This document shows, piece after piece, positions 1 to 26,880 of a stretch of DNA of 26,880 nucleotides; the stretch's first letter is position 1; the number at the start of each line of letters is the position of its first letter. The DNA comes from a virus, in IMG/VR virus record IMGVR_UViG_3300025141_000611, positions 1 to 26,880 of that record; one strand, 5' to 3'. The notes under the pieces are model-generated. The model did no database searches. It was not told the DNA's origin and saw nothing but the letters and a program-made list of their open reading frames with translations. The position numbers and the translations under genes were made by a program.

Positions 1-1402
1 TGTTGCGTCTTCCAAATCTGGAAATTTTGTCCCGCAAAATTTTTGGCAATCTTGAAATATAAGAGTTTGATTTTTCTGTGTCCCAGTCGAAGATCGAAAA
101 GGGGCCTCGCTCCTGAGACAGATCTGCACTCTCTGTGTACGCAGCGATACGCAGGGCATCGTAAATCTTATCAATTTCTTCAAGCGCCTCATCAGAATCA
201 TAACTAAGGCTCAAGTTCGCTAGCGCATCTGCTAGACCGTGTGTGCCTAGGCCGGTTCTGCGACCGTTCTTGCAGGCATCGAGTAAGTTATTCCACATAG
301 CCTTCTCATCTTCTGTGTCACATACATCAATTATCTTCTCCAACTTTTCAACTTCAAGTTCTACCAGGTCATCAGAAAGTCTTTGGGCAGCAGAGACTAC
401 CTCTGCAAAGCTTTCATAATCAAACACTGCTTTTGATGTGAATCGATTCTTGACAAAGTTCTTCAGGTTGATCGAAATTAAGCGGCACGAATCGTAGGCA
501 GAAAGAGGAATCTCACCACACGGATTGGTCGTCAAAGTTTTAAATCCCTTGTCTGCATATTCGTGTGCCGGCAGATTGTTTATGATATTGTCCCACATCA
601 TGAGTCCGGGCTCTGCTGTTGCCGTTGCGGATTCTACGATAGAATCCCATAATTCTTTTGCATCAATCTCTTTGGTATATGTTGGTTTATCAGAGTCAAC
701 GGGAAATTGTAAAGTAAACTTTTCTTCGTTTTCAACTGCATGCATAAAACTGTCGCTGATTTTAACAGAAACATTTGCTCCTGTGACCTTTGTTAGGTCA
801 TGCTTCATGGTTACAAAACTTTCAATATCTGGGTGCCTGACATCCATCGTCACCATAAGGGCGCCTCTACGGCCGTTTTGTCCAATCATCCTGCATACAT
901 AAGAATAAAAATCGGCAAAAGACCACGCTCCAGTAGTTGTGCCCGCGGAGTTGTTAACTGTTGTGCCATCGGGACGGAGGTTTGAGATGTCCAGCCCTAC
1001 ACCACATCGTCTTTTGAACAAATTAGCTAGTTGTTTTCCTGAATCCATTATAGATGACACATTATCGTTTGGTGAATCTACGACAACACAATTCGACAAC
1101 GAAACATTGACATGATTGTTTCCGATCCCCATCATGGGGGAGCCTTGTGGTACAATATATTTAAAATCTTTCAATAGATCATATATTTGATCTTCAGAAA
1201 GGGCTCTGTCACCCCCGAATTGGGCTTCAATTCTTCCGAATTCTTTTGCCAACCTCTTGTGCATATCATCCGGCGTTTTTTCTAGGAATTCGCCTTGTTT
1301 ATTCTTTAAGGCATATTTTGTCATCCAAACATTGGTGGCCAGCTCGTCGCCATCAAAATAATCTAACGTAGAATTTAAAGTTTCTTGCTTTGTGTGTTTC
1401 AT
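1..1402 (-). CDS. nrdJ: Ribonucleotide reductase, class II (B12-dependent)-like, partial (3' end outside window)
   Basis: My translation of the minus strand from the ATG at 1402 stays open to the window edge, giving 467 residues. It supplies deoxynucleotides for phage DNA synthesis by reducing ribonucleotides. The N-terminus (FDGDELATNVW, about residues 16-26) lacks an ATP cone. Family landmarks are the first redox Cys in SLSNC (C105), the NPCGE active-site motif (N293, C295, E297) and a second redox Cys 11 residues later in DSC (C306). The GQNGRRGALM segment lies near 174-183. NPCGE with this Cys spacing is typical of class II adenosylcobalamin enzymes; class I usually has NLCxE. No intein or intron is visible. 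The ATG overlaps the helicase stop as ATGA, so translation is probably coupled. The C-terminal redox tail is not visible, and no small-subunit gene is present here, which fits class II but does not prove it. Confidence 0.88.
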   Translation of the reverse strand, partial: MKHTKQETLNSTLDYFDGDELATNVWMTKYALKNKQGEFLEKTPDDMHKRLAKEFGRIEAQFGGDRALSEDQIYDLLKDFKYIVPQGSPMMGIGNNHVNVSLSNCVVVDSPNDNVSSIMDSGKQLANLFKRRCGVGLDISNLRPDGTTVNNSAGTTTGAWSFADFYSYVCRMIGQNGRRGALMVTMDVRHPDIESFVTMKHDLTKVTGANVSVKISDSFMHAVENEEKFTLQFPVDSDKPTYTKEIDAKELWDSIVESATATAEPGLMMWDNIINNLPAHEYADKGFKTLTTNPCGEIPLSAYDSCRLISINLKNFVKNRFTSKAVFDYESFAEVVSAAQRLSDDLVELEVEKLEKIIDVCDTEDEKAMWNNLLDACKNGRRTGLGTHGLADALANLSLSYDSDEALEEIDKIYDALRIAAYTESADLSQERGPFSIFDWDTEKSNSYISRLPKILRDKISRFGRRN

Positions 1403-2769
1403 AGTGTTCCTTTATTTTTATATTTTGTCATTCTATCTCTCAAAAATTCTTTCTGTTCTTTTACAGTATTAACAATAATCCTGTCTTCATCTGATTCTTC
1501 TAAGACATCGATGTAAACTCTGGAAGTATCCATTTTTATTGGATAACTTACTCCATCTGGCCCATTTCTGTTTTTTGCCACAAATAATCGACCACCGTTC
1601 TGAGCCTTATTTTCTACTGTTCTGGATACAGAAAATATAAAGTCTGCCACAAAACATTTATTAAAGGCTTCAGAAATCGATTCCATAGTTATCACCTCAG
1701 CGTTCAATCCGGACCTGTTGGTTTGAGATGCTGTCCAGATAGGACATTCAAACTCTTGCCCTATGGCGCGGAGATCTTCATAAATAGTCTCCAACTCATG
1801 TCTTTTTTCCTTTCTTACAATGGCTGGTCGAAGTAAATCTGCATAGTCAACAATGATCATATCAACCTTGATACCTTGTTGCCTCAATCTTTCTAAATGA
1901 TTCTTTATAGTTGCGGGTGATGCACTCTTTGTGGGGTACTCTTTTACGATCAATTTGGACTCTAAATTTTTTACCATTTCATATACATTTTCTTTATATG
2001 AATGCAAGTCAGACATGGGCACATTAGTTATACAACTATCATAACGAGTTGCTATAACGTGAGAACCTAACTCTAGAGTATAGTGTACCACATTTTTCTT
2101 ATTTTTTATAGCTTGGGCGCCCAAATGGACCAACACCATAGATTTTCCTGCACCGGTTGGAGCAATGACAACACCAAGTTCTCCTTTGCCTAGGCCACCT
2201 GAGCTAATATCGTCGATGACATCCCACCCTGTAGCGACTGGCATACGTGGGCGATGGATCCACCGCTCCTCAAAGTCTTTGAAATAGTCGTATCCAAAGT
2301 TGTTGTCGGTGCCAAGCTTTAAAGCTTCATTGATTTTGTCAGCTATCTCGTCGAAAGAAGAGTTCTGCAAAAGCTTAGCGCTTTCGATCATAGCCTCTTT
2401 CAACTTTTGTTTCTTGCAAAAGTCGAGTGATGTCTTTCTAATGAATTCCTTTTCGGCTTCGGGAACTTCCGTCTTATACATCCTAGCGAAGAAGTCTCTC
2501 GTCTGCTTTTGTACTGCAGGATTCTCATCTTCTAAGTGCGCTCTAAGGATTGTCGCGACTGTTTTTTGTGTTGGGTGATTACCAAACTCTTCCTTGAAAT
2601 CGATAATTTTTGCGGCGAAAACTCTAATGTATTTAACCTCAAAAAACTCCAGTTTTAGGACCTCTAATATCTGATCGCAGAAGGCCCTATCCTGAAGCAT
2701 CAGTTGACATAATTTTTCTTGAAAATCTTTTCCGAACTTAGAAAAGCTTTCATTAGACATCAAAGACAA
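1399..2769 (-). CDS. dnaB: Replicative DnaB/gp41-like DNA helicase
   Basis: A 456-residue protein matching hexameric replicative helicases that unwind DNA 5'-3' at the fork. The N-terminal about 150 residues are helical and resemble the DnaB N-domain and linker. The RecA-like motor follows: Walker A APTGAGKS (203-210), catalytic Glu in TLELGS (near 233), Walker B IIVDYADLL (305-313), motif H3 ASQTNRSG (347-354) and an arginine-finger-like AKNRNGPDG (398-406). Length fits T4 gp41 and DnaB (about 450-475). The start is ambiguous: the TTG at 2769 sits 5 nt after an AGGAGG, while the ATG at 2760 gives a protein three residues shorter. The gene follows two small lipoprotein genes and its stop overlaps the reductase start, placing fork progression and nucleotide supply in one transcript. 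No primase domain is present. Confidence 0.93.
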   Translation of the reverse strand: MSLMSNESFSKFGKDFQEKLCQLMLQDRAFCDQILEVLKLEFFEVKYIRVFAAKIIDFKEEFGNHPTQKTVATILRAHLEDENPAVQKQTRDFFARMYKTEVPEAEKEFIRKTSLDFCKKQKLKEAMIESAKLLQNSSFDEIADKINEALKLGTDNNFGYDYFKDFEERWIHRPRMPVATGWDVIDDISSGGLGKGELGVVIAPTGAGKSMVLVHLGAQAIKNKKNVVHYTLELGSHVIATRYDSCITNVPMSDLHSYKENVYEMVKNLESKLIVKEYPTKSASPATIKNHLERLRQQGIKVDMIIVDYADLLRPAIVRKEKRHELETIYEDLRAIGQEFECPIWTASQTNRSGLNAEVITMESISEAFNKCFVADFIFSVSRTVENKAQNGGRLFVAKNRNGPDGVSYPIKMDTSRVYIDVLEESDEDRIIVNTVKEQKEFLRDRMTKYKNKGTL

Positions 2770-2778
2770 TCTCCCCTC

Positions 2779-3039
2779 CTAATCATAAATTCCCCACTGA
2801 CATGTTGCATAGCTTTCTAAACAATATGTGGTTAGTTTGTGGCCCGGGTGACGTAAAGGTGAACGCAACAAAAATGTGCAGCAACCTTCTTCACAAGAGA
2901 CCAAAGCATGCGAAGGCTGTGGCAGCTTGCATGAGTAATAATAGTCGTTATAAATACAGTGTCGGCCAAGTGGGGCAAATAAACACCCAGACATTGACAG
3001 ACATAGTGTAAGTAAAAATATTTTTTTAAGTTTTTTCAT
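2779..3039 (-). CDS. Small Cys-rich predicted lipoprotein (second of a pair)
   Basis: About 86 residues from the ATG giving MKKLKKIFLLTLCLSMSGC. This is a lysine-rich n-region, a hydrophobic core and a lipobox-like MSGC, so export and lipid attachment are predicted. An upstream in-frame start at 3054 would overlap the previous gene and add five polar residues, so the later ATG is preferred. The mature part has seven further cysteines, including a Cys-Cys pair, which suggests a small disulfide-bonded fold outside the cytoplasm. It resembles its neighbour in size, lipobox and the C-x3/4-CC pattern, so the two may be diverged duplicates. It begins 2 nt after that gene ends. Function is unknown; phage lipoproteins sometimes block superinfection or take part in lysis, but nothing here shows either. 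Confidence 0.7.
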   Translation of the reverse strand: MKKLKKIFLLTLCLSMSGCLFAPLGRHCIYNDYYYSCKLPQPSHALVSCEEGCCTFLLRSPLRHPGHKLTTYCLESYATCQWGIYD

Positions 3040-3040
3040 C

Positions 3041-3316
3041 TTAGTAACACACAACTTCTATGTTGGCCCACCAGCATGCGGACAGGTTTCTATATTCACA
3101 CCATGTTTCTTCACAGATCCATCCGTCATAGTCGTAATATTCCCAGATACAACACTGATCTGGGTAACAATAAATTGGATTGCCCATCTCCCAGTAAAGC
3201 TCCTCAACATTGTCACAAACTGGCTCAATTAAATATGGTCCTGTTGGCTCTGGGAAACTCGTGTCGACAAGACAACCCGAAAGCAGGACCCCTGTTAAAA
3301 ACAACATTCTTTTCAT
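3041..3316 (-). CDS. Small Cys-rich predicted lipoprotein (first of a pair)
   Basis: A 91-residue protein starting MKRMLFLTGVLLSGC, a very short signal peptide with a classical LLSGC lipobox (Cys15). Besides the lipidated Cys there are eight cysteines, including an adjacent pair, in a Trp- and Tyr-rich acidic chain. An even number suggests up to four disulfides in a compact extracytoplasmic domain. The start is well supported by AGGAG 8-9 nt upstream. It lies 20 nt downstream of a tRNA gene, and a near-consensus promoter precedes both, so tRNA and lipoproteins probably share a transcript. I do not recognise the family. Possible roles are superinfection exclusion, envelope modification or lysis, all inferred only from the export signal. 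Confidence 0.75.
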   Translation of the reverse strand: MKRMLFLTGVLLSGCLVDTSFPEPTGPYLIEPVCDNVEELYWEMGNPIYCYPDQCCIWEYYDYDGWICEETWCEYRNLSACWWANIEVVCY

Positions 3317-3335
3317 ATTTTCATCTCCTATTCAG

Positions 3336-3408
3336 TACGCCCTCTGGGAGTTGAACCCAGGCCTACTCGCTTATAAGACGAGTGCTCTAACCACTGAGCT
3401 AAGGGCGT
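3336..3408 (-). tRNA. tRNA-Ile (anticodon UAU)
   Basis: A complete cloverleaf folds by eye on the minus strand: 7-bp acceptor ACGCCCT/AGGGCGT, D stem GCTC/GAGC, anticodon stem CTCGT/GCGAG (one G-U) with loop CTTATAA, 5-nt variable loop, T stem CTGGG/CCCAG with loop TTCAACT, and discriminator A. The anticodon UAU reads AUA (Ile). CCA is not encoded. AUA codons are present in the phage genes here (at least four in the partial reductase), so the tRNA may relieve a codon that is poorly served in the host. It starts a few bases after a predicted transcription start and precedes the lipoprotein pair. Confidence 0.95.
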
Positions 3409-3420
3409 GTATATATACAC
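3407..3420. promoter_or_regulatory. 14-bp perfect palindrome at predicted transcription start (possible operator)
   Basis: GTGTATATATACAC is a perfect palindrome that spans the predicted +1 of the tRNA/lipoprotein promoter and touches the last base of its -10 box and the first bases of the tRNA. A repressor bound here would block initiation. It could also be a chance AT-rich palindrome, or part of the tRNA 5' leader. Confidence 0.3.
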
Positions 3421-3447
3421 TATACAATATATTTTTTAATTTGTCAA
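3419..3447 (-). promoter_or_regulatory. sigma70-type promoter for tRNA-Ile and lipoproteins
   Basis: On the minus strand TTGACA (3447-3442) is followed after exactly 17 bp by TATAGT (3424-3419), i.e. a perfect -35 and a 5/6 -10 with ideal spacing in an AT-rich spacer. Predicted start is near 3412, just before the tRNA. The -35 overlaps the TGA stop of the exonuclease gene. The same hexamers and spacing occur before the ssDNA-binding gene, which supports both. Confidence 0.8.
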
Positions 3448-4415
3448 CAGTTTTCGAAAATTATGTTCTTCATTGACGCAAAGAGATCATTCCAACTGAA
3501 GGCACCGAAACCATCTTCGTTCATCATCTTGATGATCTCTGTTTTATTGAAGCTACAATCTAGGTTAAAGATCGCATTTTTTACATGCTGTTTTGACTGA
3601 GGAGAAATTGAAGGAGAATAAAGCTGCATGAGCCTGTAGTTCTCCTTAATCAAATCTTCATTTTCCACAATGCTTTTATACATTTTTAATTCACTTTCAG
3701 CGTCCTTGCAGTGTTCTATAAGAAAAGGTATGTCACAGAAGTCCTCTTCTGAGAAAAATGGCATCCTCTTGGCTATAGATTTCAATCCGACACCAGGAAC
3801 GCCTGGGAGATTATCGCTTTTATCGCCTGCAATTGCTCTGGCAAGTGCGAAGTTTGTTGGATGAATGCCAAATTTATCAACAATCCTATTAGAGTTCAGT
3901 ATCTCTTTCTGGATCGGTCTAAATAAGACTGTCTTGTCATTGCAAAGTTGGATAAAGTCTTTATCACTACTTATGATAACTTTTTCTTCGTCTTTAAGAG
4001 CGGGGATATGTGTCACATAAGCTATGACATCATCTGCCTCAATTTCTGGCAGCATTATTTGTGTGATAGGCATCATATTTAGATACTCCATCAGTCTTGT
4101 TTGTTGCCAGATTTTATTTTCAAGCTCCTGGTTTTCATTTAAGAGGCCTTGAATATCTCTGTTCAAACGAATTGGCTTTCGGCCCTCTTTGTAACCCTTG
4201 TTCACGGAGCGCTTTTTTCTAGAACCGCCGGGGCCGTCCCAAGCAACGATGACTCTGTTTGCCTGAGTCTCTCTAAGCAATTTCTGAAGTATCTTTAGAA
4301 AGCCTTTCGTCCCACCTATTGGCTGTCCGTTTGTTGAGAGACTTGGGTCTACAATATAGGCCCTAAAATACATGTTAAGTGCATCAATTATTATCGTTCT
4401 TTTTCTTTTGCTCAT
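3444..4415 (-). CDS. 5'-3' exonuclease / flap endonuclease (PolI N-terminal domain, T4 RNase H type)
   Basis: A 323-residue protein with the landmarks of the FEN/PIN nuclease family that removes RNA primers and 5' flaps at Okazaki fragments. In order: metal-binding Asp in IIIDALNMYFRAY (near 8-20), VIVAWDGPGG followed by a basic arch segment rich in Arg and Lys, the acidic cluster PEIEADD, VIISSDKDF, and the helix-hairpin-helix AGDKSDNLPGVPGVG that grips DNA. Length fits T4 RNase H (305 aa) and the PolI exonuclease domain. The window's DNA polymerase lacks this domain, so this gene likely provides it in trans. The ATG at 4415 has AAGGG about 9 nt upstream and lies 32 nt inside the preceding small gene. 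The stop is shared with the -35 box of the next promoter. Confidence 0.92.
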   Translation of the reverse strand: MSKRKRTIIIDALNMYFRAYIVDPSLSTNGQPIGGTKGFLKILQKLLRETQANRVIVAWDGPGGSRKKRSVNKGYKEGRKPIRLNRDIQGLLNENQELENKIWQQTRLMEYLNMMPITQIMLPEIEADDVIAYVTHIPALKDEEKVIISSDKDFIQLCNDKTVLFRPIQKEILNSNRIVDKFGIHPTNFALARAIAGDKSDNLPGVPGVGLKSIAKRMPFFSEEDFCDIPFLIEHCKDAESELKMYKSIVENEDLIKENYRLMQLYSPSISPQSKQHVKNAIFNLDCSFNKTEIIKMMNEDGFGAFSWNDLFASMKNIIFENC

Positions 4416-4635
4416 CTAATATTTCCCTTATGTCGTCTAAACAATATTGGAGTAGAGTGTCACAAACGCTTTGAGGTGTAGTTTCTTTCAGTGGAGGATC
4501 CCATGAAAAATTAATCTTTTTTCCGTCTAGTGCTAGTGTTTCTTTAGAGTAAGAATCACCAACCTCGATCAACATTAATTCGATTGTGTTTTCTGGGAAT
4601 TTTTTTTGTAATCTGTCTAGAAATTTTTGCCTCAT
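4384..4635 (-). CDS. Hypothetical protein (83 aa) between recombinase and exonuclease
   Basis: A short charged protein starting MRQKFLDRLQKKFPENTIELM, with a Lys/Asp/Asn-rich tail and no signal peptide or membrane segment. I do not recognise the family. It begins 5 nt after the recombinase stop; the ATG at 4635 is preferred over the TTG one codon earlier. Its 3' end overlaps the exonuclease start by 32 nt, the tight packing expected of a translated gene in a replication operon. No clear Shine-Dalgarno is present, so it may depend on coupling from the recombinase. A replication or recombination accessory role is guessed only from position. Confidence 0.65.
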   Translation of the reverse strand: MRQKFLDRLQKKFPENTIELMLIEVGDSYSKETLALDGKKINFSWDPPLKETTPQSVCDTLLQYCLDDIREILDEQKKKNDNN

Positions 4636-4640
4636 CAATA

Positions 4641-5771
4641 TTAAGTAGTTTCTTCAGAACCGTTCTCAATATCGTAATATTCGTTTGCGTCTCCCTCTCT
4701 TTTGTCAAATTTTAAAATTACTTCCTCATCCATAAGCTCTAGGATTCTATTCCGGAAGCTTTCATCTTGTATTTTTTCCTTCCATTTCGAAGGCTGGAAC
4801 TTGACTTTGTTCCCATCTTTCATTTCTAAAGTATACCAAGCACCAGAAGAGGACATATGTCTTGAGCCCTTCACAGCTTCAAACCAACTCTCCTCATCTT
4901 GGATACCAATATCTTCGCCCCAGAGGATTTTAAATGTGCACTGTCGGCCCTGTGTGCCAAAACGAGACTTTTTTAAGGTCGCCTTAACCTCAGAGCCAAC
5001 TCGGAAGCCTTTATCGTCTGTAATGAAAGAAGCCTTAGATTTGCGTCCTGTGAGCCAAATGCGCAAAGAGTAGGCATATATCATTGCTTTGCCTCCCGGG
5101 GTCATATAGGGCTCTACCATCGCCTCAGAGGGGCTTCTAGTAATATTTGTCTTTAATTGATTTAAAACCAGGAGGGTCGACTGGCTATTTGCAATAGGCA
5201 CTGTAAGTTTACTCATCCCTTTTGCTAAGATCCTAGCCTTAACCGCCATGGAAGAGAGCGGATTAAAGTCTCCCTCAATATCACTGATTGCTGGGGTCAA
5301 AGCTAATGAATCCCATATAAACAACATCTGAGTCTCGTTGCTGCCAAGCAACTCTTCTATGGTTTCAAGAACAAACTCGACGGATTGAGCCTGTACATAT
5401 AATAATGTGTCCAAATCACAGCCCGCCTTCTTTAAAAACGTCGGGTCAATAGCAGATTCTGAATCAAAATAAATAACATCGATGCCCATTCTTTGGGCAT
5501 TGGCTGCAACCTGCGCAGCCATATAACTCTTGCCCGACGCTTCTAAGCCAGCAATTTCAACTACCTTTCCAACTGGTACTCCCGATAACTGTCCGCGACA
5601 TATAATCGAGTCTAGCCAGCGAGAACCGGTTGGGATCCACTCTTTCACTTCTGTGGGGTTTGCGTCTTGTAAATTGTGTGCAACGTTCATCCCCGCTTTC
5701 TTATTAATTAAGCTGCGCATATCATCTAAAGAAAGTTTGCCAGCCTTTGTTTTTTTACGTGTAATTCCCAT
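4641..5771 (-). CDS. uvsX: UvsX/RecA-like recombinase
   Basis: A 376-residue strand-exchange ATPase. It would coat ssDNA, drive homologous pairing and support recombination-dependent replication together with the ssDNA-binding protein. Visible motifs: Walker A GLEASGKS (75-82), the catalytic Glu in DSESAID (E106), Walker B LFIWDSLA (150-157), LNQLKTNI (near 203-210) leading into the DNA-binding L2 segment, and a Pro-Gly-Gly stretch in MTPGGKA as in UvsX/RecA. The 376 residues match UvsX (391) and RecA (about 350). The C-terminus is acidic. The ATG is supported by AGAGG 5 nt upstream. It lies directly downstream of the gp32-like gene with an intercistronic hairpin between them, and upstream of the exonuclease, forming a recombination/replication cluster. 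Confidence 0.92.
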   Translation of the reverse strand: MGITRKKTKAGKLSLDDMRSLINKKAGMNVAHNLQDANPTEVKEWIPTGSRWLDSIICRGQLSGVPVGKVVEIAGLEASGKSYMAAQVAANAQRMGIDVIYFDSESAIDPTFLKKAGCDLDTLLYVQAQSVEFVLETIEELLGSNETQMLFIWDSLALTPAISDIEGDFNPLSSMAVKARILAKGMSKLTVPIANSQSTLLVLNQLKTNITRSPSEAMVEPYMTPGGKAMIYAYSLRIWLTGRKSKASFITDDKGFRVGSEVKATLKKSRFGTQGRQCTFKILWGEDIGIQDEESWFEAVKGSRHMSSSGAWYTLEMKDGNKVKFQPSKWKEKIQDESFRNRILELMDEEVILKFDKREGDANEYYDIENGSEETT

Positions 5772-5790
5772 TTTATCCTCTATTTATGTT

Positions 5791-5819
5791 AGTATATTAA
5801 GGGCCCCGCTCTTTGCCTA
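5791..5819 (-). promoter_or_regulatory. Weak candidate promoter before the recombinase gene
   Basis: TAGGCA (5819-5814, 4/6 to the -35 consensus) and TATACT (5796-5791, 5/6 to the -10) are spaced by 17 bp on the minus strand, placing a start about 15 nt before the recombinase ATG. It overlaps one arm of the 5799-5844 inverted repeat. The match is modest and may be chance. Confidence 0.3.
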
Positions 5820-5844
5820 GGAGGTAAACTCGGAGGGGGCCCTT
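5799..5844 (-). terminator. Intercistronic inverted repeat between ssDNA-binding and recombinase genes
   Basis: AAGGGCCCC (5844-5836) and GGGGCCCTT (5807-5799) form a perfect 9-bp GC-rich stem around a 28-nt loop in the transcript. No uridine run follows (AATATACTAAC), so a full Rho-independent terminator is unlikely. It could be a partial terminator, an mRNA-stabilising 3' structure for the abundant ssDNA-binding protein message, or a processing site. Confidence 0.5.
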
Positions 5845-5866
5845 TGGTCTTTAAGGTCCGTCGAAA

Positions 5867-6631
5867 CTAGGAGCCTAAAAGATCATTGAAAGCTGCATCA
5901 ACTTCGGATACATCACCGGTAGTATTTGGTGTCGCTGCATACTTCGTTTCTTCAACGGAGTTGCTCTCGGCATCCAAGCCACCAGAAAGATATTGTTCCA
6001 AAATCTCTCCAACTTGTTCAGGTGTTTTACGATCAAAGATATCGTTAAAATCTGGAATAGACTCCAGATAGGTTTCAACCTGTGTCGAATCCTCCACAAT
6101 CGGAGATGACTTTCGACGTGGGGTAATCTTTGTCTGAGGGAAAGTTGCTCCCGCAGGCTTACCGTAGTCAATCACAAGATCCGTTCCTTCCTCTGGATCT
6201 GTAATATCGCCATACTCTGGATTGAGAACAAGACTCAAAAGCTTTTCATAAGCCATCTTGCCGTAGCCCCAGATTCGAACGCCCTGATCTTCCTCTCCGC
6301 GAACAATAACAGGCGAAAAGAATCGTTGACGAGCCATGAGGTTCTTGGCCTCTCTTACGCTGTCATCTGTCCCTTCGTTGAAAAGTTCACGAACAAAATC
6401 GTCAAGGGGGTCGTTTTCTCCAAAGTTCTTCTTCGGGCTCAGGAAACCAGGGTTGTTACCCAGGTTATAATGAAACCAGAAGTCCTTGAACGGATCTCCG
6501 TCTGACGTAGGGATTATACGAACCGTTTGCTGTCCGTCCTTAGGACGCCAGAAAATAGAATCTCCTCCCTTACCTCCTTTGTTTTGTAGTTTGTTGAGTT
6601 TCTGTCTCATTTTGTCTAAATCTATAGTCAT
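5867..6631 (-). CDS. gp32-like single-stranded DNA-binding protein
   Basis: A 254-residue protein resembling T4-type gp32 proteins that coat ssDNA and organise replication and recombination. The basic N-terminus (about 1-25: KMRQKLNKLQNKGGKGG) resembles the gp32 cooperativity region. The core carries aromatic and basic segments expected of the OB fold (FWRPKDGQQTVRIIP, FKDFWFHYNLG, about 28-60; RFFSPVIVRGEED and GVRIWGYGKMAYEKL, about 103-131; later DLVIDYGKP). The tail from about 180 is acidic, as in gp32, for binding partner proteins. T4 gp32 holds zinc through Cys and His, but no Cys is seen here, so this member seems zinc-free. The ATG has AAGGAG 6 nt upstream. It has its own strong promoter and a leader hairpin, fitting high and possibly self-regulated expression. 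Confidence 0.85.
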   Translation of the reverse strand: MTIDLDKMRQKLNKLQNKGGKGGDSIFWRPKDGQQTVRIIPTSDGDPFKDFWFHYNLGNNPGFLSPKKNFGENDPLDDFVRELFNEGTDDSVREAKNLMARQRFFSPVIVRGEEDQGVRIWGYGKMAYEKLLSLVLNPEYGDITDPEEGTDLVIDYGKPAGATFPQTKITPRRKSSPIVEDSTQVETYLESIPDFNDIFDRKTPEQVGEILEQYLSGGLDAESNSVEETKYAATPNTTGDVSEVDAAFNDLLGS

Positions 6632-6655
6632 TAGTTACTCCTTTTAGGTTAAAGT

Positions 6656-6679
6656 CACAATGATAAATCTCTCATTGTG
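6656..6679 (-). promoter_or_regulatory. Leader hairpin upstream of ssDNA-binding gene (possible translational operator)
   Basis: In the predicted 5' leader, CACAAUGA (6679-6672) and UCAUUGUG (6663-6656) form a perfect 8-bp stem with loop GAGAUUUA, starting about 5 nt from the predicted mRNA 5' end. The loop's UUUA can pair with UAAA at 6646-6643, which abuts the AAGGAG ribosome site (6643-6638), so a short pseudoknot is possible. T4 gene 32 is known to autoregulate through a leader pseudoknot; the link here is inference. Confidence 0.55.
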
Positions 6680-6690
6680 CTGATTGTTAT

Positions 6691-6719
6691 ACTATATCAA
6701 ATTAATTTTAATTTGTCAA
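6691..6719 (-). promoter_or_regulatory. sigma70-type promoter for the ssDNA-binding gene
   Basis: TTGACA (6719-6714), a 17-bp AT-rich spacer and TATAGT (6696-6691) lie on the minus strand, with a predicted start near 6684 and a leader of about 53 nt. Hexamers and spacing are identical to the promoter at 3419-3447, and the spacers share the first seven bases (AATTAAA). The -35 overlaps the TGA stop of the preceding gene. Confidence 0.8.
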
Positions 6720-6979
6720 GCAAGAAAATCTTTTCTTTCAACAAAAAATTCTCTCACTTCTCCGATCACCGTTTTCCAGTTGAAAACCCGGAAGCCAGTT
6801 TCAAGTTCCCACACCATCTCTGATGCTTCGGATAATTTACGCTTATCATTCCGACTCTGGATTCTGGAATCTAAAAACTCCTCTGGTAGATCACCCAGTT
6901 TTACGAACTGCATGATTCTTTGGTCGCCGTTTTTCTTAACGAACTTACCTTCAAAAGCTTTAATCTTGTTTTTTGTCAT
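6716..6979 (-). CDS. Hypothetical protein (87 aa)
   Basis: A small soluble protein beginning MTKNKIKAFEGKFVKKNGDQ and ending in a basic, aromatic segment (FRVFNWKTVIGEVREFF). No signal peptide or membrane helix. The ATG at 6979 is chosen because an almost complete Shine-Dalgarno (AAGGTGGTGAT) lies at ideal distance; in-frame GTG/ATG codons at 6991-6983 fall inside that site. The beta-rich look, with alternating hydrophobics and a WELETGFRVF stretch, could be a small SH3-like or nucleic-acid-binding domain, but I do not recognise it. It overlaps the 3' end of the tubulin-like gene and its stop codon lies in the -35 of the next promoter. Confidence 0.7.
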   Translation of the reverse strand: MTKNKIKAFEGKFVKKNGDQRIMQFVKLGDLPEEFLDSRIQSRNDKRKLSEASEMVWELETGFRVFNWKTVIGEVREFFVERKDFLA

Positions 6980-7826
6980 TTTCATCACCACCTTGTATTT
7001 CAGAACTCAACGCGAGTGTGTAAACAAAATCTTCTTCATAACTCGTTGAAAATACTCCATAACTTGTTCTGATTCCTTCTTGCTCATTGTCTCTTAGTTG
7101 TGTTTTTATCTTTTTCAAAAGACCTTTTTCTGTTTCAAGTCTTTTTTCATTGATACCATAATAGTATCTTATTTCACGCGTCTTGTCAAGTGGAAAAAAA
7201 TAATTTATTTCAGACTCGGGTGTGCCATAACCCAGGGTGGCTAGTCTGGCCGTCTCAGGGAGCGAGCAGAAAGTATCTGTGGCTGAATCTATGTGATCAT
7301 ATACATTCATCATGTGCATTGTAGTTGCAATCAGTTGATATGATGCTCTTGTTTGTTGCATTAAAGGCAAGTGTTCCATGATCGGTTCAATACTCTTCAT
7401 ATCGACCAGATATATCCTTTCAAAAACCCCTGATCTGGTATATTCTTGTAAAATGTTAAATGCTATTTTATCCGTAAACTGTGCTATTTTTGAAAAGAAA
7501 TGTATATCCTGTTTTATATACAGTATTTTTACATTAAGTTTTTTCTTATACAAATTTTCAAGAACGCGGAGGGACGCTGCTGATATCTGTTCAGAGCCAT
7601 CAACAATGAAAAGTACATTCCCTGTACAATTCTTGAAAAAGTACTTCATATTCGGACAATTCTTTTCGTATTCCTCTGGGCTTGGTTGCCTGGGAAAGTC
7701 ATATATCCCGTTTTTCTTTAAGCCTTCGAGATCGACGTCGATCTTGTAAATCTTATATTCCTCATAAGCAGAAAATTGATCTGCCAAGGCGCAACCTGTC
7801 TTTCCCAATCCAACAATCGTTTCCAT
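6960..7826 (-). CDS. Divergent tubulin/FtsZ-fold protein lacking the GTP-binding signature
   Basis: A 288-residue protein whose layout follows FtsZ/tubulin. Seen in order: a Gly-rich first loop VGLGKTG (5-11) after a short strand, a second strand ending KIDVD (28-32), NVLFIVDGSEQISAASLRVLE (70-90, cut here by description) where FtsZ has the T4 loop GGGTGTG, a strand VKILYIK (99-105), a helix to an ERIYLVD strand (136-142), SLPETARLATLGYG (188-201) at the place of FtsZ's T7-loop helix, and a C-terminal YYYGIN ... TSYGVFS ... FVYTLALSS pattern like the FtsZ C-domain. The GTP signature is replaced by DGSEQIS and the NxDxxD catalytic loop is absent, so GTP-driven polymerisation is doubtful. This is pattern reading, not a profile search; another Rossmann-type fold is possible. 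It starts 1 nt after the upstream gene. Confidence 0.55.
   Translation of the reverse strand: METIVGLGKTGCALADQFSAYEEYKIYKIDVDLEGLKKNGIYDFPRQPSPEEYEKNCPNMKYFFKNCTGNVLFIVDGSEQISAASLRVLENLYKKKLNVKILYIKQDIHFFSKIAQFTDKIAFNILQEYTRSGVFERIYLVDMKSIEPIMEHLPLMQQTRASYQLIATTMHMMNVYDHIDSATDTFCSLPETARLATLGYGTPESEINYFFPLDKTREIRYYYGINEKRLETEKGLLKKIKTQLRDNEQEGIRTSYGVFSTSYEEDFVYTLALSSEIQGGDENDKKQD
7161..7189 (-). promoter_or_regulatory. Possible internal promoter within tubulin-like gene
   Basis: A perfect TTGACA (7189-7184) with a 17-bp spacer precedes TACTAT (7166-7161, 4/6). It lies inside a coding region, about 180 nt before the 87-aa gene. The perfect -35 is notable but the -10 is weak, so chance is quite possible. 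Confidence 0.25.
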
Positions 7827-7827
7827 T

Positions 7828-8139
7828 TTACTCTTCTACAGTTTCTAAAATGATCCTGGCTTCGAAGATGCCTCTTTCATCGGATTTGTCACTCATACAT
7901 TCAGCCAATTCATCCTGGGAATAGCCCATGGCATCAACAAGGGCACTAAAAACCTCAAAAATATCCGCTAGTTCTTCCAGGCAGGGATCTTCAAGAAACT
8001 CATTAACTTCCTCAATTAATTTCTCCTTGAGTTTGATTTTGTATTCCTCTGGTTCGGCTACGTGGGTCCTAAAATTTTTCCCTTGCGCACTCATTATGGA
8101 TGGTATGTTGTCTCTCACCAGTTTATTGTACACTTTCAT
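7828..8139 (-). CDS. NTP pyrophosphohydrolase-like protein (MazG / phosphoribosyl-ATP pyrophosphatase-like)
   Basis: A 103-residue all-alpha protein starting MKVYNKLVRDNIPSIM, the typical opening of a small MazG/HisE-like family in phages and bacteria. A later helix carries EKLIEEVNEFL (near 38-48) and then EELADIFEVF (near 55-64), which together resemble the ExxE...ExxD metal-binding core used to cleave NTPs to NMP and pyrophosphate. The role in infection is uncertain: cleaning abnormal nucleotides or altering nucleotide signalling has been proposed for phage MazG proteins. Its ATG overlaps the polymerase stop as ATGA, and the tubulin-like gene follows after 1 nt, so it is firmly in the replication operon. 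Confidence 0.8.
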   Translation of the reverse strand: MKVYNKLVRDNIPSIMSAQGKNFRTHVAEPEEYKIKLKEKLIEEVNEFLEDPCLEELADIFEVFSALVDAMGYSQDELAECMSDKSDERGIFEARIILETVEE

Positions 8140-9320
8140 ATTTTTAACTCCTTCATGTTTCCAAAATCTTTGCCGGCTGATATATTCACCTTAAAATCGC
8201 CTAACTCTGTTTTAGAAAAAATTTCTTTGATTTCTGGTATCAAATGTTTTTCTGCATCAACGAGATCTATGACCAAGCTGTCGTGAATAGAAAAAGCAAT
8301 ATTTGATTGTTTATCTCTCAAAAACTCATGAACTTTTACCATTCTTCTCAAGAACATATCACTCGTTGTACTTTGAATTATATAATTTAAAGCGTGATGT
8401 GCATCGGCATCTATTATTCTATCATAAAAGGTATGTACTTGTTCACCATTCCAGTGTTTTTTTAACACAAAATCTCGATTATATATTTTACTTGAGGACC
8501 GGTCCTTCGAGTCGGGGTTGTATAGCCATGCAAAGATTCTTTTCTTTGCCTCGTCCCTTGTCGGATTGTTTTTGTATATGTTCTTTGCGTTCCATTGGTG
8601 TATATCTTCAATGGGTTGAGGTTGTCCGGAGAGCGCAAGGAGAGTTCTAAGCTCTGCGGCATTAAAGTCAAGCTCGACAAACCAATCATTCGTCGGTTTT
8701 ATGACCCCTCTGTATTCTTTGGCTAGGGTCAGGATGGGAAAGCTCCATTTCTTGGTCGTCAACCTTCCTGTCTTGGTGCCAAAAATATCATACTTTATAT
8801 AAGGAGCCTTTTCTTTTATTCGCTGTCTTATTTGTTTTGTTTTAAATTGATAGGCTTTTCGATTCATAGGGGTTAAATCGATATTCATTTTTTGATAATC
8901 TATTTCGCTGATGACTCTCTGCAAAGACAAGAGAAAATCATAATTGCTTGGTTTTTCGTATTTGTCAAAAACATACTGTGTTATCTTATTCTTGACATCA
9001 CAGAACTCCAATAAAAATCTTTCGGGGACTAGATCAAAAAAACAATTTTGATTTAAGTCTACCTTTGCTTCTTTGAACGATCTAAGAAAAGATTTAAGCT
9101 TATCAGATATGTAATCCCACTGATCTTTTAAGTGGTCCGGACAAGGGGCCCCAGGGCTATCTGAAGAACAGAGGAGACTAGCATACTGAATGTCCTTTCC
9201 GTCCAGATAAGAGGCATAAGCCCAGGTTTTAGTAAGATTATCGCTAATTTCACTATGAAGTCTCTCATTATAATACACTCCTACGCATTCTTTTTTGTCG
9301 TCTAAAGTTTGGAATATCAA
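8136..9320 (-). CDS. polA: Family A DNA polymerase, polymerase domain only
   Basis: A 394-residue protein with all family A motifs: TGRLTT (184-189), motif A VELDFNAAELR (catalytic D218), the O-helix R255-K259-F263-Y267 at exact four-residue spacing, and motif C HDS (catalytic D347). Phe at 263 matches E. coli F762, a position linked in the family to ddNTP discrimination. The first about 150 residues are too short and lack DxE-type motifs for a 3'-5' exonuclease, and there is no 5' nuclease domain; Klenow is about 605 residues. Proofreading is thus absent or supplied by another gene, as recalled for phage RM378, where polymerase and exonuclease are separate. The 5' nuclease is encoded separately at 3444-4415. 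The stop overlaps the next gene by 4 nt. Confidence 0.92.
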   Translation of the reverse strand: MIFQTLDDKKECVGVYYNERLHSEISDNLTKTWAYASYLDGKDIQYASLLCSSDSPGAPCPDHLKDQWDYISDKLKSFLRSFKEAKVDLNQNCFFDLVPERFLLEFCDVKNKITQYVFDKYEKPSNYDFLLSLQRVISEIDYQKMNIDLTPMNRKAYQFKTKQIRQRIKEKAPYIKYDIFGTKTGRLTTKKWSFPILTLAKEYRGVIKPTNDWFVELDFNAAELRTLLALSGQPQPIEDIHQWNAKNIYKNNPTRDEAKKRIFAWLYNPDSKDRSSSKIYNRDFVLKKHWNGEQVHTFYDRIIDADAHHALNYIIQSTTSDMFLRRMVKVHEFLRDKQSNIAFSIHDSLVIDLVDAEKHLIPEIKEIFSKTELGDFKVNISAGKDFGNMKELKI

Positions 9321-9340
9321 TTTTATCTCTTTTAGTTATT

Positions 9341-10579
9341 TTAGTCAACGCACTTGTCATAGTTTTGACAGAACCTAGTGTTGGTTTGTTTTGACTTTAA
9401 CATCTTAAGCATATTATTAATATAATTCATTCCGGCAGAAATGTCAACTCTTTTTATCATCGATCTTCCATTTCGAAGATACATGTTGTACTGCGCCTTA
9501 GAAATCTTCAGGTTTTCTTCTTTTAATCTCGCTGCAAAACAAAAATCTAACCAATAATCCATGTCATAATCTCTTTCTAGAGTATCCATGCTTATTTTTT
9601 TTCGATCAATAAAGGATTTTGTGATGCCTTTGTTGCAGGGAGCGTTTTTAACCTTGACTACCTGCGGATATTGCTTTATAAAAGTGTTGTACATATTATA
9701 GAGTATATCTCTAAGTTCTTGTGCTGTAGTCAAGTGAGCTTTGTCATAATAAGCGTCGAACAGATTAGATGCCTTACCGGGAAGGGGTATTAGACCATAC
9801 TTGTTTTCTGGTGGGGCCCCTGGTAATGCTTGTACCCAATAGTCCTGCATTTGAGTAGAACTGACGTCTGCGATGAGTCGCCATGGGTGGTACTTATCGA
9901 CCATGAAGCCAAATTTTATTGCAGCGTTACGGAAAAAGTCAAAATTTGGATCTGTAATCCATTCTTCTTTTGCTTCTTCGTCTGTGCCGTCAATGTCCGC
10001 AACCTCTATCATGAGACCACTGTGTAGTGGGTTGCAAAGAGGGGACTTTATAAATCCGGGTTTGGTTATAACAATTTCGTTTCCAAACTCATCATGAAAT
10101 TTTTTAAACAGTCTTGCAAAAACACCAAAATCAACAATTTGTTTTCTGTGCTTAGTGGTTAAGTATGTATTAATAAAAACACCAGAAATAAAATCAATGT
10201 AATCATCATATTCTTTTTCCAGATCAGAAAAACCACTCTTTGCCTCTAATTTTCTTATTTCTTCTTTTCCAGTCTTTTTCAACCTTCGAAGCGAGTTGGC
10301 TCTCTGGACATGTCTTCTTAAGTCCTCGAAAGCATCGGCAACAAAATTCAAAGCAAAAACCGGATCTTCTGATTCAACTTGCTTTATTGTTAAAACCTTG
10401 GGTAGCTGTAATTCATCCAATGAACGCTCTTTTAAAAGTACGGCATCTTGCTTTTGATCAACCAGTCCGTAGAAAAGCTTATCATAATGACGATCTAAAG
10501 GAGTTGCGCCGGTACGGGGGAAACCACCATTTTTGATTGCATCATTTATGCGAAAATTTTCTTTGGAATCAAATGTCAT
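9341..10579 (-). CDS. Unknown 412-aa protein, possibly virion-associated
   Basis: A soluble protein with no signal peptide or membrane helices, rich in aromatic and charged residues. The N-terminal third has a long charged helical region (about 85-135). The centre carries a conserved-looking block (GFIKSPLCNPLHSGLMIEV..., then FFRNAAIKFGFMVDKYHPWRLIADVSS, described in part) suggesting a compact globular domain. I do not recognise a family. It sits at the boundary between the baseplate genes (1054-aa protein upstream, 16 nt gap) and the polymerase (20 nt downstream), so it could end the structural operon or open the replication operon. It does not look like a missing proofreading exonuclease: no clear DxE/ExoII/ExoIII motifs are visible. 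Confidence 0.75.
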   Translation of the reverse strand: MTFDSKENFRINDAIKNGGFPRTGATPLDRHYDKLFYGLVDQKQDAVLLKERSLDELQLPKVLTIKQVESEDPVFALNFVADAFEDLRRHVQRANSLRRLKKTGKEEIRKLEAKSGFSDLEKEYDDYIDFISGVFINTYLTTKHRKQIVDFGVFARLFKKFHDEFGNEIVITKPGFIKSPLCNPLHSGLMIEVADIDGTDEEAKEEWITDPNFDFFRNAAIKFGFMVDKYHPWRLIADVSSTQMQDYWVQALPGAPPENKYGLIPLPGKASNLFDAYYDKAHLTTAQELRDILYNMYNTFIKQYPQVVKVKNAPCNKGITKSFIDRKKISMDTLERDYDMDYWLDFCFAARLKEENLKISKAQYNMYLRNGRSMIKRVDISAGMNYINNMLKMLKSKQTNTRFCQNYDKCVD

Positions 10580-10595
10580 TTATAGTTTTTCCTTG

Positions 10596-13500
10596 TTATG
10601 AATAATAATACGTCTCAAGCTGCTTGTCTTTTCCAAAAGAGTTCCAGAAACAAGTTGCAGAGGTTTTCCAAGTGAACTTGTTGCCCTGGAGACTGATAGA
10701 ATTATAAGTTTTCGTAACCATAAAGTACCCGCCTAGGCCTAGGACGCGTGAATGAGCCCCTAATTGTGCAGGCGAACCGAAATGAGGTAAGCGAATATAA
10801 GCAAACATTCCAGGTTTTATAAAGTTATTACCAAAAATTGAAAAATCACAATTATATGGTTCACTCAAATATAAGGGTTCGCCCTTGATTCCTGATTGTT
10901 CACCTTTGGCTTCTATGTAACCAGGTTGATTCGTTTTTGTGAAGGAGATATTCTCGACGGGAGTACCATCTGTTCCCACCTCAAGATAAATTATACCATT
11001 TTTTAAATCCGCTTGCTTAGCTTTCTGGCCAAGATCAGGGTCGCCGGCATTAAAAATAGAATTTGGTCTGTCTGTTGTTGCACACAAGAAAATTATTTGT
11101 TGATCTTTGGTGGGGTCCATTGCATCAGGATCAATATTCTGGATGGCACGATTGAGATCATTAGCTTCCTCTTCTGAGGTATCTCCAATTTTAGCCCTGT
11201 AAATTCTGTCTTTGCTCAGGTTTGTAGAGCCCTGCTGATGCCCTTTCGGAGGAACTGCCACTACTTTATTTTTTGAAGTTCCCCTTATTGTCTGTTGAAA
11301 GATATGTGGCCTAATTCCAACAATAGGTTCACCTCTCTCTGCACATTTATTTGTCAAAGCTGCTTGAACAAGATCGGTCATTGCGTCTCTGATGAATGCT
11401 AGAAAAGAATACCTAGGGCGCATTGGCTTTATCACTTTGTTCGCCCAAAAATCCCTTAACAGATCATAGGACACTGGTAAATCCATTAAATTGATAGTTT
11501 TCTTTTTTCCTGAAATTTGATCATAATAAGTAACATCCCCTAAGATAATCCTGGTGGTTCCGGATGGGGGATCACCTTCGACATGTGTCTTACCGGCTCT
11601 CTGTGTCAGTCTAGGAGATCGCCAAATGTCTAATCTAAGATTTTTGTTCTCCACTCCAGGATTTAGACGAGGGTACTCTTCACTCCGTTTCAGTATTCGC
11701 AGAGCAGCATCTAAAATATCACCAAAATATAAAAACGTGATGCTGTGATTTCCAGAGTCCGTGCCAAAGGGTGCTTTGTTTTTCATTGTTAAGAAATCCT
11801 CTTCGAAGGCTTCCGAAAAACCTTGCTCCTTGGTAACTTTGCCTTGAATAACATCCAAATAATTCACTGAGGGGTTCTCTAGTGTACCGTCAATGTTCGG
11901 AACTACTCCAGGAAGATAGGGTCTGATCACAGCCTGTGTCTCTAAGTCTTTTCTTATTTCTTGTCTTAGTGTAAGTAAGCTGCCTTCTCCGGATTGGACG
12001 CGATCTCGTCTGGCCTTTCTAATCTTACGTATTGCGGCACGATTATTTGCCCTTTTGAGTCTGTCAATTTCTTCTGACTCGGCCTCCGTTAGTTTTCTCG
12101 CTGGTGACTTTCGTACCCACTTTTTCATTTTTTCGTTTCTTACTGTTATTCTATAATATTTGCTTCCGATTTCTTCAGTTTTGCCATCAATACAAGCTTT
12201 TCTACCAGCTAGTTCTTCAAAAAGGCGACTATAGGCCGCGGCTTGAAGCTGGTCGGCGCGAACGCCGGCGTGAGCTTGTTCGATTTGCCACATCTCTCTC
12301 AGTCTAAAAAAAGCTATTAGCTTATTAAAAAACGTTTGTTGGCGGATGCTGCCTTCTTTCGCGGCGACGCGGCCTTCGCTCACCACATAGTTGGGTGTCC
12401 CTCCTTCTTTTAAATCCGGGTCTATGGAGAGTTCGCGCTGGAATTCGGGGTTCGTTCCTCCGGAGGTTCTTAAGCGGTCCTGTGGAAGGAGATTAATATC
12501 TGTTAAATCACGGAATCCGGGATGAGTTTGAAGTTCTTGTCGACTGCGAGTTGCTTGGCCGGTGGCGCCGAAATTAAAATTATCAGAAAGAGGATTCCAT
12601 GAACCCCCTATGGGGGCAAGGACGTCTGAAAACCTTAGAAGTCCTGCATCAACACCATACGTAAATAAAATGGAATCGGAAAACTGTTTCATGGCTTGAT
12701 ATGCTTGACTATTCTTTTTTAAAGTCTCTATAGTTTCACCATTTACTGATCGTGGCTTAAGTATATCTGCGTCGGGTGAATAGAGTGCTGTCTCAACGGC
12801 GCCGTTATACGTTATATCAAGCTCGAAGGGGCCAGAGGGAATATCAGATCGAAAGCCAAAGCTGTGTCTTAGCAAATTTAAGAAAAAAGAAATCTTTACA
12901 TTTCTTAATGCGGTCAAAAGCTCTTCTCTTTTCTTTTCTGAATCTATTCCGTAAAGCTCTCGGGCGGCATCTGTTAACCAACCATCTTCAATTTCACCAT
13001 ATGAGATGTCAAGCCTTATCCTAAAGTAATGGGGATCCCAAAGAAGGTGATCTGCTTCGTTGTATCTTAAATTTTGAGCTTCTGAGTTGTTAGTTGCCGG
13101 ATTGGCATTTCGGGAGAGGAGATCTGGTCGAACAATCAAATCTGAAAAGGAAACGTTGTCTATTGGAAGATTTCCGCCTACACTATCTTGATATTTTTTT
13201 GGTATAAGATGTTTGTGAAAAAGAGCATCCACTGTCGAAAAATACATTTTTAAATTTACGTCAATATAATAATCGACCTCTGCAGGGTTTGTCCCAAGAT
13301 AATTAAAAGTTAGATTTTGAATACTTGCTGCATAGTGACCCGGGTTTTTCGAGACAGAAAGGTCCGCTGTAGCGGGGGAGGATGATGGTGGCCGGGATGA
13401 AAAATTGTTCAAAGGCAACGGAACCGCAACCCCTTCTCTATCATCCTCACTTGTATATATGACTTTATAAAGTTCTACTTTTGGTTGAAGAGTTGCTAGG

Positions 13501-13760
13501 AGTTCTTTCGGCACGTTTTCTATAAGTCTTTGTGCAGACGTAGAATTTAATTTAGACATAAAAGAAACTGAACCTTCAGAACCCTTGATATCTAGTTTTT
13601 CTCTATCAAGTTTCAAAAGACTGGTTGAACTGCTGGTTATTTTTGCTTTTTTACCTGTGTTACTAGGGGCCTTTAAGTCCACAAAGTAATCCATAAAGTC
13701 TTTTATGAAACATTGATCTGTATATACTTTTTTTTCTTCATCTGACAGTTTTAAACTCAT
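10596..13760 (-). CDS. Large putative baseplate hub / virion structural protein (1054 aa)
   Basis: A 1054-residue protein with beta-rich segments between long charged helices (notably about 540-590, rich in Arg, Lys, Glu). The C-terminus (KPGMFAYIRLP ... LGLGGYFMVTKTYNSI, about 985-1030) reads like the C-terminal domain of tail-hub proteins of the gp27/gpD type, where a strand-rich domain ends with a Gly-Gly-Tyr-Phe-x-Val-T-K turn. T4 gp27 is only 391 aa, so this would be a much enlarged hub or a fusion of hub with other baseplate domains. Position after tape measure, the 275-aa gene and the LysM gene is that of a hub gene in many myophages. No Gly-rich triple-repeat needle or lysozyme motif was seen. 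Assignment is by position and weak pattern. Confidence 0.7.
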   Translation of the reverse strand: MSLKLSDEEKKVYTDQCFIKDFMDYFVDLKAPSNTGKKAKITSSSTSLLKLDREKLDIKGSEGSVSFMSKLNSTSAQRLIENVPKELLATLQPKVELYKVIYTSEDDREGVAVPLPLNNFSSRPPSSSPATADLSVSKNPGHYAASIQNLTFNYLGTNPAEVDYYIDVNLKMYFSTVDALFHKHLIPKKYQDSVGGNLPIDNVSFSDLIVRPDLLSRNANPATNNSEAQNLRYNEADHLLWDPHYFRIRLDISYGEIEDGWLTDAARELYGIDSEKKREELLTALRNVKISFFLNLLRHSFGFRSDIPSGPFELDITYNGAVETALYSPDADILKPRSVNGETIETLKKNSQAYQAMKQFSDSILFTYGVDAGLLRFSDVLAPIGGSWNPLSDNFNFGATGQATRSRQELQTHPGFRDLTDINLLPQDRLRTSGGTNPEFQRELSIDPDLKEGGTPNYVVSEGRVAAKEGSIRQQTFFNKLIAFFRLREMWQIEQAHAGVRADQLQAAAYSRLFEELAGRKACIDGKTEEIGSKYYRITVRNEKMKKWVRKSPARKLTEAESEEIDRLKRANNRAAIRKIRKARRDRVQSGEGSLLTLRQEIRKDLETQAVIRPYLPGVVPNIDGTLENPSVNYLDVIQGKVTKEQGFSEAFEEDFLTMKNKAPFGTDSGNHSITFLYFGDILDAALRILKRSEEYPRLNPGVENKNLRLDIWRSPRLTQRAGKTHVEGDPPSGTTRIILGDVTYYDQISGKKKTINLMDLPVSYDLLRDFWANKVIKPMRPRYSFLAFIRDAMTDLVQAALTNKCAERGEPIVGIRPHIFQQTIRGTSKNKVVAVPPKGHQQGSTNLSKDRIYRAKIGDTSEEEANDLNRAIQNIDPDAMDPTKDQQIIFLCATTDRPNSIFNAGDPDLGQKAKQADLKNGIIYLEVGTDGTPVENISFTKTNQPGYIEAKGEQSGIKGEPLYLSEPYNCDFSIFGNNFIKPGMFAYIRLPHFGSPAQLGAHSRVLGLGGYFMVTKTYNSISLQGNKFTWKTSATCFWNSFGKDKQLETYYYS

Positions 13761-13768
13761 AAGTCTAC

Positions 13769-14122
13769 CTACCGATTATTTTTTTGATAAAATATTTCCA
13801 TGACATCAGATAATGGGAAGGGGATGTAAAGTGTTTCACCAGGCTCGTAATCAGACTCTAGAGGTTTTTGATTAAACCAAGGAATGATCCACCAAAGTTT
13901 TGGACTACCATAAGCTTTGGCTGCCAATTTATAAAACTTGTCACCTAACTTCCAAATATGTGATCTGGTTGTTAATTCCATTATATCATTTTGACTCAGT
14001 TCTTTAAAATCAGCCGTATTATATTGTTCTATGTGCTTGATATTTCTATTGGTAAGCTGTTCTTTATAAACTCTGGAGCGATTTTTGAACAAAAACCGAT
14101 TATCGTATCTCTTGCTTGACAT
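13769..14122 (-). CDS. LysM-domain baseplate protein, gp53-like
   Basis: A 117-residue protein. The N-terminal half is basic and polar (RYDNRFLFKNRS). From about residue 53 it carries a LysM-like fold: IWKLGDKFYKLAAKAYGSPKLWWII, then a Pro/Asn turn and ETLYIPFP (pattern given in parts). LysM-like domains occur in baseplate wedge protein gp53 of T4 and in gpX/XkdP proteins of other contractile tails, where they bind the tail hub or tube rather than peptidoglycan. No signal peptide, which argues for a virion rather than an envelope role. It lies between the 275-aa gene (2 nt gap) and the putative hub, the usual place for such proteins. GGGGG about 9 nt upstream of the ATG can serve as ribosome site. 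Confidence 0.75.
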   Translation of the reverse strand: MSSKRYDNRFLFKNRSRVYKEQLTNRNIKHIEQYNTADFKELSQNDIMELTTRSHIWKLGDKFYKLAAKAYGSPKLWWIIPWFNQKPLESDYEPGETLYIPFPLSDVMEIFYQKNNR

Positions 14123-14124
14123 AA

Positions 14125-14952
14125 TTAATTCCCCCCTAGGCTCCTGTCTATTTGTTTTCTATTTACCCTACTCATATCATCAGGGGGCTTGGGGCTGAAA
14201 GTTGTTGGTTTCATTTCTGCCTCGCCCGCATTAGCATATGGGAAATTATCCCTCTTAAATTCATACTTGACATTCGCGCCGTCTTTGGTTTGGCGCCAAC
14301 CAAGAGCCTGTTCATTGAACGGGAAAAAAGAGAACGCCAGTTGGATTAGTTGAGGATATAGATGTTGTGTGTCTCCTGGATCGTTATGAAAGCCGGATGT
14401 AAGATCAAAACTATAATTTATATTCCCAATGAAGCCCTTTAAACCATTAAGTTTCGCGGCTCCGGCTGCAGACTCTCCGCCTGGGCCAACAATTAAGTTT
14501 TTGAATTTGATTTTAAAAATTGGATCACCACCGGTTTTGACATAACTTCTTTCAGCAGAGCTTGAGGATCCCTCTTTTGGATCTTCCATTATTGGATGAA
14601 TAAGTTTAACCAAAGTTGATAAATCCAATAAATTTTGTTTTGCTTGGGCGGCGTTACTTGCAATTAAATCCATGCCAACTTGTATTTGTCGGTCGATTGT
14701 CCTCATTTTTCTTAAAGGCTCTGGGTGGCCAACAAAGAAAGTCGTGTCCAGTCCCGTATCAAAACTATCGGATAATTGTGTTAAGAAAGCCTTAAAAGCT
14801 ACTCTTTGTTGTGCGTGGATTGCATAAATATCAACATACAACCCCAGATCATTTGCTAATTTGTCTGAGTAGTCGACATATCCATGTCTCTTTCCAGCCC
14901 TGGGAGTTGATTTAAAATTTGGTTTTTGTTCGTTTGTTATATCAGAAGCCAT
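14125..14952 (-). CDS. Putative tail-tube initiator / baseplate protein (275 aa)
   Basis: A soluble 275-residue protein immediately downstream of the tape measure. The first half is helical (about 35-120). The second half is beta-rich: DPIFKIKFKNLIVGPGG, then GLKGFIGNINYSFDLTSGF and a YPQLIQLAFSFFPFNEQALGW stretch (given in part), which resembles the tube-like domains of tail-tube-associated baseplate proteins (T4 gp48/gp54 type) that cap the hub and start tube polymerisation. The tail is Pro/Lys-rich and probably disordered. The family call rests on position and fold impression. A candidate late-type promoter element (14971-14978) lies 18 nt upstream of the ATG. Confidence 0.65.
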   Translation of the reverse strand: MASDITNEQKPNFKSTPRAGKRHGYVDYSDKLANDLGLYVDIYAIHAQQRVAFKAFLTQLSDSFDTGLDTTFFVGHPEPLRKMRTIDRQIQVGMDLIASNAAQAKQNLLDLSTLVKLIHPIMEDPKEGSSSSAERSYVKTGGDPIFKIKFKNLIVGPGGESAAGAAKLNGLKGFIGNINYSFDLTSGFHNDPGDTQHLYPQLIQLAFSFFPFNEQALGWRQTKDGANVKYEFKRDNFPYANAGEAEMKPTTFSPKPPDDMSRVNRKQIDRSLGGN

Positions 14953-14970
14953 TGTCTTTGTCTCTATTAA

Positions 14971-14978
14971 ATAAATAG
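14971..14978 (-). promoter_or_regulatory. CTATTTAT element before the 275-aa gene
   Basis: One of five copies of a motif close to ACTATTTATWT found in gaps before virion genes. It sits 18 nt upstream of the ATG in the 42-nt gap after the tape measure gene start region. It may be a phage late promoter, but this gap is AT-rich throughout. Confidence 0.3.
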
Positions 14979-14994
14979 ATGTAATTAAATTTTA

Positions 14995-17262
14995 TTACAT
15001 TGGGGTTGCTGATATCTTTCCGGCACTTTCTACGATTCTTATAACTTGGCGTGCAACAGTTTCTCCAGCAAGATTAAAGTTGATTGGCTGGTTTATAACT
15101 TTTTGCGCGGATTGGGCTCCGCCGCCTCCTCCGCCTCCGCCTTGTGATGCAGCGACCATATTGACCATTTGTCTTGCTCCAGCCATATGAACATTCACGG
15201 AGGCTGCTGCATATTGTTTGGCAGCGTCTGCAACTTTAGTGATGTTTGCTGCTTCGCTAGCGGAAACGTCATCTGCAGTTGCCATTAAGCCTGACAAAGA
15301 TCGTGTTCCCATCGCACCTTTGCCTGATCCAAGTTTGCCCATGGAATCCGCAAATCTTTCTACATTACCTGTGACGCCTGCTGTGAACACGCCTCTAATC
15401 GCTCCACCCAAACTTTGAATTGGTCTTGCAGCTTTGTCTGCGGCGTTGGCCATTGCGCCAAACCCTTGCGCCATGAGGTTGGGTAATGAAAATACAGGTG
15501 GAGAATTTTCTTTTGAAGCTTGGGAGCCAAAATATGCGACTCCTGCTGCAACCAAACCAAGAGGCCCTATGACTGCTAAGCTACTCAGAGAAAGGGCCTT
15601 AAAACCCCCAACGAGAGCGTTGACGCCCCCTAGGACTTTTGAGAGTACCCCTGCAAAGGCAAGAAGTTTCACCGTGTTTTGTCCGCTGGCTGTTCTTATA
15701 AATGAAGACAGGCCCTCTATGGCGCTCCTCAACGTATTAATCAGCGGAGCGGCATCGACGGCCAACTGCATCATTGCTAGTCTTAGATTTTCTAAAGCTG
15801 GCTTAGCATCCCTAGCTAGTTTTGCGAAGTTTGCTTGTCTAGCTGAGGCTTGGCGGGCCTTGTCTTGGAAAGAGGATAAGGAATTGTTGTAGAATCTCTG
15901 TGCTTCTGCGACATCTCTAAAGCCTGCAGCGTTTGATAGGGCCATCCTTTCAAGCCTAGTCATTGAATCAAACGTTTTACCTGAAAGTTGAAGCGCTTGG
16001 TGCATTGCTTCCATTCTTTGAGATTCTGTCATATAAACCATTCTCACGCTGTTCAAATAAGAGCCTCCAAGAAGGCCATTTAATCTTCCGACTGCTGTAG
16101 CTGCGCCTTGGAACGTGTCAAATTGCGCAGCAACTCTGGTCAGGTCGGTCATTGCAAGACCGGTGGCTGCAGATTGCGCAGCTAGTTGTCTAAATACGGT
16201 GGTTGCATTGTTGCCATGAGCAGCCATTTGCGGAGCCAGTGCGTTAAATTGGCTTAAAGCCTGGTTGGCGTTCATGCCAATGCCGCGGGCCATACTCACA
16301 ATACTAGCTGTTGCCCTTTGTGCTGCATTATCTGACATTCCAAGATTGTTAGTGAAGAATTCTAATGCAGAAGTCGTCGAGCGCATGTCCATGCCCATCT
16401 CGCCTAATGTCGATACAAAAACGTTCATCGATTGTTGTGCAGCGGTGGTCATCGTTCTGAATCTGGTTAAGCCGTCATAGAGAGCTACTTGTGCTTGGCC
16501 GGCAGCCCTAAAGTCCAAAGCCATACTCTTAAGCTGGCCAGAGGCACCCAAAACAGACTGCGTAAACCGGTCGTTTGCACCGGTGGATTGTATAAGTGCC
16601 GAAGTCAGGCCATCTTGAGCGTGTAATAATGTTTCTGTTGCTGATAATATTGGACCTGTGATGACCGTAGCTGCACGACCAAAGTCGCGGTAACTAAATC
16701 CGCCTGCCTTTGCCTTCTGTACAATGCCCTCAAGCTGCATTGCAACGCCACCAAGGGCATTTGCCATGCCCCCTAATACAGTGTTGTTGAATGAAGTTGT
16801 GACGCCCATGGCGCCCTTGATTCTTGTGGCAAGGCCGGAGAAAGCAGCTGACTGGTTTTCAAGCTCTATCGTATTTTGTCGTGCGGCTTGAAGTTCTCTA
16901 ACCCTAGCTTGTCGTACTTCCTCTGAGGCACTTCTTATGTTCTGTAGGGTTTGAAGTTGCTGTTGAAGAAGTTGAGCGGTTTTTGAAAGGGCTCCGTGCG
17001 CGGTTACCGCTTCGGCATGGGCTTTCCTGGCGGTTTCAATTTGCTGATCAAGTGAGTTATTTGTTTGTGCTAGTAGGTTTAACTGATTGTTAATTTCGCT
17101 GGCAATTTTCTTGTTGGTATCTAAAGAAAATTGAAGCGCTGGTTGGTTGGCTGTAAGCGCCTGAGAGAGCTTCTTTTCTTTCTTAATCTGTTCTTCGATT
17201 AATTTATTTTGCTGCTCTCTAAGCGCGTTTAATTGTGCTTGCTCTGCTGGTGTTAAAGCCAT
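14995..17262 (-). CDS. Tail tape measure protein
   Basis: A 755-residue protein with the usual tape measure makeup: N-terminal about 150 residues of Gln/Glu/Lys/Ala-rich coiled coil (LREQQNKLIEEQIKKEKKL), long Ala-rich helices, and hydrophobic segments near 530-577 (VLSKVLGGVNALVGGFKAL, VIGPLGLVAAGVAYFG) that could insert into the host membrane during DNA entry. An eight-glycine run near 707-714, encoded by alternating GGC/GGA codons at 15118-15141, forms a flexible linker before the C-terminal tail. It sets tail length and occupies the tube lumen. T4 gp29 is 590 aa, so the tail may be somewhat longer than T4's. It starts 11 nt after a small unknown gene, whose TGAGGG stop region supplies a ribosome site. 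Confidence 0.9.
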   Translation of the reverse strand: MALTPAEQAQLNALREQQNKLIEEQIKKEKKLSQALTANQPALQFSLDTNKKIASEINNQLNLLAQTNNSLDQQIETARKAHAEAVTAHGALSKTAQLLQQQLQTLQNIRSASEEVRQARVRELQAARQNTIELENQSAAFSGLATRIKGAMGVTTSFNNTVLGGMANALGGVAMQLEGIVQKAKAGGFSYRDFGRAATVITGPILSATETLLHAQDGLTSALIQSTGANDRFTQSVLGASGQLKSMALDFRAAGQAQVALYDGLTRFRTMTTAAQQSMNVFVSTLGEMGMDMRSTTSALEFFTNNLGMSDNAAQRATASIVSMARGIGMNANQALSQFNALAPQMAAHGNNATTVFRQLAAQSAATGLAMTDLTRVAAQFDTFQGAATAVGRLNGLLGGSYLNSVRMVYMTESQRMEAMHQALQLSGKTFDSMTRLERMALSNAAGFRDVAEAQRFYNNSLSSFQDKARQASARQANFAKLARDAKPALENLRLAMMQLAVDAAPLINTLRSAIEGLSSFIRTASGQNTVKLLAFAGVLSKVLGGVNALVGGFKALSLSSLAVIGPLGLVAAGVAYFGSQASKENSPPVFSLPNLMAQGFGAMANAADKAARPIQSLGGAIRGVFTAGVTGNVERFADSMGKLGSGKGAMGTRSLSGLMATADDVSASEAANITKVADAAKQYAAASVNVHMAGARQMVNMVAASQGGGGGGGGAQSAQKVINQPINFNLAGETVARQVIRIVESAGKISATPM

Positions 17263-17273
17263 TGGTTATGCCC

Positions 17274-17615
17274 TCACCCTATTGGCCAGCGTAGACCAGT
17301 TTGATTTTGAAACGCCATTATGGCGCGGTTTAGCCTAGCGGCATCATTCCATGTGCTTGGATTGTTCAAGCCAAGAGATGATGCGGTTTTTAAATATCTG
17401 GCTTCTTGGGCGATTGTGCCGGCAAAAGCGCCAATTTCATTGGGGGTGCCTTTAATTTGCAAAGTACCTGCTGCACCGGAAAGTATTTTCTCAAGAGCTA
17501 AGGCTACTTGACCACCAAAGGACTCATAATAGACTTCATTAAGCATATTCTCTTTAGCAGAGGTCAGATCTATTACAATTACATCGGAGAGTTTTTCTTC
17601 ATTTAAGTTCTTCAT
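17274..17615 (-). CDS. Unknown small protein between gp51-like and tape measure genes (113 aa)
   Basis: A 113-residue protein from the ATG at 17615 (MKNLNEEKLSDVIVIDLTSA), preferred over a TTG four codons earlier because GGGA lies 7 nt upstream. It has no signal peptide or membrane helix. The sequence is mixed alpha/beta with a Gly/Ala-rich centre (ILSGAAGTLQIKGTPNEIGAF) and a C-terminal helix ending GLRWPIG. The location between candidate tail-assembly chaperones and the tape measure suggests a tail-assembly or minor tail role, but I do not recognise the family. A CTATTTAT element lies 23 nt upstream of the ATG. Confidence 0.75.
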   Translation of the reverse strand: MKNLNEEKLSDVIVIDLTSAKENMLNEVYYESFGGQVALALEKILSGAAGTLQIKGTPNEIGAFAGTIAQEARYLKTASSLGLNNPSTWNDAARLNRAIMAFQNQTGLRWPIG

Positions 17616-17638
17616 GATTTGTCCCAAAGTATTTCAAT

Positions 17639-17646
17639 ATAAATAG
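17639..17646 (-). promoter_or_regulatory. ACTATTTAT element before the 113-aa gene
   Basis: Minus-strand CTATTTAT at 17646-17639, preceded by A, lies in the gap after the gp51-like ORF. It is one of five related elements upstream of virion genes; a late promoter role is inferred. Confidence 0.35.
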
Positions 17647-17661
17647 TCATTTATATTAGTT

Positions 17662-17904
17662 TTATAACTTTTTGGTATCGCGAGTAACTTTTTCCATTTC
17701 TTCTTGCTCCATCTTCATTTGTTCTGTTAATTTATTAACAAACCATTCGCGAATTTTGACGGGCAAATTGTATGCCTCTAGGAAACTCCAGCCACCATGA
17801 TATTTTAAATAAAAGAACTGTTCATAAACATTCTCTATATAATCATCGCTTAGGCCAAAAAAAGTCTGCCGTAAACGGCAGCTCAACCTCCTGTTTGTGG
17901 CCAC
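17662..17904 (-). CDS. gp51-like baseplate hub assembly protein, probably expressed by frameshift from the gp26-like gene
   Basis: An 80-codon frame whose conserved part begins at GLSDDYIENVYEQFFYLKYH (codons 17 onward) and continues GGWSFLEAYNLPVKIREWF, a pattern I associate with gp51-type proteins of T4-like phages, which act in hub assembly. The nominal start is a GTG at 17904 with no Shine-Dalgarno, and the first 16 codons lie wholly within the gp26-like gene and read like an out-of-frame translation. A T7 run at 17863-17857 would let +1 (or -2) shifting join FF of gp26-like to GLSDD, giving a fusion of about 344 residues. Gene pairs overlapping this way just before tape measure genes are the rule for tail-assembly chaperones. 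Independent translation from GTG is possible but less attractive. The tail is Glu/Lys-rich and ends at 17662. Confidence 0.72.
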   Translation of the reverse strand: MATNRRLSCRLRQTFFGLSDDYIENVYEQFFYLKYHGGWSFLEAYNLPVKIREWFVNKLTEQMKMEQEEMEKVTRDTKKL

Positions 17905-18697
17905 AACTAGTGCAAGAGAAATCTTGATTTAAATCCAAGTTAGGCATTATACACACATAACAATATCTGGCGTGTTGGGCATCCATTGCGGGCATAACAT
18001 CAATAAAAGAATTTATTGTGCTCGGTTGGTTGTCTCCATTAACTGAAACAATCATAAGACCGAATTGATCGGTTAGTGTACCTTCCGGAAGGTTGTTTCT
18101 TCTTCTATTTTCGGCTAGGTCAAGAAGTCTTTTTTCATCTCGGCCAGTCAACAATCTCAACTCAAGCTTAACCTTGGAGACTGGAAGATCAACTATAAAT
18201 GTTCCATGCTCTGTTTCTTTGGCTTCGGCTTTTTCAAGATCAAAACCATAGTTCATCTTTTTTTCGCTTAAATCAAAAGATTGTTTTACAGTAGCGAAAC
18301 AAGACGGGCAGTTAATCGTTGTGTTATATTGTGGACCATAACCCGTTACCCTAGAGGCCACGATTAATGCGTTTTTGTCGCCAACCAACAAATCGTCAAC
18401 GCTGATGTTTTTATCAACAATAACATTTTGTAACATTCTTTCAATTGCGACCCCTTGTTTTAAAAGGGAGGCAGAAGTTAAGATGTCTTCATCTTTGGCT
18501 GTCATATATCTAATTTCAATAGTGTCAACTCCGCATAGTGGATGGCCATCTGGATAAGTTCTACCTCTTGATGGAAGCTCCACTATTTCCGTTGGAGATG
18601 CAAAAGAAAAAGAAGTGGTGTTGTCGTTTGTTACAGGTGGCGTGGTTGGAGCTTTCTTTCTCGCTCCGACGCGTTCCTGATTATTTCTAGCTGCCAT
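17843..18697 (-). CDS. gp26-like baseplate hub / tail assembly protein with zinc-binding Cys pairs
   Basis: A 284-residue protein. The N-terminal 30 residues are Thr/Pro/Asn-rich and probably flexible. Next comes IVELPSRGRTYPDGHPL (38-54) and MTAKDEDILTSASLLKQG (65-82), a signature shared by gp26-type proteins and other phage tail-assembly chaperones, where a helix follows 'T..ded.lt'. Two CxxC pairs, CPSC (130/133) and CTSC (262/265), probably bind one zinc ion. The C-terminus ends in FFWPKR. T4 gp26 is 208 aa. In T4 gp26 acts with gp51 in building the central hub. It lies between tail tube and tape measure genes, the position of G/GT chaperones in other tailed phages, and its last 62 nt overlap the gp51-like frame. 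Confidence 0.85.
   Translation of the reverse strand: MAARNNQERVGARKKAPTTPPVTNDNTTSFSFASPTEIVELPSRGRTYPDGHPLCGVDTIEIRYMTAKDEDILTSASLLKQGVAIERMLQNVIVDKNISVDDLLVGDKNALIVASRVTGYGPQYNTTINCPSCFATVKQSFDLSEKKMNYGFDLEKAEAKETEHGTFIVDLPVSKVKLELRLLTGRDEKRLLDLAENRRRNNLPEGTLTDQFGLMIVSVNGDNQPSTINSFIDVMPAMDAQHARYCYVCIMPNLDLNQDFSCTSCGHKQEVELPFTADFFWPKR
17857..17881 (-). promoter_or_regulatory. Candidate recoding site: hairpin followed by T7 slippery run
   Basis: In transcript order, CTGCCG-TTTA-CGGCAG (17881-17866) forms a perfect 6-bp hairpin, followed after AC by seven uridines (17863-17857) and GG. Reading GAC UUU UUU UGG continues gp26-like to its stop 15 nt later. Skipping one base (or slipping back two) enters the gp51-like frame at GGC. 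An AGGAGG (17892-17887) lies 23 nt upstream of the run with no usable start codon behind it. Both ribosomal frameshifting and polymerase slippage at the U-run fit. The structure also resembles a weak intrinsic terminator. Confidence 0.6.
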
Positions 18698-18762
18698 TTT
18701 TCACCTCGTATTATAACACTAAGTATATAATACAATATTTTTATTGTTTTGTTAAATTTAAT

Positions 18763-19278
18763 TTATGCCTTTGTAAAGTCGGCAAAATCATATCTAATAT
18801 CTAAGCTGATGTCTAACATAGCATCGGAGTCGTAGGCAAGGTTTCCAAATTTGGCCCCCTTGATCCAAGGATTATAGAATCTCCATGTCTCTAAAAGCTG
18901 ATCATTTGCACCTCTTTGCTCAATACGAATTTGAGGACCGAGAGCATCTACTGCTTCAGCCTTTGAGATAGAGCGAAGGGCACCTGATTGAAGAGGAGCA
19001 TCTGGAATTGCATAGCCTGATCTTCTGAGCATTGTCAAAACTCTTTCTGATGTGTCAGGGTCCACAGGGTCGACCAAAGTAACACTCAAAGAGTCCCACT
19101 GAAGCTGTCCTGGGTAGTAAAAATAGTGTCCGTAGAAGTTGTGTGAGGTTTCGCCAACCGTAAACCCTGGTTTGTTAACTGACTTAACTACAAAAGTCGG
19201 AATTGCGGAATTGCTCGCGAAAAACAAAAAACGATGTTGTCGTTTTGGCTCCAAAGTGCTGTCTGCCCAAAATGCCAT
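18763..19278 (-). CDS. Tail tube protein (gp19-like)
   Basis: A 171-residue protein, close to T4 gp19 (163 aa). It forms the inner tube through which DNA passes. Typical features: N-terminal strand with KRQHRFLFF, FVVKSVNKPGFTV (near 30-42), the YYPGQLQWDSLSVTLVDPVDP segment (54-74) and the C-terminal LDISLDIRYDFADF strand pair. No Cys and no membrane segments. It follows the sheath gene by 56 nt with AAGGAG well placed before the ATG. The order sheath-tube-chaperones-tape measure is the standard contractile tail layout. Confidence 0.92.
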   Translation of the reverse strand: MAFWADSTLEPKRQHRFLFFASNSAIPTFVVKSVNKPGFTVGETSHNFYGHYFYYPGQLQWDSLSVTLVDPVDPDTSERVLTMLRRSGYAIPDAPLQSGALRSISKAEAVDALGPQIRIEQRGANDQLLETWRFYNPWIKGAKFGNLAYDSDAMLDISLDIRYDFADFTKA

Positions 19279-19334
19279 TTATTTAGATCTCCTTAGTATA
19301 AAATAATTAGTATGCATTAATAAATTCATCTGAA

Positions 19335-22277
19335 TTAATCCGCGAACGAAGCTCCAGAGTCTGTAATTACAAAGTCAAGTGCGATGAATTCAATTGCTTG
19401 TGCTGGTTTCAGGAAAATCTTGGCATACAAGATGTTTCTATCAATCAACTCAGGTGTGGTGGTTGTTTCGTCAAGAACAACCTTAAAGTCTGTCAGGCCT
19501 TGTCCGCCCTTAATATTACCCAATAAAGTCTCGACCTGGCCCGAGAACTTATTCCAAGTCTCTTGTACGTTTTGCTCAAACAATGTTGTCGCGGCAATTC
19601 GTGAAACCTGCTTTTTGATTAGAAGAAGCAAACGACGTACGTTGATTCTATCCAAAGCAGATGGAGTAACTTGGAGAGTCTTTTGTCCGAAGACTACGAC
19701 TCCTTCAGCAGGGAAAGTTGCGATTGGATTAATGTTCGCGCCGTAAAGGTCATCTCTTTCCTCTGATGTAAGTTGCAGCTTGATTCCTGTTACCGGAAGT
19801 CCTGCTGCGCCATTCGAGAGGCCACCGCGAGTGAATCCTGCGGGAGCGAACCAAACTTCGCGAGAAGCTTCGCTCGAACCAAGAGTACCAAGAGCCACAA
19901 CGGAGGGCGGGACGTAGAGCAATCGGTTTGAATCTGTGTCTCTAATTTGTACGAACGGATAATAGGCCGCTGCGTAACTGGAATTGATCTGTCTAGACTT
20001 CAGATTGTTGACCACTGCAATTGGGTCTGGTCTGTTGGTTGCCTCTGTGCTAGTGTTTTCGTGAGGAGGAACATAATCCCCCACAAGGTCAATAATAGCC
20101 AGAGCATCTGCTCTGCTTTCACAGGTCTCAATTAAGTGATCTGTGAGAGAAGTGTTTGTAATACCAGGTGCTGTTGCCAAATTAATATCAACAACTTCTG
20201 GATCTGCGATAGTGTCAATGGCTCTCTTGACAGAATAGAAAGCGTAATTACCGACTTCTGTTCCGCTGGTCATGAAAGCGTTTCGGAAAGGATCTTTCTC
20301 TGTAATATCCAACCCATCAGTACCGCCATGGAAGACGGTTGTGAATTTATTGTAATTAAGTCCGGATCCTGTAAGTAAGGCACTTGAACCACTCATGGAT
20401 GTGATCGAACCTAAATTTCCGTCTCCATCGGCTGTGTGTGTTACTCTAGAGCCTGAAATGTACTCGACTAAGCCAAGGCCTGTGCTTCTATTTCTCGCTG
20501 CGAGATTATCGAGAGAGAAAATAAAGGAAGGTCCAACTGATGTAGAATCGTCATCGTCATCAAGAGTGCCTGGAAGTGGGCGCAAAACGTCCAAAACGTT
20601 TGGATCGAATTTTGCGGAACCAGATTTTCCTAAGTCAACACCCCAGAACTGATTACTTTGTTTGTCCATGCGATTCTGTCGTCCATCTCTTTTAAGAGCA
20701 AGAACTGGGAAACGGAAAGACGAAGTTGAGTTAAGTGGCCAGAAGGCATAGTTGTCTGTATCTGTGTCTGGGGAAAGAGTTGTTTCTGTATTCCCTTTGA
20801 TAAAGACAGCGTTTGTTGATCCCAATTCTGAAATAAGAGTAATGTTGTCGACATCCTTAACCTTAGGAGGACCGAAGAAACCAAACGGGAGAAGTTGCGG
20901 ATCTGTTGCACCTTGCATAACTTCTGTGTTCATTTCCACATACATATATTTAGACATGTTGTCATAATCGCCATAGTGACGATATCGTCTTTCTGTATCA
21001 TCCCAAATTTGATGTTTATCGCCAACCTTTCTGGCTACATAGTTCTCGGAATTTGGATTCAAGGAACAATTTGTAAACTTCTCGACCAATTGAGGAGCTT
21101 TGTCGGAGTCGTCAATTTTTCTGATCGCTACAGTAAATGTACCAAAAGGATTTGATTTATTCGAAGATGGTTTGATATCCATAATAGAAACTTTCAAATT
21201 TCTCTGGGTCCACTCTCCGTGCTCTCTTGCAATAAGTCTGAAGAGTTTTTGTTGATCGGCTGGCTTGAAGCTAGCTGCGGCGCCAACGTCCTGTGCGATA
21301 AACCACCCGGTTCGAGCTTTTGTCGCTTGGCGTTGGTGATCTGCCCACTCCAGGGCGTTTGCGGCTTGTGAGGCAAGACCTAGGACCATACCATGAGTAA
21401 CATCATTTAGCGAGTTCAGGCCTGAGCGTTCAAGATGGCTCCCGTCTGTCGATCCTGTGCGTGCGTGGAGTGAGTTAATAAACGTCTCTCCCAAGAAATA
21501 ATTCTTATAAGCGGTTGAAGAGCCGGTAACAACGTCGCTATTTGTCACAATTGGATTTGTATTGAATACCTTTCTAATATAATTATCAGAATTTTCATCA
21601 AAATTAAATACAATCTTTTCTGCACCTGTACCTGTTCTAATCTGGGTTGTTGTACCGATGAGTGCTGTAAACTCCGCTGCTCTATTGGCGCTGCTTGTTG
21701 AAATAGAAGTTGCATGAGAAGCAGTGGTAGACACAGTGTCTGCCGATGCACTCTCCATAGTTCCAGAAAGCGCTACGAGGCCGCCTGCGTTCATTGCATA
21801 GAACACTGCGGCTAGATTCCAAACTTGTCCTCCGTTAGATGCAGAGTTCATCAAGAAGAGACCAAAGGCGCCGCGTTCGGCGTCTGCACCTGAAGTGCCA
21901 ATATTCCCAGCGTCCCAGCCAGCGTTTTGGTCGCCGTCGCCGGATGTTCTGCTTGGAGAGTGAGTACCAAGTAGTCTTACCACTGTGCAAGGAGAGTTAT
22001 TTTTGAGCCATGCTTTGGCAGCATACCCAGCATAAGTTGGAGAACTATAGTTTCCATCTCTAAATACGTCGCCGGCTTTTCCACCGGGGATTGGATTACC
22101 AAAAAGTTCTACGTAGTCGGAATATGATTCTACCGTGACCGGGATCATTCCGGGGCCCTTCTCTGTTCTACCGATAATCGCGGGCCCTGGTTGGGTAGAT
22201 GTCTTTGGTAATTGTGAGTTATCGATTTCCTCCAAGAAAATTCCCGGGGAAACAAAATTAAACTTTTTCTCAGCCAT
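19335..22277 (-). CDS. Tail sheath protein (gp18-like), enlarged
   Basis: A 980-residue contractile sheath subunit. The N-terminus has the family opening FVSPGIFLEEIDNSQLP then GPAIIGRTEKGP (near 30-42). The C-terminal domain contains INVRRLLLLIKKQVSRIA, followed by FEQNVQETWNKFSGQVETLL and the final AIEFIALDFVITDSG strand, as in gp18-type sheaths; this domain carries the intersubunit arms. T4 gp18 is 659 aa, so over 300 residues are extra, mostly as Ser/Thr/Asn/Gly-rich middle parts (about 150-300 and 540-680) that probably form protruding surface domains. AAAGGAG lies 10 nt upstream of the ATG and an ACTATTTAT element about 43 nt upstream. Confidence 0.93.
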   Translation of the reverse strand: MAEKKFNFVSPGIFLEEIDNSQLPKTSTQPGPAIIGRTEKGPGMIPVTVESYSDYVELFGNPIPGGKAGDVFRDGNYSSPTYAGYAAKAWLKNNSPCTVVRLLGTHSPSRTSGDGDQNAGWDAGNIGTSGADAERGAFGLFLMNSASNGGQVWNLAAVFYAMNAGGLVALSGTMESASADTVSTTASHATSISTSSANRAAEFTALIGTTTQIRTGTGAEKIVFNFDENSDNYIRKVFNTNPIVTNSDVVTGSSTAYKNYFLGETFINSLHARTGSTDGSHLERSGLNSLNDVTHGMVLGLASQAANALEWADHQRQATKARTGWFIAQDVGAAASFKPADQQKLFRLIAREHGEWTQRNLKVSIMDIKPSSNKSNPFGTFTVAIRKIDDSDKAPQLVEKFTNCSLNPNSENYVARKVGDKHQIWDDTERRYRHYGDYDNMSKYMYVEMNTEVMQGATDPQLLPFGFFGPPKVKDVDNITLISELGSTNAVFIKGNTETTLSPDTDTDNYAFWPLNSTSSFRFPVLALKRDGRQNRMDKQSNQFWGVDLGKSGSAKFDPNVLDVLRPLPGTLDDDDDSTSVGPSFIFSLDNLAARNRSTGLGLVEYISGSRVTHTADGDGNLGSITSMSGSSALLTGSGLNYNKFTTVFHGGTDGLDITEKDPFRNAFMTSGTEVGNYAFYSVKRAIDTIADPEVVDINLATAPGITNTSLTDHLIETCESRADALAIIDLVGDYVPPHENTSTEATNRPDPIAVVNNLKSRQINSSYAAAYYPFVQIRDTDSNRLLYVPPSVVALGTLGSSEASREVWFAPAGFTRGGLSNGAAGLPVTGIKLQLTSEERDDLYGANINPIATFPAEGVVVFGQKTLQVTPSALDRINVRRLLLLIKKQVSRIAATTLFEQNVQETWNKFSGQVETLLGNIKGGQGLTDFKVVLDETTTTPELIDRNILYAKIFLKPAQAIEFIALDFVITDSGASFAD

Positions 22278-22320
22278 GCTGCTCAGTCTCCTTTAGTGTT
22301 TAATTGTAAGCAATTCTTTA

Positions 22321-22328
22321 ATAAATAG
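22321..22328 (-). promoter_or_regulatory. ACTATTTAT element before the sheath gene
   Basis: Minus-strand CTATTTAT (22328-22321), preceded by A and followed by TAAAG, sits in the 76-nt gap before the sheath gene. It is one of five related copies before virion genes and a reasonable late-promoter candidate because sheath needs high expression. Confidence 0.4.
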
Positions 22329-22353
22329 TAAGAGAAACCGCCAAACTCCAAAA

Positions 22354-23241
22354 CTATTCTTTATAAAATCCTCTCTTATCAATGTGTTCTGGGACATCGC
22401 TTGTCATAACTCTCTCGCGAGGAAATTTGACGTCTACTGAGTTTTCTCTAATTACGATTTTTGGCTGCTCTTGATTTTTATCTTTTCCAATCAAATACCC
22501 CAGCACTTTTATTTGAATATCTGTCTGATATGTCTTCTCCTCGTTGCCCAAGCCAGAAGCATTAGATGTCGGTGAAAAACTATCCTGAAAGAAGGCTTCA
22601 TACTTGTGCCCATCTCGCTCAAGAAGAAAATGATTGATGGCGCCAGTCTGAGTTATAAATGGCGACAACAACTGGTTCATCTGTTGTTGATAATCACATC
22701 TTAAAGTGACTCTATACATCATTTCAACATAAACAGGCATTGGAATAGAAGCATATTGATATACAACTTTACTATTCTTTCTCGGAAATGTTTTTTGTTT
22801 TGCAAGTGTAAAAGCATCAACGCTTGCAAAGTCAGATGTCTTATCTTGGTTTATTGTTCGAGCGATTGTTATTGAGCCTCCTTTCTTGTCCAGGCCTGGG
22901 GGTACGTTTGCTTGAAAAATACCTTTGTTGGCTGGATTTTTACTTATTGAAGTCCTCTCTATACTGATAAGAGGTAATATTAAAGACCCATTCTCGTCTC
23001 TGATATCTTTGTTGTTTTTTATTTGATGGGCTCGTTCTGCGGACAACCAGTTCACTGGAACTTTTTTAAATCCGCTGTTTGTATCACAGGATATATTCAT
23101 TTCATCGTCGATAAACTCGAACAAAGCTCTGTCAATGTTCTCAATTGTCGAAGGTTGTACTAAAATCTCTTCTATTACATTAGATGAGATATTTATGCCA
23201 CCTTCAAGGCCGGTTCCTCTATTATTTTCATCACTTGGCAT
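22354..23241 (-). CDS. Putative tail terminator / sheath stabiliser (gp15-like)
   Basis: A 295-residue soluble protein. The central part has YASIPMPVYVEMMYRVTLRC (about 164-183) then YQQQMNQLLSPFITQTGAINHFLL, a pattern similar to gp15-type proteins where a strand 'Y.l.i.t.y..d..QivEqilPyF' leads to the tail-end ring domain. A further strand-rich section (YQTDIQIKVLGYLIGK) follows. T4 gp15 is 272 aa. The N-terminal about 90 residues are acidic and unlike gp15 as I recall it. Gene order neck-terminator-sheath supports the call. The ATG lies 11 nt inside the preceding gene with GAGGG 8 nt upstream. Confidence 0.65.
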   Translation of the reverse strand: MPSDENNRGTGLEGGINISSNVIEEILVQPSTIENIDRALFEFIDDEMNISCDTNSGFKKVPVNWLSAERAHQIKNNKDIRDENGSLILPLISIERTSISKNPANKGIFQANVPPGLDKKGGSITIARTINQDKTSDFASVDAFTLAKQKTFPRKNSKVVYQYASIPMPVYVEMMYRVTLRCDYQQQMNQLLSPFITQTGAINHFLLERDGHKYEAFFQDSFSPTSNASGLGNEEKTYQTDIQIKVLGYLIGKDKNQEQPKIVIRENSVDVKFPRERVMTSDVPEHIDKRGFYKE

Positions 23242-23719
23242 CGAATAATCCCTCTCGTGCTCTTACGCAGCTCGCAATGATCTCAAATTTGTGGTCAATT
23301 TGGCCAAAAAGCTGCTTTGGTTCCGCTAAAGACACGATTTCATAGTAAATATCACCATAGGAGACAAAATCGCCTACGCGGACAAACAAGTCCTGATCTT
23401 CTGTTAGTCTTCTTTTATGAAAGTTGATCGTGATACTTGAATCTCTGTCTATTCCGACGTTTCCCATGAACGAAGTTTGGGATCCTCCAAAGTTTACCAG
23501 GGCATATACTCTAATTGGGGGCAAAAACGTCTTACGTATAGCCTCACCATAAAGATCGTGAAAGTTTGTGCTTTCTACGCTAATAGGATAGTACAAAATT
23601 TGTTGCCCAATGACTTGTTCAATCAATTCATCGTTAACTTGTTTTACTAAATCGCGCTCTTTTTTACCAATGAACAAGGGAGGAGGCGGTTGATTTGGTT
23701 GTGACCATTTTTTTGCCAT
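23231..23719 (-). CDS. Putative neck / head-completion protein (gp14-like)
   Basis: A 162-residue protein with ILYYPISVESTNFHDLYGEA (near 40-60) and IRVYALVNFGG, followed by strand-rich segments (SITINFHKRRL, FVRVGDFVSYGDIYYEIVSL) that suggest a small beta-barrel such as connector or neck proteins adopt. T4 gp14 is 256 aa, so this is shorter and the analogy rests mainly on position between the gp13-like and gp15-like genes. The Pro-rich N-terminus (QPNQPPPPLFIG) is probably flexible. The ribosome site AAGGGGG lies about 7 nt before the ATG. It overlaps the next gene by 11 nt. Confidence 0.65.
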   Translation of the reverse strand: MAKKWSQPNQPPPPLFIGKKERDLVKQVNDELIEQVIGQQILYYPISVESTNFHDLYGEAIRKTFLPPIRVYALVNFGGSQTSFMGNVGIDRDSSITINFHKRRLTEDQDLFVRVGDFVSYGDIYYEIVSLAEPKQLFGQIDHKFEIIASCVRAREGLFDAK

Positions 23720-23730
23720 CTTTTACCCCC

Positions 23731-25056
23731 TTATCCTACAAATATTGTTAGTGGTGTCTTTTCTTGTACTTTCAAGGCAGAATCAGACATGCCAGCTTCT
23801 TGTTCCGCTAGTCTTGCATAAGTTAGTTCGTCCAACACTGTTTTTAATTCTTCTCTTAGGTTGTTTTGTTCTTCTTTTCCTTGAGAAATAAGTTCCGCTC
23901 CATTTAAAGTTATTGATTCGCCCGGTATCGGTATTGAACCAAACTTGCCTCGAACATATCCTAAAACTTCTTTAGAAACGGCTAAAGCGAATCTCCTGAT
24001 CCACTGTTTGCCCATCGAATTTATATTTTTAAATGGTATATTTTCAAAAGGAAGTGTGTTCATGTTATTAATACCAGTTGTGTTAGTCTGTCTATCGTTG
24101 TCGTCGTCCCAAACATCCTTTTCGTTTTTAATCACAAATTCAAACCAAATTTTTGTTGGACCAGACGATACTGCTTGTGGAAACAATCTTAATTTATTAT
24201 TTCTTAATTCATAAGAATAGTGTGAATTTCTTGTGTATATGGCGTCTTCAAAAGACATAGCCTGAAGCTTGTTTTGCCATACAGGCACTATCTGAAATTG
24301 TGAATCGTCTGCGAATTGGCCATAATTTTGTAAATTACCAACGGTGTTTAGACCTCCATAATAGCCATAAAAGCGCCACATAGCTTGTGGTGTCTTATAA
24401 TAAACTTTTTTAATCATAATCTTGCTATTGTTCACTTTCCCGTAATAAGACACATCTGTGTCGGTAGAAGCGTTAGTTGCAATAATTGTTTGCAAGTCAT
24501 AATCTTGTTGGCCATTTACTGTATTTATTGATGCTGAATAAACTGTATCATAACCTCCAACGGAAGCTTCTGTCGAAAATGCATCGCCGGCTCTTCTTGC
24601 ATAGCCGAACTGCATGTTTGGAAACTTGAGAGCCACATGTGAACCGCTCAATTCTTTTCCTGTTGCCATATTTACAGAGCCGGATTTGATCACACCATCT
24701 TGATCAAAACTCCCCGTTGTTCCACCAAGCATTGAAGATAATGAATTCTTTGCCTGGTGGATGTTGACAAGGTAAGAGTATTCTAGGCATGCCTCTTCAT
24801 AGGCTGCAAAAATATTTCCTTCGGTCAATTCTATATCTAAGACGTCTCCGCCTAATTTCTTATATGTATAAGCAACCTGATCAGCGGCGCCTCTTAAGAA
24901 ATCATTATCTTGAGTGTCTTGCTGTTCGTCAGAAGGCGTGGCGTACAAATAAGCACCAAAGGCCAGTGAAGACGAAACATTGCCGGTTGAGCCAGTGGCT
25001 GGTAATCTAATAGCGCTAATTGTGCTTGCGGGCTGAAGTTGTGTTGTTCTTGCCAT
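23731..25056 (-). CDS. Putative neck / connector protein (gp13-like)
   Basis: A 441-residue protein without signal peptide. The N-terminal 60 residues are Ser/Thr/Ala-rich. A helical segment VAYTYKKLGGDVLDIELTEG ... IFAAYEEACLEYSYLVN (about 60-98) resembles the start of head-tail adaptor proteins, where 'a...v...LGaPvi.IElt..qi..Ai..A...y' is common. The middle is Tyr/Gln-rich and the C-terminal third is helical (ISQGKEEQNNLREELKTVLDEL). T4 gp13 is 309 aa. It follows the decoration-protein unit and leads the neck genes. AGGA about 11 nt upstream gives a weak ribosome site, and a motif one base from CTATTTAT (25076-25083) lies 19 nt before the ATG. Confidence 0.7.
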   Translation of the reverse strand: MARTTQLQPASTISAIRLPATGSTGNVSSSLAFGAYLYATPSDEQQDTQDNDFLRGAADQVAYTYKKLGGDVLDIELTEGNIFAAYEEACLEYSYLVNIHQAKNSLSSMLGGTTGSFDQDGVIKSGSVNMATGKELSGSHVALKFPNMQFGYARRAGDAFSTEASVGGYDTVYSASINTVNGQQDYDLQTIIATNASTDTDVSYYGKVNNSKIMIKKVYYKTPQAMWRFYGYYGGLNTVGNLQNYGQFADDSQFQIVPVWQNKLQAMSFEDAIYTRNSHYSYELRNNKLRLFPQAVSSGPTKIWFEFVIKNEKDVWDDDNDRQTNTTGINNMNTLPFENIPFKNINSMGKQWIRRFALAVSKEVLGYVRGKFGSIPIPGESITLNGAELISQGKEEQNNLREELKTVLDELTYARLAEQEAGMSDSALKVQEKTPLTIFVG

Positions 25057-25075
25057 TCATGTGGGTTCCTATAAT

Positions 25076-25083
25076 ATAAGTAG
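25076..25083 (-). promoter_or_regulatory. CTACTTAT element before the gp13-like gene
   Basis: Minus-strand CTACTTAT (25083-25076), preceded by A and followed by ATTAT, differs at one base from the element seen before other virion genes. It lies just after the terminator at 25102-25125, where a new promoter would be needed for the neck and tail genes. Confidence 0.3.
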
Positions 25084-25090
25084 TTTTACA

Positions 25091-25125
25091 AAAAAAGAAA
25101 ACCCCCGCCTCTTGCGAAGCGGGGG
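25091..25125 (-). terminator. Rho-independent terminator after the 307-aa gene
   Basis: On the minus strand GCCCCCGC and GCGGGGG form a 7-bp GC stem (arms 25125-25119 and 25108-25102) with a 10-nt loop, followed by TTTTCTTTTTT (25101-25091). This is a textbook terminator 38 nt past the stop codon. Confidence 0.92.
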
Positions 25126-25163
25126 CATAATTATAAAAATTATTAAGAAATAGTCATCAACTA

Positions 25164-26087
25164 TTAGTCTTGGTAAGTCAGGCCTGGTGTACGAGTTATC
25201 GTAATACTCTTCAAAAGAATTTGAGAATCCTGGTTGGTGCTCTGAATGGTAAGATAAGGCACAACCACGTCGCCAGAATCAAAAGTAAAAGCAGCTGTGG
25301 TTGATGGAGCGGCGAGTGTACCGGAGTCCATCACCTGGGCGCCGACATGCTGATATGTTACAGCACCAGCGTCCGACACAGTAACCTTAAATCTATGATT
25401 TTTGCTCGCTGCGGTAGCGTCAGTCGAATCTGTATATGTACCGGTACCACCGTCATTCAGGTCTGTAGCAATTTGAACGTCATCAGCTGATTGAACACCA
25501 AACGTGGCAAAGTCAGTATATAGCGGATCGCCGGTTGCTGCAGCGAGGATTCCACCGTGGCCAGCTTGAAAGGCCTGGACTTTTCGAAATCCGATTGAAA
25601 CAGCATCGTTGTCTGTCCAGTCTTCACTGTACCAAGTTACGTCGAAAGTCATAGCATGAGTACCGATTGTACATGCTGATCCACCTCCCCACTCTGTACC
25701 ACCGAGTACCAATTCAAGACCGGTGTTATTTGCGGTTGCGGCATCACCTTGAAGATTTAAACCTGCTGCAGTGTTATTTGTGTCAGTTGCAACTGTGGTG
25801 CCCTCGACTTTAAAGCCGGCGGCGGCTACGGTGTGTGCGGCGACACAAAAAGCTGTGGCGGGGTACATTTGTCCTCGCGGGCCGGGAAAGATTGCACTGA
25901 ATCTGTCAGCATTCGCCATTACGCCGTCTGCACCAGCATTACCTGCAATGTTTGAGATAATCGGTGTTGGGCACGAAATATAATCCCAGTCGAAAATTGT
26001 TGTAGGCATGGTCTGCTGGTGATTTGCCATCACCATTGCAGGATGCATCTGCCTTCTTAATAAATTAATTGCTCTTTTTGATCCCAT
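25164..26087 (-). CDS. Putative capsid decoration / surface protein (307 aa)
   Basis: A 307-residue protein with a basic, helical N-terminus (KRAINLLRRQMHPAMVM) and then an Ala/Thr/Gly/Asp-rich beta-strand chain without cysteines beyond a few near the start (GLELVLGGTEW, HAMTFDVTWYSEDW, HRFKVTVSDAGAVTYQHVG, VVPYLTIQSTNQDS). The low-charge, Thr/Ala-rich strand pattern looks like a jelly-roll or lectin-like surface domain. It lies between the capsid and neck genes, as head decoration proteins often do. It is flanked by two terminators and has its own AGGAGG 6 nt before the ATG and a candidate late element, so it is probably transcribed alone and abundantly. Decoration or host-binding on the head is inferred; no family was recognised. 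Confidence 0.75.
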   Translation of the reverse strand: MGSKRAINLLRRQMHPAMVMANHQQTMPTTIFDWDYISCPTPIISNIAGNAGADGVMANADRFSAIFPGPRGQMYPATAFCVAAHTVAAAGFKVEGTTVATDTNNTAAGLNLQGDAATANNTGLELVLGGTEWGGGSACTIGTHAMTFDVTWYSEDWTDNDAVSIGFRKVQAFQAGHGGILAAATGDPLYTDFATFGVQSADDVQIATDLNDGGTGTYTDSTDATAASKNHRFKVTVSDAGAVTYQHVGAQVMDSGTLAAPSTTAAFTFDSGDVVVPYLTIQSTNQDSQILLKSITITRTPGLTYQD

Positions 26088-26142
26088 TATTTTTTCCTCC
26101 TATATTTGAAAATTATGGTTTTTATGCATTTATTATGCACTA

Positions 26143-26150
26143 GTAAATAG
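26143..26150 (-). promoter_or_regulatory. ACTATTTAC element before the 307-aa gene
   Basis: Minus-strand CTATTTAC (26150-26143), preceded by A, lies between the capsid terminator and the 307-aa gene, about 55 nt from the ATG. A promoter is needed here if the upstream terminator is efficient, which makes this copy the best supported by context. Confidence 0.4.
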
Positions 26151-26169
26151 TCTTAAAAATGCAAAAAAG

Positions 26170-26197
26170 AAGGCCCTGGGATCGCTCCCAGGGCCTT
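26170..26197 (-). terminator. Rho-independent terminator after the major capsid gene
   Basis: A perfect 12-bp inverted repeat (26197-26186 with 26181-26170) and a 4-nt loop form a GC-rich hairpin, followed on the minus strand by TCTTTTTTGC. It lies 44 nt after the capsid stop. The + strand side also has a short T run, so it could work in both directions. Confidence 0.92.
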
Positions 26198-26240
26198 TTG
26201 TAGTCAAGATCCTAAATTTATTTAAGAAATATTTTTAGAA

Positions 26241-26880
26241 TTATCCAAGTAGATCTTGGCAAATGACAAGACCGTACATATCAGGTCTTACCATCTTCTT
26301 GGCATAGCGGGTCATGACCCCCTTACGAGGCACGAAGTCCTCAATACCGAAGATGGTAGGTGTGACCTGCAGTGGTACATATGGAGCGTAAACATATCCG
26401 CTCTCAAGGAACGAATTACCCTTACGTCCAACCAATACAACATTGCGTGGGAAATATGGGTCAACATATATATCCCACTTCTTGCTGAGTGAACCTGTCT
26501 TGACAGCACCAACCGAACCACGGTCGGCATCGCCAGTAACATCGGCACGGAATCCAGCAGTGAACTCAAGGATGTTAGCAACCTCAGGACCACAAACAAT
26601 GAAGTTTGCGCCACCACGGAGTGTCTTACGGTGAATCTGAGCAGAAACATCGTTAATGGTCTCGACAAGAGTCTCATACCACTCAGACACAGTACCGGTG
26701 AAGTCAGGAGCAACGGTAGTTGCACCAACCTCGTGGCCAGCAGTGCGGTGCACGAACTTACCAGGGCTGCGGGACCAGTAATAAGTACCAGCCTTAGAGT
26801 CCTTAATAAGATCCTCAAGAATCTCACGGTCAATCTCAAGAGCAATCTGCTCAGAGAGGATACCAGTAAGCTCAACCTCA
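26241..26880 (-). CDS. Major capsid protein (gp23-like), partial (N-terminal part outside window)
   Basis: The frame stays open from 26241 to the window edge, giving about 213 C-terminal residues of a protein that is 521 aa in T4. The visible part opens with EVELTGILSEQIALEIDREIL, the gp23-family helix, then YYWSRSPGKF, and later VSEWYETLVETINDVSAQIH, ANFIVCGPEVANILE, KWDIYVDPYFPRNVVLVGRKG and YAPYVPLQVTPTIFGIEDFVPRKGVMTRYAKK (given in parts), all typical of T4-like HK97-fold capsid proteins. The GTG at 26753 inside this frame is not a real start. Codons are biased to C/T-ending preferred forms, fitting very high expression. A strong terminator follows. Confidence 0.95.
   Translation of the reverse strand, partial: EVELTGILSEQIALEIDREILEDLIKDSKAGTYYWSRSPGKFVHRTAGHEVGATTVAPDFTGTVSEWYETLVETINDVSAQIHRKTLRGGANFIVCGPEVANILEFTAGFRADVTGDADRGSVGAVKTGSLSKKWDIYVDPYFPRNVVLVGRKGNSFLESGYVYAPYVPLQVTPTIFGIEDFVPRKGVMTRYAKKMVRPDMYGLVICQDLLG

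Follow-up and report, generated by a model that had tools for sequence, protein, structure and literature searches.

The question raised by this locus is whether two overlapping open reading frames encode two proteins or a single tail assembly chaperone made in two lengths. The window, by which is meant the whole stretch of DNA analysed, is a 26,880-base IMG/VR record of a marine T4-related virus in which the tail tube gene is followed by a 284-aa PF12322 gene, a 117-aa ORF and the tape measure gene. A preliminary description had proposed that the 284-aa frame, taken as gp26-like, and a "gp51-like" frame overlapping its end are the equivalents of G and GT chaperones, fused by an unusual frameshift or by polymerase slippage. 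The features on which the argument depends are as follows.

18763..19278, minus strand: tail tube protein, 171 aa (phrog_4542, 1.3e-17)
17843..18697, minus strand: TAC-N, the proposed G equivalent and 0-frame product, 284 aa (PF12322/phrog_150, T4 gp26-type; from profile matches and gene position)
17902..17904, minus strand: GTG with which the ORF in +1 begins; relatives keep no constant start, their start codons shifting in place or missing
17887..17892, minus strand: AGGAGG, an internal Shine-Dalgarno conserved in relatives and set 23 nt 5' of the Phe codons; role putative
17866..17881, minus strand: hairpin CTGCCG-TTTA-CGGCAG, present in the window sequence, without conservation
17857..17863, minus strand: candidate shift site, a run of seven Ts read as TTT TTT T(GG) (from family-wide conservation)
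17662..17862, minus strand: TAC-C, the proposed T equivalent, a conserved domain read in +1, FFGLSDDYIENVYEQ...KKL with its stop (from comparison and predicted fold)
17843..17845, minus strand: TGA that stops the 0 frame; Phe pair through TGA, both included, spans 21 nt
17274..17627, minus strand: 117-aa ORF lying 3' of the chaperone locus and 5' of the tape measure gene
14995..17262, minus strand: tape measure protein of the tail, 755 aa, which the chaperone is expected to serve (phrog_167, 3.9e-10)

When re-read on the minus strand, the coordinates of the preliminary description all proved correct. The 284-aa ORF (18697-17843) closes with GAC TTT TTT TGG CCT AAG CGA TGA, read as FFWPKR-stop, and the downstream ORF runs for 80 aa in the +1 frame from the GTG at 17904 to the stop at 17662, overlapping its neighbour by 62 nt with the T7 run at 17863-17857. 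The conserved domain does begin in the +1 frame exactly at this run, and the fusion, which had been put at about 344 aa, is by translation exactly 344 aa (TAC-NC) after a single +1 step at the T7. The GTG is not the only upstream start, as had been stated, since an in-frame TTG abuts the AGGAGG, 29 nt 5' of the TGG codon and 23 nt 5' of the T run. The locus lies where G/GT-type genes are expected, after the tail tube gene and just upstream of the tape measure gene with the one 117-aa ORF intervening; in phage HTVC008M a small gene likewise occupies the place of that ORF. We propose that the two overlapping ORFs are one tail assembly chaperone gene, with a short and a long form produced by a +1 ribosomal slip, and place the probability of this reading at about 0.88.

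The comparison of junctions in related phages, which had been suggested as a check, carries most of the evidence. Loci were drawn from IMG/VR by three queries, 80 each through the window N domain, the protein of Flavobacterium phage immuto and P-SSM2 gp26, and isolate phages were added for the junction analysis; one locus of the cyanophage group (L175), with frame 0 and no final Phe pair recognised, was set aside. In the comparable set of 243 loci, forming 64 clusters at 75% amino acid identity, the downstream domain always lies in a frame other than that of the Phe pair, in +1 in 159/159 loci and in -1 in 84/84, and it is never a distant gene. The -1 loci comprise the Kyanoviridae and one derived marine lineage. 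By group, the C domain is +1 in 79 and -1 in 2 of the 81 usable loci of the window group (window included), +1 in 80/80 of the immuto group, and -1 in 82/82 of the Kyanoviridae-type loci with a recognisable Phe pair. Substitutions in the C domain follow the codon pattern of the +1 frame, at 7105:3763:13400 for positions 1:2:3, and this pattern, together with the constancy of the frame in both sets, places the arrangement far beyond chance. As in G/GT-type genes, a conserved second ORF in another frame is, to judge from sequence comparison, joined at a slippery site throughout these loci. Conservation of the arrangement, the frame and the slip codons is shown, as is the homology to gp26/gp51, and the comparative evidence backs the earlier proposal of G/GT-equivalent chaperones with an unusual, +1, shift.

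More distant phages show both versions. The C domain is +1 in Microcystis phage Mel-JY01, Rhodothermus phage RM378 (TTT TTT TGG), SP-15, LIS04, SagM-GXN1 and the giant phage LR756508, and -1 in RAS14 and LR756511. On an Erysipelotrichaceae MAG contig (L285) the gene ends EFFRPTK-stop with the +1 frame open, as read by eye. A viral scan returned one locus with the SP-15 protein as query and none with the RAS14 protein; a plasmid search gave no relatives, and cellular genomes with DUF6760 amounted to one Bacillota genome with no clear junction. In a Bacillota genome (L288), the minus-strand ORF 486-1376 is a PF12322 gene ending DFFIYSG with a C domain that is likely +1, and the TTT TTT T motif of the window is, by eye, seemingly absent from it.

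The nucleotides at the junction bear on the direction of the shift. UUU_Y is found within the last Phe pair of 159/159 +1 loci, whose sites vary among TTTTTTTGG, TTTCTTTGG, TTTCTATGG, TTCTTTTGG, TTTTTTTGT and TTTCTTTAC. T7 is kept in most loci, and the +1 relatives that have no long T run read TTC TTT TGG, TTT CTT TGG or TTT CTA TGG. In most +1 clusters TTT_T or CTT_T is present, which would allow a P-site slip of the type seen in prfB, whose +1 shift sites are UUU_U and CUU_U (PMC5009743); the site of phage immuto, TTT CTT TGG, includes the CUU_U of prfB. These variants fit a +1 movement of tRNA-Phe (or of tRNA-Leu on CUU_U) and not a -2 shift or polymerase slippage. The -1 loci always have T TTT TTC or T TTT TTT. 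T stands immediately 5' of the Phe pair in 12/12 -1 clusters versus 0/52 +1 clusters, against a background of 41% T at codons for the same amino acids elsewhere in +1 genes; as the clusters are not fully independent, the argument lies in this contrast in the preceding base and not in a P value. Two loci of the window group (L021 and L022) have eight Ts, GAT TTT TTT TGG with one extra T, and a -1 C domain, and their nesting inside the +1 group in the tree marks an apparent switch of shift direction within that group.

Upstream of the site, 30/38 clusters of the window group and 10/14 of the immuto group have a GGAGG no more than 45 nt away, where about 0.02 or less is expected. At the place of the Shine-Dalgarno, Glu is encoded by GAG in 60/74 cases versus 286/751 elsewhere in the window group (P=8e-13) and in 18/20 versus 43/257 in the immuto group. 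The internal Shine-Dalgarno, at 17887-17892 and in relatives, is under synonymous selection, with no start codon conserved in place 3' of it. Its distance to the Phe pair in +1 loci is mostly 17, 23 or 26 nt, and this spacing of 17-26 nt falls outside those reported for stimulators, 3 nt for +1 and 9-14 nt for -1 (PMC5009743). The cyanophage Shine-Dalgarno lies 11 nt from the site and the downstream RNA is stabler than shuffled sequence (mean z -2.6; 8/10 below -2), which together form a textbook -1 set-up. Downstream RNA structure in +1 loci was unsupported (mean z about 0 to -0.7). The hairpin of the window, which the preliminary description had placed beside the run as a possible aid to slippage, is real and stops 2 nt short of the T run, but it is not conserved, as all six pairs form in 4/38 clusters and the fraction of pairs formed was 0.518 observed versus 0.492 shuffled; it is rejected as a stimulator. 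It is tentatively suggested, as a possibility that we hold somewhat doubtful, that one Phe-Phe hinge serves as a two-way site, in which the preceding base and the base after each UUU set +1 versus -1, and that the distant internal Shine-Dalgarno acts as a +1 stimulator of a kind undescribed before.

Several other routes to a fused or separate product have to be weighed against the +1 slip. RNA polymerase slipping on the T7 could yield a portion of mRNAs with 6 or 9 U, in which the frames are fused, and the conservation of T7 in most loci agrees with this. However, the +1 layout is kept with TTCTTTTGG, TTTCTTTGG or TTTCTATGG, which have at most 3-4 Ts in a row, and the base 5' of the run tracks the shift direction as ribosomal -1 sites predict, so that slippage, which had been put forward alongside frameshifting, now appears very improbable. 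The earlier proposal had also left the shift as "+1 (or -2)". A ribosomal -2 shift, as in phage Mu, would enter the same frame with one extra Phe, and the T7 of the window permits perfect re-pairing two bases back; in the relatives with TTC TTT TGG and TTT CTT TGG the tRNA would be mismatched, whereas a +1 movement re-pairs. The +1 part of that claim stands, and the -2 part is given as little credence as slippage. Homopolymers are error-prone in sequencing, and a truly continuous T6 gene broken by a sequencing or assembly error was the main alternative at the outset. This is refuted by the presence of T7 in dozens of independent contigs, and a like frame break occurs in all 243 loci, including the finished isolates immuto, Mel-JY01, P-SSM2 and S-PM2, and also at non-homopolymer sites, leaving the explanation a negligible probability.

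A separate C-terminal protein, made by internal or coupled initiation, would be consistent with the AGGAGG conserved upstream and with the cyanophage ATG two bases after the gp26 stop, which is annotated as the start of gene 51. Many loci, although not all, have some ATG, GTG or TTG in the frame of the C domain. However, no start codon is conserved in place in the +1 loci, and 6/38 window-group and 2/14 immuto clusters are without any in that frame; in HTVC008M the ATG beside the stop does not share the domain's frame (frame read by eye), and 81/82 cyanophage loci retain T TTT TTC at synonymous third positions, a constraint that would be needless for coupling. A separate protein is accordingly considered improbable. 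The +1 slip itself has points against it that emerge from the comparison with prfB. The +1 loci share the CUU_U or UUU_U shift codons of the prfB frameshift, but prfB has a stop codon in the A site and a Shine-Dalgarno at 3 nt, whereas the +1 loci have the sense codon UGG and a conserved Shine-Dalgarno 17-26 nt away.

The identity of the two domains was approached through profile comparison. The 284-aa protein scores 60.7 bits against PF12322 (T4_baseplate, the gp26 family; curated cut-off 24.5) and 2.7e-17 against phrog_150, the T4 gp26 family. Both T4 gp26 and T4 gp51 match PF12322, and T4 gp51 matches almost all of the phrog_150 profile (13-280), of which S-PM2 gp26 covers 5-232 and S-PM2 gp51 covers 240-281, the last 40 positions. 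Cyanophage gp26 and gp51, when joined, align with T4 gp51 (hhalign 98.2%, E 2.9e-14, 183 columns), and the window fusion matches the cyanophage fusion at 96.2% in profile comparison; for the C domain taken by itself, the chain runs from window T to cyanophage T (82.7%) and from cyanophage T to the gp51 C-terminus (95.6%). On these alignments T4 gp51 is a gp26 domain followed by a C-terminal domain and cyanophage "gp51" is the C-terminal domain alone; the profile coverage and the fusion alignments thus identify the downstream ORF as the C domain carried by the long form of the chaperone. The label "gp51-like" holds by way of cyanophage gp51, itself this very domain, but not directly, as neither the T4 gp51 profile (phrog_634, baseplate hub assembly catalyst) nor any other PHROG profile gave a direct match to the window's downstream domain. 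Direct homology between the domain of the window group and T4 gp51 was not significant in profile comparison, the link being transitive through the cyanophages. Against DUF6760 (PF20546) the window C domain reached 17.9 bits, below the cut-off of 27, and weak matches were seen in 35/50 relatives (best 2e-5).

The N and C domains were folded separately. The C domain is predicted as three helices (mean pLDDT 92), and the model found no match in a fold search. For the N domain model, the highest-ranking PDB structure was the HK97 tail assembly chaperone 2ob9, with a probability of 0.75 but an E of 0.28, which is not significant, and the fifth was YqbN (0.14), which we take to be a prophage tail-chaperone-type protein; these matches are suggestive only. 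A PDB sequence search with the fusion and gp51 gave no meaningful match.

We infer the slip event, its efficiency and the function of both forms. The model proposes that the majority of ribosomes would stay in the 0 frame and release the 284-aa TAC-N. A minority would pause when UGG occupies the A site and peptidyl-tRNA-Phe is paired with UUU, move +1 to a further UUU and continue with GGC CUA AGC, yielding the 344-aa TAC-NC, whose C-terminal domain is predicted to have three helices. If the forms act as lambda G and GT do, the short one may coat the tape measure protein, and tail tube subunits may be recruited by the long one. Lambda gpG/gpGT similarly has a short and a long form from overlapping ORFs near the tape measure gene, the helical C-terminal extension being added by a frameshift, but lambda shifts -1 and the window locus +1 at UUU_Y, and no sequence similarity was seen between them, the window N domain being of PF12322 with CxxC motifs. 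T4 resembles the window in that gp26 is the N domain and gp51 the N plus C domain; however, these are two separate genes on opposite strands, whereas the window has one gene and a frameshift. Kyanoviridae gp26-gp51 (S-PM2, P-SSM2; T TTT TTC) have the same two domains and the Phe-Phe hinge, and differ from the window in the -1 frame, the nearer Shine-Dalgarno, the structured downstream RNA and the ATG after the stop.

Vladimirov and co-workers are said to name genes 26 and 51 in the abstract of their 2022 report and to find that frameshifting persists in several T4-like groups. Passages of two later papers cite that report for T4-like tail chaperone genes (Vladimirov et al., 2022, cited in PMC10885494 and PMC12846349), the first for T4-like phages with one short and one fused long gene, and the second describes poly-T -1 signals as known from the TAC-N genes of such phages. 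What is said here of T4 and the cyanophages is therefore not new. A 2016 review held G-T frameshifting to be widely conserved, with T4 the exception among long-tailed phages (PMC5009743), and 0305phi8-36 has a two-gene form without frameshift (PMC2147016). The preliminary description was right that tail chaperones are known for -1 and -2 shifts, although a likely +1 shift had also been proposed before, for the chaperone of the archaeal myovirus HSTV-2, whose inferred +1-frame extension is similar by description to that of the window (PMC5009743). Neither the UUU_Y +1 group nor the direction rule nor the distant Shine-Dalgarno turned up in the literature searched, most subscription journals lying outside it, and the UUU_Y +1 version with its direction rule adds a further variation to the known chaperone frameshift.

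Frameshift versions of the gp26 family span marine, freshwater, Flavobacterium, cyanobacterial and Gram-positive phages, and the exchange of +1 and -1 versions within one protein family provides a natural series in which to test what determines shift direction. Annotations may be corrected as well, as the "gp51" genes of many phages would be the C-terminal half of a fusion, and so would misannotated or unannotated stretches such as that of phage immuto. In the deposited immuto genome the C domain (L003:4695-4940) is unannotated as such, and the sole ORF called inside it is of 111 nt. Elsewhere in the window, the tail sheath protein (19335-22277) is very large at 980 aa, with sheath profile matches mainly in its C-terminal third; a family A DNA polymerase (8136-9320; PF00476, 1.4e-15) has only 394 aa, apparently without an exonuclease part; and two neighbouring 91-aa ORFs (2779-3316), cysteine-rich and with no Pfam match, have lipoprotein-like signal peptides.
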